A DNA stretch of 64,000 bases from Sedimenticola sp. GTDB lineage: Bacteria > Pseudomonadota > Gammaproteobacteria > Chromatiales > Chromatiaceae. The stretch is taken from NCBI GenBank assembly GCA_026992075.1, contig JALXAM010000010.1, positions 1-64,000 of the forward strand. The letters run 5' to 3'. Below, piece by piece: positions 1 to 64,000 of the stretch; the first letter of the stretch is position 1, and every line of letters begins with the position of its first letter. The notes under the pieces were generated by a model that worked only from the letters and a program-made list of their open reading frames with translations, was not told where the DNA came from and did not search any database. Made by a program: the position numbers and the translations under genes.

Positions 1-184
1 AGCCGGCGGTGCCGCAGGCGCCGCAGTTGGTGGCGGGGAGCAGCTCCTCCACCTCGTCGATGCGTGGATCCTCGAAGACCCACAGCTTGCGGTTGGCGAA
101 GGCGAGAATGCCCGCCAGTACCAGGCCGAGAAGTGCCATGAAAGCGACGGTGACGCCGATGAGGGTGAGATCGAATGACTCCAT
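1..184 (-). CDS. RnfB-like ferredoxin subunit, 5' end only
   Basis: Only the first 61 codons are present; the gene runs off the left edge. The peptide starts with an N-terminal membrane helix (about residues 6-28), followed by an acidic linker and the motif NCGACG. That is the beginning of the four-cysteine FeS domain of RnfB, the ferredoxin subunit of Rnf-type membrane electron transport complexes. The start is the ATG at 184-182, with an AGGGG stretch upstream. It is divergent from the LysR gene at 323, with an AT-rich spacer and a palindrome between them. Without the rest of the gene I cannot tell a true RnfB from another membrane-anchored FeS protein with the same N-terminus. Confidence 0.7.
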   Translation of the reverse strand, partial: MESFDLTLIGVTVAFMALLGLVLAGILAFANRKLWVFEDPRIDEVEELLPATNCGACGTAG

Positions 185-256
185 CCGGGGCCCCTGCCAA
201 AAACCGTGTTTCTTGTAATGGAAAAACTAGGCAGAGGCGAAATATTCATCAACCAA

Positions 257-285
257 ATATTTTGAATTTGTTATATTCAAAATAT
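257..285. promoter_or_regulatory. Perfect 11-bp inverted repeat in a divergent promoter
   Basis: Two 11-base arms (257-267 and 275-285) are exact reverse complements separated by 7 bases. The site sits in the AT-rich spacer between the rnfB-like gene and the LysR gene. It contains T-N11-A spacings, as in LysR-family operators, and a TATAAA-like -10 overlaps its right arm. The likeliest role is an autoregulatory operator bound by the adjacent LysR protein, controlling one or both divergent genes. The palindrome is seen in the sequence; its binding partner is inferred. Confidence 0.6.
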
Positions 286-322
286 AAATAAAGAAACGGG
301 GGCGGCTGCCGCCACCTGGGCC

Positions 323-1288
323 ATGGCCAGGGACACCAGATCACAGCTCTACTACAAGCGGAATCGCCTCAAACAGTTGCGCGCCTTCTGCACCGCGGCC
401 AAAACCGGCAGCATCTCCCGTGCGGCCGAGCTGCTGTTCCAGAGCCAGCCCACGGTGACGCTCCAGATCCAGGCACTGGAGCGGGAAATGGACCTGGTGC
501 TGTTCGAACGCCGGGGACGCAAGCTGGTGCTCACGCCGGAGGGCAGGGTGCTGCATGAGCTGGCGCAGCCCCTGGTGGACGGCATCGACGGCCTGGAGCA
601 GGAGTTCCATGCCCGTTACGGGCGTCTCGACGGCGGTGAGCTGCACATCGCCGCCGGCGAGTCCACCACCCTCTACATCCTGCCCGACTATGTAAAACGG
701 TTTGCCGAGACCTATCCCGGGGTTGAGATCAAGCTGCACAACGTCACCGGCCGGGATGGAATGGCCATGCTGCGGGCCGACGAGGCGGACCTGGCGGTGG
801 GTTCCATGCTGGAGGTGCCGGACGACATCGTCTACCACCCCACCTTCTCCTACAGCCCGGTGCTCATCACCGCGCCCGACCATCCCCTGGCGAAGAAGGA
901 GCGGGTGACCTTGGAGGATATCTGCCCCTACGGCCTCATCCTGCCACCGCGCCACCTGGCCACCTGGCGTTTCCTGGAGCTGGTCTTCAAGCAGCACGGG
1001 CTGGAGTTTCGGGTCTCGTTGGAGGCCGGTGGATGGGAGATCATCAAGAAATACGTGGCGCTGGGGCTGGGGGTCTCCATCGTCAGCGGCATCTGCCTCA
1101 CCGGCGGGGAGGCGCTCGCCTGCCACCCGCTGGACGAGTGGATCCCCAAGCGCTCCTACGGCGTGGTGGTGCGGCGGGGCAAGTTTCTCAGCCCCCAGGC
1201 GCGGGCCTTCATCGAGATGATCGATCCCGCCTTTTTTGCGTTCCAGAAAAAAGAGGCCGCCAGGGAGGCGGCCCCGGAAGGGAGATGA
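323..1288 (+). CDS. LysR-family transcriptional regulator (CysB-like)
   Basis: This 321-aa protein has a standard LysR layout. A winged helix-turn-helix occupies roughly residues 15-75 (SISRAAELLFQSQPTVT is the recognition region), followed by a periplasmic-binding-protein-like effector domain with the ESTTLYILPDYVKRF and LGLGVSIVSG segments typical of the family. The first 14 residues precede the usual LysR start, so initiation a few codons downstream is possible. It is divergent from the rnfB-like gene, and the palindrome at 257-285 is a natural operator. The effector is unknown; CysB relatives sense sulfur or nitrogen metabolites. Downstream it meets the DUF302 gene tail to tail, 16 bp away. 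Confidence 0.88.
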   Translation: MARDTRSQLYYKRNRLKQLRAFCTAAKTGSISRAAELLFQSQPTVTLQIQALEREMDLVLFERRGRKLVLTPEGRVLHELAQPLVDGIDGLEQEFHARYGRLDGGELHIAAGESTTLYILPDYVKRFAETYPGVEIKLHNVTGRDGMAMLRADEADLAVGSMLEVPDDIVYHPTFSYSPVLITAPDHPLAKKERVTLEDICPYGLILPPRHLATWRFLELVFKQHGLEFRVSLEAGGWEIIKKYVALGLGVSIVSGICLTGGEALACHPLDEWIPKRSYGVVVRRGKFLSPQARAFIEMIDPAFFAFQKKEAAREAAPEGR

Positions 1289-1304
1289 AGAGAAATTTTT
1301 GGGA

Positions 1305-1694
1305 TCAGGCGCCCAGTTCGGCCACCACCTTTTCCAGTATCGCCTTGGCCTCGCTGGCCACGGCTTTCACTTCCGGATCCTTGGACAGCCCCAGCACTGG
1401 CACTGGATCCATGAAGCTCACCACGGTCTTGCCGTCTTGCTCGTACAGGACGAAGGTGCAGGGCAGCAGGGTGCCCGCATTGGCCTCGGCGCTGATCACC
1501 CGGTCCGCCAGCTTGGGGTTGCAGGCCCCGTAGATGTGATAGGGCGGGATCTCCTTGCCCATCTTGTTCTTGAAGATGGCCTGCACGTCCACGTCGCTCA
1601 CCACACCAAGATGGTGTGCCATGAGAGTCTCCTTCACCTTCTCCAGCGCCTGGTCGAAGGGGAGGTCCAGGGTGACGTTCATTTCGTAGCTCAT
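1305..1694 (-). CDS. DUF302 domain protein
   Basis: This 129-aa soluble protein matches the DUF302 pattern: an N-terminal segment resembling PFDQALEKVKETL, a central ACNPKLA motif and the downstream TLLPCTFVLYEQ strand. DUF302 proteins are small alpha/beta proteins of unknown biochemical role, common in sulfur-oxidising and environmental bacteria. The ATG at 1694 is preferred because GAGG lies about 10 bases upstream; the open frame continues further upstream but without family resemblance. It is divergent from tpx. No signal peptide is visible. Confidence 0.8.
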   Translation of the reverse strand: MSYEMNVTLDLPFDQALEKVKETLMAHHLGVVSDVDVQAIFKNKMGKEIPPYHIYGACNPKLADRVISAEANAGTLLPCTFVLYEQDGKTVVSFMDPVPVLGLSKDPEVKAVASEAKAILEKVVAELGA

Positions 1695-1783
1695 GTTCTC
1701 AATCCTCGTTGTTGTCTGCGTCCAGAAGTATAGTGTCGGGAAAGGGACAGCGGCATTGAAAACCATCAAGCAGGCGATACGGC

Positions 1784-1789
1784 TATAAT
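1784..1789 (+). promoter_or_regulatory. Candidate -10 box for tpx
   Basis: A perfect TATAAT lies 37 bases upstream of the tpx start. No good -35 hexamer is found at 16-18 bases, so it may need an activator. Weak, single-element evidence. Confidence 0.35.
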
Positions 1790-1826
1790 CCTCTGGCGAC
1801 ACAATCACGCCAACGAGGAGAAGGAC

Positions 1827-2327
1827 ATGGCTACCGTTACCCTGCAGGGCACCGAGATGCACACCAATGGCGAGCTTCCCGAGGTGGGCTCCGATGCCCC
1901 CGATTTCCGCCTCACCAACGGCGAACTGAAGGATGTTGGCCTGGCCGATTTCGCCGGCAAGAAGCGGCTGCTCAACATCGTGCCCAGCCTGGACACCCCC
2001 ACCTGCGCCGAGTCGGCGCGCAAGTTCAACGAGAAGTTCACCGGCCGCGACGACGCCGTCTGCCTGGTGGTTTCCGCCGACCTGCCTTTCGCCCAGGGGC
2101 GCTTCTGTTCCACCGAGGGGTTGGAGAACGTGGTACCCCTCTCCATGATGAAGAGCAAGAAGTTCGCCAAGGACTATGGCGTGCTCATCACCGACGGCCC
2201 GCTGGAGGGCTTGGCGGCGCGCGCCATCGTCATCGTGGACGAGAATGGCAAGGTGATCTACACCCAGCTGGTGAAGGAGATCGCCGACGAGCCCGACTAC
2301 GACGCGGCCCTGGCTGCCTTGGGTTGA
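1827..2327 (+). CDS. tpx: Thiol peroxidase Tpx
   Basis: This 166-aa atypical 2-Cys peroxiredoxin reduces hydrogen peroxide and organic peroxides using thioredoxin. The peroxidatic cysteine is C60 in the motif PSLDTPTC, and the resolving cysteine is C94 in GRFC, the spacing seen in Tpx. Full length for the family, with no signal peptide, so cytoplasmic or trapped in the periplasm by another route. A GAGGAG ribosome-binding site precedes the ATG. It stands alone between the divergent DUF302 gene and a repeat-containing spacer. Confidence 0.95.
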   Translation: MATVTLQGTEMHTNGELPEVGSDAPDFRLTNGELKDVGLADFAGKKRLLNIVPSLDTPTCAESARKFNEKFTGRDDAVCLVVSADLPFAQGRFCSTEGLENVVPLSMMKSKKFAKDYGVLITDGPLEGLAARAIVIVDENGKVIYTQLVKEIADEPDYDAALAALG

Positions 2328-2456
2328 GTTGGAAGGGTGCATAGGCCGGGCTTTCGTCAGACAGGATGCGTAATTCAGTTCAAACGCTTTCGCGGGGCCG
2401 GCAACCGCCCTTTCAATGCCTCTGGTCGTTCTGTCTGGTGGAAGGCTCGAAACCCT

Positions 2457-2581
2457 CGTAGGTTGGGCAAAGGAGCGTCAGCGACGTGCCCAACAAGGCA
2501 GACGGCAGGCAAAGCGTAGCGTGCCCAACGAGGCGGCGGAAGGATGTCGGGCACGGCGCCGTGCGCCTTTGCCCGACCTAC
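2457..2581. repeat. Palindromic repeat, family A copy 1
   Basis: The ends are imperfect inverted copies: GTAGGTTGGGCAAAG at 2458-2472 and CTTTGCCCGACCTAC at 2567-2581, with further inverted GTGCCCAAC/GGGCAC segments inside. Related copies occur at 4366-4447 and 9782-9854. Such REP- or MITE-like elements are common in gammaproteobacterial spacers. It lies between tpx and the 3' end of the kinase gene. Confidence 0.75.
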
Positions 2582-2610
2582 ATAAAGGCCTGTGGAAAAG
2601 GCGAGGCTGA

Positions 2611-4320
2611 TCAGCCCGCCAGGAGATAGAGCAGCACCAGGTTCCCCAGTGCCAGCAACGCCGCCAGCCCTTTCCAGAAAGCGAGAGGATTGCGCTCCAG
2701 CAGCGGTTGGCCCGTGGTCTCCAGGAAGGCGGGGTTGGGTTTCGAAAGGTCGTAGAGAAACTCCGAGAGGGTGTCGTACCGTTTCGACGGATCGGGGTGC
2801 ACCGCCTTGCGCAGGGCGCCGTCCACCCAGGGCTGGATCTGCGGGTTCCAGCGGCGGGCGGAGATGTAGCTGCGCCGCTTGCGTGCCGACCGCTGGCTGT
2901 CGTGCTCTCCATAGGGCAGGTGGCCGGTGAGCAGCTCGTAGGCGATGACTCCCAGGGAGTAGATGTCGGAACGGTTGCTGCACTGGCCTTCGAAGCATTC
3001 GGGGGCGCCATAGTCCAGGGTGGCCTGTGGGGTGTCCCGGTCGTAGCTGCTGGCGATCTCGGCGGTGCCGGCCACCCGGGTGGAGCCGAAGTCGATGATC
3101 TTCAGGGTGCCGTTGCGGTCGATGAGAATGTTCTCCGGCTTGAGATCGAGATGGATCATCTCCAGCCGGTGGAAGGCGCGCAGGCCGTCGGCGATCTGCT
3201 GCAGGAATTCCCGCGCCTTGTTGATATGAGTCTGCGGATGGTCGTCTATCCACTGGCGCAGGCTCTGTCCCTCCACGTATTCCGAGACGTTGTAGAGAAA
3301 GCGCCGGCGCGGCGTCTCCAGCACCTTGAGCACGTGCGGGTTGTTGATGCGCCGTCCCACCCACTCCTCGTGGAGAAAGGCTTCCAGGAAGGCGGGATCG
3401 TCCCGGTAGTTCTCCGAGGGTACCTTCAGGATCACCTTTTCGCCGCTCTTTTCATCCCGCGCCAGGAACACCTCGCTGCGCTTGGAGGCGTGCAGCTCGC
3501 GCAGCAGCTCGTAGCCGTCGAGCTTCATGCCAGGCTGCAGGGGCGGCGGGAAAGGCAGCTCGGTGATCTTCTGCAGTATGTCGTCCTCGGTCTGTTCGGG
3601 CAGCGAGAGCACCCGCAGCAGCTGGCAAGTGACATTGTCGTGGCTGCCGCTGGTGAGCGCCTCTTCCATGATGCGCTGGGCGCAGGCCTGGAGGTTGTCG
3701 CCGTGTTCCTGCAGAAGCTGGCGTAACCGGTTGTCTGTGAGATAGCCGGTGACCCCGTCGGTGGTGAAGAGGAAGAGGTCGCCCGGCTCCACCGCCAGGG
3801 TGCGGTAGTCGATGTCCACGTGGGCGTCGATGCCCATGGCGCGGGAGAGAAAGTCGCGCTCCTTCGACACCCAGACGCGGTGGTCTCGGGTGAGCCGCTC
3901 CAGCTCGCCGTCACGGAACAGATAGAGGCGGGAATCGCCCACGTGAAAGAGGTGGGCGGTGGTGGACTTGATCACCAGCCCGGTGAAGGTGGTGACCATG
4001 CCCCGGGCCGAATCGTAGCGCATCTGCCCCTGGGACCAGAGCCAGCGGTTGAGGGCGCCCAGCACCTTGGTGGCGGCGGTCTTCACCGTCCAGGAGTCCG
4101 GGGTGCTGAAATAGTCCTCCAGGAAACCCTTGACGCAGAGCTGCGCCGCCTCCACGCCCCCCTCGGAGCTGCTCATCCCATCGCAGATCGCCGCCGCGAT
4201 GCCTTTGTTGCGCAGTGCGGTTTCGCTACGCGGAACCAGCGCATCCGCCGCGTCGGCATTCTCGGCCTTGTCGCCTTTCTCGCTGGCGGCGGCGTAGTCG
4301 ATGGAGAGTTTGCTGGCCAT
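2611..4320 (-). CDS. Bifunctional PP2C-type phosphatase / Ser-Thr protein kinase
   Basis: This 569-aa fusion has an N-terminal PP2C phosphatase (about residues 1-250; metal-binding ICDGMSS, HVGDSR, TTDGV and SHDN motifs) and a C-terminal Hanks-type kinase (about 280-540). Kinase residues are present: K299, the catalytic loop HLDLKPEN with D392, and DFG at D410. A single C-terminal helix (about 545-567) anchors it in the membrane. This architecture is found beside nitrate transporters in nitrate-assimilation loci, as in Pseudomonas where it lies between nasA and nirB. It follows nasA on the same strand after 141 bp that contain a palindromic repeat. ATG 4320 was chosen because the conserved domain starts there; the frame stays open to 4386. 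Its substrate is unknown. Confidence 0.88.
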   Translation of the reverse strand: MASKLSIDYAAASEKGDKAENADAADALVPRSETALRNKGIAAAICDGMSSSEGGVEAAQLCVKGFLEDYFSTPDSWTVKTAATKVLGALNRWLWSQGQMRYDSARGMVTTFTGLVIKSTTAHLFHVGDSRLYLFRDGELERLTRDHRVWVSKERDFLSRAMGIDAHVDIDYRTLAVEPGDLFLFTTDGVTGYLTDNRLRQLLQEHGDNLQACAQRIMEEALTSGSHDNVTCQLLRVLSLPEQTEDDILQKITELPFPPPLQPGMKLDGYELLRELHASKRSEVFLARDEKSGEKVILKVPSENYRDDPAFLEAFLHEEWVGRRINNPHVLKVLETPRRRFLYNVSEYVEGQSLRQWIDDHPQTHINKAREFLQQIADGLRAFHRLEMIHLDLKPENILIDRNGTLKIIDFGSTRVAGTAEIASSYDRDTPQATLDYGAPECFEGQCSNRSDIYSLGVIAYELLTGHLPYGEHDSQRSARKRRSYISARRWNPQIQPWVDGALRKAVHPDPSKRYDTLSEFLYDLSKPNPAFLETTGQPLLERNPLAFWKGLAALLALGNLVLLYLLAG

Positions 4321-4365
4321 GGGGGTTACCACAGAGACGCAGGGGGGTTCACTCAGACAACCAGC

Positions 4366-4447
4366 GTAGGTTAGGCAAAGGCGCATGGCGCCGTGCCCAA
4401 CATTTTTCCCCTGTCTTGTTGGGGAGGCTTCGCTTTGCCCAACCTAC
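4366..4447. repeat. Palindromic repeat, family A copy 2
   Basis: Inverted ends GTAGGTTAGGCAAAG (4366-4380) and CTTTGCCCAACCTAC (4433-4447) match family A copy 1. The element fills most of the spacer between nasA and the kinase gene. It could form a hairpin in the mRNA and lower kinase expression relative to nasA (inference). Confidence 0.75.
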
Positions 4448-4461
4448 CAGAGCCGATTGTG

Positions 4462-5934
4462 TCATTTCACCTCGATCATCTGCACCGTACCGTCCGGCAG
4501 CACCTCGGCCATGGCCTTTTCCGGCTCTTCCAGGAATATGAGAATGAGCAGGAAGACGATACCGGACACGGCGCCGATGAACAGGAAGAACTGGTCATAG
4601 TCGATGAGCGAGTTGACGGTAAGAAAGAGCACCGCACCCACGTTGCCGAAGGCGCCCGCCATGCCGGCGATCTGGCCGGTCATGCGCCGCTGGATCAGGG
4701 GCACCATGGCGTAGACCGCACCCGAGCCGGCCTTGGAAAAGATCCCACCCACGATGGTCATGGCCACCACCATCCACACCGGCCAGCTCTTGTCCACCAG
4801 TCCCAGCACCAGGAAGGCGCCGGTGATGCCGGCGAAGACGATGATCAGCGTCAACTTGCGGCCGATGCGGTCTGACAGCCAGCCGCCGCCGGGACGGGCG
4901 AAGAGGTTCAGGAAGGGGTAGATCCCCGCCAGCAGCGCAGCGGTCACCTTGGATATGCCGAACCAGTCCACGTAGAACATGGCCAGCATGGAGACCACCG
5001 CCAGCTCGGTGCCGAAGGTGACCAAGTAGGCCCAATCCAGTATGGCCACCTGCTTGAACTTGTAGCGGTGCAGTTCGGGTACCGGCTTTTTCAGCACGTG
5101 GGCGTTCATGTGCCACACCTTCCAGCTCTGCACCAGGAAAATGATTCCCAAAATGCCGTAGATGATGTCTGCGGTGGCCCAGTCGATGAGCCCCATCTTG
5201 GCTGGGGAGAGCTTCCAGGTGAGCAGCCCCAGCGCAAGATAGAGAGGGATGTTCATCAGGATGTAGAGCACCAGGTCGCCACCGCTGGTCACCTCCATGG
5301 CGCCGGTCTTCTTGGGCTTGAAATAGGTGGAGCCCTTGGGGGTGTTGCGCACCGAGAAGTAGTAGAGCACCCCGTAGCCGATGGCCACCAGGCTGGCGAG
5401 GGTGAAGGCCCAACGCCAGCCATCTTCGCCGCCCACCCAGCTGGCGATGAAGGGCAGCGTCATGGCCGCGCCGGCCGAGCCGAAGTTGCCCCAGCCGGCA
5501 TAGATTCCCTGGGCGATGCCGGTCTGCTTGGCGGGAAACCACTCGCCGATCATGCGGATGCCCACCACGAAGCCGGCGCCGATGAAGCCGGACAGGAAAC
5601 GCAGCAGCGCCAGCTGCTGGTAACTGTCGGCCCAGGCGAAGGCGATGCTGATGGCGCCCCCAAGGATCAGGATGGCGCTGAACAGGATGCGGGGGCCGTA
5701 GGTGTCCACCAACATGCCCACCACGATGCGCGCCGGGATGGTGAGAGCCACGTTGAGGATCAGCAGCACCTTGGCCTGCTGATCGGTGAGTTCCAGGGAT
5801 TCCTTGATGAAGGGCATCATGGGCCCCAGCCCCAGCCACACCACGAAGGTGAGGAAGAAGGCGAACCAGGTGAGATGGAGGATGCGGATCTTGCCGCTGA
5901 AGGAGAACAGGTTGAGCTTGGTGTCCGTGGTCAC
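4462..5934 (-). CDS. nasA: Nitrate/nitrite transporter, MFS NarK/NasA family
   Basis: This 490-aa inner-membrane protein belongs to the nitrate/nitrite porter branch of the major facilitator superfamily. It has about 12 hydrophobic helices, the signature GIYAGWGNFGSAGAAM (first glycine-rich nitrate motif) and a second one near KAGSGAVYAMVPL; conserved arginines in TIPARIVVG and FARPGGGW fit nitrate binding. The start is GTG at 5934 with GAGGAG about 9 bases upstream. It opens an operon with the kinase/phosphatase and is divergent from nirB. A sigma-54 promoter matching the full consensus sits 46 bp upstream, so nitrogen-limitation control is expected. Its role here is most likely nitrate uptake for assimilation. 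Confidence 0.93.
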   Translation of the reverse strand: MTTDTKLNLFSFSGKIRILHLTWFAFFLTFVVWLGLGPMMPFIKESLELTDQQAKVLLILNVALTIPARIVVGMLVDTYGPRILFSAILILGGAISIAFAWADSYQQLALLRFLSGFIGAGFVVGIRMIGEWFPAKQTGIAQGIYAGWGNFGSAGAAMTLPFIASWVGGEDGWRWAFTLASLVAIGYGVLYYFSVRNTPKGSTYFKPKKTGAMEVTSGGDLVLYILMNIPLYLALGLLTWKLSPAKMGLIDWATADIIYGILGIIFLVQSWKVWHMNAHVLKKPVPELHRYKFKQVAILDWAYLVTFGTELAVVSMLAMFYVDWFGISKVTAALLAGIYPFLNLFARPGGGWLSDRIGRKLTLIIVFAGITGAFLVLGLVDKSWPVWMVVAMTIVGGIFSKAGSGAVYAMVPLIQRRMTGQIAGMAGAFGNVGAVLFLTVNSLIDYDQFFLFIGAVSGIVFLLILIFLEEPEKAMAEVLPDGTVQMIEVK

Positions 5935-5979
5935 TGTGGATGCTCCTCATGGATACAACTCGAATTTTCCGATAACGCT

Positions 5980-5995
5980 AGCAACATGCGTGCCA
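5980..5995 (-). promoter_or_regulatory. Sigma-54 promoter for nasA
   Basis: Read on the minus strand the site is TGGCACGCATGTTGCT, an exact match to TGGCAC-N5-TTGCW. The -12 base falls at 5981, predicting transcription from about 5969, some 35 bases before the nasA GTG. Confidence 0.82.
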
Positions 5996-6071
5996 TGGAT
6001 TTCTCCTCGTGCAAAACCTTGGGGTCCGGCAGGAAAAAGCCGGCTTTTTTCAAGTCTTCAGGAGATTGGGC

Positions 6072-6088
6072 TGCACCGTTTCGGAAAC
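6072..6088. promoter_or_regulatory. Weak second NtrC-like half site
   Basis: TGCACC followed after 5 bases by GGAAAC: one good NtrC half site and one poor one, 42 bp from the perfect site at 6114-6128. Paired NtrC sites are common in enhancers, so this may be the low-affinity partner. Confidence 0.35.
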
Positions 6089-6113
6089 GGATGATGAGGA
6101 CGAAAGGAGGTGG

Positions 6114-6128
6114 GCACCAGATTGGTGC
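6114..6128. promoter_or_regulatory. NtrC-type enhancer site
   Basis: GCACC-N5-GGTGC is a perfect palindrome matching the core of the NtrC consensus TGCACC-N5-GGTGCA. It lies between two divergent sigma-54 promoters, centred about 131 bp upstream of the predicted nirB start and about 152 bp upstream of the predicted nasA start. Those are ordinary enhancer distances. Confidence 0.72.
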
Positions 6129-6225
6129 GAGTTGCTCGGGTCGGAGATCTGTAAGGGCGGGAAATGTATCGCGAGGGGTTTTTAACCATTTGTAGGAAAA
6201 GCAAAAATTCTCGTATCCAATCAGT

Positions 6226-6241
6226 TGGCAAGAGTCTTGCT
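6226..6241 (+). promoter_or_regulatory. Sigma-54 promoter for nirB
   Basis: TGGCAAGAGTCTTGCT matches TGGCAC-N5-TTGCW with one mismatch and the correct GG-to-GC spacing. It predicts a start near 6252 and a 58-base leader before the nirB ATG. The leader contains a short hairpin (AGAG...CTCT, about 6274-6291). Confidence 0.78.
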
Positions 6242-6310
6242 TAAGGGTGCCGCAAGGTATCGACAAGAGTCCCGAAAGGCTCTGCAGCAAGTCCAGAAAG
6301 AGGAATCCCG

Positions 6311-8746
6311 ATGAAAGAACGACTGGTACTGGTCGGCAACGGCATGGCCGGCGTGCGCACCCTGGAAGAGCTCCTGAAGCTCGCACCGGAGGAATACGAG
6401 ATCACCGTGTTCGGCGCCGAGCCCTATCCCAACTACAACCGCATCATGCTCTCTCCGGTGCTTGCGGGCGAGAAGACCATCGACGACATCATTCTCAACG
6501 ATCGCAACTGGTACGAGGAGCATGGCATCACTCTGCACACCGGGGATCCGGTGGTGGAGATCGACCGGGTGAACCGCAAGGTGGTCTCCCGGTCCGGCCT
6601 GGAGGTGCCCTACGACCGGCTGCTGCTGGCCACCGGCTCCAACCCCTTCATCATCCCCGTGCCCGGCTCCGACCTGCCCGGCGTGCTTGGTTTCCGGGAC
6701 ATCGCCGACGTGGACGCTATGCTCGAGGCTTCGAAAAAATACAAGAAGGCGGCCGTCATCGGTGGGGGGCTGCTGGGGCTGGAGGCGGCCAACGGCCTGA
6801 TGCAAAACGGCATGGAGGTCACCGTAGTGCACCTGATGGACATCCTCATGGAGCGCCAGCTCGACCGCACTGCGGCGCAGCTGCTGAAGAGGTCGCTGGA
6901 GGAGCGTGGCATGAAATTCCTGATGGAGGCCCAGACTGCCGAGGTGCTGGGTGAGGAGCGGGTCACCGGCCTGCGCTTCGCCGACGGCTCCGAGCTGGAG
7001 GCCGACCTGGTGGTGATGGCGGTGGGAATCCGCCCCAACATCGAGCTGGCGCAGAAGGCGGGCCTCTACTGTGAGCGGGGCGTGGTGGTGAACGACACCA
7101 TGCAGACCTATGATCCCCGTATCTATGCGGTGGGTGAGTGCGTGCAGCACCGCGGCCAGACCTATGGCCTGGTGGCGCCCCTGTTCGAACAGGCCAAGGT
7201 GGCGGCCAACCACCTGGCGCGTATCGGCATCGCCCGCTACGAGGGGTCGGTGACCTCCACCAAGCTGAAGGTGACCGGCATCGATCTCTTCTCCGCTGGC
7301 GAGTTCAACGAGCAGCCGGGAGACGAGACCCTGGTGTTGCAGGACCCCGCCCGTGGCGTCTACAAGAAGCTGGTGGTGCGCGACGACCGTATCAAGGGTG
7401 CGGTGCTCTATGGCGACACCATCGACGGCACCTGGTATTTCCAGCTGCTGCGGGAGGGCACCGACATCTCCGACTTCCGCAACACCATTCTCTTTGGTCA
7501 GCATGATCTGGGGGATGCCGGCCATGGAGACGAGACCCGGGTGGCGGCCCTTTCCGACGACGCCGAGATCTGCGGCTGCAACGGCGTCACCAAGGGGCAG
7601 ATCGTGGATGCCATCCAGACCCAGGGGCTCTTCACCCTGGACGAGGTGCGGGCCCACACCAAGGCCTCGGCCAGCTGCGGCTCCTGCACCGGCCTGGTGG
7701 AGGCGATCCTGGCCAGCACCGTGGGCGAGGGCTACGAGGCGCAGCCGAGCAAGAAGCCCATGTGCGGCTGCACCGACTACAGCCATGACGAGGTGATCAA
7801 GGCGATCAAGGAGCAGGAGCTGAAGAGCCTGCGCGCGGTGATGGACTTCCTGGAATGGAAGACCCCCGATGGCTGCGCCAGCTGCCGGCCCGCCCTCAAC
7901 TACTACCTGCTGGCCTACTGGCCGGAGGAGTACCACGACGATCCCCAGTCGCGCTTCATCAACGAGCGGGCTCACGGCAACATCCAGAAGGACGGCACCT
8001 ACTCGGTGGTGCCGCGCATGTTCGGCGGTCTCTGCACGCCGGATCAGCTGCGCGCCATCGCCGACGTGGCCGACAAGTACCAGGTTCCCGAGATGAAGGT
8101 CACCGGCGGCCAGCGCATCGACCTCTTCGGCGTGAAGAAGGAGGATCTGCCGGCCATGTGGAAGGATCTCACCGATGCCGGCTTCGTCTCCGGCCACGCC
8201 TACGGCAAGGCATTGCGCACGGTGAAGACCTGCGCCGGCAAGAAGTGGTGCCGGTTCGGTACCCAGGACTCCACCGGCCTGGGGGTGAAGCTGGAGGAGC
8301 TCACCTGGGGCTCCTGGATGCCGCACAAGTTCAAGCTGGCCGTCTCCGGCTGCCCGCGCAACTGCGCCGAGGCCACCATCAAGGACTTCGGCGTGGTCTG
8401 CGTCGATTCGGGCTACGAACTGCACGTGGGCGGCAACGGCGGCATCAAGGTGCGCGTCACCGACCTCTTGTGCAAGGTGGAGACCGAAGAAGAAGTGCTC
8501 GAATACTGTGGCGCTTTCATCCAGCTCTACCGCGAGGAGGCCCACTACCTGGAGCGCACCGCCCCCTGGGTGGAGCGCGTGGGCCTGAGCTACATCAAGG
8601 AGCGTATCCTGGAGGACGAGGAGGGCCGCAGGGCGCTCTACGATCGCTTCAAAGTGAGTCAGAAATATGCCCAGGTGGATCCCTGGAAGGAGCGGGCCGA
8701 AGGCGGCCAGGCGCACGAGTTCCGGCCTCTCAAGCTGACTGCCTGA
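6311..8746 (+). CDS. nirB: NADH-dependent nitrite reductase, large subunit
   Basis: This 811-aa cytoplasmic enzyme reduces nitrite to ammonium with NADH. An N-terminal FAD/NADH domain (VLVGNGMAGVRTLEEL; second dinucleotide motif AVIGGGLLGLEAA) is followed by a BFD-like [2Fe-2S] region (ICGCNGVTKGQIVDAI, CGSCTGLVE), then the ferredoxin-like and sirohaem domains. The sirohaem/[4Fe-4S] ligands are C641 and C647 (TCAGKKWC) and C681 and C685 (SGCPRNC). Length is normal for NirB. GAGGAA precedes the ATG. It heads a transcript with nirD and is driven by a sigma-54 promoter, pointing to an assimilatory role. Confidence 0.96.
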   Translation: MKERLVLVGNGMAGVRTLEELLKLAPEEYEITVFGAEPYPNYNRIMLSPVLAGEKTIDDIILNDRNWYEEHGITLHTGDPVVEIDRVNRKVVSRSGLEVPYDRLLLATGSNPFIIPVPGSDLPGVLGFRDIADVDAMLEASKKYKKAAVIGGGLLGLEAANGLMQNGMEVTVVHLMDILMERQLDRTAAQLLKRSLEERGMKFLMEAQTAEVLGEERVTGLRFADGSELEADLVVMAVGIRPNIELAQKAGLYCERGVVVNDTMQTYDPRIYAVGECVQHRGQTYGLVAPLFEQAKVAANHLARIGIARYEGSVTSTKLKVTGIDLFSAGEFNEQPGDETLVLQDPARGVYKKLVVRDDRIKGAVLYGDTIDGTWYFQLLREGTDISDFRNTILFGQHDLGDAGHGDETRVAALSDDAEICGCNGVTKGQIVDAIQTQGLFTLDEVRAHTKASASCGSCTGLVEAILASTVGEGYEAQPSKKPMCGCTDYSHDEVIKAIKEQELKSLRAVMDFLEWKTPDGCASCRPALNYYLLAYWPEEYHDDPQSRFINERAHGNIQKDGTYSVVPRMFGGLCTPDQLRAIADVADKYQVPEMKVTGGQRIDLFGVKKEDLPAMWKDLTDAGFVSGHAYGKALRTVKTCAGKKWCRFGTQDSTGLGVKLEELTWGSWMPHKFKLAVSGCPRNCAEATIKDFGVVCVDSGYELHVGGNGGIKVRVTDLLCKVETEEEVLEYCGAFIQLYREEAHYLERTAPWVERVGLSYIKERILEDEEGRRALYDRFKVSQKYAQVDPWKERAEGGQAHEFRPLKLTA

Positions 8747-8777
8747 AGTGCCTTGTGGGCCCCTGCAGGCCCCGCCA

Positions 8778-8930
8778 TTCTTAGCGGGGCGTTCGCCGGC
8801 TGCGAAAATCCACAGGATTTTCGGTCCGGCTCACCCCTGCTGCCGAAACCCCGCCAACGAGGACCGGCCAACGGCCTGCCAGACTGGATGCGGGGTTCGT
8901 CGGGCTGAAGCCCGGCCTACAGGGGCGAGC
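8778..8930. repeat. Cluster of small inverted repeats between nirB and nirD
   Basis: The 223-bp spacer holds CCCCGC(8 nt)GCGGGG, a hairpin terminator-like element without a T-tract, then AAAATCC-aca-GGATTTT, and a segment ending CGGGCTGAAGCCCGGCCTAC that resembles another common short palindromic repeat family. No gene is seen here. The hairpins could stabilise the nirB message end or act as REP sequences. Confidence 0.5.
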
Positions 8931-8969
8931 AGAGAAACGAAGAATCGAAACCAAACTGGAAACAACCCA

Positions 8970-9278
8970 ATGAGCAACTGGAAAGAAGTAGCCAACCTGG
9001 AAGAGATACCCAAGCTGGGATCCCGTGTGCTGGAAACCGACCAGGGCCGCATTGCCCTGTTCCGCACCAGCGATGACGAAGTGTTCGCCCTGCGGGATGC
9101 CTGCCCGCACAAACAGGGTCCTCTTTCGCAAGGAATCGTGGCAGGCCACACGGTGACCTGTCCCCTGCACAATTGGAAGATCGACCTGGAATCGGGAGAG
9201 GCGCTGGCGCCCGACGAGGGTTGTACCAATGTTTACCCGGTAAAGGTGGAATCCGGGGTGGTCTTTCTGCAACTATGA
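8970..9278 (+). CDS. nirD: Nitrite reductase small subunit, Rieske type
   Basis: This 102-aa protein is the small subunit of NADH-dependent nitrite reductase. It is a Rieske-fold domain with a complete [2Fe-2S] ligand set: C45-P-H47 and, 16 residues on, C64-P-L-H67. The classical enterobacterial NirD lacks these ligands, so this version should carry a real cluster. The ATG at 8970 gives the family's usual length. It follows nirB after a repeat-filled spacer, and a CBS-domain gene follows 42 bp later. Confidence 0.9.
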   Translation: MSNWKEVANLEEIPKLGSRVLETDQGRIALFRTSDDEVFALRDACPHKQGPLSQGIVAGHTVTCPLHNWKIDLESGEALAPDEGCTNVYPVKVESGVVFLQL

Positions 9279-9320
9279 TGGAAAGGCCCAACGATCGATT
9301 TTCTGGAGGAGGAACCAATC

Positions 9321-9770
9321 ATGCTCGTTAAGGACATCATGACCAAGGGCGCCCGCACAGTGCATGAGGACACCCCCATAAAAGAGGTTGCTTCCCTCAT
9401 GTGTCTCTACCGCTACAGCGGGCTGCCGGTGGTGGAAGGTGAAGACAAGCTGATCGGCTTCATCGCCGAGAAGGATGTGCTGGCCCAGCTCTTTCCCAGC
9501 GTCGAGGACGCCATGGAAGGGATGACCACCATCGACCTCAAGGAGAAGGTCAAGGAATACGGCGACATCCTCAACCGCAAGGTGGGTGACCTCATGACCC
9601 GTGGGGTGCGCACCGTCTCCCCCGACATGCCCATTCTCAAGGCCGCCATCATCATGGCCAACAATCGTTTTCGGCGCATTCCCGTGGCCGAGGGCGATCG
9701 CCTGGTGGGCATGCTCAGCCTGGGGGACATCCACAAGGCGATCTTCCACAAGAGCCTTACGGAAGGGTGA
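9321..9770 (+). CDS. Two-CBS-domain protein
   Basis: This 149-aa cytoplasmic protein consists of a pair of CBS domains (about residues 1-60 and 85-148), each starting with a VxDIMTKGxRTVxxDxPI-type strand and ending in LIGFIAEKDVL or LVGMLSLGDIH. CBS pairs bind adenine nucleotides and act as energy or ion sensors. GGAGGAGG sits just upstream of the ATG, predicting strong translation. It lies between nirD and the nitrate reductase gene on the same strand, suggesting a regulatory link to nitrate assimilation, but nothing in the sequence identifies a partner. Confidence 0.88.
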   Translation: MLVKDIMTKGARTVHEDTPIKEVASLMCLYRYSGLPVVEGEDKLIGFIAEKDVLAQLFPSVEDAMEGMTTIDLKEKVKEYGDILNRKVGDLMTRGVRTVSPDMPILKAAIIMANNRFRRIPVAEGDRLVGMLSLGDIHKAIFHKSLTEG

Positions 9771-9781
9771 GGGGAGAGATC

Positions 9782-9854
9782 GTAGGGTGGGCAAAGCGCA
9801 GCGTGCCCACCATTGAAGTTGATGGGCACGGCCGGCGGCCTTTGCCCATCCTAC
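9782..9854. repeat. Palindromic repeat, family A copy 3
   Basis: Inverted ends GTAGGGTGGGCAAAG and CTTTGCCCATCCTAC with internal GTGCCCACC/GATGGGCAC. It is clearly related to the copies at 2457-2581 and 4366-4447. Located just after the CBS gene, where it could fold as a bidirectional hairpin. Confidence 0.78.
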
Positions 9855-9875
9855 CCTTCTGAAGGATGCAAAACC

Positions 9876-9933
9876 GTAGGAGGCGCGTCCCCGCGCCGAA
9901 CCCCGGGTTCGCAGCCGGGAGGCCGCTCCTACG
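9876..9933. repeat. Palindromic repeat, family B
   Basis: GTAGGAG...CTCCTAC ends enclose a GC-rich inverted core (GCGGGAGG and similar). It is a different short palindromic family from the neighbouring family A copy, 22 bp away. Confidence 0.65.
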
Positions 9934-9972
9934 GGGAATGATCGAAATACAAAACCGGAAGAGTGAGAACAG

Positions 9973-12177
9973 ATGCTATTCGGACGCACCAAGAAGAACC
10001 CCATCAAGCTCCCCGACAAGCAGGTGGTGGAGTGGAAATACGCCGCCTGCGGCTACTGCTCCACCGGCTGTTCCATCGAGGTGGGTTTCAATGCCGAAGG
10101 CAAGCCGGTGTCCACCCGCGGGGTGGCGGATGCCGACGTCAACCGCGGCAAGCTGTGCCTGAAGGGCATCTTCGAGCACGAGTTGTTCGAATCGGCGGGA
10201 CGCGGCACCGAGCCTTTGATCCGCGATCACTACCGTGACCAATGGCGTCCCATCGACTGGGATTCCGCCCTGGACAAGCTGCACGACGAGATTCGTCGCA
10301 TCCAGGCCAAGCATGGACGCGACAGTTTCGCCATCATCTCCACCGGACAGATGCTCACCGAGGAGTTCTACACCCTGGGCAAGCTTACCCGCGGGCTCAT
10401 CGGCACCAACAACTACGACGGCAACACCACCTTGTGCATGTCGTCTGCGGTGTCGGGCTACAAGCGCAGCTTCGGCTCCGACGGCCCACCCGGCTGCTAC
10501 GAGGACTTCGAGCACACCGACTGTCTCATCGCCTGGGGCTCCAACCTGCCGGAGCAGCACCCCATCATCTACTGGCGTCTCAAGGAGGCCCAGGAGAAGC
10601 GCAACTTCCCGCTGATCGTGGTGGACCCGCGGGTGACCATGCTGGCGCAGAACGCCAACATCCACCTGCCCATCCGCCCCGGCACCGACGTGGTGCTGCA
10701 GAACGCCCTGATGCATGTCATCTTCGCGGAGAACCTGCAGGACGACGACTACATCGCCGCCAACACCACCGGCATCGACGAACTGCGCGCCGAGGTGGAG
10801 AAGTGGGACCCCCGCACCGCGGCCAAGGTCTGCGGCATCGACGAGGACACCATCCGGGTGGTGGCGCGCACCTTCGCCAAGGCGCCGGCGGCGATGCAGA
10901 TCTGGACCATGGGCATCAACCAGTCCACCCACGGTTCCGACGGGGTGGTGGGGATCAACAACCTGGCACTGATCACCGGCAACATCGGCAAGCCGGGCGG
11001 GACCTCGCTGTCGATCACCGGCCAGTGCAACGCCATGGGCACCCGCGAATGGTCCTCCTGCTCCGGCCTGCCCAACTACCGCTACCTGGAGGTGCCGGAG
11101 CACCGCGAAGAGATCGCCAAGGCCTGGAACATCGACGTGGAGTTCCTGCCCAAGGCGCGCGGCATGTATCAGACCGACATCTACCAGGCGATGGAGGCGG
11201 GGCAGATCAAGGGCCTGTGGCTCATCGCCACCAATCCCATGAGCTCCCTGCCCAACACCGCGCGCATCCGCCGCGCCATGGAGCAGCTGGAGTTCTGCTG
11301 CGTGCAGGACTGTTATGTGGACACCGAGTCCAACCAGTACGCCCATCTCTATCTGCCCGCCGGCACCTGGGCGGAGAAGGACGGGGTGATGACCAACACC
11401 GAGCGGCGCATCAACCGGGTCAAGCCCATCACCACGCCGCCAGGCCAGGCCAAGCCCGACCTGTGGATCTTCAACCGGGTGGCGGAGCGCTTCAACAAGG
11501 AGGGAAGGGTGAAGTTTCCCGAGAAGGCGGCGGACATCTTCCTGGAAATGGCCGAACTCTCGCACGGACGGCTGTGCGACATCTCCGGCATGGACCACGA
11601 GCTGATCGAACAGAACCGCGGCATCCAGTGGCCCTACACCCGCGAGCAGCGCGAGCGCGGCGAACCGCCACCCAAAGGCGGCAAGCGTATCTACACCGAG
11701 CCGGCCAGCTTCAGTTACCCGGACGGAAGGGCCAGGCTGATCCCGCTGCCCTTCGTGGACAACAACGAGCAGCCCGACGAGGAGTATCCCTTCTGGCTCA
11801 ACACCGGGCGGCTCATCGAGCACTGGCACGGCCGCACCAAGACCGGCAAGATCGGCAACAACAACAAGTTCAGCCCCATCCCCTTCATCGAGATCAACCC
11901 GGACGCGGCGGAAGACCTGGGGATACGGCGCGGCGAATACGTGCGCCTGGTCTCCCGGCGGGGGGATGCCATCGCCATGGCCCAGCCCACCGGGCGGGTG
12001 CCCTACAACATGGTGTTCCTGCCCTTCCACTTCCACGACTGCGCCAACCGTCTGACCCTGGGGCTGCTCGATCCCCACTCGCGCCAGCCGGCCTACAAGC
12101 AGTCGGCGGTGCGCATCGACCGCATCGAGGACCAGCTCCACGCCGCGCGGTTGAGTAAGGAGATGCGGAAGTTTTGA
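9973..12177 (+). CDS. Molybdopterin nitrate reductase catalytic subunit
   Basis: This 734-aa DMSO-reductase-family enzyme has an N-terminal [4Fe-4S] site (C26, C29, C33, C62) and a cysteine molybdenum ligand C155 in LCMSSAVSGYKRSFG, as in NapA/NasC-type nitrate reductases. The N-terminus lacks a twin-arginine or Sec signal, so it should be cytoplasmic. Neighbours (nasA, nirBD, mobB) make assimilatory nitrate reduction the likely role. The next gene encodes a fused ferredoxin/DmsC-like membrane subunit, a partner unlike the NADH or flavodoxin systems of classical Nas enzymes. The gene name is left open because it could also be called nasC or narB. Substrate assignment rests on motif and context. 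Confidence 0.85.
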   Translation: MLFGRTKKNPIKLPDKQVVEWKYAACGYCSTGCSIEVGFNAEGKPVSTRGVADADVNRGKLCLKGIFEHELFESAGRGTEPLIRDHYRDQWRPIDWDSALDKLHDEIRRIQAKHGRDSFAIISTGQMLTEEFYTLGKLTRGLIGTNNYDGNTTLCMSSAVSGYKRSFGSDGPPGCYEDFEHTDCLIAWGSNLPEQHPIIYWRLKEAQEKRNFPLIVVDPRVTMLAQNANIHLPIRPGTDVVLQNALMHVIFAENLQDDDYIAANTTGIDELRAEVEKWDPRTAAKVCGIDEDTIRVVARTFAKAPAAMQIWTMGINQSTHGSDGVVGINNLALITGNIGKPGGTSLSITGQCNAMGTREWSSCSGLPNYRYLEVPEHREEIAKAWNIDVEFLPKARGMYQTDIYQAMEAGQIKGLWLIATNPMSSLPNTARIRRAMEQLEFCCVQDCYVDTESNQYAHLYLPAGTWAEKDGVMTNTERRINRVKPITTPPGQAKPDLWIFNRVAERFNKEGRVKFPEKAADIFLEMAELSHGRLCDISGMDHELIEQNRGIQWPYTREQRERGEPPPKGGKRIYTEPASFSYPDGRARLIPLPFVDNNEQPDEEYPFWLNTGRLIEHWHGRTKTGKIGNNNKFSPIPFIEINPDAAEDLGIRRGEYVRLVSRRGDAIAMAQPTGRVPYNMVFLPFHFHDCANRLTLGLLDPHSRQPAYKQSAVRIDRIEDQLHAARLSKEMRKF

Positions 12178-12192
12178 AGGTGGGTGGTTGTT

Positions 12193-12342
12193 CACCCCTC
12201 ACCCCAACCCTCTCCCCTCGAGGGGAGAGGGAGACAAGGACCCTCTCCCCCTTGGGGGGAGCTTGGGGGGAGAAGGCCAGGATGAGGAAGCAGTAGATGT
12301 TCCCCTCTCCCCCTTGGGGGAGAGGGCCAGGGTGAGGGGGCA
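12193..12342. repeat. Palindromic repeat, family C
   Basis: Three partly overlapping hairpin units of the CCCTCTCCCC/GGGGAGAGGG type (near 12211-12233, 12240-12275 and 12302-12325), flanked by CTCACCCCAACC and GGCCAGGGTGAGGGGG ends. This is a third short palindromic family within 3.5 kb. It fills the gap between the catalytic and membrane subunit genes. Confidence 0.75.
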
Positions 12343-12378
12343 ATCCCACAAATAAATTACGAGCACTAAACAGACAAC

Positions 12379-14265
12379 ATGTTCAAGAGAAGAGAGAACG
12401 AACCCGAATATGCCTTGCTCAACGATCCGGTGAGCAAGGAGCGCAACCGTTACGGCAAGCCCATCGAGACGGCGCCGGAGGGAAGCCCGCTGCGGGAGCA
12501 GCCTTTCGTCATCAACGGCGAAGAACTGCCCCAGCAGAATCCCAACCGCTACAAGCAGCATGGTTTCTACTTCAACGCCGACAACTGCATCGCCTGCCAC
12601 GCATGCGAGGCCGCTTGTTCGGAGAAGAACGACGTGCCGCCGCACCTGGCGTTTCGTTCGGTGGGCTTCGTGGAGGGGGGCAGTTATCCCGACTATCGGC
12701 GCATCAACATCTCCATGGCCTGTAACCACTGCGACAACCCGGTCTGTCTCAAGGGCTGTCCCACCCGCGCCTACACCAAGTTCGCCGAGTATGGCGCGGT
12801 GTTGCAGGATCCGGACATCTGTTTCGGTTGTGGCTACTGCACCTGGGTCTGCCCCTACAACGCGCCCCAGCTCGACCCGGTGAAGGGGCAGGTGACCAAG
12901 TGCAACATGTGCGTGGACCGACTGGAGGTGGGGCTCAAACCCGCCTGCGTGGCCGCCTGCCTGGGCAAGGCGCTCGATTTTGGCGTGATCGAGAACATCC
13001 CCGAAGGGCGGGTGCAGGCGGAGACCGAGATCCCCGGCTTTCCGCGCACCGACATCACCCACCCAAACATCCGTTTCCAGCAGATGAAGTCGATCCAGCG
13101 GGAGATGGTGCGGGTGGACGACACGCCGGTGAAATACCACCGCGCAGAGGACGAGAAACACTATGAGCCGGAGCTGGATCCCAAGAAGGGCCATCGGCGT
13201 CAATGGAACTGGAAGAAGCTGCTCGGCTCCCATGAGAACGCCCATATCGCCTTTACCTTGAGCGTACAGACGGTGATGGGCGCCTTCGCCCTTATGGTGC
13301 TGGGTAGCTGGTTCGATGTGGCACCGATCCGTCAGCTGCAGGACACTGGTGCCTGGCTGCCCACCCTGGGCACCATGGTGGTGCTCATGGCCTTCGGCCT
13401 GTTCAAACTCAACATGCACCTGGGCAAGCCGCACCGCTTCTACCGTGGTTTCTACAACCTGCGGCTGTCGCCGGTGAGTCGGGAGATCGCCGGGGTGTCG
13501 CTCTTCTTCGCCGGCCTGGTGGGCTACGCCTTTTTCAGTCTGTTCCAGGCCGACTGGGCGCTGGTGTTACAGAACCTGATGGCCGGCCTGGCGCTGGCGG
13601 GCCTGGCCTTCGGCGGCTACTACATGTACAGGCTCTATCGCATCCCGGCGCGTCCCTTCTGGGATCACTGGCAGACTGGCGCCAACTTCCTGGGTACCGG
13701 TCTGACCCTGGGCAGCCTGCTGCTGGCGCTGATGGCCATGGCCTTCGGAAGCCTGGCCGAAGATACCCTGCGCCTGCTGGTGGCAGTTTCGGCTTTCGGC
13801 CTGCTGCTGGAAGGGGTGGGGTTGGTGGCCCACGCCCGGGCCATGAGCGATGCCCGCAGTGAAGGCGCCGCTTCCTGGTACGAACAGGTGACCACCTATG
13901 GCTGGCCCTATCGGCTGCGTAACGGGCTATTGGCGGGCGCGCTGCTGCTGTCGGGCTGGATCGCATTCCACGGTGGTTCGCCGCTGTTGCTGCTGTTACT
14001 GGCGGTCATGGCGCTGGCCTCGGCCATCATCGGGCGGGCGCTCTTCTATGTGCTGGTGATCCCCACCACCATGCCTGGTGCCTTCTTCTGGCGCAACAAG
14101 GGCTTCGTGGAGCACGCCAGGGAAGTGGGCTTGGCGGAGATGCCGCAGCTGGGGGTGGTCTATGAACGCCATCACCCCTTCCGGTTGGACGAGTTGTGGC
14201 AGACCATCCGCGAGACCAGCCTGCAGCAGAAGCTGGATCAGTTCCGGCGCATCTTCACCGGTTGA
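12379..14265 (+). CDS. Fused DmsB-like ferredoxin and DmsC-like membrane anchor
   Basis: This 628-aa protein joins two normally separate subunits. Residues about 60-225 carry four ferredoxin-type cysteine groups (CIACHACEAAC, CNHCDNPVCLKGCP, CFGCGYCTWVCP, CNMCVDRL...CVAAC), as in DmsB/NrfC. From about residue 290 to 560 there are about eight hydrophobic helices in the pattern of the DmsC quinol-oxidising anchor. The likely job is to pass electrons from the quinone pool to the catalytic subunit encoded just upstream. The start lacks a good ribosome-binding site; ATG 12379 is the only sensible one. Its 3' end overlaps the convergent GGDEF/EAL gene by 28 bp. The reading frame is continuous across the fusion, so this is not an assembly join I can detect. 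Confidence 0.85.
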   Translation: MFKRRENEPEYALLNDPVSKERNRYGKPIETAPEGSPLREQPFVINGEELPQQNPNRYKQHGFYFNADNCIACHACEAACSEKNDVPPHLAFRSVGFVEGGSYPDYRRINISMACNHCDNPVCLKGCPTRAYTKFAEYGAVLQDPDICFGCGYCTWVCPYNAPQLDPVKGQVTKCNMCVDRLEVGLKPACVAACLGKALDFGVIENIPEGRVQAETEIPGFPRTDITHPNIRFQQMKSIQREMVRVDDTPVKYHRAEDEKHYEPELDPKKGHRRQWNWKKLLGSHENAHIAFTLSVQTVMGAFALMVLGSWFDVAPIRQLQDTGAWLPTLGTMVVLMAFGLFKLNMHLGKPHRFYRGFYNLRLSPVSREIAGVSLFFAGLVGYAFFSLFQADWALVLQNLMAGLALAGLAFGGYYMYRLYRIPARPFWDHWQTGANFLGTGLTLGSLLLALMAMAFGSLAEDTLRLLVAVSAFGLLLEGVGLVAHARAMSDARSEGAASWYEQVTTYGWPYRLRNGLLAGALLLSGWIAFHGGSPLLLLLLAVMALASAIIGRALFYVLVIPTTMPGAFFWRNKGFVEHAREVGLAEMPQLGVVYERHHPFRLDELWQTIRETSLQQKLDQFRRIFTG

Positions 14266-16712
14266 GCGTCACCCGTCTGGTTGCCGTTTCCCGCGACCAC
14301 CAGCCGAGAGAGAGGAGCCGGCTCGCCCAGGTAGAAGCCCTGGGCGTGATTCACCCCCAATTCCCGAAGCAGTTTCACCACTGCGGCGTGGCCCACGAAC
14401 TCGGCGATGGTCTGCTTGCCCATGAGATGGCCGATCTCGTGGATGGAGCGGACCATGGCCATGCTCACCGGGTCCAGGTCCATGTTGCGCACGAAACGGC
14501 CATCGATCTTGAGGTAATCCACCGGCAGATCCTTCAAGTAGCCAAAGGAGGACATGCCACTACCGAAATCGTCCAGAGCGAAGCGCACGCCCAGCTCCCG
14601 GGTGCGGGCAATGAAATGACGGGCCCGGGAGAGGTTGGTGATGGCCTCGGTCTCGGTGATCTCCAGGCAGAGACGCTGCCCCTCGATCTCCAGCTCCTCC
14701 AACTCTCTCAGCAGGAAGTCGAGGAACAGCGGGTCGCCCAGGGAAGAGCCCGACAGGTTGATGCTGAGCATTCCATGGTAGGACGGTTCCTGTCGCAGCC
14801 AACGCAAGGCGTTGCGCACCACCCAACGGTCGATGGTGGGCATCAGGTTGTAGCGTTCCGCCGCCGGCAGGAACTTGTCGGGGGTCACCAGCTGTCCCTC
14901 GGTGTCACGCATGCGCAACAGCACTTCGGCGAAACGGGGCGGAACCCGCGCTTCCTCCTGCAGGGAGACGATGGGTTGCGCATAGAGGAGGAAGCGTTCC
15001 TCGGCGAATGCGCTCTCGATGCGGTTCAGCCATGCCAGCTCGGCCTGACGATGGCTGATGGCGGTGTCTCCGGGAGAATAGACGTAATACCGGTTGCGTC
15101 CCTCCTCCTTGGCGCGATAGCAGGCCGCGTCGGCCATGCCCAGCAGTTCCGATGCGTCCTGACGGCTGTCGTCCATGAGCACGATGCCGATACTCATCCC
15201 CAGAGTGTAGATACGGTCGTTCCAATAGAACCGGAAATCGGCCACCGCCTGCAGCAGGCGGGCCGCAGTCTCCTTGCCGGCCTCCAGTGAACGCTTCTGC
15301 AGGATGAGACCGAATTCATCACCGCCGAGGCGGGCCAGAATGGTTTCCTCTTCCAGGTTTGCCCGCAGCAGCTCCGCCAGCTGTTTGAGCAGCTCGTCTC
15401 CGGCATGATGGCCACTGGTGTCGTTCACTACCTTGAAGCGATCCAGGTCCAGGAACATGAGGCAGTGAGGGGTTTCGCTGGCGGTGAGCAGTGCCCGTTG
15501 CAACGATTCCTCGAAGGTGCGCCTGTTGTAGAGGCCGGTGAGGTCGTCATGGGCGGCTTGCAGTTCCAGCCGCTGTTCCATCTCCTTGCGTTCCGTGATG
15601 TCCCGCAGGAAGGCGGTGAAGAGGGGGGAACCGGAGGAGTCCTCGATGCGGGTGATGGCCAGTTCCACCGGGAACTCACTGCCATCCGCTCGCAGTGCAG
15701 TGGTTTCCACCCGGGTTCCGAGGATGGTGGAGTGGCCGTTTTCCACCTGGCGTCGCAGCCCTTCGTAATGCATCTCACGTACGGAATCGGGCACCAGATA
15801 CTCGGCCATGGGTTTGCCCAGCATCTCCTCGCACCGGTAACCGAAGGTCTTCTCCGCGGCTGGATTGAATTCCAGGATCCGGTCGCTGGCATCGATGGTG
15901 ATGATACAGTCCAGGGCGCTACCCACGATGGCGCTCTTGCGGGCCTCGCTGTGGCGTAACTCCTCCAGCGCCTGGCCACGCAGGCGTTCCTGGCGTTGCA
16001 GCAGAAGGCTATTGAGGCCGAGGCCCACCATGCCGAACAGCCACAGGCTGGCCAATACCAGCAACTTTCTCTGGATTGCGGTACGTTCCTGCTGCCGCAA
16101 GGGGTCCATGGGCAGGGAGATGGCGATGCCCCCGCCTGGTTTGCCCACCTGGAACCCCTCGTCGTAATGACAGAGCAGGCAGCCCGGGGTGACCATCAGG
16201 GGTTGCATGAGGCGCAGGTATTCCTTGTCGTCCTGACGTACGAATTCCAACACCTCGGGGACGCCAGCGTCGATTTTTTTCAGGGCGTGCCGCTCCCACT
16301 CGTCCGGGCGGTTCTCTTCGGATCGGGCGGTGAGGCTGGTGATTTTTCCCAGGGTGCTGAACAGCTGATGGTAGTCCCGGTTGAGCTGATTGATGATGGT
16401 TACCGGGTTGATGAGGGTGAGTTCGATGCCACTGGGGGTGCGGATGTCCCGTTCCGGTACCTTGGCCATACGGGGGTCGGGCTGCTGCTGTGGGGTGACC
16501 GGCACATAGATGCGACCGTGACGGGTGGCCCATTGTCGCAGCGCCTGGTCTTTCCCAAAACTGGCACGAGCCTGGGTGGTGGCCAGCCGCAAAGTGTTCG
16601 CCTGCTCTTCTTTCACCGCCCACCACATGAAGAAGAGGATGATCACGGTCCAGGCCACGCCCAGGATGGCGAGGTGCCGGGTAGGATTTTGAGGATCGCG
16701 TGAATTCTTCAT
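14238..16712 (-). CDS. GGDEF/EAL c-di-GMP enzyme with periplasmic haem-c sensor domain
   Basis: This 824-aa membrane protein has a helix at about 12-32, a periplasmic domain containing C178-L-L-C181-H182 (haem-c attachment, Tll0287/DUF3365-like fold) and a second helix at about 216-238. PAS (about 260-375), GGDEF (intact GGDEF at 463-467) and EAL domains follow. The EAL signature reads E596-V-L rather than E-A-L, a variant still seen in active phosphodiesterases; DDFG is present. It should therefore make and possibly degrade c-di-GMP in response to a haem-sensed signal such as NO, O2 or redox state. Start 16712 is chosen by the signal-anchor; an upstream in-frame ATG would add about 30 residues. 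Convergent with the nitrate reductase membrane subunit. Confidence 0.88.
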   Translation of the reverse strand: MKNSRDPQNPTRHLAILGVAWTVIILFFMWWAVKEEQANTLRLATTQARASFGKDQALRQWATRHGRIYVPVTPQQQPDPRMAKVPERDIRTPSGIELTLINPVTIINQLNRDYHQLFSTLGKITSLTARSEENRPDEWERHALKKIDAGVPEVLEFVRQDDKEYLRLMQPLMVTPGCLLCHYDEGFQVGKPGGGIAISLPMDPLRQQERTAIQRKLLVLASLWLFGMVGLGLNSLLLQRQERLRGQALEELRHSEARKSAIVGSALDCIITIDASDRILEFNPAAEKTFGYRCEEMLGKPMAEYLVPDSVREMHYEGLRRQVENGHSTILGTRVETTALRADGSEFPVELAITRIEDSSGSPLFTAFLRDITERKEMEQRLELQAAHDDLTGLYNRRTFEESLQRALLTASETPHCLMFLDLDRFKVVNDTSGHHAGDELLKQLAELLRANLEEETILARLGGDEFGLILQKRSLEAGKETAARLLQAVADFRFYWNDRIYTLGMSIGIVLMDDSRQDASELLGMADAACYRAKEEGRNRYYVYSPGDTAISHRQAELAWLNRIESAFAEERFLLYAQPIVSLQEEARVPPRFAEVLLRMRDTEGQLVTPDKFLPAAERYNLMPTIDRWVVRNALRWLRQEPSYHGMLSINLSGSSLGDPLFLDFLLRELEELEIEGQRLCLEITETEAITNLSRARHFIARTRELGVRFALDDFGSGMSSFGYLKDLPVDYLKIDGRFVRNMDLDPVSMAMVRSIHEIGHLMGKQTIAEFVGHAAVVKLLRELGVNHAQGFYLGEPAPLSRLVVAGNGNQTGDAQPVKMRRN

Positions 16713-16839
16713 GGTCGGGACGGGCGCGCGTCGGCCCTTGGCAGTATAACCGCCTGACTCAGAGGAGGACTCAACCGGGAGGCCAATATTTGCTAGGGTT
16801 GGCATTTCTCTGTCTGTAGCTGTAAAGAGGGAGGCTCTG

Positions 16840-17361
16840 GTGCTCCAAACCCCAGTCCTGGGTTTTGCCGCGTTCTCTGGCAGCGGTAAGACCACTCTGT
16901 TGGAACAGCTGATCCCGCGGTTGCGGCAGGCCGGGCTCGCTCTGGCCGTGGTGAAACATTCCCACCATGATTTCGAGATCGACCGTCCCGGAAAGGACAG
17001 TGATCGGCTGCGCCGGGCGGGGGCCGGCCAGGTGCTGCTGGCTTCCCCCTGGCGCACCGCCTGGATTCGGGAGGGGGACGGCAAGACGGAGCCCAGGCTG
17101 GAGGAGCTGCTGGAGCGGCTGGACCACCGGGAGCTGGATCTGGTGCTGGTGGAGGGTTTCCGCCACGAGTCCATTCCCAAGATCGAGGTGCACCGCCCAT
17201 CCCGGGGAACTCCGCTGCTTTGTAACACTGATGCCCATGTCATCGCACTGGCCTGCGACGAGCCGCCGTCGTCGGCACCCGACCTCCCGCTGCTGGATCT
17301 GAATGATCCCGATGGGGTGGCCGGCTGGATCCGGGAGTGGTTGGCCGCCGGACGGAAATGA
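16840..17361 (+). CDS. mobB: MobB, molybdopterin guanine dinucleotide biosynthesis adapter
   Basis: This 173-aa GTP-binding protein assists MobA in attaching GMP to molybdopterin, the cofactor form used by the nitrate reductase encoded 5 kb upstream. The P-loop reads FSGSGKTTLLEQL, followed by the VVKHSHHDFEID segment and LVLVEGFRHE, all conserved in MobB. The start is GTG 16840 with AGAGGGAGG about 6 bases upstream. Its TGA overlaps the menE ATG (ATGA), so the two genes are translationally coupled, an uncommon pairing of molybdenum cofactor and quinone synthesis. Confidence 0.93.
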   Translation: MLQTPVLGFAAFSGSGKTTLLEQLIPRLRQAGLALAVVKHSHHDFEIDRPGKDSDRLRRAGAGQVLLASPWRTAWIREGDGKTEPRLEELLERLDHRELDLVLVEGFRHESIPKIEVHRPSRGTPLLCNTDAHVIALACDEPPSSAPDLPLLDLNDPDGVAGWIREWLAAGRK

Positions 17362-18710
17362 GTTTCCGGCTGGAATACCAAGGCAGGCCGGTGGCGCTGG
17401 CGCCGGCGTTGATGGCTCTGGAGAAGGAGCTGTTGGCCAAGGGGCTGAAGCCGGGACAGGTGGTGGCCGATGCCGGTGGGGATTCCTTGCGCAAACTGTT
17501 TCTATTGCTGCTCCTGCCTCGACTGGGCTCACCCTTCCTTCCGCTGGATCCCGCGCTGCCCGCGGCCCGCCGACGAGCCTTCCTGCAGCTGGCCAATGCG
17601 GGCGTCCGGTTCGGTGAAGCAGGGGAGAAAGCCGGGCGGCCGGGATCCCCGGAGGAGGTTGGCCGGGGCCGGCTACCCAAAGGAATCGGCCTGATGCCGG
17701 GACAGCGGATCCAGCTGCTGGTGGCCACCAGCGGCACCAGCGGTGATCCACGCCTGGTGGCCCTGTCGGCGGCCAACCTGCGGGCATCGGCGCAGGCGGC
17801 GAACCAGCGACTGGAATTGGGGCCCGGGGACAACTGGCTGGTGCCGTTGCCCCAGCACCACGTGGGCGGATTGATGGCGGTGCTGCGCGCCTGGCTGGCG
17901 GGTGCCGGGATGGTGCTGGAGTTGCCCTTTCGACCGGATTCCCTGCTGGCGAGGCTCGGTCGGGGGGACGTCACCCACCTCTCACTGGTGCCCACCCAGC
18001 TGCACCGGCTGCTGCGAGCTCACCCCGGCTTCCGGCCGCCCCCCTCGTTGCGTGCCGTGCTCATCGGTGGAGCGCCGCTGCCTGCCGGACTGGCGGAACA
18101 GGCAATGGCTCTGGGCTGGCCTCTCTGCCCCACCTACGGGCTCACCGAAGCTGCCTCCCAGGTGGCCACCGCTTATCCACCTCCCCGTCGCTGGTATCCA
18201 GGGTTGTCAGGAAAACCCCTGTCGCACCTGGAGGTGGCGCTGGATGTCGATGGACGCATCCGCCTTCGCGGCGACAGCCTGGCGCCCTGGATCCTGGAGG
18301 AAGAGGGGGCGCGGGCCCTGGCGGACGAGAAGGGGTGGTTCACCACCGGGGACCTGGGAGTGCTGGAGAAGGGGGGTGAGCTGCGGGTGTTGGGAAGGGC
18401 CGACGAGGTCATCATCACCGGAGGCGAAAAGGTACATCCCGCCGTAGTGGAGGGTGAGCTGGCCCGCTGTCCCGGGATCGAATCGGTGGCCGTGGTGGGG
18501 GTGGAGGACGCCGAGTGGGGCGAGCGTGCAGTGGCCTGCTACCAGGGGAGCTGGAACCCGGAGCAGGTGGCGGATTGGGCTCGGCAACAGCTGCAAGGCG
18601 CCCATCGTCCCCGCGAGTTCCACCGTCTGGAGTGCCTGCCCCGCAACAACCTGGGCAAGCTGGAACGCCGCCGCTTGCGGCAATGGCTCTACTCTTGCTC
18701 GGAGGCGTAG
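17358..18710 (+). CDS. menE: o-Succinylbenzoate-CoA ligase
   Basis: This 450-aa adenylate-forming enzyme activates o-succinylbenzoate with CoA in menaquinone synthesis. The ATP-binding motif is TSGTSGDPR, with the later YGLTEAASQ, TGDLG and GKLERRRL motifs of the ANL superfamily in order. Compact length fits MenE better than long-chain acyl-CoA ligases, and menC lies nearby. The ATG overlaps the mobB stop. The last 22 bp overlap the convergent thioesterase gene. Confidence 0.9.
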   Translation: MSFRLEYQGRPVALAPALMALEKELLAKGLKPGQVVADAGGDSLRKLFLLLLLPRLGSPFLPLDPALPAARRRAFLQLANAGVRFGEAGEKAGRPGSPEEVGRGRLPKGIGLMPGQRIQLLVATSGTSGDPRLVALSAANLRASAQAANQRLELGPGDNWLVPLPQHHVGGLMAVLRAWLAGAGMVLELPFRPDSLLARLGRGDVTHLSLVPTQLHRLLRAHPGFRPPPSLRAVLIGGAPLPAGLAEQAMALGWPLCPTYGLTEAASQVATAYPPPRRWYPGLSGKPLSHLEVALDVDGRIRLRGDSLAPWILEEEGARALADEKGWFTTGDLGVLEKGGELRVLGRADEVIITGGEKVHPAVVEGELARCPGIESVAVVGVEDAEWGERAVACYQGSWNPEQVADWARQQLQGAHRPREFHRLECLPRNNLGKLERRRLRQWLYSCSEA

Positions 18711-19105
18711 AAGGCCAGAGCGGCGGCCAGCGCATTTGGCAGGGGGCAGCTTCTGCCTGTCTCCCGACAGAGGCAGGCATGCACCGTGCGGGCAGTGGCT
18801 GCCCGCTCTCCGTTGCGCTGAAAGTCGTAGGCCAGGATGAAACTGCTACGTCCCACCTTTTCCACCCGGATGGTCACCTGGACGGCATCGTTCAGCCGCA
18901 AGGGCTGAAGGTAGTCCGCCTCGGCATGGACCAGGGGAAGCAGGTGGTGGCCTCTTCCGAGCAGGGACTCCAGCCCCTGGTCCATCTGAGTCAGAAAGCC
19001 CTCGTAGGCTCGGTGGGCCCAGCTGAAAAGGTGGCCGAAAAAGAGCACGCCACCGGGATCGAGCTGGTCGAAGGGCACCCGGAAGTGGTAAGTGAACAGG
19101 TTCAT
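18689..19105 (-). CDS. Hotdog thioesterase, probable DHNA-CoA thioesterase
   Basis: This 138-aa 4HBT-type hotdog protein has the signature DQLDPGGVLFFGHLFSWAHRAYE, with the catalytic aspartate followed by the G-x-x-x-F-x-x-x-x helix typical of Slr0204-like 1,4-dihydroxy-2-naphthoyl-CoA thioesterases. The menC and menE neighbours support that role, so it may hydrolyse the MenB product. A generic acyl-CoA thioesterase such as YbgC cannot be excluded. It slightly overlaps menC (4 bp) on the same strand, so both are probably one transcript. Confidence 0.82.
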   Translation of the reverse strand: MNLFTYHFRVPFDQLDPGGVLFFGHLFSWAHRAYEGFLTQMDQGLESLLGRGHHLLPLVHAEADYLQPLRLNDAVQVTIRVEKVGRSSFILAYDFQRNGERAATARTVHACLCRETGRSCPLPNALAAALAFYASEQE

Positions 19106-20124
19106 GTGGACAATCCCAGTCCAGGCTTCTGATTCAGGAAAACTCTTCCCTGGCGGATCTCAAGAGGCGGGCCGGTATCTTCTGCGAACCAGCGTCCGGT
19201 GGCCAGTCCGTGGGCGATGCCGGGATGGAGCGCTTCCAGGGCAGCCGCCACCTGGGCTGCGGCATGCAGGCCGATGGAGGATTCCAGAGTGGAGGTGATC
19301 ACCGGCACCACCCCGGCGGCCAGGGCCCTTCTGGCCAGTTCCAGGGTCCGTCTCGGTCCTCCCTGCACCATGGGCTTGAGAATCACCCGCTGCACCGGGA
19401 AGTGCCGGAACTCCTTCAGCGAGGGCAGTCGTTTCAGCGATTCATCCAGCGCCAGGGGAATGGTGGTGGTTTGCTGCAGCCGGCGGAGCTGCCCAGGTTC
19501 CGGACGGGACAGGGGCTCTTCCAGGCAGTCGATGGGCAGCCCTGAAATCTTCTCCAAAAAGCGCTGCGCCGCCTCAAGGCGCCAGGATCCGTTGGCATCC
19601 AGGCGCAGTGAAACGCCAGGGGGCAAACGGCTCGTCAGCGCCTGCAGCTCGGGGGTCTCCCTCTCCGGTGGCCGTCCGCCCACCTTGAGCTTGATCAGCC
19701 GGAAGCCTTCCGCCAGGAGGTGGGAGAGAGAGTCGGGGTCCTCGATATCAGCCACCGCATTGATTTCGAACCCGTCCCTGGCTTGCGGCAGCAGGAGGCG
19801 GCGCAGCGGGACTCCCTGAATTTGACCCTGCAGGTCCAGAAGGGCGGTTTCCAGGGCGCAGGCCACGGCAGGGGTGCGCCGGGTCAGTTCCGGCAATTGG
19901 GCGGCCAGCAGCCGGGGCTGCCAATGGCTCCGGCATAGAGTCGTCAGGACTTTTCGAGCCTCTTCCTCTGGCTCCGTTCCTGCGGCGGGAAGAGGGGCGC
20001 ATTCTCCTCGGCCGGTTGTGCTCCCTGCCCGCAGGATCAGAATCCATCCCCGACGTTGCCGGGTCAGGGCTCTTGAACGCAGCCAAGGTTTCGCCAAGGG
20101 CAGGCAGTAGGGCGCCAGCTCCAC
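19102..20124 (-). CDS. menC: o-Succinylbenzoate synthase
   Basis: This enolase-superfamily enzyme dehydrates SHCHC to o-succinylbenzoate. The active-site set is visible in order: the KLKVG lysine pair, LRLDANG (metal Asp), CLEEP (metal Glu), LALDES (metal Asp) and ILKPMVQGG (base lysine). GTG 20124 is chosen as the start, giving 340 aa close to the family length. The frame is open to an ATG at 20223 (373 aa), but that start would place the nosZ FNR box inside the gene. The start is therefore uncertain. Cotranscribed with the thioesterase; divergent from nosZ. Confidence 0.87.
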   Translation of the reverse strand: MELAPYCLPLAKPWLRSRALTRQRRGWILILRAGSTTGRGECAPLPAAGTEPEEEARKVLTTLCRSHWQPRLLAAQLPELTRRTPAVACALETALLDLQGQIQGVPLRRLLLPQARDGFEINAVADIEDPDSLSHLLAEGFRLIKLKVGGRPPERETPELQALTSRLPPGVSLRLDANGSWRLEAAQRFLEKISGLPIDCLEEPLSRPEPGQLRRLQQTTTIPLALDESLKRLPSLKEFRHFPVQRVILKPMVQGGPRRTLELARRALAAGVVPVITSTLESSIGLHAAAQVAAALEALHPGIAHGLATGRWFAEDTGPPLEIRQGRVFLNQKPGLGLST

Positions 20125-20160
20125 CTTCAGGGGGAGGGTTGAAGATGAAATTTCGCCATT

Positions 20161-20174
20161 TTGATGCAGGTCAA
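20161..20174 (+). promoter_or_regulatory. FNR/DNR-type box upstream of nosZ
   Basis: TTGAT-GCAG-GTCAA matches TTGAT-N4-ATCAA with one mismatch. An ACTAAT -10-like hexamer at 20200-20205 lies at a distance that puts the box close to -41.5 from the likely start near 20212. It predicts anaerobic or NO-dependent activation of nosZ. Confidence 0.7.
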
Positions 20175-20234
20175 GTGAGTCCTGTGCGAAATGACACACA
20201 CTAATTCCCGGATCGAGTATCATCTTGTCGAGAT

Positions 20235-20293
20235 TGCTCGAGCAGTCTGTGCTGAATTGAACCACGAAACCGGTCTCGACGTCCGTTTCGTGG
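20235..20293 (+). promoter_or_regulatory. Structured nosZ leader: two inverted repeats
   Basis: TGCTCGAGCA at 20235-20244 is a perfect 10-bp palindrome. CCACGAAAC (20262-20270) and GTTTCGTGG (20285-20293) form a perfect 9-bp stem with a 14-base loop. Both lie in the predicted 5' untranslated region of nosZ. They may be RNA hairpins or extra protein-binding sites; nothing distinguishes these. Confidence 0.5.
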
Positions 20294-20329
20294 ACGTTCA
20301 TAAAGCTGTTACCAGAAGGAGAACAACCC

Positions 20330-22642
20330 ATGAAAGTACGCAAGCCCATGCTTGCCGCCCTCGTTGCCCTGGCAGTGGGGGCCACCGCTGGAGGCCAGGC
20401 TTGGTCTCAGGAGACGCTGAAAGACGTCATGAAACGGCGGGGCCTCACCGAAAAGGACATCCTGGCGGCGGCCAAGACTTATACTCCCACCGGTGGGCGT
20501 GACGAATACCTGGCCTTCAGTTCCGGTGGCCAGAGCGGTCAGGTGATCGTCTATGGGGTGCCCTCCATGCGCATCCTGAAGTACATCGGCGTGTTCACTC
20601 CGGAACCCTGGCAGGGCTATGGTTTCGACGACGAGTCCAAGGCGGTACTGGCCCAGGGACGGATCGATGGTAAGGACATCCTTTACGGGGATACTCACCA
20701 CCCTGCTTTCTCAGAGGAAAATGGTGACTACGACGGCAAGTATCTGTTCATCAACGACAAGGCAAACCCCCGTGTCGCGGTCATCGACCTGAAGGATTTC
20801 GAGACCAAGCAGATCGTGGTCAACCCGCTGTTCCGTTCGGAGCACGGCGGTGCCTTCGTCACCCCCAATACCGAATACGTGATGGAGGCCACCCAGTATG
20901 CGGCTCCCTACAAAGGCAGTGGCTATGTGCCGCTCTCCGATTTCAACGAAAAGTATCGGGGAGGCCTGACCTATTGGAAGTTCGACAAGAAGGAAGGTCG
21001 CATCAAGCCCGAAGAGTCCTTCACTTTCGAGTTCCCGCCCTACAGCCAGGATCTCTCCGACGCGGGTAAGGGTCCCTCCTATGGCTGGGGTTTCACCAAC
21101 TCCTTCTGTTCGGAGCGGTACGTTGGTGGAATCGAAAAGGGTCGTCCTCCCTTCGAGGCGGGCTGTTCCTCCAAGGACACCGACTTCCTCCACGTGACCA
21201 ACTGGAAGAAGGCCGAGGAGCTGATCAAGGCCGGTAAGATCGGCAAGAAGGTCAACGGCATGACCCTCATCTCCATGAAGGAGGCCGTGGACAATGGTCT
21301 GCTCTACCTGATTCCGGAGCCCAAGTCCCCCCACGGCGTGGACGTCGTGCCCACCGGCGACAAGATCGTCGTTTCGGGTAAGCTGGACAGCCACACCTGG
21401 GTGTATGACTGGAACAAGATCACCGATGCCATCAAGAACAAGAAGTTCGAAGGCAAGGATCCGTACGGCATCCCCATCATTCCACTGAAGGCCGTGCTGC
21501 ACACCTCGGTGAACGTGGGCCTGGGTCCGTTGCATACCCAGTTCGACTCCAAGAAGTGCATCGCCTACACCTCCATCTATGTGGACTCCATGATCACCAA
21601 GTGGGACTACTGCAAGGGCAAGGTGCTCGATCAGTTGCCCATCCACTACAACGTGGGTCACCTGGTGACGATGGAAGGCGACTCGGTGCACCCCGATGGC
21701 AAGTACCTCATCGCCCTCAACAAGCTGTCCATCGATCGCTTCAATCCGGTGGGTCCTCTGCATCCGCAGAACCACCAGCTGATCGACATCAGCGGCGAGA
21801 AGATGCAGCTGCTGTACGACATGCCGCTGCCGTTGGGCGAGCCCCACTATGTGGTGGCCATCAAGGCCGACAAGCTCAAGCCGGTGATCCGCTACAAGTC
21901 CGGCTGGAACAGCCGCGAGGACAAGCGTTCCGAGTGGCGTGTGCGCGCCGGTCGCGAGAAGGTCGAGCGCACCTGTGACGCCAACGGCAAGTGCGTGGTG
22001 CATGTCTATGGCACCGCCATCCGTTCTCACCTGACTCCGGAAATCATCGAGGTTACCGAAGGGGATCAAGTGCATATCCACATCACCAACCTCGAGCGGG
22101 CTGAGGACGAGGTGCACGGCTTTGCCATGTACGGTCACAACGTCCAGCTCTCCCTGGAGCCGGGCAAGACGGCCACCGCCTCCTTCGTGGCTGACAAGCC
22201 GGGTGTGTATCCCTACTACTGCACCGAGTTCTGCTCGGCGCTCCACCTGGAGATGCAGGGCTATCTCCTGGTCAAGCCGAAGGGATACAAGGAAGAGGCC
22301 AAGGGCCTGAAGGCCGGCACCACCTACACCGAGGCTGATTACAGGAAGCAGGTGAAGACCAACCTGGAGACCCAGGAGGTCATCAACCAGGTGGTGGGCT
22401 TCATCACCAGCCACAACTACAAGGACTTCCCCACCGTGGTTGCTCTGGTGGAGGATGCCACCGACCAGCTCGGCTTCGCCAAGGATGCCCGTGCCAAGGC
22501 GGAAGCGGCTGCTGCCAAGAAGGACTGGAACAACGCCATGCTCTGGGCCAACCAGTGGTGGCAGTACCAGGTGAAGGCTGCAGACCTGGGTCTGCGTGCC
22601 AAGACCTACCTGGAGGAGCACGGCGCCAAGAAGATCAAGTGA
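20330..22642 (+). CDS. nosZ: Nitrous oxide reductase, Sec-dependent (clade II)
   Basis: This 770-aa periplasmic copper enzyme reduces N2O to N2. A Sec-type signal peptide (about residues 1-27, lacking the twin-arginine motif of clade I) is followed by the beta-propeller with CuZ histidines (H123 and H124 in DTHHP). The C-terminal cupredoxin holds CuA ligands H596, C631, C635, H639 and M642 in CTEFCSALHLEM. Beyond CuA there are roughly 125 extra helical residues with no CxxCH haem motif. Sec signal, nosB and the cytochrome set are hallmarks of the atypical nos type. An FNR-type box precedes it, and a small cytochrome c gene follows 116 bp later. Confidence 0.96.
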   Translation: MKVRKPMLAALVALAVGATAGGQAWSQETLKDVMKRRGLTEKDILAAAKTYTPTGGRDEYLAFSSGGQSGQVIVYGVPSMRILKYIGVFTPEPWQGYGFDDESKAVLAQGRIDGKDILYGDTHHPAFSEENGDYDGKYLFINDKANPRVAVIDLKDFETKQIVVNPLFRSEHGGAFVTPNTEYVMEATQYAAPYKGSGYVPLSDFNEKYRGGLTYWKFDKKEGRIKPEESFTFEFPPYSQDLSDAGKGPSYGWGFTNSFCSERYVGGIEKGRPPFEAGCSSKDTDFLHVTNWKKAEELIKAGKIGKKVNGMTLISMKEAVDNGLLYLIPEPKSPHGVDVVPTGDKIVVSGKLDSHTWVYDWNKITDAIKNKKFEGKDPYGIPIIPLKAVLHTSVNVGLGPLHTQFDSKKCIAYTSIYVDSMITKWDYCKGKVLDQLPIHYNVGHLVTMEGDSVHPDGKYLIALNKLSIDRFNPVGPLHPQNHQLIDISGEKMQLLYDMPLPLGEPHYVVAIKADKLKPVIRYKSGWNSREDKRSEWRVRAGREKVERTCDANGKCVVHVYGTAIRSHLTPEIIEVTEGDQVHIHITNLERAEDEVHGFAMYGHNVQLSLEPGKTATASFVADKPGVYPYYCTEFCSALHLEMQGYLLVKPKGYKEEAKGLKAGTTYTEADYRKQVKTNLETQEVINQVVGFITSHNYKDFPTVVALVEDATDQLGFAKDARAKAEAAAAKKDWNNAMLWANQWWQYQVKAADLGLRAKTYLEEHGAKKIK

Positions 22643-22668
22643 TCAACGCTTGATCGGCACCACCGGAT

Positions 22669-22686
22669 CCCCGGCCTCGGCCGGGG
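22669..22686 (+). terminator. Hairpin after nosZ
   Basis: CCCCGG and CCGGGG arms with a short loop, followed only by TTTC. A weak terminator or mRNA-stabilising hairpin that would let some transcription continue into the cytochrome gene. Confidence 0.4.
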
Positions 22687-22758
22687 TTTCGGGAGGCTTC
22701 CGAAAGTCCTAATATTGGGGGCGAGTCATCGCCCCCTTTTCAATCGAGGAGAAGCAAG

Positions 22759-23100
22759 ATGTTCAAGAAGAAGATTTCGTTGGTGCTGTTCGGTTCATTG
22801 CTGGCGTTGGGAGCCCTTACCGGCAATGCCAGTGCCGCCGACGCCAAGAAGCTCTACATGACTTGCGCTGCCTGTCACGGCAAGGATGGGAAAACCCCTC
22901 TCATGCCTGCCTATCCGAAGATAGCTGGGCAGAACAAGGAATATGTGCTGCAGCAGCTCAAGGACATCATGAGTGGTGCTCGCGCCAATGGCCAGTCGGT
23001 AGCCATGAAGGGTGTATTGGTCACTCCGGATGGCAAGCCGCGGTTCACCGATGAAGAATTGAACGTGCTGGCGGATTACGTGTCCAAGATGGCGCCCTGA
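22759..23100 (+). CDS. Periplasmic monohaem cytochrome c
   Basis: This 113-aa protein has a signal peptide (cleaved after NASA, about residue 26) and one haem-c site, C36-AA-C39-H40, with distal methionines downstream. Class I cytochrome c, c553/c5-like size. Its position right behind nosZ suggests that it hands electrons to NosZ; in some clade II NosZ proteins a haem-c domain is fused to the C-terminus instead. GAGGAGAAG precedes the ATG. A strong terminator follows at 23191-23226. Confidence 0.9.
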   Translation: MFKKKISLVLFGSLLALGALTGNASAADAKKLYMTCAACHGKDGKTPLMPAYPKIAGQNKEYVLQQLKDIMSGARANGQSVAMKGVLVTPDGKPRFTDEELNVLADYVSKMAP

Positions 23101-23190
23101 AATAAAGACTCGGGAATTTCCCCCGCCTCGTTGAAATCGAGTTCTGGTGGGGCGGGGGATTCAGGCGAACCCGACGAGAGCTGATTCGGA

Positions 23191-23226
23191 CAGGGCGGTT
23201 GAGGTGGATCTCCGCCCTGCTTTTTT
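23191..23226 (+). terminator. Rho-independent terminator after the nosZ-cytochrome unit
   Basis: CAGGGCGG (23191-23198) pairs with CCGCCCTG (23212-23219), followed by C and six T. A second GC-rich stem (23120-23127 with 23151-23158) lies just upstream. Together they close the nosZ-cytochrome transcript. Confidence 0.85.
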
Positions 23227-23262
23227 CCCTTTTTGCTTGAGAATATTCGAATATACGGGACC

Positions 23263-23946
23263 ATGGTTGCTGTCAAGCCGTTCGTTTCGTTGCTTCTTCT
23301 CCTGATTCTTGTCCGTGCCGGGGCGGAGGAACGGGTGATACCGGAATTCGATCCTTATGACGCTGAAGACATCATGGATGTCTGTGCCGGTTGCCATGGA
23401 ATCTATGGCCAGGGTACTCCGGATGGCGAATATCCCCGTCTTGCCGGGCAGGATCCGGTCTATCTGGCGCGCCAGATCGAAGCCTTCAAGAATCGCAAGC
23501 GAATCAATATCCCCATGATCCCTTATGCCAACGACCGTGAATTGCCGCCAGAGGACGTGGAGACCATAACCGCCTACTTGGCCAGCATCGAATTACCGCG
23601 CCATCTGAGCCCGCTGGACCCCGACAAGGAGTTCGATGCTCTGGCGCGCTTGGAGGAGAGCAAGAAGGTGCTGAACATTCCACACTATCCGGGGAACCCG
23701 GAAAATGGCGAACGTTTCTATCGCAAGGAGTGCGCCAGCTGCCATGGGCGCAATGGGGAGGGAAACTGGAAGAAGCATGTCCCCATGCTCACCGGGCAAC
23801 ACACCAAGTACCTGTTGCGGCAGATCGAGTTGATTCGGAAAGGGGAGCGTTTCCACGATTCCCCGGAAGATGCCGAGCTGTTCCGGGAATACAGTGACCA
23901 GGAGATCGACGACATGCTCGCCTGGTTGTCTCGCCAGGACGACTGA
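23263..23946 (+). CDS. Periplasmic dihaem cytochrome c (c4-like)
   Basis: This 227-aa protein has a short signal peptide (about residues 1-21) and two haem-c sites, C41-AG-CH and a second CASCH in the C-terminal half. The two halves repeat each other (LAGQxxxYLxRQIExxKxxxR), as in cytochrome c4 electron carriers. ATG 23263 is preferred; the frame opens at a TTG 30 bp upstream but would lack a good signal. It lies after a strong terminator, so it needs its own promoter, which I could not identify. Probably an electron donor in the N2O-respiring chain. Confidence 0.87.
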   Translation: MVAVKPFVSLLLLLILVRAGAEERVIPEFDPYDAEDIMDVCAGCHGIYGQGTPDGEYPRLAGQDPVYLARQIEAFKNRKRINIPMIPYANDRELPPEDVETITAYLASIELPRHLSPLDPDKEFDALARLEESKKVLNIPHYPGNPENGERFYRKECASCHGRNGEGNWKKHVPMLTGQHTKYLLRQIELIRKGERFHDSPEDAELFREYSDQEIDDMLAWLSRQDD

Positions 23947-24098
23947 ACTCGGATTCTTTGCTGTTTTCTTCGGTTGGGCGCTGCGGATGGTTCACCTCGA
24001 ACGCTGAACCTCCCTGGCCATGAGGGAATTCCACGCGTCTGAGGAGGTTTCCATAGGGAGGCGCCTGGCTTGGTCTATACTGCGATGCAGCAATGAAC

Positions 24099-24112
24099 TT
24101 GATGTTTCTCAA
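24099..24112 (+). promoter_or_regulatory. FNR/DNR box with extended -10
   Basis: TTGAT-GTTT-CTCAA has one mismatch to the FNR consensus. TGT-TAGCAT (24132-24140) is an extended -10, predicting a start near 24147, exactly 41.5 bases from the box centre. It is upstream of the second dihaem cytochrome and probably drives that gene and perhaps the nosB-Y operon. Confidence 0.72.
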
Positions 24113-24208
24113 GTGAAACTGGATTTGGCAGTGTTAGCATTTCATCGTTTTCCAATGTTGTGAACGGGTGATCGACATCCGTCTTACCCAGAGTCTGGAG
24201 GATCTTCC

Positions 24209-24922
24209 ATGAAAAAACGTTCGATCGTCTCAATTACCGGTCTTGCCGCTGTCATGCTCGTGAGCGGCTCTGCCTTCGCCTGGCTGGAAAAAACCGGTGA
24301 GCGGGACGAGGCGCTGAGCCTGAAGCCCAATCGTGAAAACGGTATCGAGGTGTATGAGGTGTGTGCAGCCTGTCACCTCACCGAAGGCTGGGGCACCAAA
24401 GATGGTACTTTCCCGCAGATCGCTGGTCAGCACCAGACCGTGCTGGTCAAGCAGCTTGCAGACATTCGCGAAGGCAACCGGGACAACCCAACCATGTATC
24501 CCTTCGCCAAACCCGAATCCATCGGGGGTCCCCAGGCAATGGCCGACGTGACCCATTACATCTCCCAGCTTCCGATGAACCCGGACAATGGCAAGGGTCC
24601 TTGGGAGCCAGGCACCCCGGAATGGGAAAGGGGTAAAAAACTGTTCGAGGAAAACTGCGTGAAATGCCATGGCGAGCATGGGGAAGGGAGCGCTGAAAAG
24701 TTCTATCCCAAGATTCAGGGGCAGCACTATCTCTACATGCTGCGCCAGTTCGAATGGATTCGCGATGGTAAACGCCGCAACGCCAACCCCGAGATGGTGG
24801 AGCAGATCAAGAACTTCACCGACGAGGACATGAAACATGTGATCAACTATGTCTCCTGGATCAAGGTGCCCAAGGAGGATCTGGCGCCTTCCAAGGACTG
24901 GACCAATCCGGACTTCGACTGA
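24209..24922 (+). CDS. Periplasmic dihaem cytochrome c (c4-like)
   Basis: This 237-aa protein has a signal peptide ending near SAFA (residue 24) and two haem sites, C52-AA-CH and a C-terminal CVKCH, each followed by a FPQIAGQH- or YPKIQGQH-type segment. It is a paralogue of the preceding dihaem cytochrome. GGAGGA precedes the ATG. The promoter has a well-placed FNR-type box. Likely a periplasmic carrier between the quinol pool and NosZ or other oxidised nitrogen reductases. Confidence 0.88.
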   Translation: MKKRSIVSITGLAAVMLVSGSAFAWLEKTGERDEALSLKPNRENGIEVYEVCAACHLTEGWGTKDGTFPQIAGQHQTVLVKQLADIREGNRDNPTMYPFAKPESIGGPQAMADVTHYISQLPMNPDNGKGPWEPGTPEWERGKKLFEENCVKCHGEHGEGSAEKFYPKIQGQHYLYMLRQFEWIRDGKRRNANPEMVEQIKNFTDEDMKHVINYVSWIKVPKEDLAPSKDWTNPDFD

Positions 24923-24940
24923 ACCTATTAGTGTCCTGGT

Positions 24941-24980
24941 AACCCACCTGCCGGTGGACTGTTCCAGTGGCAGGTGGGTT
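24941..24980 (+). terminator. Strong hairpin between cytochrome and nosB
   Basis: AACCCACCTGCC (24941-24952) and GGCAGGTGGGTT (24969-24980) form a perfect 12-bp stem with a 16-base loop; no long T-tract follows. It may terminate or attenuate transcription before nosB. Confidence 0.6.
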
Positions 24981-25092
24981 GAAGTTGGGCCCTGGCTCTG
25001 CTGGGGCGTGGTGAAGGGAGAAGCGCTGGGCCGCTTCTTTCTTCGTTATGGGGTGGTGAAATCCCGACTGATCACGGGGTTTGGCCTGCCGA

Positions 25093-25106
25093 TTGAAAAC
25101 GATCAT
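25093..25106 (+). promoter_or_regulatory. Weak FNR-like site before nosB
   Basis: TTGAAAACGATCAT has two mismatches to TTGAT-N4-ATCAA and lies 63 bp before nosB. A possible own promoter for the nosB operon; weak evidence only. Confidence 0.25.
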
Positions 25107-25169
25107 GGTACTTGGTGGCTGCCGGAGTATATTGCTGCGGATACCATGTTTCCGAATCCGGGGTGAATC

Positions 25170-26411
25170 ATGTCCAAGCGAGTCATCGTCTCCAACCTGC
25201 TGATCCTGGCCAGCCTGGTGCTGCTGGTGGTGATCTATTTCGCGCCCATCTGGTGGGTGTCGCTCACTGCGCCCAACTATCCGCCCGAATCCTTCCCGGA
25301 CGGGGTGCGGATCCACTTCCACATGAATGGAGTCTTCAATGGCTGTAAGAAGGTGGCCAAGAAGGAGATCGAAGAGGAAGAGGCGCTGGATTGTGTTCAC
25401 GAGATGGATACCATCAACCACTATGTGGGGATGTATCCCATCGCTTCCGGCGGGGTGGTGGAGAAGGCCTTCTCCCCTTTCCTGCTTTCCCTCTTGGGGG
25501 TGATGCTGATCGGTTTCGCCTGCACCAAGCCCAAGATCCGGCTGGTGCTGATGGCGGTGGGTTTCGGCATCATCATCTTGTGGATGTCACTGTACTGGTT
25601 TGGCAAGGATGGATTGAAGTATCAGCCAGCCGGCTATATCCAGGCGTTGGTGACCTCTCTGGGTCAGGATCGTGGTGGGGACACCGGCAATCGGGCAGCC
25701 CAGGCGGTGATCGAGCGCATTCGCGAGTCCGTGGGTGACGAGGCGGTAGATATCGAAGAGGTCAAGAAGAAAGTTCAGGACGAAAAGGCCAAGGAACTGC
25801 TGGAGATCGCCTCTTCCCTCGCCCAGGGAGACGTGGAGGAAGGGAAGGAGACCGCCGTGAAGAACAAGAAGCTGGCCAACATCCAGCTTTTGAAAGAGGC
25901 GTTCGAAGCAGATCAGGCGAAGAAACCGGCGGACCAGCGCGAAGAGTGGACCGGGAGTGGCCAGCAGGTGCTGCGCTGGCACTATGAGAAGAGCCTGGGG
26001 CGCTACTTCAACAATCCCGCCGAGATCGAACCCATGGTACGGAAGATGACTTTGGCGGCCAACATCGTTTTCTGGGCCGTGATTGCCGCCATGCTCCTGT
26101 TGTTATGGGGCGCACGCAAGACGGGTGGACTCATCTACTGGCTGATGATCGTGGTGCCCATGCTGCTGCCGGTATTCTTCGTCATCGAATATTCGGCCTG
26201 GCTATGGTGGTACGGCCACAACCTGAACTCCATGGGTGCCTTCACCGTGAAGCCCTTCATGCCCACGGTGTTCGGCGATGGCAAGGTGGCTCAGTTCACC
26301 ACCCACTCCTATCCCTACTGGGGCTTCTTCCTGATGCTCCTTTTCTCCGCCCTGTTGGCGGTGGCTGCGCTGCTGCGGCTCAAGGAGTTCAAGGAGAAAG
26401 GTGAGGAATGA
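25170..26411 (+). CDS. nosB: NosB, membrane protein of atypical nos clusters
   Basis: This 413-aa inner-membrane protein has an N-terminal helix (about 8-29), two helices near 97-145, a large charged central region (about 165-285, rich in KK/EE) and three further helices at the end. Location between nosZ/cytochromes and nosD, with this pattern, identifies NosB, the marker gene of clade II nos clusters; its biochemical role is not established. Its last 4 bases overlap the nosD start (ATGA), so the nos genes from here on are coupled. Confidence 0.82.
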   Translation: MSKRVIVSNLLILASLVLLVVIYFAPIWWVSLTAPNYPPESFPDGVRIHFHMNGVFNGCKKVAKKEIEEEEALDCVHEMDTINHYVGMYPIASGGVVEKAFSPFLLSLLGVMLIGFACTKPKIRLVLMAVGFGIIILWMSLYWFGKDGLKYQPAGYIQALVTSLGQDRGGDTGNRAAQAVIERIRESVGDEAVDIEEVKKKVQDEKAKELLEIASSLAQGDVEEGKETAVKNKKLANIQLLKEAFEADQAKKPADQREEWTGSGQQVLRWHYEKSLGRYFNNPAEIEPMVRKMTLAANIVFWAVIAAMLLLLWGARKTGGLIYWLMIVVPMLLPVFFVIEYSAWLWWYGHNLNSMGAFTVKPFMPTVFGDGKVAQFTTHSYPYWGFFLMLLFSALLAVAALLRLKEFKEKGEE

Positions 26412-27709
26412 CCGCATGGTTGCGCCTGCTGTTCCTGCTGCTCACGTTGCTCGTGCAGTCGGTTGGAGCAGCAGGCGCCTACCCTTCGCTGCAGGAGCTG
26501 GTGGACCAGACCCCGGAGGGGGGCACCCTTTCGCTCGCTCCGGGTACCTACTCAGGGCCTGTGGTGGTGGACAAACCCATGACCATCGACGGTGGTGATC
26601 AGGTGACGGTGGATGGTGGCGGCAAAGGCACCGTGATCCTGCTCGATACCGATGGCGCCACCATCAAGAACCTTCATATCACCGGTTCCGGCGAGGCGGT
26701 GAACGACCTGGATTCCTGCGTCCAGGTACGCGGCAATTACAACGTCATCAAGGACAACGTCATGGACGACTGTCTCTTTGGCGTGGATCTGCAGCAGTCC
26801 AACAACAACATCGTGCGACGCAACCGGATCAGCTCCAAGACCGAATTCGGCTTGGGACAGCGCGGTGACTCGGTACGCTTGTGGTACAGCTTCGACAACA
26901 AGATCACGGATAACGAGATCACCAATGTGCGCGACATGGTGGTTTGGTATTCGGCCAACAACGTCATTGCCCGCAACCGCACCTCCAACAGTCGTTATTC
27001 TCTCCATTTCATGTATTCACGCTACAACCTGGTGGAGGACAACTATTATGTGAACAATGCAGTGGGCATTTTTCTCATGTACAGCGATTCGGTGGTGGTG
27101 CGCAACAATACCGTTGCCCATGCGGTAGGGCCCACCGGCATCGGCATCGGCTTCAAAGAGACCTCGGACCTCACCATCGAAAACAACAAGGTGCTCTACT
27201 GCGCCAGCGGTTTCTACATCGATGTTTCGCCCTTCCAGCCAGATACCACCAACCGCTACCGTGGCAACCTGGTGGCCTATAATGGCATCGGTATCCGCTT
27301 TCTGAACGACTGGCACGACAACCTCTTCACCCACAACCAGTTCGTGGACAATCTCACCCAGGTGGTGGTGAGCGGCGGGGGTACCGCCAACAACAACCTG
27401 TGGAAGGGCAACTACTGGAGCGATTACACGGGGTTCGACCTGAATCGCGACGGCATCGGTGACCAGCCCTACGAGCTTTATAACTATGCGGACCGTCTCT
27501 GGCAGGACGTGCCCTATGCCCAGTTCTTCAAAGGGTCACCGATCCTGGAAGTGCTGGACTTTCTTCAACGGCTGGCTCCCTTCTCACCACCGGTGTTGCT
27601 GGTGCGGGATCCCGAGCCACTGCTCCAACCTCCCGGCAAGGTGGAGGTGGCGAAGAAGGTCGAGGAAAAAGATGCCTACGACCTGCTGAGAGAGAGCCTG
27701 GAGAACTGA
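26408..27709 (+). CDS. nosD: NosD, periplasmic copper-site maturation factor
   Basis: This 433-aa protein has a signal peptide (about 1-22) and a right-handed beta-helix built from repeated NxIxxNxI coils (carbohydrate-binding/CASH repeats), e.g. NYNVIKDNV and NNNIVRRNRIS. NosD delivers or inserts copper/sulfide for the NosZ CuZ centre with NosF and NosY. ATGA overlap with nosB and 2 bp gap to nosG show one operon. Confidence 0.94.
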   Translation: MTAWLRLLFLLLTLLVQSVGAAGAYPSLQELVDQTPEGGTLSLAPGTYSGPVVVDKPMTIDGGDQVTVDGGGKGTVILLDTDGATIKNLHITGSGEAVNDLDSCVQVRGNYNVIKDNVMDDCLFGVDLQQSNNNIVRRNRISSKTEFGLGQRGDSVRLWYSFDNKITDNEITNVRDMVVWYSANNVIARNRTSNSRYSLHFMYSRYNLVEDNYYVNNAVGIFLMYSDSVVVRNNTVAHAVGPTGIGIGFKETSDLTIENNKVLYCASGFYIDVSPFQPDTTNRYRGNLVAYNGIGIRFLNDWHDNLFTHNQFVDNLTQVVVSGGGTANNNLWKGNYWSDYTGFDLNRDGIGDQPYELYNYADRLWQDVPYAQFFKGSPILEVLDFLQRLAPFSPPVLLVRDPEPLLQPPGKVEVAKKVEEKDAYDLLRESLEN

Positions 27710-27711
27710 CC

Positions 27712-28566
27712 ATGACCAAGAAACGTGGAATGACCCCCCAGCAAAGGGCCCGGCGGAAGTTTCTCAATTCCATTGCCCTCGCTGCAGGTGTCACCGGCGT
27801 CTCCTTGATGGGATTTGTGCCGGTGGCGGCGAAGAAACTGAATGAGCGGTTGCGCCCCCCGGGGGCTCTCAACGAGGATGAGTTTCTGGCTGCCTGTATC
27901 AAATGTGGTCAGTGCGTCCAGGTCTGTCCGGTGGAGGCGATCAAGCTGGCGGACCTCACCGACGGTTTTGGTGTCGGTGTGCCCCACATCGAGGCACGGG
28001 ATCAGGCCTGCGACTTTTCCTGCGATGGCCTGCAGTGTGTGCTTGCCTGTCCAACAGGGGCTCTGATTCATGAGATCGCTTTTCCCTCGCAGGTGGACAT
28101 GGGGATCGCCAAGGTGGTGGCGCCGGCCAAGTGTCTGGCAGTGCAGGGCAAGGGCTTCAAGGGGCAGGCCAGGGGGCCTGACTTCAAGGGCAAGCTGCGC
28201 TATGCGGAGATCGACCGCTGGAATCCCATCCAGGTGGCGGATCATCCTTACGACCTGGAGCTGTGCGACCTGTGCGTGCGCCAATGTCCCATCGAGATCC
28301 AGATCATCGACTGCGCCAAGGACGATGAGAAAAAGCGTGAACAGCTGGGCCTGGTGGCCAAGCGGCAGCCCGGCGAGTGCCCGCCAAAGCACGCCATCGA
28401 GTTGCGCCCTATTGAATCCAGCGATGGGACGAAACGCATGCAGCCGGTGATCCTGGAGGGCTGCGTGGGCTGCGGTGTGTGTGAAATGATCTGCCCGGTG
28501 GAGCCATCGGTGATCGTCATCGATCCAACAGAAAGCAGAGAGAAGAGTCGGGGGATGCGGGCATGA
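27712..28566 (+). CDS. nosG: NosG, NapG-like ferredoxin
   Basis: This 284-aa polyferredoxin has four cysteine groups (CIKCGQCVQVCP, CDGLQCVLACP, CDLCVRQCP, CVGCGVCEMICP), enough for four [4Fe-4S] clusters. The N-terminus reads RARRKFLNSIALAAG, a twin-arginine-like export signal. In clade II nos clusters NosG and NosH are proposed to move electrons from menaquinol toward the periplasm, in parallel with NapGH. The start follows nosD by 2 bp; the end overlaps nosH by 4 bp. Confidence 0.9.
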   Translation: MTKKRGMTPQQRARRKFLNSIALAAGVTGVSLMGFVPVAAKKLNERLRPPGALNEDEFLAACIKCGQCVQVCPVEAIKLADLTDGFGVGVPHIEARDQACDFSCDGLQCVLACPTGALIHEIAFPSQVDMGIAKVVAPAKCLAVQGKGFKGQARGPDFKGKLRYAEIDRWNPIQVADHPYDLELCDLCVRQCPIEIQIIDCAKDDEKKREQLGLVAKRQPGECPPKHAIELRPIESSDGTKRMQPVILEGCVGCGVCEMICPVEPSVIVIDPTESREKSRGMRA

Positions 28567-29540
28567 GCGGAATCCTGGAATCGTTGCGGGTGCTGCTGGG
28601 TGGAGATCCCAAGCGAGTGCCCAAGAAGGAGATGCCTGATGAGGTACGGGAGCTCCATGCGCACAAGTTCAGCGACAAGGAGCGTATCGAGGCGATCCGC
28701 ATCGAGCTGGCTCACAAGGAACAACACAAGATGCCGGAGAAGAAGCGACGCCTGCGCTGGGCGGTGCTGATCGCGGTCAACCTGTTGTTCGTGGTTTCCT
28801 ATTACCTGGATATCCAACTGCTGGAAGGGGCTCTCACCGCCTCCCGTTTCATGGGCTTCCACATGGCCGATCTCAACTCTGCACTGCAGGTGATGCTGGC
28901 CTTCAAGCATGTGGTGATCAACCTGTTGATCGGAACTGCCACGGTCTTCGTGCTCTGGTGGTTGCTGGGGGGGCGCACCTTCTGCTCCTGGGTCTGTCCC
29001 TACCATCTGGTGGCGGAATGGGCGGAGATGCTACATGAAAAACTGCGTGCCAAGGGCTGGGCCATGGACATCCAGTTCGATCGACGCTCGCGTACCTGGC
29101 TCTGGATCCTGTTCGCGGTGCTGGCTTTCGCCACCGGCTATACGGTGTACGAAACCATCTCCCCCACTGGCATCCTGAGTCGCGCGCTCATCTACGGACC
29201 GGGGGTGGCTCTGGTCTGGGTGGGATTGATCCTGCTGTTCGAGATCTTTTTCTCTCGCCGCGCCTGGTGCAGGTATGCCTGTCCCATCGGGCTCACTTAT
29301 GGCTTGGTGGGGGCCACCTCTCCCTTCACCGTGCATTACAAGCTGGAGAACTGCTACCACGAGGGCGAATGCCGCAAGGTCTGCCTGGTGCCGCACGTGC
29401 TCGACCTGACCATCAAGGGCAGGGCGCCTGCACTGGAGCTGGACGTGGGCGCGGACTGCACCCGCTGCCTGCGCTGCGTGGACGCCTGCCCCACCGGCGC
29501 GCTGACCATCAAATACAAGGGCCTGGGCGGCCTGGTGTGA
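28563..29540 (+). CDS. nosH: NosH, NapH-like membrane ferredoxin/quinol oxidase subunit
   Basis: This 325-aa membrane protein has about four helices in the middle, cytoplasmic CSWVCPYHL and CRYACPIGL loops characteristic of NapH-type quinol oxidases, and two C-terminal ferredoxin-like cysteine groups ending CTRCLRCVDACP. A 65-residue charged N-terminal extension precedes the first helix. It probably oxidises menaquinol and passes electrons to NosG. Confidence 0.9.
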   Translation: MSGILESLRVLLGGDPKRVPKKEMPDEVRELHAHKFSDKERIEAIRIELAHKEQHKMPEKKRRLRWAVLIAVNLLFVVSYYLDIQLLEGALTASRFMGFHMADLNSALQVMLAFKHVVINLLIGTATVFVLWWLLGGRTFCSWVCPYHLVAEWAEMLHEKLRAKGWAMDIQFDRRSRTWLWILFAVLAFATGYTVYETISPTGILSRALIYGPGVALVWVGLILLFEIFFSRRAWCRYACPIGLTYGLVGATSPFTVHYKLENCYHEGECRKVCLVPHVLDLTIKGRAPALELDVGADCTRCLRCVDACPTGALTIKYKGLGGLV

Positions 29541-29559
29541 TGTTGGCCAGGAGTCGCGT

Positions 29560-30426
29560 ATGAGTCTGATCCAGCTGCAGCAGGTCACCAAGCGGTTCCG
29601 CCGCCACCAAGTGCTCAAGGGTATCGACCTGGCCATCGAGCGGGGGGACCGTGTGGCCCTGGTGGGATCCAACGGGGCCGGCAAGACCACTCTCATCCGC
29701 TGTCTGCTGGGGGAGTACAACCATGGTGGAACCTTGCTCGTGGGCGGGCTGGAGCCGCGTAGCCATCGTACCGAGGTGCTGGGCCGGGTAGGGTTCGTGC
29801 CGCAGATCTCTCCGCCGTTGAAGATGCCGGTGGGTCAGCTCATCCAATTTGCCGCAGGCGTGTGTGACAGTGATCCGGAGCGGATGAAGGCGGTGGCCGG
29901 TGACCTGGGGCTGGATGCGGATGCCATCCGTCACCAGCCCTTCAACCGGCTGTCGGGGGGCATGAAACAGAAACTGCTCATCGCCATCGCGCTGGGCAGG
30001 GACTGCGAACTGCTGGTGCTGGACGAACCTGCCGCCAACCTGGATCCGGAGGCGCGGCACCGCTTTTTCGGGCTGCTCGCCGAACGCAAGGAAAAGGCGG
30101 CCATGATCATCTCCAGTCACCGGTTGGACGAAGTGGCCTCTCTGGTGAACCGGGTGGTGGAGATGGACCAGGGCCGTATCGTGCTGGACGACCAAGTGGC
30201 CGACGATGTCTCCATGACCTCGGTGCTGCGCAGCCGGGTGACCTTGGTACGGCCCAGCGAGGCCTTTGCCCGAGCCATCCGGCAATGGGGCTTCGAGGAA
30301 CGGGACGATGGGCTCGCATGGGAAGGAAAGGTGGCCGGCCCCGACCGGCTGCGTTTTCTGGGCGTCCTTTCCCGTTATGCAGCCCTGCTACGGGGCATTC
30401 ACTTGGAAGAGGCGGAGAATGGCTGA
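29560..30426 (+). CDS. nosF: NosF, ABC transporter ATPase
   Basis: This 288-aa ABC ATPase has Walker A (GSNGAGKTT), signature LSGGMKQK, Walker B (LLVLDEPAANLD) and switch histidine (ISSHRLDE). It powers the NosY permease, which with NosD matures the copper sites of NosZ. The last bases overlap nosL by 8 bp. Confidence 0.94.
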   Translation: MSLIQLQQVTKRFRRHQVLKGIDLAIERGDRVALVGSNGAGKTTLIRCLLGEYNHGGTLLVGGLEPRSHRTEVLGRVGFVPQISPPLKMPVGQLIQFAAGVCDSDPERMKAVAGDLGLDADAIRHQPFNRLSGGMKQKLLIAIALGRDCELLVLDEPAANLDPEARHRFFGLLAERKEKAAMIISSHRLDEVASLVNRVVEMDQGRIVLDDQVADDVSMTSVLRSRVTLVRPSEAFARAIRQWGFEERDDGLAWEGKVAGPDRLRFLGVLSRYAALLRGIHLEEAENG

Positions 30427-30967
30427 GCCGCTTTTCAGACTGTGGCACGGGGTGGCGGAGTGGCGCCGGGGAACCCTGTTCTCCGTGTGGCTGGGATTGA
30501 TGACACTGGCTTTGACAGGCTGTTCTCAAGGACCCGATACCGGGCCGGGAGAGGTGCGCTGGGATCGGGATATCTGTGTCCGTTGCGCCATGGCCATCAG
30601 CGACCCCATGTATTCGGCTCAGATCCGGGTACATCCCCCCGGCGGGGGTAGGAGCAAGCTGTACAAATTCGACGACATCGGTTGTGCCGTCATCTGGCTC
30701 GACCAGCAGCCGTTCAAGGAGGATCCCAGCGTGGAGATCTGGGTGAACGACTACCACACCGGAAAATGGATCGATGCGCGCAAGGCCTGGTACGTGCCGG
30801 GCAGGGTGACCCCCATGGGCTATGGCCTTGGGGCCACCATCCGCAAGGAGCCGGGTGCCATGGATTTCTCGGCAGCGCGAAGACATATCTACCAGGTGGA
30901 ACAAAGCTATCATCTCCATCGCGGCGAAACACCTGATCACTCCCACCCGGAAACCGGTTCCCAATGA
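30419..30967 (+). CDS. nosL: NosL, copper chaperone lipoprotein
   Basis: This 182-aa protein has a lipobox LTGC with the lipidated C35, then CVRCAM and MYSAQI motifs that bind copper in NosL, and the DIGCAVIWL core. It delivers Cu(I) for NosZ assembly. The frame extends upstream, but the ATG at 30419 gives the proper lipoprotein signal. ATGA-type overlap with nosY follows (4 bp). Confidence 0.93.
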   Translation: MAEPLFRLWHGVAEWRRGTLFSVWLGLMTLALTGCSQGPDTGPGEVRWDRDICVRCAMAISDPMYSAQIRVHPPGGGRSKLYKFDDIGCAVIWLDQQPFKEDPSVEIWVNDYHTGKWIDARKAWYVPGRVTPMGYGLGATIRKEPGAMDFSAARRHIYQVEQSYHLHRGETPDHSHPETGSQ

Positions 30968-31791
30968 AGCACCTGATCCTCACTGCCAGGGCAGACATCA
31001 GCGAGTCCCTGCGTTCCCGTTGGTTCTTCGTCTACTCTCTCGTCTTCGGTGGCGTGGTGGTGGCGCTCTTTCTTTCCGGCCTCACCGAGTCGCGCATCAT
31101 GGGCTTCACCGGCCTGTCCCGGCTGCTGGTGACCTATCTGCAGATCACCATGGCCATACTGCCGCTGTTCGTGCTCATCACCACGGTGCGCTCGGTGGCC
31201 GGCGACCGCGAGGCGGGGATCTTCGAGTATATGCTCTCCCTGCCGGTGAGCCTCTCCAGTTGGTTCTGGGGCAAGCTGCTGGGCCGTTTCGTGGTGGTGT
31301 TCCTGCCGGTGGTGCTGGCGATGTTCGGTGCCGTGGCCTGGGGCATGGTGAAAGGGGTGGAGATCCCCTGGGCTCAGGTGATCCTCTACACCATTTTCCT
31401 GATCTCCCTCGCCTGGTGTTTTCTTGGTATCGGAATGTTCGTCTCCAGTGTGGCCCGCTCCTCGGATGTGGCCACGGGGGCAGCTTTTCTGGTCTGGCTC
31501 TTTCTGCTGCTGTTTCTCGACCTGATACTGCTCGGTGCCCTGATCCGGGAAGGGTTGCCGCCGGAGACCATCATCGCCATCGCTCTGGCCAATCCCCTGC
31601 AGGTGTTTCGCACCGGGGCCATGCTGCTGTTCGATCCCCAACTGGTGCTGCTGGGACCGGCTGCCTATGTAATCCTGGACAACTTCGGAGAGAGGGGTTA
31701 TCTGGCCTGGACCATTCTCTATCCTCTGGTGTTGGGCACGCTGTTCGCATGGGTCGGCTATCGCATCTTTCGCCGGGGTGACCTGCCTTGA
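30964..31791 (+). CDS. nosY: NosY, ABC transporter permease
   Basis: This 275-aa inner-membrane protein has six predicted helices and the characteristic GDREAGIFEYMLSLPVS loop that contacts NosF. It forms the membrane channel of the NosFYD maturation system. Overlaps nosL at the start and the next gene at the end (both 4 bp). Confidence 0.93.
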   Translation: MKHLILTARADISESLRSRWFFVYSLVFGGVVVALFLSGLTESRIMGFTGLSRLLVTYLQITMAILPLFVLITTVRSVAGDREAGIFEYMLSLPVSLSSWFWGKLLGRFVVVFLPVVLAMFGAVAWGMVKGVEIPWAQVILYTIFLISLAWCFLGIGMFVSSVARSSDVATGAAFLVWLFLLLFLDLILLGALIREGLPPETIIAIALANPLQVFRTGAMLLFDPQLVLLGPAAYVILDNFGERGYLAWTILYPLVLGTLFAWVGYRIFRRGDLP

Positions 31792-32264
31792 CCAGAGAAT
31801 CCTCCAGCAGGTGGGTGCTGCCACTGGTGGTGCTGGTGCTGGTAGCTTCCCTGGCAGCCGGATACTGGCTTTTCCGGGACTACCTCAACCCGCCCCAGGC
31901 TGTGGAGCTGGAACCGGATGGTTGCGATCTTCAGAAGAAGGCCTGCCGCCGCAGCCTGCCGGGTGGCGGCGAGATGGTGTTCGAGATACAGCCTCGTCCC
32001 ATTCCCCTGGTGACGCCGCTGAAGCTGCGGGTGGAGGTGAAGGGCGTTCCCGTGCGACGGGTGGAGGTGGATTTCACCGGGCTCAACATGAACATGGGCT
32101 ACAACCGGCCCCGGCTCAAGGAGGTGGCACCGGGCCGTTTCGAGGCAGAGGGTTATCTGCCGGTCTGCATCCGTCAACGCATGGAATGGCAGGCCAAGGT
32201 GCTGCTGTATCTGCCGGGCAAGGTGGTGGCAGTACCCTACCGTTTCGACACCATCCGGGAGTAG
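31788..32264 (+). CDS. Small membrane-anchored protein with Met motif, nos operon
   Basis: This 158-aa protein ends the nos operon. An N-terminal helix (about 10-30) anchors a periplasmic Ig-like beta domain with two cysteines (CDLQKKAC) and a motif NMNMGYNRPRL, followed later by CIRQRMEW. The MNMG-x-N pattern resembles YtkA/FixH-like domains in copper or haem-copper assembly. Overlap with nosY by 4 bp makes a role in NosZ copper handling likely, but no family assignment is certain. GTG/TTG alternatives were not preferred because ATG/TTG overlap fits the operon; the start codon is the TTG at 31788. Confidence 0.7.
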   Translation: MTRESSSRWVLPLVVLVLVASLAAGYWLFRDYLNPPQAVELEPDGCDLQKKACRRSLPGGGEMVFEIQPRPIPLVTPLKLRVEVKGVPVRRVEVDFTGLNMNMGYNRPRLKEVAPGRFEAEGYLPVCIRQRMEWQAKVLLYLPGKVVAVPYRFDTIRE

Positions 32265-32474
32265 GCCGGGCTTCAATCCGTTCCATCGTTACGGATATCT
32301 CGTGTTTGGCGGCTTCCACGGCCACCTTGTTCTCATTCTGGTTTCGGTACTGGTCCTGGTGGATCCATAGGGTGCGTCGCGCGCATGGGGCCAAGGTCCA
32401 TTTGCCGGACGAAGAGAAGACCGTCTTCCCAACGTTCTCGGCACTCTCTTCCTGAGGTGATATGGAAGGCCCAA

Positions 32475-34511
32475 TCACCCTTGGCGCAATGCTTGTGATC
32501 GGATACGCCAAATGAATTCATCCTGGGTGAGCGGCGGGCTGAACAGAAAGCCTTGGTAGAACTTGCAGCCCATCTCCTGCAGCAGACGGTATTGTTCCTC
32601 GGTTTCCACCCCTTCGGCGACGACGTCCAGGTTCAGGTTTTGCGCAAGATCGATGATGGAGCGCGCAATGGCTTGGTCATTGCTGTTTTCCACGATGTGA
32701 TCGATGAAAGATTTGTCGATCTTCAATTCATCGAGGGGAAAGTCTTTCAGATAGCGCATGGAAGAATATCCGGTACCGAAATCGTCGATGGACAGGCGGA
32801 AGCCGTGATTCTTCAGTTTCTGCATGGCCTGCATGGTGAGATCGACATCCTGCACCATGGCCTCCTCGGTGATCTCCAGGATGATGAACTCAGGGTCGAT
32901 TCGATACTTCCGGGACTGCTCGATCACGAAATCGACGAAGCCGGGATCGTGAAACTGGTGTGCGGATACATTGACGGAGATGCTGGTCAGGTCCCGGTTT
33001 TGTAACAGAGACCTGTTTCCGGAAATCATGTCGAAGGTCTGAACAAGGATCTGCTGCCCGATTTCCACGATCAGGCCGGTTTCCTCCGCGATGGGAATGA
33101 ACAGATTGGGAGGCACCAGGCTTCCATCCTCCTGTTGCCAGCGAACCAGTACCTCGGCGGAGCAAATGGTCATGGCCCGGTTCACCTTCGGCTGGAGGTG
33201 CAGAAGGAACTGATGCTTTTGGATGCCGATATGGAGCCGGCGCTCGGTTTCGAAGCGCTGGTCGATCTTTTGCTGCATTTCCGGTTGAAAAACGACGATG
33301 CGGTTGCGTCCCATGGCTTTGGCTTCATGCAGGGCATTGTCGGCCTGCTTCAGCAGTGCCTCGCAATCGCACTCCCCGTTTCCATACAGGACGATGCCGA
33401 TGCTTGCGGTGATCCGGTATTTTTTCCCCGCGATGAGTATGTTGCGGGCGATATGGCGCTGAAAACTTCCGGCCAACTCCTTCGCGGTCCGTAATGCGGC
33501 ATTTTCATCATCGGGCAGGTCGTTCAACAGGACGATGAACTCGTCCCCTCCGATGCGAGCCACCAGATTTTTTTCGTTTTCGGGATAATCGAGCAGATTG
33601 CTGAGTCTGCGGGCGACTTCGATCAGCAGTTGATCACCGATGGAATGGCCGAGAGATTCGTTCAGCAGCTTGAAGTGGTCCAGGTCGATGAACAGCAGTG
33701 CGCCGTGGGAGCGGGATCGATTGTGATTCTTCGCCTGCTGTTGAAGATGTTCCTCCAGCAGCCTCCGGTTCGGCAGCCGGGTGAGCGTATCATGCAGATA
33801 GAGATGGCGGATGTGAGAATAGGATGCATCGATTTCTTTCCGCATCCGGTTGATGGCATATACCAGCGCACTGAGTTCGTCATCCTTCGTCCAGTGATTT
33901 TCCTTTCGGCTCAAACGGAGGTCCTGCAGCGGGGCCCCCAGCCGGAGGTTGTTGGTGTAGTTTTGTATGGCGGTCAAATGCCGGGAAATCAATGACCAGA
34001 CGATGAAAAGAATGAAGGTGGAGACGAAGAAGGTCTTGATGGTCTGGGTAACCAGTATGTAAATGAAGGTGTCCAGCAGCTCGTTGTAGACATTCTCCAG
34101 GGTGGCGGCAATCTTCAGCTGCCCCAGAGGGACCTCTCTGCCGTCGACGGAATAGGTCAGGTTCAGGTTGCGTTCCCGGAAGTTCTTTTTCGGCTTTTTG
34201 CCCTGCCGGATCAGAGGGCGCCCCTTTTCGTCCAGGATTTCGAGGTAGACGATATCCTTGTTCTGCAATATGCCTTCGAGCATGAGCTCGATGGAGCTCA
34301 GGTTCAGCATCCAGAGATTTTCCTCGAGCGCTTTCAGGCTGGTGCTGGCGATCTCGTCCATCTCCTGTTCGATGCGGGTGAGGCCATCCTGATAATCGCG
34401 ATAGAGCTGCAACGAGGTGAAGAACAGAGTGATGACAGAGCTGAAGAGCAGAACGTAAACCACGGTCCTGCGCGCCAGTTTGCTCTTGAACAGGTAGAGA
34501 ATCTCCTTCAT
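32475..34511 (-). CDS. Membrane GGDEF/EAL c-di-GMP enzyme
   Basis: This 678-aa protein has two helices (about 16-36 and 150-172) bordering a periplasmic sensor with no haem motif, then GGDEF (intact GGDEF at 321-325) and EAL (E453-V-L variant; NVSAHQF, DDFGTGYSS and AEGVE present). It probably both makes and breaks c-di-GMP. It follows the solute-binding-protein gene at 34579 on the same strand with a 67-bp gap, so that periplasmic protein may be its signal receptor. The 200 bp beyond its 3' end show nothing else. Confidence 0.9.
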   Translation of the reverse strand: MKEILYLFKSKLARRTVVYVLLFSSVITLFFTSLQLYRDYQDGLTRIEQEMDEIASTSLKALEENLWMLNLSSIELMLEGILQNKDIVYLEILDEKGRPLIRQGKKPKKNFRERNLNLTYSVDGREVPLGQLKIAATLENVYNELLDTFIYILVTQTIKTFFVSTFILFIVWSLISRHLTAIQNYTNNLRLGAPLQDLRLSRKENHWTKDDELSALVYAINRMRKEIDASYSHIRHLYLHDTLTRLPNRRLLEEHLQQQAKNHNRSRSHGALLFIDLDHFKLLNESLGHSIGDQLLIEVARRLSNLLDYPENEKNLVARIGGDEFIVLLNDLPDDENAALRTAKELAGSFQRHIARNILIAGKKYRITASIGIVLYGNGECDCEALLKQADNALHEAKAMGRNRIVVFQPEMQQKIDQRFETERRLHIGIQKHQFLLHLQPKVNRAMTICSAEVLVRWQQEDGSLVPPNLFIPIAEETGLIVEIGQQILVQTFDMISGNRSLLQNRDLTSISVNVSAHQFHDPGFVDFVIEQSRKYRIDPEFIILEITEEAMVQDVDLTMQAMQKLKNHGFRLSIDDFGTGYSSMRYLKDFPLDELKIDKSFIDHIVENSNDQAIARSIIDLAQNLNLDVVAEGVETEEQYRLLQEMGCKFYQGFLFSPPLTQDEFIWRIRSQALRQG

Positions 34512-34578
34512 GTCCGTATTTCTTTGGAGAGCATCGGTGTGGCAGATGGAATCAGAGCGATCTCCGGTGGCATCCCTT

Positions 34579-35418
34579 TCAGTTTCCTTTCATTCTCTGG
34601 AGGCGTCGATCGATTCTGGAAAAATAACGGTTCAGGATGGCCTGGTATACGCCTTCCTTTCTCATTTGGCGCAAAACCCGGTTGATTTGTGGAACGAGGG
34701 CAGCATATGGGGAATCCTTTCGGATCAGCAGGGAAAAGTGGATTGTGGCCAGTTGATGGGGACCGGGGATGATCTTTTTCAGGTTTTGACTGTAGGGGGA
34801 CTTTTCTTCGATGAGCTTTTGCAATACCGACATCCCCGGATACTTTCCCAGCACGTAGATATCCACGCGGCCATTCGCCAGCATGTAGAGGGCAGAGCTG
34901 TAGGAGGGAGCCCAGACGACGTCCAGGCCCTTCAAATTCTCTTCGGCCCATCCAGAGCCGATGGTATCCACGATCTTGAAGCCCTTGAGATCCCGAAGGT
35001 TACGGATCGCCAGGATTTCCTGAATCCTGGGGTTGTCGATGCGGGCGAAGGCCCGCTCGCTGACGGTGTAGATCGGGTTCGTGGCCAGGAAGAGTCTGCT
35101 GCGCTTCCGGGTCATTGCGGTGATCATGCCATCGCCCTTGCCGTCCGCGATGAGCTTCTGTGCTCGTTTCCAGGGATAGAGCTCCACGCTCAATGGGATA
35201 TCCAGGCGCCGGAAGATCTCAGACATGATGTCATAGTAGATGCCGACCGGTTTGCCCTGCTCGTCCTTGGCAATGAAGGGGTAGTAGTCCTCGTCATCGA
35301 TCCAGTGGAATGCGTGTTCCTTCTCCACCCCCACAGCTTCGCTCCGGACCGATGCCAGCAGCAGCAAAAACGGGAGAAGTGCACTCAAAAACCTTTTCAG
35401 TGCCAAGCTGACTTTCAT
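34579..35418 (-). CDS. Periplasmic family-3 solute-binding protein
   Basis: This 279-aa protein has a signal peptide (about 1-26) and the bilobed amino-acid-binding fold of family 3 (FHWIDDEDYYPFIAKDEQG, GIYYDIMSEIFRRL, GDGMITAMTRKRSR). No ABC permease or ATPase is nearby; the adjacent gene encodes a GGDEF/EAL protein, so it may act as its periplasmic sensor, as seen with other diguanylate cyclases. ATG 35418 starts a clear signal peptide; the longer open frame upstream does not look coding. Confidence 0.85.
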   Translation of the reverse strand: MKVSLALKRFLSALLPFLLLLASVRSEAVGVEKEHAFHWIDDEDYYPFIAKDEQGKPVGIYYDIMSEIFRRLDIPLSVELYPWKRAQKLIADGKGDGMITAMTRKRSRLFLATNPIYTVSERAFARIDNPRIQEILAIRNLRDLKGFKIVDTIGSGWAEENLKGLDVVWAPSYSSALYMLANGRVDIYVLGKYPGMSVLQKLIEEKSPYSQNLKKIIPGPHQLATIHFSLLIRKDSPYAALVPQINRVLRQMRKEGVYQAILNRYFSRIDRRLQRMKGN

Positions 35419-36041
35419 GGCTCCTGCACCTGCCCAGGATGAAGTGAAGGTTTCGTTTTCCATTTCTCTCCGACAGAGGATGAGGGGAGAGAGCAGCCGG
35501 GTGAACGAGGTTCCTCCGGCACAGGGATGAGGCGGCAGGATCGACTGCACCAAGCGGTCGGGTATTGAGCAAACCGCGTCTGCGGTGCAGCGCATCCTGA
35601 CGCGCGATCCCCGGGTCCCGTTGGGGAAACAGCAAAAGTTCGATGGATCATGGAGCCCATCGGACAAATCTCTCTCGTAAGCCATCGAGCACCAAGGGAC
35701 GAAATCCGATGGACGAGTAGGGAAGTCTAAGTCACCCCGGGGGGGAGTGTAAGCACTAGGCGGCATTCATTGCGAAATATTTGAAGGACAGCACCTTACG
35801 GGCAGCCGGGACGGCTCTTGCTGTAGAATGAGCACAGGCGTATCCCTGCTCCTGCCATCAGTGCCCGGAGGGCGGCCAAATCCATGAATCTGCATCTCGC
35901 ACCTCCTTCATTCCGACCGCTGCCATGAGATTCGTGCCAACAGCTGGTGACCGTCTGCAAAGCTCGCCTTGCGTTCCCAGCCAAGGGTATACGATCCGCT
36001 TGGGCCGGGATTGAATCGGAGGTTCTCCGCGCCTGCCTCGC
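35419..36041. other. 623-bp spacer without an identified gene
   Basis: I see no credible gene, tRNA or terminator here. Frames overlapping it have atypical composition. It presumably carries the divergent promoters of the solute-binding protein gene and of menF, but no clear -35/-10 pair, FNR box or palindrome stood out. Confidence 0.5.
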
Positions 36042-37418
36042 ATGTTCCAACAAGACGCCATTCCACCCTCACCAACCCCCGTATGGCTGGGTCGGCTCGT
36101 CCTGGAGCTGAAGCGGCTCGCCGGCCCCCTGCTGGTCAGCCGCCGCCGGGGGTTGCTCTCCATCACTTTCGATGTGCCTCTCGCTCCCTTGTCCGCGCCG
36201 GGAATCGCGACGGGCCACTGGTTTTTCTGGCATCGCCCTGCTTCGGATCATCGTTTGCTGGGTGTCGGGCTGGCGGCGGAAATCTCTTCTTCCGGTGGGG
36301 CACGCTTCCAGCATTTGGCCCGACAGGTGGAGAAGGCACAATCCGGCTGGACCCATATCAACCAGGGGCAGGCCAGCCCCCTGGCCCGCGCTTTCCTGGG
36401 CTTTGCCTTCGATCCCGAACATGAGCCGGCCGGTCGCTGGCAGGGATTTCCCAACCTGGCCTTCATCGTGCCCAGCCTGCTGCTGGAGTGGCGCAACGGA
36501 GGGTGCACACTCACCTTCAGCCACGACTGCGAAACGGCGCTTCCGTCCGAGCAGGTGATCTCCAACTGGCTGGCACACCTCTACCGGCTCCTGGCAGTGG
36601 AAGAGGAGCAGCAGCTGACTGCCGGCGAGCTGCTGGCGCAACGGGAATATCCCCCTTCCAGCCAATGGGTGGGGACGGTGGCCGATGCCGTGGAAGCCAT
36701 CCGTAGCCAGGAGCTTGAGAAGGTGGTGCTGTCGCGCACCCTGGAGCTGGCGTTCGACCGCCCGCCCTCTTCCGGGCCGTTGCTGGAGCGGCTGGCGGGG
36801 GATTTTCCCGGTTGCACCAGCCTGGGGGCCTGCTTCGGCGGTGCCACCCTGCTGGCGGCCACGCCCGAGCGGCTGCTCTCCATGGAAGGATCGCGGGTGA
36901 CCAGTGACGCCATCGCCGGCACCCTGGCGGGAGAAACCGCCATTACCGATTCAGCAATGTTGAACCATGAACACCGTCCCGTGGTGGAGGCCATCCGGCA
37001 CGCCTTCCATCGCTGCTGTGACGAGGTGGAGGTGGAACCGGCCCCCCGTTCCCTCGAGCTGCGGGAGCTCTCCCACCTGGCCACCGCCGTCCGCGGGCGG
37101 TTGCGGCCCGGTGCCGGCCTCTTCCGCCTTCTCGAAACGCTCCATCCCACCCCCGCCGTGGGCGGCGTCCCCCGCGCCCGGGCGCTTGATTGGATCCGCG
37201 CCGCCGAGCCCCATTCGCGGGGCTGGTACACAGGGGCCTTCGGTTGGATCGGGGATCGACAGCGGGCCGAGCTGGCAGTGGTTCTCCGTTGTGGCCTGCT
37301 GGAAGACCGGCGCCTGACGCTCTATGCCGGAGCGGGCATCACCCGGGCCTCCGATCCCGGCGCCGAGCTCGAAGAGACCGCGCTCAAGTTTCGCCCTTTG
37401 CTGGACCGTCTGTCATGA
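36042..37418 (+). CDS. menF: Isochorismate synthase
   Basis: This 458-aa chorismate-binding enzyme converts chorismate to isochorismate, the first committed menaquinone step. The C-terminal half holds the family motifs SQELEKVVLSRTLEL, SDAIAGTLAG and HPTPAVGGVPR. The first about 150 residues are divergent, as in MenF. It overlaps menD by 4 bp (ATGA) and starts the menFDBA operon. Confidence 0.9.
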   Translation: MFQQDAIPPSPTPVWLGRLVLELKRLAGPLLVSRRRGLLSITFDVPLAPLSAPGIATGHWFFWHRPASDHRLLGVGLAAEISSSGGARFQHLARQVEKAQSGWTHINQGQASPLARAFLGFAFDPEHEPAGRWQGFPNLAFIVPSLLLEWRNGGCTLTFSHDCETALPSEQVISNWLAHLYRLLAVEEEQQLTAGELLAQREYPPSSQWVGTVADAVEAIRSQELEKVVLSRTLELAFDRPPSSGPLLERLAGDFPGCTSLGACFGGATLLAATPERLLSMEGSRVTSDAIAGTLAGETAITDSAMLNHEHRPVVEAIRHAFHRCCDEVEVEPAPRSLELRELSHLATAVRGRLRPGAGLFRLLETLHPTPAVGGVPRARALDWIRAAEPHSRGWYTGAFGWIGDRQRAELAVVLRCGLLEDRRLTLYAGAGITRASDPGAELEETALKFRPLLDRLS

Positions 37419-39046
37419 GCGACGGCGGCCGCATCAATCTCGACTGGGCGCTGTCCCTGCTGGAAGGGCTGGTGGGCGCCGGGTTGCAGGAGGTGGTGAT
37501 CTCGCCCGGCTCGCGCAGCACCCCCCTGGCGCTGGCGGCGCTGCTCCACCCTCAGGTGCACCAGACGGCGATCCTCGACGAGCGCTGCGCGGCCTTCACC
37601 GCCCTGGGGATGGCCAGGGCGAGTGGGCGGCCGGTGGCGCTGGTGGCCACCTCCGGCAGCGCGCCGGGCAACTGGCTGCCGGCGGTGATGGAGGCCGACG
37701 AGGCGGGGGTGCCCCTCATCCTGCTCAGTGCCGACCGCCCCTGGGAGCTGCAGCAGTGCGGCGCCAACCAGACCACCGACCAGCTCGCCCTGTTCGGCAG
37801 CCACGTGCGCGCCTTTCACGCGCTCTCGGAGGCAGTGGAGGACGAGGCTCTGCGCGGTCGGCTGCGCGACCTGGGACGGCAGGTGATGTTCCAGGCCCAG
37901 TGGCCCGACCCGGGGCCGGTCCATCTCAACCTGCGGTTTCGTGAACCCCTGGTGCCGGCGGGTGAGCTGCCACGGCCCGAAGCCGTGGCGGTGGAACTGG
38001 TCCCGAAGCCCCGGCTCCATCCGCCGCCCGAGGTGGTGGAGAAGCTTTGCGAGACTTTCCCAACGGGACCGGGCGTGGTGCTGGCCGGCGAAGGGGCGAC
38101 GGCTGGGGTGGTGGCGCTGGCCGAGCAGCTGGGCGCGCCGCTGCTGGCCGACCCCCTTTCCGGCCTTCGGCATGCCGGCACCACCTCGCCCAACCTGGTG
38201 ACAGCCTACGACCGTTTTCTGGCGGACCCGGAACGGGTGGCGGCGCTCCGGCCACGCTGGATCCTGCAGTTCGGCACCCTGCCACTCTCGGCCAACCTGC
38301 GGCAGGCACTTCAGGCGTGGCGGGTGCCCAACCACTGGGTGGTGGAGCCGCGCGGGCGCTGGCTCGATCCCCTGGGGCTGGGGGTGGAGCTCCTGGCCAT
38401 GCAGCCGGATCCCCTGTGCCGGGCGTTGGAGGAAGCGGGGCTGTCACGGGAGGAGCCGCAGTGGCTCTACCGCTGGCGCCATCCCGAGCCGGCGGAAGAG
38501 GAGGGCCTGCCGCCCGAGGGCGAGCTGGTGTGCCGGCTCATCGAGGCTCTGCCGGACGAGAGCCTGCTCTTCTGCGGCAACTCGCTGGCAGTGCGCTGGA
38601 TGGACGCCTGGTCGGGAAGCAGCGCGCGCCGTATCGCCATCCGGGGCAACCGTGGGCTGAGCGGCATCGATGGTAATCTCTCCGCCTTCATCGGCATGGC
38701 GCGGTGCTGGCCCGGCGGGGGGCGTAAAGCGGCGCTGCTGGGGGATCTCACCTTCCAGCACGACCTGGGGGCACTGGCCAACACCCTGGGTCTCGATGCC
38801 GTGGTGGTGGTGGTGAACAACGGGGGTGGCGGTATCTTCGAACGCCTGCCGCAGCGGAGGTTGCCTGGCTTCGATGCCCTGTGGCGCACGCCCCAGTCGT
38901 TGGATCTCTCCGGCCTGCCCGGCCTCTTCGGCACCGGCTTCATGCGGGTGGAGTCGATGGGGCGGTTTGCCGCCACCCTGGAGGCGGCCACCCGCTGCGG
39001 CGGCTTCCAGGTGGTGGAGGTGATGCTCCCCGGGCAGCGGGTATAA
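37415..39046 (+). CDS. menD: SEPHCHC synthase MenD
   Basis: This 543-aa thiamine diphosphate enzyme joins isochorismate and 2-oxoglutarate. Features in order: [12 protein letters not shown], the catalytic glutamate in the DERCAAF segment, [10 protein letters not shown], and ThDP-binding GDLTFQHD with NNGGGGIF. The ATG overlaps the menF stop. Normal length for the family. Confidence 0.94.
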
Positions 39047-39081
39047 TCCGCCAACCGACCCCCTTTTCCGGAGAGCAACGC

Positions 39082-39912
39082 ATGGGCTGGCAGGCCGTTT
39101 CCCACCGTACCTACCAGGACATCCTCTACCACTACCACCGCCGCGAGGAGGGCATCGCCCGCATCACCATCAACCGCCCCGAGGTGAGAAACGCCTTCCG
39201 GCCGCGTACCGTGATGGAGCTGATGGACGCCTTCCACCACGCCCACCACGACCCGGGGATCGGCGTCATCATTCTCACCGGCGCGGGCGACCAGTCCTTC
39301 TGCGCCGGCGGCGACCAGAAGGTGCGGGGGGACGACGGCGGTTACCGCGACGAGCAGGGGGTCCACCATCTCAACGTCCTCGACCTGCAGATGCAGATTC
39401 GCCGCCTGCCCAAGCCGGTGGTGGCCATGGTGGCGGGTTATGCCATCGGCGGCGGCCACGTGCTGCACCTGGTGTGCGATCTCACCATCGCCGCCGACAA
39501 CGCCCGGTTCGGCCAGACCGGTCCCAGGGTGGGTTCCTTCGACGCCGGCCTGGGTGCCGGCCTGTTGGCGCGCACCGTGGGGCTGAAGAAGGCCAAGGAG
39601 ATCTGGTTCCTCTGCCGCCAGTACGATGCTCATGAGGCGCTGGCGATGGGGCTGGTGAACACCGTGGTGCCCCTGGAGCGGCTGGAGGAGGAGACCCTGG
39701 CCTGGTGCCGGCAGATGCTGAAGCACTCGCCCACGGCGCTGCGGCTGCTCAAGGCGGGCTTCAATGCCGACACCGACGGCCTGGCCGGCATCCAGGAGCT
39801 GGCCGGCAACGCCACCGCGCTCTTCTACATGACCGCCGAGGGGCAGGAGGGGCGCGACGCCTTCCTGGAGAAGCGCGAGCCCGATTTCAGCAGGTTTCCC
39901 CGCCGACCCTGA
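39082..39912 (+). CDS. menB: 1,4-Dihydroxy-2-naphthoyl-CoA synthase
   Basis: This 276-aa crotonase-fold enzyme closes the naphthoquinone ring. Typical segments: [11 protein letters not shown] (oxyanion loop), [17 protein letters not shown] and [14 protein letters not shown]. Its last base overlaps the menA ATG. Start 39082 has GGAGAG upstream. Confidence 0.94.
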
Positions 39913-40793
39913 TGACCCCTCTTCGCGCCTGGATCGCGGCCGTGCGGCCGAAGACGCTGGGATTGGCCGTGAGTCCGGTGCTGGTGGGCACGGCCCTGGG
40001 TGTTGCCGAGAAAGGGAGCTTTCACCCGGGGGTCTTCCTCGCCGCGCTGGCGGCGGCGGTGGCCATCCAAGTGGGGACCAACCTGCACAACGATGTGGCC
40101 GACCACCTCCGTGGCACCGACGGCGAGGATCGCCTGGGACCGGCTCGTGCCACTTCGCAGGGGTGGCTATCGCCGAAAGCGGTGACCCGGGGCGCCTGGG
40201 TCGCTTTCCTGCTGGCTTTTCTGCTGGGCTGCTACCTGGCCTGGATGGGTGGCTGGCCCATCGTGCTTCTGGGGCTGGCTTCTCTGGCGGCCGGTGCGGC
40301 CTATTCCGGCGGTCCCAGGCCGCTCTCTCATTTGCCGTTGGGGGAGCTGTTCGTCCTTCTCTTCTTCGGCTTGGTAGCGGTGGGTGGCAGTTTCTACCTC
40401 CAGACCGGCCGGTTCGACGGCCGCTCGCTGCTGGCCGGGTTGGTGGTGGGGTTGCCGGCTGCGGCGGTACTGGTGGTGAACAACTATCGGGACCGGCAGA
40501 GTGACGCCCGTGCCGGACGTAGAACCCTGGCGGTACTGCTGCCGCCTTCCGGCAGCCACCTGGAATATCTATTGCTGATGCTGGCGCCTTTTCTACTGCT
40601 ACCTCTGTTGCTTTCGGCAAAGCAGGTCTGGCTGCCCATGCTTTCCCTGCCGCTCCACCTGTGGCTGGTGGTTCGTTTCCAACGTGCTCCGGTGGGTCCG
40701 GGGCTGAACCTCCTGCTGGCCCGTACCGCCCAGGCGCAGCTGCTGCTGGGCCTGCTGCTGTCGGCTGCGTTCCTGCTGCAGCCGGTGCTATGA
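39912..40793 (+). CDS. menA: DHNA polyprenyltransferase
   Basis: This 293-aa integral membrane UbiA-family enzyme attaches the isoprenoid chain to dihydroxynaphthoate. It has about eight to nine helices and the Asp-rich motifs NLHNDVADHLRGTDGEDR and NNYRDRQSDARAGRRT. It closes the menFDBA operon; menG/ubiE is not in the window. Confidence 0.93.
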   Translation: MTPLRAWIAAVRPKTLGLAVSPVLVGTALGVAEKGSFHPGVFLAALAAAVAIQVGTNLHNDVADHLRGTDGEDRLGPARATSQGWLSPKAVTRGAWVAFLLAFLLGCYLAWMGGWPIVLLGLASLAAGAAYSGGPRPLSHLPLGELFVLLFFGLVAVGGSFYLQTGRFDGRSLLAGLVVGLPAAAVLVVNNYRDRQSDARAGRRTLAVLLPPSGSHLEYLLLMLAPFLLLPLLLSAKQVWLPMLSLPLHLWLVVRFQRAPVGPGLNLLLARTAQAQLLLGLLLSAAFLLQPVL

Positions 40794-40830
40794 TGGCGAG
40801 CCGTTTCCGCCTACTCTGGACTGCAGGCCC

Positions 40831-42594
40831 ATGAAGGCTTTTCTGAAACAGGTACTGGCGGTGCTGGTGGCGCTTTCCCTCTTCTGCTTCGCGCTGCTGG
40901 TGCTGGTGGCACTGATGCTGGGGTCCCAGGAGATCAGCCGTGCTGTGGAGCCCAAGACCCTGCTCACCCTGGACCTCGGCATACCCATTGGTGATCGCCC
41001 GCCCCGGGAAGAGTTTTCCGATCTGCTGGACAATGCCATGCAGGGCAGAAGCCGCAGTGCCTACACATTGCGGGAGGTGGTGACCGCCATCGACCGGGCG
41101 GCCGAGGACTCCCGCATAAGCGGCCTCTATATCAAGGGGCAGGTGGTTCGTTCCGGATATCGCTCCGGGTGGGCGGCGCTGCGCGAGGTGCGGGAGGCGA
41201 TCCAGCGCTTTCGCGCCAGCGGCAAGCCGGTGATCACCTGGCAGGAGACTCTGGACGAGGCCACACTCTATGTGGTCTCGCCGGCCAACCACATCCTGCT
41301 TCATCCTCTGGGTATGGTGGAGTTCAACGGCCTCGCGGCCGAGGTGCTCTATTTCCGGGATGCCTTCGACCGTTATGGAGTGGGGGTCCAGGCGGTGCGG
41401 GACGGCAAGTACAAGTCGGCGGTGGAGCCCTTCGTCTCCAACCGGATGAGCGAGGCCAACCGCGCCCAGCTGGAAGCGTTGCTGGGGGATCTCTCCCGGG
41501 AGATGATCTCCGCCATCGCCACCAGCCGGAAGCTGGAACCGCAGCGGCTCGATGACCTGGTGCAGCGGCAGGGATTGGTGATAGCGGACGAGGCCCGTCA
41601 ACTGGCCTTGGTGACTGCCCTGGGCCATTTCGATGTGGCGCTCGCCCGTCTGCGCAAGCTCACCGGAACCAAACCGGGCAAGCCCATCGAGCGCCGGATG
41701 GATGTGGCCGACTATTTCGACACCTTGAAGGAAACGGGTGGCGACAAGGTGGCGGTGATCTACCTGGAAGGCACCATCGTTTCCGGCAACGATCCCCGGC
41801 AGGTCGGGGCGGAACGGCTGGCTCGTCTACTGCGCAAGGCACGCGAGGACGATGCGGTGAAGGCGGTGGTGCTGCGCATCAACAGTCCTGGCGGAAGCGC
41901 CACAGCGGCGGATGTGATCGAGCGGGAGGTGCGCCTGTACCGGAAACAGAAGCCTCTGGTGGTTTCCATGGGGACGGTGGCGGCGTCGGGGGGTTATTGG
42001 GTGGCGGCGCCTGCCGACGAAATCTGGGTGGAGCCCAACACCATCACCGGTTCCATCGGGGTGTTCGGGCTCTTCTTCAATCTGCAGCAGCTCACCGAGG
42101 AGCACGGCGTCCGACGGGAGGTGGTGCGCACCGGGCCTTTTGCCGATTTCCAGAGCCTGTTCCGGGCCAAGAGCCAGGAGGAGCTGGATCGGGTGCAGCG
42201 ATTGGTGGATCGCATCTACGAGGGTTTCCTCCAACGCGTGGCCCAGGGCCGGGGCATGCGGCGGGACCGGGTGGAGGCATTGGCACAGGGGCGGGTCTGG
42301 TCGGGCCGACAGGCGCTGGTGCTGGGACTTGCCGATCATGAGGGTGGGCTGCGGGAGGCCATCGCCGCGGCGGCCCGGCGTGCGCAGCTCGAGTCCTATC
42401 GAGTCCTGGAATATCAGCGGGCGGAGAGCTGGGCCAACCTGTTGCTGCGGGCGTTGGGATTGACGCCCGAAGAGAACGATGCGCGGGATTCCGAGATGGA
42501 GAGCCGCTGGCGCGAGCTGCTTCAGTGGTTGCGGCTGACTGCCGATCCCCTTGGGATCTATGCTCGCATGCCCTTCGATCTTTCCATTCACTGA
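40831..42594 (+). CDS. sppA: Signal peptide peptidase SppA, 67-kDa type
   Basis: This 587-aa inner-membrane serine protease digests released signal peptides. An N-terminal helix (about 8-30) precedes two tandem S49 domains. The catalytic pair is visible: lysine K195 in GKYKSAVEPF (first domain) and serine S386 in VAASGGYW (second domain). Full length for the E. coli type. The next gene starts 16 bp later. Confidence 0.92.
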   Translation: MKAFLKQVLAVLVALSLFCFALLVLVALMLGSQEISRAVEPKTLLTLDLGIPIGDRPPREEFSDLLDNAMQGRSRSAYTLREVVTAIDRAAEDSRISGLYIKGQVVRSGYRSGWAALREVREAIQRFRASGKPVITWQETLDEATLYVVSPANHILLHPLGMVEFNGLAAEVLYFRDAFDRYGVGVQAVRDGKYKSAVEPFVSNRMSEANRAQLEALLGDLSREMISAIATSRKLEPQRLDDLVQRQGLVIADEARQLALVTALGHFDVALARLRKLTGTKPGKPIERRMDVADYFDTLKETGGDKVAVIYLEGTIVSGNDPRQVGAERLARLLRKAREDDAVKAVVLRINSPGGSATAADVIEREVRLYRKQKPLVVSMGTVAASGGYWVAAPADEIWVEPNTITGSIGVFGLFFNLQQLTEEHGVRREVVRTGPFADFQSLFRAKSQEELDRVQRLVDRIYEGFLQRVAQGRGMRRDRVEALAQGRVWSGRQALVLGLADHEGGLREAIAAAARRAQLESYRVLEYQRAESWANLLLRALGLTPEENDARDSEMESRWRELLQWLRLTADPLGIYARMPFDLSIH

Positions 42595-42610
42595 TGACAG
42601 GAACATAGCC

Positions 42611-43303
42611 ATGATGCAGGAAGCTGACTCAGCGCAGGAGCCGGGTGCCGGTCGGCCGGGGATAGGCCGCGGCACCGTGATCTGGATCGTGTTGGCCACG
42701 ATGTTGATCACGGCGGTCCTCACCGCCTGGGCGCTGTACGCTTTTCTACACGCCGGGAGCTTCGAGCCGGTGAAACTGGATGCCCGGGAGACGAAGCAGC
42801 TGGATGCCAAGTTACGGGCGCTGGGTTACCAGCCGGCGCCGGGTCGCACCAGCCAGGGAGAGAGCGATCAGCAGTGGTTGCGGCCCGAGGAGTACCGGGA
42901 GGAGGCAGGCAGGCGGACCCTCTATTTCACCGAGCGGGAGCTCAACGCGCTCATCGCCAACAACCCGGATCTGGCGCGCAAACTGGCGGTGGATCTTTCG
43001 GACGACCGCCTGAGTGTGCGTGCCCTGGTGCACGTGGATCCCGATTTTCCCGTACTGGGAGGCAAGACCCTGCGGGTCTCCAGCGGAGTGGAGCTGGCCT
43101 TCCGCAACGGGCGTCCGGTGGTGCGCCTGCTGGGGGTGAGCATCATGGGGGTGCCCATCCCTTCGGCCTGGCTGGGGGGATTGAAGAACGTGGACCTGGT
43201 GAGTGAATTTGGCGACGCGGGTGGATTCTGGGACGCCTTCGCCCGGGGAGTGGAGGATATCCAGGTGGAGGATGGCCGCCTCAAGGTGACCCTGCGGGAA
43301 TGA
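42611..43303 (+). CDS. Conserved single-pass membrane protein
   Basis: This 230-aa protein has a helix at about 24-47 followed by a periplasmic domain. The segment TLYFTERELNALIANN and the DLSDDRLSVRA...VLGGKTLRV run resemble lipid- or polymer-binding envelope domains (LmeA/YpmS-like), but I cannot assign a family. It follows sppA by 16 bp, probably the same transcript. Confidence 0.6.
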   Translation: MMQEADSAQEPGAGRPGIGRGTVIWIVLATMLITAVLTAWALYAFLHAGSFEPVKLDARETKQLDAKLRALGYQPAPGRTSQGESDQQWLRPEEYREEAGRRTLYFTERELNALIANNPDLARKLAVDLSDDRLSVRALVHVDPDFPVLGGKTLRVSSGVELAFRNGRPVVRLLGVSIMGVPIPSAWLGGLKNVDLVSEFGDAGGFWDAFARGVEDIQVEDGRLKVTLRE

Positions 43304-43343
43304 AGAGGTGAGGTGTCCGGCCCCGGACGGGGCCGGAGTGAGG

Positions 43344-43676
43344 TCACTCGGCAGCCACCACCTTGGCATCCGGCGCATTGCGCGCCACCGAGGCGATGCC
43401 GTTGTCCCGGCCCTTTTCGGTCTTGTACATCTGACTCTTGCCGATCACCTGGCCGTTGGTGGCATTGAGGGTGAAGAAGAACTTGCCGTTGCTGGCCTCC
43501 TTCTTCTGGAAGCGGCCGGGTTCCTGGCTGTTGCGGCGCACTGATTCGATGCCATTGTCCCTGCTCTTGGCCGAGGCGTATCCCTGGCTCTGCAGGATGA
43601 TCTCGCCGTTCCCAGCTTTCAGCGAAAAATAGTATTTGCCATCTTTCCCGACCGATGTAACGAATTTTCCTGGCAT
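43344..43676 (-). CDS. YegP-family protein with two DUF1508 repeats
   Basis: This 110-aa protein is a tandem of two DUF1508 repeats, each with K-x-YYFSLKAxNGEII- or KFFFTLNATNGQVI- then SxRDNGIxSV. YegP-like proteins are small and abundant, of unknown function. ATG at 43676 with AAGAGGAA nearby upstream. Probably cytoplasmic. Confidence 0.88.
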   Translation of the reverse strand: MPGKFVTSVGKDGKYYFSLKAGNGEIILQSQGYASAKSRDNGIESVRRNSQEPGRFQKKEASNGKFFFTLNATNGQVIGKSQMYKTEKGRDNGIASVARNAPDAKVVAAE

Positions 43677-43713
43677 GTCGAAGATTCCTCTTGGTGGTTG
43701 GTGAAATCGTTAT

Positions 43714-44136
43714 TCAGTCCTCGTCCACCTCGTCCACGTCCACCTGCCCGGTGAGGCGCCGGCGGATGTGGGACCAGGAGATGCCGATGGCCAGCAGGAC
43801 GGCCAGCAGGATCAGCGCCACCCAGCTGAGTGTGGAGGTATTGTCCAGCGAGAGCCAACCGTAATAGACCATGGCCCAGACCAGGGTGCCGAACAGGGCC
43901 AACACCAGCAGGGCGCCAAAGAGCCCCAGGGAGCGGGCGGTGGCGCGCAGGAAGATCACCCAGCCGATGACCAGCAACACCGCGGCCAGGAGGAGCAGGG
44001 GGTCGAACTTGTTGCTGCTGTGTTGCAGCCAGTGCACCCAGGAATAGCCCGAGGGATTGTAGGTGGCGAGGACGAGGAAAAGGGCCGCCCCCAAGCGAAG
44101 GAAGAAATTGGGCCAGCCGAACCGGTAGCCTGCCAT
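43714..44136 (-). CDS. Small integral membrane protein (DUF6524-like)
   Basis: This 140-aa protein has four hydrophobic helices and the conserved segments FATYNPSGYSWVHW-like (here LATYNPSGYSWVHW) and IGWVIFLRATARSLG. It matches an uncharacterised membrane family. Start 44136 is preferred over a 5'-extended frame because AGAGG lies 8 bases upstream and the first helix then begins normally. Confidence 0.75.
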   Translation of the reverse strand: MAGYRFGWPNFFLRLGAALFLVLATYNPSGYSWVHWLQHSSNKFDPLLLLAAVLLVIGWVIFLRATARSLGLFGALLVLALFGTLVWAMVYYGWLSLDNTSTLSWVALILLAVLLAIGISWSHIRRRLTGQVDVDEVDED

Positions 44137-44486
44137 GGCACATGCCTCTCGTTGACCAGTATTGGTTCGAGTATAGGGGAAGGGCCGTGCCTTGGCCACA
44201 GCCCGGCCCGGTCGACCGGAGGCGGGAATCTTCCTGTTCCCGGACGGCACGACCCGGTGGCACCGTTCACCGGATCCAGCGGTGTGCCGGCATTCCGTTT
44301 TTCCCTGCCGTGGAAGATCGCTCTCCGTTCAGGGCCCTCCATTGGGGAGCCGTGCGACCTTGCAGCGATTCTCCCGACCTTGATTGACAGGGGGCAGCCC
44401 TGTAACGTTGATCAGGCAGCGATCAGAGAGCTCGATCGATATTTTTGAGGATTCGTGCACCATTCGACGCACAAGGAGCAGACGAA
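44137..44486. other. 350-bp spacer between divergent genes
   Basis: No gene seen. A perfect TTGACA at 44384-44389 with a 17-base gap to GTTGAT (44407-44412) could be the promoter of the gene at 44487; the -10 is poor. The rest looks non-coding. Confidence 0.4.
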
Positions 44487-45041
44487 ATGAACAGAAAACC
44501 ATTCCTGGCGGCACTGGTCGCCGTCGCCCTTTCCTTTGCCGGCCTGGCCATGGCCCAGAAGGTCCTGGACGAACAGTACGGGCCGGGCGGCTCCAAGGTG
44601 CAGCTGGTTAAGGCCAGGGTGCGCAACGGCGTGCTCACCCTGGCCGTGCGCCATATCCATCCCTGGGAAGCGACCACGCAGGAAGAAAGGAAAAAAATGA
44701 GAGCTTCCAGAGAACTGGAGCTGAAAGCGCGGAAAATACCGATAAAATTCAAGGTGAGCAGTGTCTTCTACATCGCCGACGGCAAGCGCTATTACGTGCT
44801 CAAGGACAAGGAGGGGCGCTGGCTGGCCTCGCCCGTGGTGGGCGATTACATCGCCGAACCCATGGACCAGGAGGCGTTGGCGGAACGCTCGAAGCAGGGA
44901 AAGATACCGCCCTTGCTCCTCGATCAGGAACACCCGGTGAGGGTGTTGTGGTTCAAGTTTCCCGCGCCTCCCGAAGGGGTCCACGAAATCGAGTTTCAGG
45001 TACCGGAGGTGACGCCTTTCGACGTGGAGCTCGGTCAGTGA
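44487..45041 (+). CDS. Secreted protein of unknown function
   Basis: This 184-aa protein has a signal peptide (about 1-23, cut after AMA) and a soluble periplasmic body with no motif I recognise. It overlaps the OmpA-like gene by 4 bp (GTGA), so they act together, probably in the cell envelope. AAGGAGCAG precedes the ATG. Confidence 0.7.
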   Translation: MNRKPFLAALVAVALSFAGLAMAQKVLDEQYGPGGSKVQLVKARVRNGVLTLAVRHIHPWEATTQEERKKMRASRELELKARKIPIKFKVSSVFYIADGKRYYVLKDKEGRWLASPVVGDYIAEPMDQEALAERSKQGKIPPLLLDQEHPVRVLWFKFPAPPEGVHEIEFQVPEVTPFDVELGQ

Positions 45042-45796
45042 AACGAGCCACCTTCACGGTGCTGCTGTTTCCGGCGTCCATCGCGCTGTTGCCGGCTGCG
45101 TCGGCGGATGAGTGGACAACGCCCGAAGATTTCGAGCGAGCGCAGGAAGAAGCGGAACGGGCCGTTCGGCGTACCGGGCCGAACGGCCCCAGGGCCGTCG
45201 CCGTGGCATTGCCGGGCGAATCCGCCGAGATCCGGTCGGTGAGCGTCGGCATCCCGGGGCTGGAGAGCGAGAACCGGGACGCAGAGGATGCGCTTCTTCC
45301 CATGGCCCACGGGGTCGGGATCCTGGGACTGGAGAGCGAGATCCAGGGTAGGGGCGAGACCATCTGGGGGGAGGCCGTATCGCTGGAGGAAGCCCTGTCC
45401 GAGCTGGGGGCGCGCCAGACCGATACCGCCGTGGTGGTGGACCTCAAGGGCGACGTGCTCTTCGATTTCGACAAGGCGGAGATCAAGCCGGAGGCCGGGG
45501 CGACCCTGGCCAGGCTCGCTCTCATCATCCGCTCGAAAGGAAAAGGAAAGGTGCTCGTCGAAGGCCATACCGATTCCAAGGGGACGGCGGAATACAACCA
45601 AAGGTTGTCGGAAAGGCGGGCCAAGGCGGTGAAGGAATGGCTGGTGAGCCATTTCGGTTTCTCCCCGCAGAGGTTCCTGGTCAGGGGCTGGGGTGAAACG
45701 AAACCGGTGGCGCCAAATGTCAACGCGGATGGCAGTGACAATCCCGAGGGCAGAGCTCTGAACCGGCGGGTCACGGTGACGATCCCGGTCAGGTGA
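45038..45796 (+). CDS. OmpA-family peptidoglycan-binding protein
   Basis: This 252-aa exported protein has a signal peptide (about 1-23), a low-complexity middle with two similar GIPGLESEN / GILGLESEI segments, and a C-terminal OmpA domain (VLFDFDKAEIKPEAG, VEGHTDSKGTAEYNQRLSERRA, GETKPVAPN) that binds peptidoglycan. GTG 45038 is the start, coupled to the previous gene. It may anchor the outer envelope or work with the upstream secreted protein. Confidence 0.88.
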   Translation: MKRATFTVLLFPASIALLPAASADEWTTPEDFERAQEEAERAVRRTGPNGPRAVAVALPGESAEIRSVSVGIPGLESENRDAEDALLPMAHGVGILGLESEIQGRGETIWGEAVSLEEALSELGARQTDTAVVVDLKGDVLFDFDKAEIKPEAGATLARLALIIRSKGKGKVLVEGHTDSKGTAEYNQRLSERRAKAVKEWLVSHFGFSPQRFLVRGWGETKPVAPNVNADGSDNPEGRALNRRVTVTIPVR

Positions 45797-45845
45797 GCCG
45801 CCGCTTTCCGGACCGTTCGTCGCCGAACCGCCTTGCAGGTTGCGG

Positions 45846-46250
45846 TCAGGCCCAGGGAAGCGGGTTCCTGGTCAGCGCCGTGTGGACGATGTAGGCGAAG
45901 CTCAGGTAGGCCAACACCAAGGCCGTGAGTCGCCGGGACAGGCGGGAGCCCCGCAGGGCCACGGCACCGAAGATCACGTATAACACCAATGCCGCCAGCT
46001 TGGCGGTGAGCCAGGGAGAAGTGATGGGGTATTGGTGCAGGAGATAGGCCAGGCCCAGGCCGCTGAAGAAGAGCAGGGTGTCCACGAAGTGAGGCAGGGT
46101 GCGGATCCAGCGCTCACGCAACAGGGTCGAGCCAGCGAGCATCAGCCCGGCGCGCAGGGTGAAGCCGGTGATGGAGATCACCACGCAGCTCAAGTGGACC
46201 AGTTTCAGCAGCTGGTAGTCAATCACCGGCGGGACGGGCGCCGATGCCAT
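45846..46250 (-). CDS. SirB2-like membrane protein
   Basis: This 134-aa protein has four predicted helices and the SirB2 pattern [16 protein letters not shown] and [15 protein letters not shown]. Function unknown. It shares 32 bp with the 3' end of nadA on the same strand; an internal GTG at 46226 would cut the overlap to 8 bp, so the start is uncertain. Probably cotranscribed with nadA. Confidence 0.78.
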
Positions 46251-47292
46251 GCTCCCTGGCGAAATCGAGCATGCGCTGGATGGGGCGCACTGCGCGCTGG
46301 CGGATCTCCTCGTCGATGAGGATTTCGTTGTTGCCCTCCACCAGCACCCGTTCCAGGTTCTGCAGTGCGTTCATCGCCATCCAGGGGCAGTGACCACAGG
46401 AGACGCAGGTGGCGCCCTCGCCGGCGGTGGGGGCGATGAGCAGTTTCTTGTCTCCCGCCATCTGCTGCATCTTCCAGAAGATGCCCTCGTCGGTGGCGAC
46501 GATGAACTCCTTGTTGGGCAGATCGTGCACCGCCTTGATCAGCGCCGTGGTGGATCCCACCACGTCGGCCTGTTCGATCACCGCCTCGGGGGACTCGGGG
46601 TGGACCAGCACGGCGGCGTCGGGGTGGAGCCGGCGCAGCCGCTCCAGGGCGAAGGACTTGAACTCCTCGTGTACCACGCAGGAACCTTGCCAGAGCAGCA
46701 TGTCGGCACCGGTCTGGCGCTGGATGTAGTGACCCAGGTGGCGGTCGGGTGCCCAGAGCACCTTCTCACCCGAGGCGGCCAGGTGTTTCACGATGGGCAG
46801 GGCGATGCTGGAGGTGACCATCCAGTCCGCGCGCGCTTTCACCTTGGCGCTGGTGTTGGCATAGACCACCACGGTACGGTCGGGGTGGGCGTTGCAGAAC
46901 TCGGCGAACTCGTCCGCCGGGCAGCCCTCGTCCAGCGAGCAGGTGGCGTGCAGGTCGGGCATCAGCACCCGCTTCTCGGGGTTGAGGATCTTGGAGGTCT
47001 CGCCCATGAAACGCACCCCGCAGACCACCAGGGTGTCGGCGTGGGTGGTGGTGCCGTAGCGGGCCATCTCCAGCGAATCGGCCACGCAGCCGCCGGTCTC
47101 CTCCGCCAGGGCCTGCAGCTCGCCATCCACGTAGTAGTGGGCCACCAGCACGGCGTTGCGTTCTTTCAGGAGCTTCTTGATCCGCTCCTTGAGTTCTCGC
47201 TTCTCCTCATCCGAAAGGCTGGGCCACTCGGGATGCGGCGGCACTTCGATCATTCTGCGGGCGGTTTCTTCTACGGCGATCATTTGCAGCAT
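46219..47292 (-). CDS. nadA: Quinolinate synthase
   Basis: This 357-aa [4Fe-4S] enzyme condenses iminoaspartate and dihydroxyacetone phosphate to quinolinate for NAD synthesis. The three cluster cysteines are in [21 protein letters not shown] and the [10 protein letters not shown] segment. It is oxygen-sensitive, in line with an often anaerobic lifestyle. ATG 47292 is chosen over an upstream TTG because the conserved N-terminus starts here. Confidence 0.94.
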
Positions 47293-47333
47293 TAGACCTC
47301 TTGATCGGGGCAATAGTTTACCACTTTACTGGG

Positions 47334-48266
47334 TTATACCGCAGAAAGGGTTTGGTCCCCTGTCTCTTTCCACAGCCAGGCGGCACCGCGTACACCGCTG
47401 CTGTCTCCATGCAGCGGAGGGAGCAGGCGGGTGGTGATCACATCGGAGAAGACGAACTCCCGCCACAGTCGGGGCACGGTTTCATAGAGCTGCTCGATGC
47501 CGGAGAGGCCGCCGCCGAGCACGATCACCTCGGGGTCCAGAACGTTGACGATGCTCGCCAGCCCGCGCGCCAGCCGGTGCGCATAGCGCTGCAGGGTGAC
47601 TTCCGCTTCGGTGTCTCCTTCGTTTGCCCGCCGTGCGATCTCCCGGGCGGTGAGGGTGTCACCGGTGCGCCCCAGGTGGTCCCGCGCCATGCCGGGCCCG
47701 GAGAGGAAGGTCTCGATGCAGCCGCGCCTGCCACAATAACATGGAGGGCCGGGTAGCTCCTCTGGCTCTGGCCAGGGCAGCGGGTTGTGCCCCCACTCGC
47801 CGGTGATGGCATTGGTGCCGGGCAACAGGCGTCCTCCCACGGCGATGCCACCGCCGGTGCCGGTGCCCAGGATGACCCCGAAGACCACAGCCGCGCCGGC
47901 ACCGGCGCCATCCACTGCCTCGGAGAGGGTGAAGCAGTCGGCATCGTTGGCCATGCGCAGGGGGCGTTGCAGGCGCGCTTCCAGGTCCTGCTGCAGCGGC
48001 CGGCCGTTGAGGCAGGTGGAGTTGGCATTGCGCATGCGTCCCGTGGCCGGGGAGGGCGAACCCGGGGCGCCCAGCCCCAGGGGCAGCTCCCGGCCGGCTT
48101 CCTCTTCCAGTTTCCGATGGAGGTCGACGATGCGCTTCAGTGTGCCCTCGTAGTCGCCGGCCGGGGTCGCCACCCGCCGGCGCAGGACGACCTCGCCGGA
48201 GGGTTTCATGAGCACTCCTTCGATCTTGGTGCCGCCGAGATCGATGCCGGCCAGCAGCCTGCTCAT
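47334..48266 (-). CDS. ROK-family sugar kinase
   Basis: This 310-aa kinase has the ROK signature LLAGIDLGGTKIEG, the ATP loop GTGTGGGIA and the zinc/structural CYCGRRGCIE motif. It phosphorylates a hexose such as glucose, fructose or mannose; the exact sugar is not readable. It overlaps the GTPase gene upstream by 4 bp (ATGA), so they are coupled. Confidence 0.9.
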   Translation of the reverse strand: MSRLLAGIDLGGTKIEGVLMKPSGEVVLRRRVATPAGDYEGTLKRIVDLHRKLEEEAGRELPLGLGAPGSPSPATGRMRNANSTCLNGRPLQQDLEARLQRPLRMANDADCFTLSEAVDGAGAGAAVVFGVILGTGTGGGIAVGGRLLPGTNAITGEWGHNPLPWPEPEELPGPPCYCGRRGCIETFLSGPGMARDHLGRTGDTLTAREIARRANEGDTEAEVTLQRYAHRLARGLASIVNVLDPEVIVLGGGLSGIEQLYETVPRLWREFVFSDVITTRLLPPLHGDSSGVRGAAWLWKETGDQTLSAV

Positions 48267-49720
48267 TGCGTATCGGAAGCTCCAGGCGCCGATTCGCCGC
48301 CGGGTTGCTCCGGCCTGCTGCCCGAAGGGTTGGCGAAACGGTCGTTGAGCTTCTGGATGTACTCGTCGGCTTGGGCGATCACCCTTGCCAGCGCCGCGCG
48401 GGCACGCTGGTTCCACCCGGCCGGCTGGCCCGACAGGATGCTGCGCCAAGGTCGGGTGGAATGACGGAAGGCCTCCACCAGGTCGAGCCGCCGGTCCAGC
48501 CGCTGTTGCTGCTTGCGCAGCCAGCGTTTCAGACTGCGGGCCGCAAGATTGCGCATGGTGAAATGGATGGCCAGGGCCACGCCAAGCGCCAGCAGAATGC
48601 CGGCGACGGTTTGGCCGGAAGAGGCGGTGAGCCATTGCCAGAGCCCCTGGCCGCCCCAGGCCACCATGATCACCGCCAGCGGCACCAGCACCAGCAGATC
48701 GCCCCAGAGGGTGCGTTTCCTCCATTTTTCCAGTGCCTCGCCCAGGATGGGCACCGCTTTGCCTTGGATCTCCCGCGTGGTCTTTTCCAGGGATCCGATG
48801 ATGCGGTAGGCACGGCTCACTTCCACCTCTGCCATCTGCTCGTAGATCTCGCCCAGATCCCGGTCCCGTTTCTCCTCGTAACGCTCCCGCAGCCGCTCGT
48901 TCTCGATGGGAACCGAGGCGCTGGGACTGTAGATAGTGTAGAAGCGGCCAGCGGTAAGACCGTGTTCTCCCAATGCCCGTTGCCAGGCGGCGATCACCTC
49001 TTCCGGGTTGTCCTCGTTGGCGGAGGTGTCCAGCTGGTTGAGAATGTAGAGGAACTTGTCGGAATCGGGGCGGTGCATGGTGTCCGCCACCAGGTGCTTG
49101 AGCGTGTCACGCATGGCGCCGGGTTCCGGGTGGCGGGCATCGAAGAAGACCAGCACCAGGTCCGACAGATCGATCATGTGATCGGTGATGCGCAGGGTGG
49201 AGGTGCGCTGAGCGTCGGCGTCGAATCCCGGGGAATCGATGAGAATCTTGCCCTTCAGCCGCTCGCTGTTGCAGGTCTTTAGCTGCAGGTAACTGTCGAT
49301 GCGGTCACCCTCACCCTCGGCCACCGCCTCGATCTCCTGACTGAATTTGTAGAAGGGAAAACGTGGGTCGGCGTCCAGCGCCACGCCGGGGAGGGTATGG
49401 GGCTCGGGATCCTCGCTGTAACAGATGACGGTGAACTTGTCGTCCACCGCCTGGCTGCCGCTGCGTTGCAGCTTCATTCCCAGGTAATCGTTGATGAAGG
49501 TGGATTTTCCGGCGGAGAAGGTGCCCAGTATTGAAATCAGCGGCCACCAGGGAATGCGGGTGGCAAAAGATTCGTCCTGGGCCAGGAGCCCCATGCGACG
49601 GGCCACCTTGTCCAGATCGCGAAAGCTTTGCACCGCCTTGAGCAACAAGGGGTTTTCCCGGGCCAAGTGCTGTTCCAGCTGCTTAAGGCGCTGGTCGATG
49701 TGAAGGGCGCTGTCGGACAT
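48263..49720 (-). CDS. Dynamin-like membrane GTPase
   Basis: This 485-aa protein has a GTPase domain with P-loop GTFSAGKST (residues 66-74), G3 DSPGFD and G4 NQLD, then helical stalk-like regions and two hydrophobic helices (about 333-350 and 360-380), as in bacterial dynamin-like proteins that act on membranes. ATG 49720 begins after a poor upstream extension. Coupled to the ROK kinase. Confidence 0.82.
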   Translation of the reverse strand: MSDSALHIDQRLKQLEQHLARENPLLLKAVQSFRDLDKVARRMGLLAQDESFATRIPWWPLISILGTFSAGKSTFINDYLGMKLQRSGSQAVDDKFTVICYSEDPEPHTLPGVALDADPRFPFYKFSQEIEAVAEGEGDRIDSYLQLKTCNSERLKGKILIDSPGFDADAQRTSTLRITDHMIDLSDLVLVFFDARHPEPGAMRDTLKHLVADTMHRPDSDKFLYILNQLDTSANEDNPEEVIAAWQRALGEHGLTAGRFYTIYSPSASVPIENERLRERYEEKRDRDLGEIYEQMAEVEVSRAYRIIGSLEKTTREIQGKAVPILGEALEKWRKRTLWGDLLVLVPLAVIMVAWGGQGLWQWLTASSGQTVAGILLALGVALAIHFTMRNLAARSLKRWLRKQQQRLDRRLDLVEAFRHSTRPWRSILSGQPAGWNQRARAALARVIAQADEYIQKLNDRFANPSGSRPEQPGGESAPGASDTQ

Positions 49721-49990
49721 TCTCACTCCTTTGCAGGGTTGTTGTGGAGGGATCGGAAGAGGCTCAATACTACCGCCAGCTTCGGTGTTCAGCCTAGCCT
49801 CTGCTCCGAAACAGAGAGAAATCCCGGCGTTCAGGGAGGGATCCCCGCGGTCCCGGTTATGGAAAAAGAGGGCGGAATGTCGGATAATCTCTTGCCATTC
49901 GTGAACCGTCCTGGGCGAGGCAGAAGCCATGGGGCGGTCACTAGCTCCATAGCTTTAAAGATAAGGAAGATTACCGAGGAGGGTTTTGTC

Positions 49991-50386
49991 ATGGCTGAGC
50001 TGTTTTCTGCAGAATGGATGGCCTCGTTCGCCGAGCAATGGAACCAGGAGCCTGAACTCACCGGCCCGCTGGGCGAAATCGGCTTCAACAGCACCATCGG
50101 CTACGGTTTCCCGGACGAGGAGCAGCCGCGTGGTGTGCTGGTGGTGGAAAACGGCAAGGCGGTTTCGGCCGGTGCCTACGAGGGACAGGAACTCAATTGG
50201 GATATTCGCGCTTCGGAAGAGCAATGGCAGAAGTGGATGGCCAAGCCTCCGGGAATGATGGGACTGGGTACCGCCTTTGCCTCCGGCAAGATGAAGTTCA
50301 AGGTAGGCGACTACGCGGCCATGCTCAAGGAACCAAAGATGGCCAAGCCCTTCATCAAGAGCTTTTCGGTGATGGCGAAGGCCTGA
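49991..50386 (+). CDS. SCP2-domain lipid-binding protein
   Basis: This 131-aa protein resembles the sterol carrier protein 2 fold, with the segments FNSTIGYGFP, WDIRASEEQWQKW and GTAFASGKMKFKVGDYAAML. A lipid or hydrophobic ligand carrier. The ATG at 49991 has GAGGAGGG about 6 bases upstream; the frame extends upstream but is not conserved-looking. Confidence 0.8.
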   Translation: MAELFSAEWMASFAEQWNQEPELTGPLGEIGFNSTIGYGFPDEEQPRGVLVVENGKAVSAGAYEGQELNWDIRASEEQWQKWMAKPPGMMGLGTAFASGKMKFKVGDYAAMLKEPKMAKPFIKSFSVMAKA

Positions 50387-50485
50387 AACCGAAAATGGGC
50401 GCGTGATCCGGATGCGCCCTTATCCGGTTTCGACCGGGTGTCCACGGGAACCCCGCGATAGGGGGTTTTCCACAACTGCACCACC

Positions 50486-51649
50486 ATGGCGGCTGACTTC
50501 ATGACGAGCACGAGGAAATTGCGTACCTGGCTGACCGTATTCCTGCTCCTGCTGGCGGGCGGCGTTTGGGCGCAGCAGGCTGGAAAATCGGAAATCTTCA
50601 TCGTCCAGGCCTCCAACCGGCAGCCCACGGTGGCAGTGAGTGGGACGGTGGTGCCCTATAAGCAGGTGACCCTGGCGGCCCAGCTGCCGGGGAGGGTGAA
50701 GTATATCGCCGGTATCGAGGGGGACTTCTTCAAGGAAGGCACCCTGTTGGTGGCCATCGACGACTCGGAGCTGGTGGCCAAGCGTCAGGCTCTCTATGCC
50801 CAACTGGCCACCGCCGAGGCGGAGCTGCGCAACGCCAGCGTGCAGTACTCCCGGGAGCTCTGGTCACCGCAGTCCAAGGCGGCCCCGGGGGGCATGGCCA
50901 TTCCCAACCTGTTCGACCAGATGTTCACCCGCAAGGCGGAGGATTTTCTCGGCGAACGGGATCAGGACGCCGAGCGCAGCGCGGACCTCTTCGCCGCCAG
51001 CACCCGTATCGAGAAGGCGCGTAGCGCCATCATGCGCATCCGTTCCGAGATCCAGGCGCTGGACGCCAAGATCCGCGATGCCAAGAGCGTGGCGCCCTTC
51101 GATGGCGTGATCATCAAGAAATTCGTAGAGGTGGGTGATACCGTCCAGCCCGGCCAGCCGCTGCTCAATTTTGCCGACGTCACTTGGCTGCAGGTGGAGG
51201 TGGACGTGCCGGCCCGTCTGGTCACCGGCTTGCAGGAAATGATGGTGCTGAAGAAGGCGGCCATCTTCGACGATTATCCGGAGCCGGTGGATGTGCGGGT
51301 GGCGCAGATCTATCCCATGGCAGACGCTAAGCGCCACACCATCAAGGTGAAGTTCGACATTCCCCAGGGAATCTCGCAGCCCGGCATGTACGCCAAGATC
51401 CTCATCCCGGACACCAGCCAGGCAGCCGCCAGCGGTAGCCTGCCGGTGGTGCCAGAAACTGCTATCCGTTACCGGGGAAGTCTCCCGGTGGTCTATGTCC
51501 AGAACGAGGAGGGCAAGCCGGAGCTCCGCCTGATCCGCGAGGGCAGGCGGCTGGGCAATGGCATGGTCACCGTACTCTCCGGGTTGGCGCCGGGGGATCG
51601 GGTTTACGCCAATCCACCGCCGGACCTGATGAACAGAAGCGGTTCCTGA
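50486..51649 (+). CDS. RND efflux periplasmic adaptor (MFP)
   Basis: This 387-aa membrane fusion protein has a signal sequence (about 1-29), a VKYIAGIEGDFFKEG-type lipoyl half, a coiled-coil hairpin (about 90-190) and the matching DAKSVAPFDGVIIKKFVEVGDTVQPGQPL second lipoyl half. It links the RND pump encoded downstream to an outer-membrane channel not in this window. Substrate unknown. Confidence 0.9.
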   Translation: MAADFMTSTRKLRTWLTVFLLLLAGGVWAQQAGKSEIFIVQASNRQPTVAVSGTVVPYKQVTLAAQLPGRVKYIAGIEGDFFKEGTLLVAIDDSELVAKRQALYAQLATAEAELRNASVQYSRELWSPQSKAAPGGMAIPNLFDQMFTRKAEDFLGERDQDAERSADLFAASTRIEKARSAIMRIRSEIQALDAKIRDAKSVAPFDGVIIKKFVEVGDTVQPGQPLLNFADVTWLQVEVDVPARLVTGLQEMMVLKKAAIFDDYPEPVDVRVAQIYPMADAKRHTIKVKFDIPQGISQPGMYAKILIPDTSQAAASGSLPVVPETAIRYRGSLPVVYVQNEEGKPELRLIREGRRLGNGMVTVLSGLAPGDRVYANPPPDLMNRSGS

Positions 51650-51678
51650 CTTTTGCGGAGCTGCTGTTGCACGGAATA

Positions 51679-51735
51679 CAGGACCGCTCGCGGTCCTGTT
51701 TCCTTCGGGCGGCAGGCCGGTTGCGGGTGGCCTGC
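51679..51735 (+). terminator. Tandem hairpins between adaptor and pump genes
   Basis: CAGGACCG...CGGTCCTG (51679-51698) followed by TTTCCTT, then GCAGGCC (51712-51718) with GGCCTGC (51729-51735) followed by CTTTTCT. Either could attenuate transcription into the pump gene, giving more adaptor than pump. Confidence 0.55.
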
Positions 51736-51772
51736 CTTTTCTCAGGACTGATGATGCAAGACCGATGACCCC

Positions 51773-54700
51773 ATGAGCGACCTCGACGACAAGCAGCAGG
51801 GCACGCCGCAACAGGAGCCGGGCGCGACCGACAACCTGGGGATCGCAGGCCGGGTCGCCAAATTCTTCATCAATTCCCCCCTTTCGCCGCTGTTCTACAT
51901 CACCATGTTTCTGTTGGGGCTGGCCGGCCTGATCATGACACCGCGCCAGGAGGACCCGCAGATCTCGGTGCCACTTATCGACCTCTTCATCCAGTACCCG
52001 GGCACGCCGGCGGACGAGGTCTCCTCCCTGGCCATCCAGCCGCTGGAGCGGATGATGTGGGAGATTCCCAGGGTCAAGCACGTCTACTCGGTGGCCGACC
52101 GGGGAAAAGGGATGGTCACGGTGCAGTTCAAGGTGGGCGAGGAGATGGAACCCTCCCTGGTGAAGGTGAACGAACAGCTCGCCTCCAACATGGACAAAAT
52201 CCCTCCGGGGGTCTCTTTGCCACTGGTGCAGTCCAAGGGAATCGACGACGTGCCGGTGGTGACTCTCACCCTCTGGTCCGACAAGGATTTCAACGGTGAC
52301 GGCATCCCCGACGTGGACGACAGCCAGTTGCGGCGGCTGGCCCTGTCGGTGCTGCAGAGCATCAAGGAGATCCCCGAGACCGGCAAGAGTTTCGTGGTGG
52401 GTGGACGGGCCGAGCAGGTGACGGTGGAGGTGCTGCCCGAGCGTCTGGCTGGTTATGGCATCAGCCTGGGACAGGTGGCGCAGGCCATCCAGGCGGCCAA
52501 CTCGGAACAGCAGGTGGGCAACCTGGAGAGTGGTGGAGCCCATTTTACGGTGGTCACCGGCAAGTTCCTGCAGACTGCGGACGATATCGCCAAGCTCAAA
52601 GTGGGTAGCCATAACGGCGTGCCGGTCTACGTGCGTGACGTGGCCAAGGTTAGGCAGGGGCCGGAGGACGCCAAGCACTTGGTGGCCTATTACACGGGGG
52701 CAGCGGCGGAAGAGCCCAACCGGGCGGTGGCGGTGCCGGCGGTGACTATCGCAGTGGCAAAGAAGAAGGGCACCAATGGTGTGGTGGTGGCCAACAAGGT
52801 GCTCAAGCGGGTGGAAGAGCTGAAAGGGCGGCTGATTCCCTCCAATGTCCATGTCAGCGTCACCCGAAACTATGGCAAGACAGCAGAGGAGAAGGTCAAC
52901 GAGCTGATCCTCAAGCTGTTCGTGGCCACTTTTACCGTGTTCCTGCTGGTCTGGTTCGCGTTCCGGGCCCTGAAACCGGCTTTCGTGGTGCTGCTGGTGG
53001 TGCCGGTGGTGATCCTGTTCACCATATTCGCGGCCTGGATCACCGGGTTCACTATCGACCGGGTGTCGCTTTTCGCTCTCATCTTCGCCATCGGCATCCT
53101 GGTGGACGACGCCATCGTGGTGGTGGAAAACATCTACCGGCGCTGGCTGGAAAAGGGGGAGACCGACACCGAGACCGCGGTGGATGCGGTGCGCGAGGTG
53201 GGCAACCCCACCATACTCGCCACCTTCACCGTCATCGCGGCACTGCTCCCCATGGGTTTCGTCACCGGTATGATGGGGCCCTACATGATGCCCATCCCGG
53301 CGCTGGGCTCCGTGGCCATGTTCATCTCGCTGTTCGCCGCCTTCGTGTTCACCCCCTGGCTGGCCCACAGCAAGCTGTTTCGTCCCTCCATGGAATACTT
53401 GGGCAGTGCCCAGCGGCGTGAACACGAGGAGGCGGAGAAGCTGGAGGGCTTCTACCGCCGCATTCTCACCCCGCTCATCGAGGACCGCCGCAAACTGACC
53501 CTGTTCCGCCTCAGCCTCTGGGGGCTTTTCCTGCTGGCTTGCTCCATGTTCTATTTCAAGGTGGTGGTGGTGAAGATGCTGCCACTGGACAACAAGCCGG
53601 AGTATTCGGTGGTACTGGACATGCCGGAGGGGACGGCGCTGGCGGAGACTGCCAACCGGGCCAATCAGGTGGCCAACCTGGTGCGCAAGTTCCCGGAAGT
53701 CACTGCGGTGCAGGTCTATGTGGGCACCGCCAAGCCCTTCGATTTCAATGGCATGGTGCGTCACTACTACCTGCGGGACAAGCCTTGGCAGGCCGAAATC
53801 CAGGTACAGCTGCTGGACAAGCATGAACGGGAACGCTCAAGCCATGAGATCGCGGTGGAGACGCGCCAGAAGCTGCGGGAGCTGTTCAAGGATGCCAACC
53901 TGAGCTTTGCCGTGGTAGAGATGCCGCCAGGACCGCCGGTGCTTCAATCGGTGGTGGCAGAGGTGCACAACCAGGATGGCCAGATCCGGCGCGCCGTGGC
54001 TGCCGATCTCACCAAGGTCTTCCAGGCGGCGCCCAACCTGGTGGATGTGGACAACTACATGCGCGAGCCCCACGACTACTGGCGCTTCGTGGTGGACCGT
54101 GACAAGGCGGACGAGCGTGGCATCTCGGTGGAGATCATCAACAAGAACCTGGCCATGGCGCTGGGTGGCATGGTGCTGGGGGACGTGAAGCAACATGCCG
54201 GCCATGAGCCGGTGAATATCGTCATCCAGGTGCCGCTGGCAGTGCGTTCCCAGGTGAGCCGGCTCGGAGACATTCTCATCCAGTCGCCCACCGGCGTTAC
54301 CGTACCTCTGCGCGAGCTGGGCCGATTCGTCAAGGTGCCGGAGGATCCGCTCATCTACCACAAGGATCTGCGTGCGGTGGAGTATGTGGTGGCCGATGTG
54401 GGCGGTAAGTATGCGGCGCCGGTCTACGGCATGATCGAGGTGGAGGACCTGCTGGGCGAATGGAACGACGGCAAGCCCTATGTGACGCCGGATAACGTGA
54501 AGCTGGTGGACGAGACCTACTGGACCGGGCCCCCACCCAACGACGCCCATAGCGCCATAGAGTGGACCGGCGAGTGGACGGTGACCTATGAGACTTTCCG
54601 GGACATGGGTATTGCCTTCGCTGCGGCCTTGGTGATGATCTACATCCTGGTGGTTTGGGAGTTCGGCAATTTCCGTATTCCGGCGCTGATCATGGCGCCC

Positions 54701-55915
54701 ATTCCCCTCACCCTGCTGGGGATAGTGCCGGCTCATGCCATCTTTTTCGCCAACGGCTGGGGCGGTGAGTTCACCGCAACCTCCATGATCGGCTGGATCG
54801 CCCTGGCCGGCATCATCGTGCGCAACTCCATTCTGCTGGTGGACTTCTCCATTCACGAGGTGCAGAAAGGAGTGCCGGTGGCCGAGGCGGTGATCCAGGC
54901 TTGCAAGACCCGGACCCGGCCAATTCTCATCACCGCCTTCGCCCTGGTGTTTGCTTCCACGGTGATCTTTTTCGATCCCATTTTCCAGGGCATGGCCATC
55001 TCCCTGGCTTCTGGCGTGCTGGTCTCTACACTACTGACCCTGGTGGTGATTCCATTGGGTTGCGTGTTGGCTTCCAAGTCACTGTGCGAGGTGGCCGGTC
55101 GCAAGTGCGGCCCGCAGGGCGGTGGTGCCGCAGGCAAGGCGAAGCAAGGACCTTCCCTGCTGAAACGCGTCTGGCATTTGCTGGTGACTTTGCTGGTGGG
55201 GTTGTTCAGCCTGGTGGCCATGCTGTTCCGGCTGGTGAAGGGCCGTCGTCTGCACAAGCCGAAACCCGAGGTCCGTAGCGAGAAGCCCCCCACGCCTCCC
55301 GGCGCGGAGCGGGCAGAACCGGTGAAGCCGGCGCCAGCGGCGCCCGCTGCCCGCGCCGTTCCCGAAGGGAAGCCGGTTCGGGCCGACAAGGCGAAGCCGG
55401 AGGCCGTGCGGGTTCCGGTGGAAGAGGTGCCAGAGCCGGCAGGAAAGACCCTTGGTCAGCCTCCGGTGGAGAAAAAGGCCGACATGGATGCTCTGTTGGC
55501 CTCACTGGAAGAGAAGGTGCCTACGGGCAAGGCCTATCTCAAGGAAACCACGGACAGGGTGGAATACCCGGTGGATTCCCTGGCTTCGGCCGAGGACCTG
55601 GATCTCATTTCCCGCCCGCTGGAGAAAGGGACTGGCGGCTTGGCCCGGGAGGAAAAGGGGGAAACCCCAGTCTCCCAATCCACCAGGGCGGAGCCCAAGG
55701 CTGCCCGGAAAAAAGTGGCCAAAAAAACGGTGAAGAAGAAGGTTGCCAGCAGCGCCAAGAGCGCCGCAAAAAAAACGGTGGCCAAGAAAAAGACCAAGGC
55801 CACTCCTGCCGTGAAAAAGGCGGCGGCTAAAAAAACCGGCACCAACGGCGGTCGTAAAGGTGGGCGTCGGGGCATACGACTCAAGAGCCTGGACAGTGAT
55901 GATGGGCTCTCCTGA
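51773..55915 (+). CDS. RND efflux pump with long lysine/alanine-rich C-terminal tail
   Basis: This 1380-aa RND pump is about 300 residues longer than usual. Residues about 30-1100 are a typical AcrB-like transporter with two porter domains and 12 helices, including GILVDDAIVVVENIYRRW in helix 4 and ALAGIIVRNSILLVDF in helix 10. Then an extra hydrophobic helix (about 1135-1157) is followed by a Pro/Ala-rich linker, an acidic 50-residue patch and a lysine/alanine tail with repeated KK-AK runs (about 1305-1380), like histone-H1 or AlgP tails. It is one open frame with no stop or shift. No coiled-coil or signal in the tail. Preceded by a membrane fusion protein; substrate unknown. Confidence 0.88.
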   Translation: MSDLDDKQQGTPQQEPGATDNLGIAGRVAKFFINSPLSPLFYITMFLLGLAGLIMTPRQEDPQISVPLIDLFIQYPGTPADEVSSLAIQPLERMMWEIPRVKHVYSVADRGKGMVTVQFKVGEEMEPSLVKVNEQLASNMDKIPPGVSLPLVQSKGIDDVPVVTLTLWSDKDFNGDGIPDVDDSQLRRLALSVLQSIKEIPETGKSFVVGGRAEQVTVEVLPERLAGYGISLGQVAQAIQAANSEQQVGNLESGGAHFTVVTGKFLQTADDIAKLKVGSHNGVPVYVRDVAKVRQGPEDAKHLVAYYTGAAAEEPNRAVAVPAVTIAVAKKKGTNGVVVANKVLKRVEELKGRLIPSNVHVSVTRNYGKTAEEKVNELILKLFVATFTVFLLVWFAFRALKPAFVVLLVVPVVILFTIFAAWITGFTIDRVSLFALIFAIGILVDDAIVVVENIYRRWLEKGETDTETAVDAVREVGNPTILATFTVIAALLPMGFVTGMMGPYMMPIPALGSVAMFISLFAAFVFTPWLAHSKLFRPSMEYLGSAQRREHEEAEKLEGFYRRILTPLIEDRRKLTLFRLSLWGLFLLACSMFYFKVVVVKMLPLDNKPEYSVVLDMPEGTALAETANRANQVANLVRKFPEVTAVQVYVGTAKPFDFNGMVRHYYLRDKPWQAEIQVQLLDKHERERSSHEIAVETRQKLRELFKDANLSFAVVEMPPGPPVLQSVVAEVHNQDGQIRRAVAADLTKVFQAAPNLVDVDNYMREPHDYWRFVVDRDKADERGISVEIINKNLAMALGGMVLGDVKQHAGHEPVNIVIQVPLAVRSQVSRLGDILIQSPTGVTVPLRELGRFVKVPEDPLIYHKDLRAVEYVVADVGGKYAAPVYGMIEVEDLLGEWNDGKPYVTPDNVKLVDETYWTGPPPNDAHSAIEWTGEWTVTYETFRDMGIAFAAALVMIYILVVWEFGNFRIPALIMAPIPLTLLGIVPAHAIFFANGWGGEFTATSMIGWIALAGIIVRNSILLVDFSIHEVQKGVPVAEAVIQACKTRTRPILITAFALVFASTVIFFDPIFQGMAISLASGVLVSTLLTLVVIPLGCVLASKSLCEVAGRKCGPQGGGAAGKAKQGPSLLKRVWHLLVTLLVGLFSLVAMLFRLVKGRRLHKPKPEVRSEKPPTPPGAERAEPVKPAPAAPAARAVPEGKPVRADKAKPEAVRVPVEEVPEPAGKTLGQPPVEKKADMDALLASLEEKVPTGKAYLKETTDRVEYPVDSLASAEDLDLISRPLEKGTGGLAREEKGETPVSQSTRAEPKAARKKVAKKTVKKKVASSAKSAAKKTVAKKKTKATPAVKKAAAKKTGTNGGRKGGRRGIRLKSLDSDDGLS

Positions 55916-56016
55916 CAGGACATTCTCGCCGGGCGCACCGGGATGCTAGAATTTCCGCGCCATGAGATGGGTGGAAGGGCCGGCAACAGCTGTTCCTCCG
56001 TGGAGGGGTTCGTGAC

Positions 56017-56658
56017 ATGATCACCGTCATCGGCAGCCTCAAGGGAGGCTCGGGAAAGAGCACCATTGCCTTCAATCTGGCGGTGTGGCTGGCCTATGCC
56101 CATCAGAATGTGCTGGCCATCGATGCCGATCCCCAGGCCACCCTTACCGACGTTGTGGAGGTGCGTGAAGAGGAGGGCTTCGAGCCTCCCGTGCAACTGG
56201 CGCACAAGGAGCTGCTCTGGCATCCCGAAAAGCTGCAGGACTACGACGAGGTGCTCATCGACGTGGGCACCGCCGATCTGGAATCGCTCAAGCAGGCCAT
56301 TCGCATCACCGACCGTATCGTCATCCCGGTGCCGCCCAGCCAGGCTGACATCTGGTCCACCCAGCGTTTCCTGCGCCTGATCCGCGCGGTTTCCCAGAGT
56401 CGGACGGAGCCTCCCGAGGTCCTGGCTTTCATCAACCGGGGGGACACTCACCGCGCGGTGCGCGAAAGTGACGAAGCGGCGGCGGCGCTGGTCTCGTTGC
56501 CAGAGGTGGACTTCGTCAAGGCTCGGTTGGCACAGAGAACCGCATTTCGCCGCTCTTTCAGCGAGGGGCTGGCGGTGTTCGAGATGGATCCGCGCAGCAA
56601 AGGAGCGCTGGAATGGAATGCGCTGGCAGCGGTTCTCTATCCCCACGTGTTGCGCTGA
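56017..56658 (+). CDS. ParA-family ATPase
   Basis: This 213-aa protein is a short ParA/MinD-type ATPase: deviant Walker A KGGSGKST (residues 9-16), the second motif DADPQATLTD, and DEVLIDVGTADLESL as Walker B. No parB-like or MinE-like partner gene is adjacent, so an orphan ParA that positions a cargo (pili, receptors, RND complex) is possible; this is inference. GTG/ATG start at 56017. Confidence 0.87.
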   Translation: MITVIGSLKGGSGKSTIAFNLAVWLAYAHQNVLAIDADPQATLTDVVEVREEEGFEPPVQLAHKELLWHPEKLQDYDEVLIDVGTADLESLKQAIRITDRIVIPVPPSQADIWSTQRFLRLIRAVSQSRTEPPEVLAFINRGDTHRAVRESDEAAAALVSLPEVDFVKARLAQRTAFRRSFSEGLAVFEMDPRSKGALEWNALAAVLYPHVLR

Positions 56659-56719
56659 GTAGCGCCCGCCAGTTCACACGATCAAAATATTCTTGTTTAT
56701 CATAAGTAGTGTCATGGGT

Positions 56720-56746
56720 ATCATCATAGTTATGAACCATGATGAT
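56720..56746. promoter_or_regulatory. 8-bp inverted repeat in AT-rich spacer
   Basis: ATCATCAT (56720-56727) and ATGATGAT (56739-56746) with an 11-base loop, in the AT-rich region before the Met-rich gene. May be an operator; weak. Confidence 0.35.
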
Positions 56747-56778
56747 TCCATACTGTTGGCCTTGATTCCGGCTTCCCC

Positions 56779-57285
56779 ATGACCAGAGACGAAGAAAAGA
56801 AAGCTCCCGACCTGGATTCCCGGGATGCGCCGGGAGGCATCGATCGCCTTTCTGAAGCGTTCGAGAGCAGTGCCCGCCGCTGGGAGCTGATCATCTATCC
56901 CTCCATGTTCGCCTTCGTCGTGCTGGCGGCCTATGGCTTCTTCCTCATCTACCGTTTGGCGGGGGACGTACACTATCTCGCTATCAGTGTCGACTCCCAT
57001 ATGTCGGTGCTCTCCAGCAATATGCAGAACATGTCGGAGAACATGGGACAGATCACCACCAACATCCGCACCATGACGGTTAGCCTGGACACCATCGAGA
57101 GTCGCATGGCCACTCTCAAGCCCATTCTGGCCAGCATGGAGTCCATGGACCGCTCCATGCAGATGATGAATGCCTCCACTCGGGACATGACCGTCACCAC
57201 GCGCAACATGCAATATGACATGTATCGTCTCAACCGCAACATCGGGCGGCCCATGTCCTTCATGAACACCTTCATGCCCTGGTGA
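56779..57285 (+). CDS. Met-rich coiled-coil membrane protein
   Basis: This 168-aa protein has a helix at about 39-59 and then a long periplasmic helix (about 70-160) unusually rich in methionine and asparagine at heptad-like spacing (SSNMQNMSENMGQITTNI and MDRSMQMMNASTRDM). No database family is recognised. The Met pattern suggests metal (Cu(I)) binding or simply a parallel coiled coil. It overlaps the nucleotidase gene by 4 bp (GTGA), so it is coupled to it. Confidence 0.65.
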   Translation: MTRDEEKKAPDLDSRDAPGGIDRLSEAFESSARRWELIIYPSMFAFVVLAAYGFFLIYRLAGDVHYLAISVDSHMSVLSSNMQNMSENMGQITTNIRTMTVSLDTIESRMATLKPILASMESMDRSMQMMNASTRDMTVTTRNMQYDMYRLNRNIGRPMSFMNTFMPW

Positions 57286-58235
57286 GCAGGAACCGGATCC
57301 CGGAACCGGAACGCCCCACCCTGGTGGTGGCCACCTCCTCGCGCGCTCTCTTCGATCTCGACGAGTCGCATCGCGTCTTCGAGGAGGAGGGGGTGGACGC
57401 CTACCACGCCTACCAGATAGAACACGAAGAGGATGTCCTCCAGCCGGGGGTGGCCTTCTCCCTGGTGCGCAAGTTGCTGCGGCTCAACGGGCTTTTTGAG
57501 GGAAGGGTGAAGGTGGAGGTGGTACTTCTGTCGCGCAACAGTGCCGACACAGGCCTGCGGGTGTTCAACTCCATCGAACATCACGGGCTGGACATCACCC
57601 GGGCTGCCTTCACCGGAGGGCGAAGCCCCTTCGAGTATGCCTCGGTGCTGGGCGCGCACCTGTTCCTTTCCGCCGAGCCGGAGGATGTGGCGCGGGCATT
57701 GCAGGCAGGCGTTGCCGCGGCCACCATCGCGCCGTTGCAGGGCGGAGGGGGGGAAGAGACCGGAACCGTAGGAGAGGCGCCCTCCGATCAGTTGAGGATC
57801 GCTTTCGATGGGGACGCGGTACTCTTCTCCGACGAGGCGGAACGGATCTACCGCAGCCGTGGGCTGGAGGCTTTCGAAGCCAGCGAGAAAGCGGCGGCCC
57901 ACAAGCCGCTGGAGGCGGGGCCCTTCCGGCGCTTCCTGGAAGTGCTGCACCGCATGCAGACACTGGCGGAGGCCGGAACCTCTCCCATACGCACCGCGCT
58001 GGTGACGGCTCGGGGTGCGCCGGCCCACGAGCGGGTGATCCGCACCCTACGCGCTTGGAACATCCGTATCGACGAGGCGCTCTTTCTCGGTGGTATGGAG
58101 AAGAGCGCCTTTCTCAAAGCTTTTCGAGCCGATATCTTCTTCGACGATCAGCGCCACCATGTGAGTTCGGCCGCCCAGTTCGTGCCGGCCGGCCATGTAC
58201 CCCATGGCATCGCCAATCAGAGTTCGGCGTCGTAG
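57282..58235 (+). CDS. 5'-nucleotidase (PF06189-like)
   Basis: This 317-aa enzyme matches the cytosolic 5'-nucleotidase family that hydrolyses AMP/IMP-type nucleotides: VVATSSRALFDLDES near the N-terminus, LSRNSADTGLRVFNS, GGRSPFEYASVLGAHLFLS and FDGDAVLFSDEAE (DxD motif). Start is GTG 57282, overlapping the Met-rich gene. Its 3' end overlaps the convergent fimX-like gene by 19 bp. Confidence 0.85.
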   Translation: MSRNRIPEPERPTLVVATSSRALFDLDESHRVFEEEGVDAYHAYQIEHEEDVLQPGVAFSLVRKLLRLNGLFEGRVKVEVVLLSRNSADTGLRVFNSIEHHGLDITRAAFTGGRSPFEYASVLGAHLFLSAEPEDVARALQAGVAAATIAPLQGGGGEETGTVGEAPSDQLRIAFDGDAVLFSDEAERIYRSRGLEAFEASEKAAAHKPLEAGPFRRFLEVLHRMQTLAEAGTSPIRTALVTARGAPAHERVIRTLRAWNIRIDEALFLGGMEKSAFLKAFRADIFFDDQRHHVSSAAQFVPAGHVPHGIANQSSAS

Positions 58236-60310
58236 ACGATGCTGTCCACGGGCTCCTGAATGAAGTTGCCCTGGATGTAGTCCACCCCGATGTTCCACAG
58301 CAATGCCAGCTGCGCTGCTTCCTTGATGTGGGTCACCACCGTCTTCACCCCCTCCTTCTGCAGCTGCTCGTTATAGCTTTGCAGCAGCGCCCGATACTCC
58401 TTGTCCTTGGAGATATTGGCGGCAGTGTCGGTGGCGAAATAGACCATGTCGGCATTGAGATGCTTGACCAGGTTCACCGCCTCCTGCTCGAAGGAGAAAT
58501 GGCTCAAGGCGATCTGGCAGTTGATCTTCTTCAGCCCCTCGGTTAGCTGCTCCATGGTCTCCAGGTTGCGCATCACATCGTGTTGTGCGGAGATGAAGGT
58601 GAGCCAGGAGCCCTTCGCCTTGAACTCCCGCAGGCAGTCGCAGATCCACAGCAACAGGGAGTCGTCGCTGATGGCTGCCGGTGAAAGATTGAGGAAGAAA
58701 TTGAGTCGGTGCCCCTCCTGTCGGTGGGCTGCAAGCTCCTGAATGGAGCGACGGATCACCCAGCGGTCGACATCCGCCAAACGGCCCGCCTTCTCGGCAT
58801 CGGGGAGGAACTCCTCTGGTAGCAGCAGTTTTCCGGACTCATCCTTCAGTCGCAGGTAGACCACGTAATGCTCCCGGCTGTTGCCGTGCAGGCTCACCAC
58901 CGGCTGGTAGAAGGGAACGAAGAGATCGGGCTGCTCCACCGCCTGGTCGATGCGCTGCACCAGCTGTTCGTTCACGTCGGCCAGTTCCGGGGTTGCCAGG
59001 CGCAGGCTTTCATCGAAGATCACCAGCTTTTCGCCGCTCTTCTGAGAATGTCCACAGGCCTGCAAGGCGTTGTGTACCAGGTCGATGGCGCTGTGGGCCG
59101 GAGGCTCGTTGGAATAGGCAAGCCCGGCGACGAAATGGGGCTGGATTCCGTTTTCCAGCTCCAGTTCCGAGAGTTTTCCCAGCAGTCGCTCCGCCACCGC
59201 CTTGGCGTCGGTGGAAAGGGTACAGAGCAGGGCGAACTGGTGCTCGCCATAACGTGCCAGTAGGTCCGATTCGTAGGTGGATTCGTTGAGGGCTCGGGCG
59301 GCATCCCGGAGCAGTTGCAGGGTGGGGTCCGCTCCAACCTCTTCGGAAAGACTCTTGAAGTTGGTGAGGTCGAACAGTACCAGGCTCAAGCGCCCGGCGT
59401 CGGCCTGGACCCTCTTCAACCGCTCTTCCAGCTGGTCAAGGAAATACTTGCGGTTGTAGAGACCCGTCTCCATGTCGTAGTTGGCCAGATCCTCCGGCTG
59501 CATGCTGCCCTTGGCGGTGAGGTCGGTGATGATCACCTGGGTGCAGTCTTCACCATCCATCCGGCTGGGAGCGAAGCGCATCTCCACCGGCAGGATCCGG
59601 CCGGTGCGCGTGACGCAGTCGATCTTCAGGTTTTCCGCGGTATGCTGTTTTTCGAGCATGCGCAGCACCGCCTTGAACTTGAGCCGGTCTTCGGCGGCGA
59701 CGAGGTCCATGAAGGGCAGCCCCTCCATCTCATCCGCGTCCTCGTAACCGAACAGCTCCAGATAGGCGGGGTTGGCATGGATATGCATGCCTTCGTGTAT
59801 GTAGGCCACCGCTTCCCGGAGGCTGTCGGAAAGCAGTTTCCAGCGCCGGGACGATTCTTCGGCCTGCTGCTGGGCCGTTTCCAGCCGTTCCTTCAGCACC
59901 ATGTTTTGCTGCTCCCGATTCACCACATAGATGAGATGGGCATAATCGTGGCGCTGGATGATGTCCTGGGCGTTGGTTTCGGCGGCGAAGAAGAGCTCCT
60001 GGGCGGGGTCGTCGGAGAGCAGGATGAAGGAGGCGCGCGGCGACTGTCGGCGGATCTGGCGGATGGCGGTGGTGAAATCGATCTCCTCCGCGTCGCAGTT
60101 CACCAGCACCACATCGGCATGGCTGTTTTCCAGGAACCGGTCCAGCTCTTCCTGGTCGTTTGCCGTGGTGAGGTGGATGGCCATGCCGGAATTGCGCAAC
60201 GTCTGGGCATACAGGTTGGCGTCGTCGGTGGGGCACCCGAGCACCAGCAACTCGATGACATCGGTGAGCGGGGTGACGATCTGAATGATGCGTTCGGCGG
60301 TTGTATTCAT
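58217..60310 (-). CDS. fimX: FimX-like c-di-GMP receptor
   Basis: This 697-aa protein has the FimX architecture: an N-terminal REC-like domain (about 1-125), a PAS domain (about 155-275), a degenerate GGDEF domain (GEHQF in place of GGDEF) and a degenerate EAL domain (YVVYLRL in place of E-A-L, and QGNFIQEP near the end). Length matches Pseudomonas FimX (691 aa). Such proteins bind c-di-GMP and control type IV pilus assembly rather than make or degrade it. The overlap with the nucleotidase gene is convergent. It follows the 617-aa gene by 21 bp on the same strand. Confidence 0.85.
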   Translation of the reverse strand: MNTTAERIIQIVTPLTDVIELLVLGCPTDDANLYAQTLRNSGMAIHLTTANDQEELDRFLENSHADVVLVNCDAEEIDFTTAIRQIRRQSPRASFILLSDDPAQELFFAAETNAQDIIQRHDYAHLIYVVNREQQNMVLKERLETAQQQAEESSRRWKLLSDSLREAVAYIHEGMHIHANPAYLELFGYEDADEMEGLPFMDLVAAEDRLKFKAVLRMLEKQHTAENLKIDCVTRTGRILPVEMRFAPSRMDGEDCTQVIITDLTAKGSMQPEDLANYDMETGLYNRKYFLDQLEERLKRVQADAGRLSLVLFDLTNFKSLSEEVGADPTLQLLRDAARALNESTYESDLLARYGEHQFALLCTLSTDAKAVAERLLGKLSELELENGIQPHFVAGLAYSNEPPAHSAIDLVHNALQACGHSQKSGEKLVIFDESLRLATPELADVNEQLVQRIDQAVEQPDLFVPFYQPVVSLHGNSREHYVVYLRLKDESGKLLLPEEFLPDAEKAGRLADVDRWVIRRSIQELAAHRQEGHRLNFFLNLSPAAISDDSLLLWICDCLREFKAKGSWLTFISAQHDVMRNLETMEQLTEGLKKINCQIALSHFSFEQEAVNLVKHLNADMVYFATDTAANISKDKEYRALLQSYNEQLQKEGVKTVVTHIKEAAQLALLWNIGVDYIQGNFIQEPVDSIVYDAEL

Positions 60311-60331
60311 GGTTCTGGTCCCCAGGGTTCC

Positions 60332-62185
60332 CTAGAGTTCGTTCCAAATATCGTCGAAGTTCTCATCGTCCGGGCCGACTGTGCTGTCTTTCTCCGGCCT
60401 GTCCAGGTATTCGAACTGGTAATGAACGAAATTGTTGTTGGATTCGATCCACTTGTTCAGCCGGATCCGGTGCTTGCCGAACTCGGTGATGAGCGTCAGC
60501 TCGGTCTCCAGGCCGAAGACGTGGGTGTTGGTGAGCAGGCTCTGCTCATGTCGGTCATCGTCGCTGCTGGAGAGAAGCAGGCAACGGTACTGGTTCTGTT
60601 CGTTTCCCGTGGGCCGCTTGGCTGGCGTCACCGTCACCTCGGTGCAACTCGGCGCCAGGATCTGCAGCCCCAGGTAGAGCTCGTTGTCGCTGTGGTGACG
60701 CAACCAGCGGGTGACGGCCACGCCGAAATCGTCCGGCCGTTCGGGACAACGAATGCCCAGCACGTCGCCCACCCTTACCCTCATGGGATAGTTGCGCCGC
60801 CAGGACAGGCAATAGCCCTCCACACTCTGGTTGTAGGTGAGCACCGCAAAGGGGTTCTCCTGGCGGGGGGCGCTGCGCAGTTTGGAGAGCTGATCCTGAT
60901 CCTGGGTCCCCAGAAGGGTGCTGATCACCGCCCGGCTGTCGTTGAACAGGGAGTCGCCATTGGGATTCACCGGCGAGGCGATGGCCAGGCTGCTGAACAC
61001 GCTGTCGTTCCAGGTGAGTCGGCTGTTTGGGGTGACGCTTTTCTCTGGGTTTTCCTGGGGCGGTTCGTTCTGTTTCGCTTCTGTTGCACGCCTCTCTTCC
61101 AGCAGGCGCATCAGGTTACCCAAGCCCACCACGGCCTCGATCTCGCTGCGCACTTGGTCCCGTGGAAACTTTCTTTCCAGCGACTTGGTCCAGTTGCGGA
61201 TCAGGGGGCGCAGCAGGGACCGGCTGAGCCGTTGCTGATCCCGTTCCAGGTAGGCGGGTGATTCCCAGTCCGCAGACTCGAATTCCGCCCTTGCGTCGTC
61301 GATCACCTCGTTCAGATCCAGCGCCAGGAAGCGGGCGTCTTCACGTTCCCCTTCGTTGAGGTTGCTCTTTGGCGGTTCGTCCGCCCAGAGGTTGATGAAG
61401 AAAAGGCCGGTGTTGCCCTGGGTTTCGTGGGCGGGCAGCAGCCTGCTCAACTCAGCCCAGTAGGAAGCCTTTCGGTGGATGCGCTGGATCTGGGTCTGGC
61501 GCAATCGATAGGGGTTGGTAGTGGCCAGCAGCACCATGCTCTTGTATACGTTTTCGATACTGCGGGCGTGCTTGCGGGAGCGGAGGAAACCCTGATTCTC
61601 CTTCACCGGCACGTCCTGCACCTGATTCTGCCAGGCCCAGGCATAGAGATAGTTGGCCTCCCGCCACAATCCTTCCGGGTAATCCCTGTAGACCAGCAGG
61701 TTGTAGAACAGCTTTTCACCGAGATAGAGGATGGCCCGCTGGGCGGCGACGATCACCAGCTTCTGATTGAAGTTGCGTTCGTCGCCCAGTACCTGGTCGA
61801 GAAAGAGGATCTTGTAGGCATTGGCCATCTCATCGCAGAGTGCACTGGTGAGTTGGGCGGCTTTCCGTGCCTTGGAGGAGAGGGGGAAGCCGACGTTGAA
61901 GTAATGCCGGCAGATATTGCGGTTGATGTAGTTCACCGGCTCGCGGAAAGCCTCGATGGCTTCGGTACGGACCAGCGTGGGGACTTGGATGCGGTTGAAG
62001 GTGACCAGTGTGTTGTAAACCTGCCGTGCCGTCTCGCCGATGTTGGCCACCGGCAGCTCTTCGGCCCACCGGCGCACCTCCTTGGGATTGAGCAGAAAGG
62101 AATCCTTGGGCGGTTCGGACTGGGAAGGAATGGAAAGCGCCTGCAGCGAGCCTTTCCGGAAATCTTCTTGGTTTTTTTCAGCCAT
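60332..62185 (-). CDS. Conserved protein adjacent to fimX, possible PilZ-like C-terminus
   Basis: This 617-aa cytoplasmic protein has no family I can name with certainty. The C-terminal part (about 440-560; YCLSWRRNYPMRVRVGDVLGI then LYLGLQILAP) has the RRxxR- and D/GxxxxxxL-like spacing of a PilZ fold, so it may sense c-di-GMP too. A related gene lies beside fimX in Pseudomonas. Co-directional with fimX, 21 bp upstream. Confidence 0.65.
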   Translation of the reverse strand: MAEKNQEDFRKGSLQALSIPSQSEPPKDSFLLNPKEVRRWAEELPVANIGETARQVYNTLVTFNRIQVPTLVRTEAIEAFREPVNYINRNICRHYFNVGFPLSSKARKAAQLTSALCDEMANAYKILFLDQVLGDERNFNQKLVIVAAQRAILYLGEKLFYNLLVYRDYPEGLWREANYLYAWAWQNQVQDVPVKENQGFLRSRKHARSIENVYKSMVLLATTNPYRLRQTQIQRIHRKASYWAELSRLLPAHETQGNTGLFFINLWADEPPKSNLNEGEREDARFLALDLNEVIDDARAEFESADWESPAYLERDQQRLSRSLLRPLIRNWTKSLERKFPRDQVRSEIEAVVGLGNLMRLLEERRATEAKQNEPPQENPEKSVTPNSRLTWNDSVFSSLAIASPVNPNGDSLFNDSRAVISTLLGTQDQDQLSKLRSAPRQENPFAVLTYNQSVEGYCLSWRRNYPMRVRVGDVLGIRCPERPDDFGVAVTRWLRHHSDNELYLGLQILAPSCTEVTVTPAKRPTGNEQNQYRCLLLSSSDDDRHEQSLLTNTHVFGLETELTLITEFGKHRIRLNKWIESNNNFVHYQFEYLDRPEKDSTVGPDDENFDDIWNEL

Positions 62186-62463
62186 GATGATCTATGGGCA
62201 TCCTGTCAGTGGCGTTCCGGATCAGGCTTTCTCTTTCCAATGTTCACGGGTCCTGTTTCGGGCGGGGTCGCGCAGGCGTTCCGCCATGGAGTGGCCGGAC
62301 AGACTCCAAAAAAATCTGGTTTGACGATCGTTCCCTGTAGGGCAGGGCTTCGGGCCGTTGGCTCCAACATCCCTATCGGCGTGATCGGAAAGAAATTAAC
62401 ACATTATTCAGGGATGAGGTCCCACGAAACAGCCAAACCTTGACGCAATGGACGGTTGACCAC

Positions 62464-63471
62464 TCATTCCAGCGGCAGCTTGCTGGGCGCGCCCACCTCT
62501 TCCACCACCAGCCGGGGCAGTAGATAACCAGGCAGAAGGTTCCGCATCGCCTGGTGCAGTTCTTTGGCCCGGTGGGCGGGCACTTCGAAATGGGCAGCCC
62601 CATCCACCTTGTCCATTTGGTGAAGATAATAGGGTAAGATACCGAAATCGAACAGCTTTTCACACAGGGACACCTGGGTTTCCAGGTCGTCGTTGATGCC
62701 TCGCAACAGAACCGATTGGTTCAGAACCTGGATCCCCTCCTGGCGCAATGGCCGCAGGGCCTGTGCCAGCGGGGTGGACAGTTCGGCGGGATGGTTGACA
62801 TGTAGCACCAGGGTGCAGGCGAGCCGACTGCGGGCGAGCAGCTGTATGAGTCCATCATCCAGCCGCCCGGGCAGCACCACGGGCAGGCGGCTGTGGATGC
62901 GCAGGCGGCGCACCCGGGACAGCCGGCCGATCCGTTCCACCAGCTCCTCCAGCTGTTGGTTGCCCAGCATCAGCGGGTCGCCACCGCTGAGGATCACTTC
63001 GGTAAGCGTCGGGTCCCCGGCCAGGATCTCGAACAGTGCAGGCCAGTGGCGCCGGTCGGCGCGTTCTTCCCGATAGGGAAAATGGCGTCGGAAGCAGTAG
63101 CGGCAATGGATGGCACAGCTTCCGGTGGCGATGATCAGGGCTCGTCCGTGATACTTGCGCAGCAGGCCGGGACCGGTTCGGGCCAGGCGATCCCCGGTGG
63201 GGTCGCTGCCGAACCCAGGGGCGGGTTCCCCCTCGTGGAGGGAAGGAAGTACCTGCAGCAGCAGGGGATCGTTGGGGTTGCCCGGTTCCATCAGATCGGC
63301 GAAATGGCGGGTGACCCGCAGGGGAAAGTCCTGCGCCACCCTTTCCAGCCCCGGATGCCAGTGGGTTTCCAGCCCCAGGTGACGCAGCAGCTGCCGGGGC
63401 GAACGAAAGGCGTCGGCCAGTTGCTGCTGCCAGTGCGGGGTGTTCGTCAGCGCGCTGGAAAAGGGTATCAT
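62464..63471 (-). CDS. epmB: EF-P lysine 2,3-aminomutase
   Basis: This 335-aa radical-SAM enzyme makes (R)-beta-lysine for EF-P modification. The cluster cysteines are C119, C123 and C126 (CAIHCRYC), with the SGGDPLML motif of lysine aminomutases and the PLP lysine in the C-terminal half. It is divergent from efp with 33 bp between starts, which fits a shared promoter and function. Confidence 0.93.
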
Positions 63472-63504
63472 TGGGCCGACTTCACATTCCAGGCAGAGGA
63501 GACC

Positions 63505-64000
63505 ATGGCGACCTATAGTACCAACGAATTCCGGGGGGGGCTGAAGCTGCTCCTCGACGGAGATCCCTGCGTCATCATCGAGAACGAGTTCGTCAAGCCG
63601 GGCAAAGGCCAGGCCTTCAATCGTGTCAAGCTGCGCAATCTCAAGACCGGCCGGGTGCTGGAGAAGACCTTCAAGTCGGGGGAGAGCGTGGAGGCGGCGG
63701 ACGTCATCGACCGCGACCTGCAGTATCTCTACACCGATGGCGAGTACTGGTACTTCATGGATCCCGAGACCTTCGAACAGTACCAGGCCGATGCCAACGC
63801 CATGGGGGACGCGGTGAAATGGATCAAGGATCAGGATATCTGTAACGTCACCCTCTGGAACGGCCAGCCCATCGCGGTGGAGGCGCCCAATTTCGTGGTG
63901 CTGGAGATCACCGACACCGATCCCGGCCTCAAGGGGGACACCTCCGGGGGCGGTGGCAAGCCGGCCACTCTGGAGACCGGCGCCGTGGTGCGGGTGCCCC
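63505..64000 (+). CDS. efp: Elongation factor P, 5' part
   Basis: The first 165 codons are present; the gene runs off the right edge. The protein starts [14 protein letters not shown] and has the beta-lysylation site K34 in PGKGQAF, as in EF-P modified by EpmA/EpmB. EF-P helps the ribosome through polyproline stretches. AGAGGAGA precedes the ATG. The epmB neighbour supports beta-lysylation; epmA is not in the window. Confidence 0.95.

Follow-up and report, generated by a model that had tools for sequence, protein, structure and literature searches.

Divergent sigma-54 promoters under the control of one activator are already established, and the arrangement of narK and nirB analysed here belongs to that known kind. 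The nifF and nifLA promoters of Klebsiella, described by Minchin, Austin and Dixon in 1988, are reportedly such a pair. In Desulfovibrio vulgaris, the available part of the account of orp1 and orp2 describes two divergent sigma-54 operons that are synchronised by one enhancer-binding protein acting on palindromes in the spacer (PMC3897727). For genes of nitrate assimilation, the available portions of the literature report that deletion of ntrC in Pseudomonas aeruginosa lowers nasA 650-fold and nirB 137-fold (PMC7214821), that nas, nir and narK are predicted targets in the NtrC regulons of Proteobacteria (PMC5343134), that an NtrC site lies upstream of nasT in Paracoccus (PMC5424462) and, in a review, that a sigma-54/NtrC-dependent nalA leader RNA and NasT antitermination operate ahead of nirBD (PMC12830290). 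No description of a shared narK/nirB enhancer was found in the open-access literature searched, to the extent that these texts were available, and this is weak evidence of absence. The zraP/zraSR genes were considered as a precedent and dropped, as the source table, in its available part, does not show them to be divergent.

The locus lies in a stretch of 64,000 nucleotides (the window), in which 376 bp separate narK on the minus strand from nirB on the plus strand. Facing narK, the minus strand reads TGGCACGCATGTTGCT from 5995 to 5980, an exact TGGCAC-N5-TTGCW match (12/12); facing nirB, the plus strand reads TGGCAAGAGTCTTGCT at 6226-6241, with one mismatch to the same consensus (11/12). The GG and GC dinucleotides, their fixed spacing and the surrounding consensus mark both as sigma-54 sites of the -24/-12 type, with the GC of the -12 element at 5981-5982 on the narK side and at 6239-6240 on the nirB side. 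Between them is the main NtrC dyad, GGCACCAGATTGGTGCG, at 6113-6129 (centre 6121, no strand), within which GCACCAGATTGGTGC at 6114-6128 forms a perfect GCACC-N5-GGTGC palindrome. All three elements read as the original prediction had described them. It also noted a weaker half site 42 bp away, and this is present as TGCACC at 6072-6077, within a candidate partner site at 6072-6088, although the distance to the dyad is 41 bp, start to start, rather than 42; the narK -12 element is 98.5 bp from it.

At NtrC-activated promoters a GCACC-N5-GGTGC dyad typically lies some 100-150 bp upstream of the sigma-54 site. The window dyad has this placement relative to both promoters, its centre being 118.5 bp from the -12 element on the nirB side and 139.5 bp from that on the narK side. 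The usual form of the enhancer is a tandem pair of NtrC sites, as at glnA; the window has one strong dyad and the half site at -41, with a matrix score of only 0.5, and a second full NtrC site is missing. Transcripts from sigma-54 promoters begin about 12 nt beyond the GC. Judged from the promoter positions, narK transcripts would be expected to start near 5969-5970 and nirB transcripts near 6251-6252, which leaves a predicted nirB leader of only about 59 nt. Likely ribosome-binding sites are at 5943-5948 (narK) and 6300-6305 (nirB). A terminator-like hairpin on the plus strand (6026-6043, with a T run to 6053) lies between the narK promoter and the dyad; it showed no conservation in the genus alignment and was dropped as part of the mechanism. 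The one Rfam match around the spacer, to IRES_Bag1, was below threshold and was put down to chance.

On the minus strand, the spacer is bordered by a gene for a NarK/NasA-type MFS nitrate/nitrite transporter (4462-5934, GTG start at 5934; MFS_1), called nasA in the original prediction, which scores 308.7 bits against TIGR00886, just below the cut-off of 311.7. Downstream of narK is a gene for a fused PP2C phosphatase/Ser-Thr kinase (2611-4386, minus strand; PP2C_2 and Pkinase domains), which, from gene order, would be carried on the narK transcript; operon membership on both sides of the spacer is presumed on the same grounds. The plus strand carries nirB, for the nitrite reductase large subunit (6311-8746, ATG at 6311; TIGR02374, 1003.5 bits against a cut-off of 578.35), and nirD, for the small subunit (8748-9278; TIGR02378, 98.8 bits against 74.65; Rieske_2), whose true start is probably downstream of 8748, since the family match begins at residue 77. 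Then follow genes for a two-CBS-domain protein (9321-9770, plus strand; PF00571 in two stretches) and for a molybdopterin oxidoreductase that has Pfam molybdopterin domains and resembles the assimilatory nitrate reductase NasC (9973-12177, plus strand), with 473.5 bits against NF047855 (NasC; cut-off 1100) and 536.5 against Fdh-alpha (cut-off 666.25), both below cut-off. After the reductase gene, 12379-14265 encodes a 628-aa protein in which a DmsB-like ferredoxin is fused to a DmsC-like membrane anchor, and it is conceivable that the two genes specify a quinol-linked assimilatory nitrate reductase.

The transporter itself varies among relatives. In one genus member (G013, locus L016) nirB is 93% identical to that of the window and narK 61%, and at L063, from a more distant genome, the values are 87% and 89%. 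This suggests that narK of G013 was replaced by a distant homologue, that is, a transporter swap beside a conserved promoter region. At two other loci (L034 and L113) no narK match separates the kinase/phosphatase gene from nirB, and the two genes diverge directly across about 250 bp.

Conservation, and not the count of motifs in the window, carries the case for the sites. The genus sample comprised 15 genomes, 13 with nirB; the other two (G003 and G007), which had weak NirB matches only, were excluded. In all 13 spacers narK was divergent, both sigma-54 sites matched at 10 or more of 12 positions and the dyad core GCACCA-N3-TGGTGC was intact, so that the failure of conservation in close relatives named in the original prediction as grounds for refutation was not observed. 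The strongly conserved blocks in the 13-row alignment were essentially both promoters, the dyad and the ribosome-binding sites. The nearest named records carry the labels Sedimenticola sp., Thiolapillus brandeum, Chromatiaceae or Gammaproteobacteria, and nearly all are metagenome bins.

Genus and named genomes together yielded 43 unique divergent narK/nirB spacers. The nirB-facing site was found in 42, the narK-facing site in 42, both in 41 and a dyad matching at 9 or more of 12 positions in 41; all three elements occurred in order in 39, and four spacers were without at least one. Among 8600 shuffles each promoter alone appeared in 0.9% and the permissive dyad in 19.6%, and no shuffle had both promoters. 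The NtrC matrix was built from these 43 spacers, so its scores there are circular, and a class-wide set served as the independent check. Among 274 class genomes, 94 had a homologue of the kinase at E <= 1e-60, the genome of the window being one of them, and loci from 80 of the 94 were fetched. Kinase and narK were divergent from nirB at 29 of these loci; no narK was seen at 19, and no divergent nirB at 32, where narK nevertheless had a sigma-54 site in 20 cases and a dyad above threshold in 15. Two of the 29 were dropped, one identical to a training spacer (L150) and one near to one (L148). The remaining 27, all outside the training set, had both promoters in 22 cases, the dyad in 23 and all three elements in 19 (8 incomplete), and the 5400 corresponding shuffles gave 0, 61 and 0, respectively. 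With a fixed consensus at 11 or more of 12 positions, the dyad was present in 18 of the 27, vs. 0.7% of shuffles. Upstream regions of nirB that had no divergent narK numbered 62; a sigma-54 site was found in 39, 33 of them with a dyad, and 23 had no promoter match.

The proposal that NtrC and sigma-54 control both transcripts is thus well supported at the level of sequence, as the elements were kept in 13/13 genus spacers and in most class-wide spacers, and both NtrC and RpoN are encoded. We consider it probable that the spacer is a divergent NtrC/sigma-54 control region whose dyad can loop to either promoter. Under nitrogen limitation, NtrC-phosphate would bind the strong dyad at 6113-6129; a second dimer might be weakly bound 41 bp away, followed by oligomerisation. 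Bound NtrC would then loop to either of two outward-facing sigma-54 polymerases, opening the nirB promoter on the right, whose -12 element is 118.5 bp away, and the narK promoter on the left, at 139.5 bp. Nitrate uptake, together with the kinase/phosphatase, and nitrite/nitrate reduction would be expected to rise in concert. NtrC binding and the activation of both promoters are predictions from these elements, and the use of the main dyad by narK is proposed because the genus spacers show no further conserved site that resembles one for an activator.

Distances from the dyad to the two promoters were compared by measuring from the dyad centre to the GC of the -12 element, with one value per sequence cluster. 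Phase tests scanned periods from 10 to 11.5 bp. Values of R are quoted for distances up to 200 bp, and spacers were thinned by sequence similarity only, so that relatedness remains in all of them. On the nirB side of shared spacers, distances clustered at about 96, 107-108 and 118 bp, with R = 0.65 at an 11-bp period (n = 47); the class-wide set alone gave R = 0.59 (n = 18). Where each gene stood alone, R was 0.58 for nirB (n = 26) and 0.81 for narK (n = 9), at nearly equal phases (8.3-8.5), and the dyads of lone narK genes were mostly 63-108 bp from the promoter. On the narK side of shared spacers R was 0.14 at T = 11 (n = 30) and 0.37 at T = 10. The 200-bp limit removed, in shared spacers, 6 of 53 nirB distances and 22 of 52 narK distances and, where a gene stood alone, 2 of 28 distances to nirB and 1 of 10 to narK. 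With these included, R at T = 11 was 0.62 (nirB) and 0.15 (narK) in shared spacers, and 0.55 (nirB) and 0.68 (narK) where the gene stood alone. In the class-wide set all 20 narK distances gave R = 0.40 at T = 10.8, and weak phasing of narK to the main dyad is possible.

Across 60 spacers the median distance was 108 bp on the nirB side and 187 bp on the narK side, narK being the further of the two in 52. The window distances of 118.5 and 139.5 bp both fit the comb within about 1 bp. When the two promoters were tested for a common phase with each other, R was 0.12 at T = 11 and rose to 0.40 (z 9.8) at T = 11.5. Because its distances to nirB form a comb and those to narK are variable and largely unphased, the main dyad looks like the enhancer of nirB, borrowed by narK: it appears to be docked mainly to nirB through helical phase, with a looser distance to narK. 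In many of the longer spacers of relatives, narK has a separate dyad, about 86 bp (8 turns) away from the promoter. Phase itself is not new, since sigma-54 enhancers at qrr genes tolerate insertions and deletions of 10-11 bp according to the available part of one report (PMC4740811); the fresh point is its one-sidedness in a shared spacer.

The original prediction held that one enhancer serves both transcripts. This fits the genus, in which a second, narK-proximal dyad at threshold was found in 0 of 13 spacers, both at 83-91 bp and in a wider range of 60-125 bp; because no such dyad passes threshold there, a single dyad for both promoters is likely in the window's genus, but unproven, as it is reached by elimination. 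It does not extend to relatives as a general rule, and many have a dyad for each promoter: among 64 spacers with both promoters (genus included), 21 had a dyad 83-91 bp from the narK -12 element, at a shuffle rate of 0.5%, and with the phase to narK unclear, narK may be a loose borrower of the main dyad rather than its equal client. The narK-proximal dyad was rarer where the promoters were close, in 2 of 20 pairs at 260 bp or less vs. 19 of 44 above (Fisher p = 0.01, uncorrected for relatedness). The half site of the window could be a weak narK site, as it lies 98.5 bp from the narK -12 element. In the genus, TGCAC[C/T]GTT occurs 41 or 42 bp from the dyad in 5 of 13 spacers and is absent in 8, and in those five members it tracks the dyad and not narK; the narK -12 element of G002 is 241.5 bp away from it. 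Over the 43 spacers the mean NtrC score was raised 31 bp narK-ward of the main dyad (z 5.8 among offsets tested), with only 3 of 43 spacers scoring above 3 and no such partner site in the window. NtrC half sites 13 bp nirB-ward of the main dyad were seen nine times in the shared spacers of relatives, the commonest single offset.

These observations can be drawn together, tentatively and at somewhat less than even odds, as an asymmetric bidirectional enhancer. The dyad would be phase-locked to nirB at about 9, 10 or 11 turns, and narK would be a distant, unphased borrower. Lineages would switch between two-enhancer spacers, in which a second dyad lies about 8 turns from narK, and compact spacers with one enhancer. 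The two polymerases would then have to share a single activator nucleus, with reduction favoured over uptake.

Much of the same evidence bears on an alternative that we regard as unlikely, in which both promoters are real and the dyad serves nirB only, while narK is activated either by NtrC, acting from solution or at weak sites (the half site at 6072 being an example), or by another enhancer-binding protein. Phasing that is evident towards nirB and not clearly towards narK speaks for it, as do the phased dyads of lone narK genes and the narK-proximal dyads of 21 of the 64 shared spacers; yet in all 13 genus spacers the narK sigma-54 site was kept with no proximal dyad at threshold. Its candidate weak site is suitably placed in the window, 98.5 bp from the narK -12 element, but is absent from 8 of the 13. 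Other NtrC-family-like activators are encoded, which also speaks for this alternative; against it, the narK distance of 139.5 bp in the window falls within about 1 bp of the nirB comb.

Both NtrC and RpoN are encoded in the genome. NtrC scores 710 bits against a curated cut-off of 558.6 and is the sole match above it, and RpoN scores 491.9 bits against 277.35. Relatives of this NtrC among solved structures include 1dc7, nitrogen regulation protein NR(I) (receiver domain), and 5m7n, labelled nitrogen assimilation regulatory protein, which is similar over the whole length of NtrC. About ten further NtrC-family-like sigma-54 activators are encoded, all below the NtrC cut-off. No ANTAR protein was found in the genome of the window (G000, 99.98% complete) by a search that was positive in 13 of 55 genomes; within the window's genus, one was detected in 1 of 15 genomes and none was detectable in 14. 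The 14 named control genomes gave none, so that relatives are the only positive control for this search. That none was detected in the genome of the window points to general control by nitrogen, with no antitermination of the NasT type.

The abundance of such activators, together with the failure to detect an ANTAR-type nitrate regulator, leaves room for a second alternative, in which the protein at the dyad is not NtrC but another activator of its family that recognises a similar motif, such as one specific for nitrate. We judge this improbable. The motif derived from relatives, nGCACCAnnnTGGTGCn, is identical to the NtrC consensus, and a similar dyad is found at another promoter of the same genome. 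There, an exact sigma-54 site, whose -12 element is 97.5 bp from an NtrC-like dyad, precedes a gene for an OM-type protein; next in line are glnK- and amtB-like genes, identified by eye from their translations. This sigma-54 site and dyad serve as an internal positive control.

That site is one of five exact sigma-54 matches in the 2.73-Mb genome (one in the reversed-pattern control); the relaxed pattern TGGCA-N6-TTGCW occurs 16 times (control 3), both window sites included. Two of the five (L006 and L008, on contigs C28 and C49) precede proteins with PEP-CTERM-like C-termini, and another (L009, contig C58) is directed at the gene for an ABC substrate-binding-type protein, which diverges from a response-regulator-like ORF, these assignments being made by eye. 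The sequence GCACCANNNTGGTGC is found at four places in the genome (control 0), the other three inside ORFs. Within the window, the sigma-54 pattern with up to one mismatch was found 4 times vs. 2.65 +/- 1.59 expected (26 of 100 shuffles reached 4), and the dyad pattern with up to one mismatch 14 times vs. 6.13 +/- 2.47 (2 of 100 shuffles reached 14). The dyad count is somewhat above chance, with a single copy in the narK/nirB spacer and two other exact copies within ORFs; the sigma-54 count is near expectation and proves little, and window counting was rejected as proof. That count is what would favour the view that one or both sigma-54 matches are chance and that sigma-70 promoters drive the genes, a view we hold to be very improbable, as both sites were kept in 41 of 43 and 22 of 27 spacers, no shuffle had both and, as weak evidence given the 0.2 expected there, a search of 5900-6350 found no sigma-70-like site.

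If the shared control region is real, a single nitrogen switch couples the uptake of nitrate to the reduction of nitrite across a broad set of gammaproteobacteria, for many of which the record titles point to no source other than metagenome bins or symbiosis with animals. What deserves testing is the asymmetry of the enhancer. The spacers of relatives, some with one dyad and some with two, and with their phases measured, already form a naturally occurring series in which to test how DNA looping apportions an enhancer to a pair of promoters.

Among described systems, the Klebsiella nifF/nifLA region is reportedly similar in having two divergent sigma-54 promoters, activator sites in the spacer and nitrogen control; it is said to differ in serving nitrogen fixation genes and in having NifA sites as well, whereas nitrate transport and reduction are served here. 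The orp1/orp2 spacer likewise has two divergent sigma-54 operons and palindromes between them, but, in the available part of that account, its activator is DVU2106 and not NtrC, IHF is shown to be required and the genes are unrelated (PMC3897727). The reconstructed NtrC regulons name alpha- and betaproteobacteria for these genes, and the portion available mentions no shared enhancers (PMC5343134). Unlike the nalA-leader system, as outlined in the accessible part of the review (PMC12830290), the window has a predicted nirB leader of only about 59 nt. Pseudomonas aeruginosa, in the excerpt available, possesses nasT and nasS, whereas the window genome has no detected ANTAR protein; the same kinds of genes are nonetheless involved, as nasA and nirB/nirD/PA1779 are strongly lowered in ntrB and ntrC deletions (PMC7214821).
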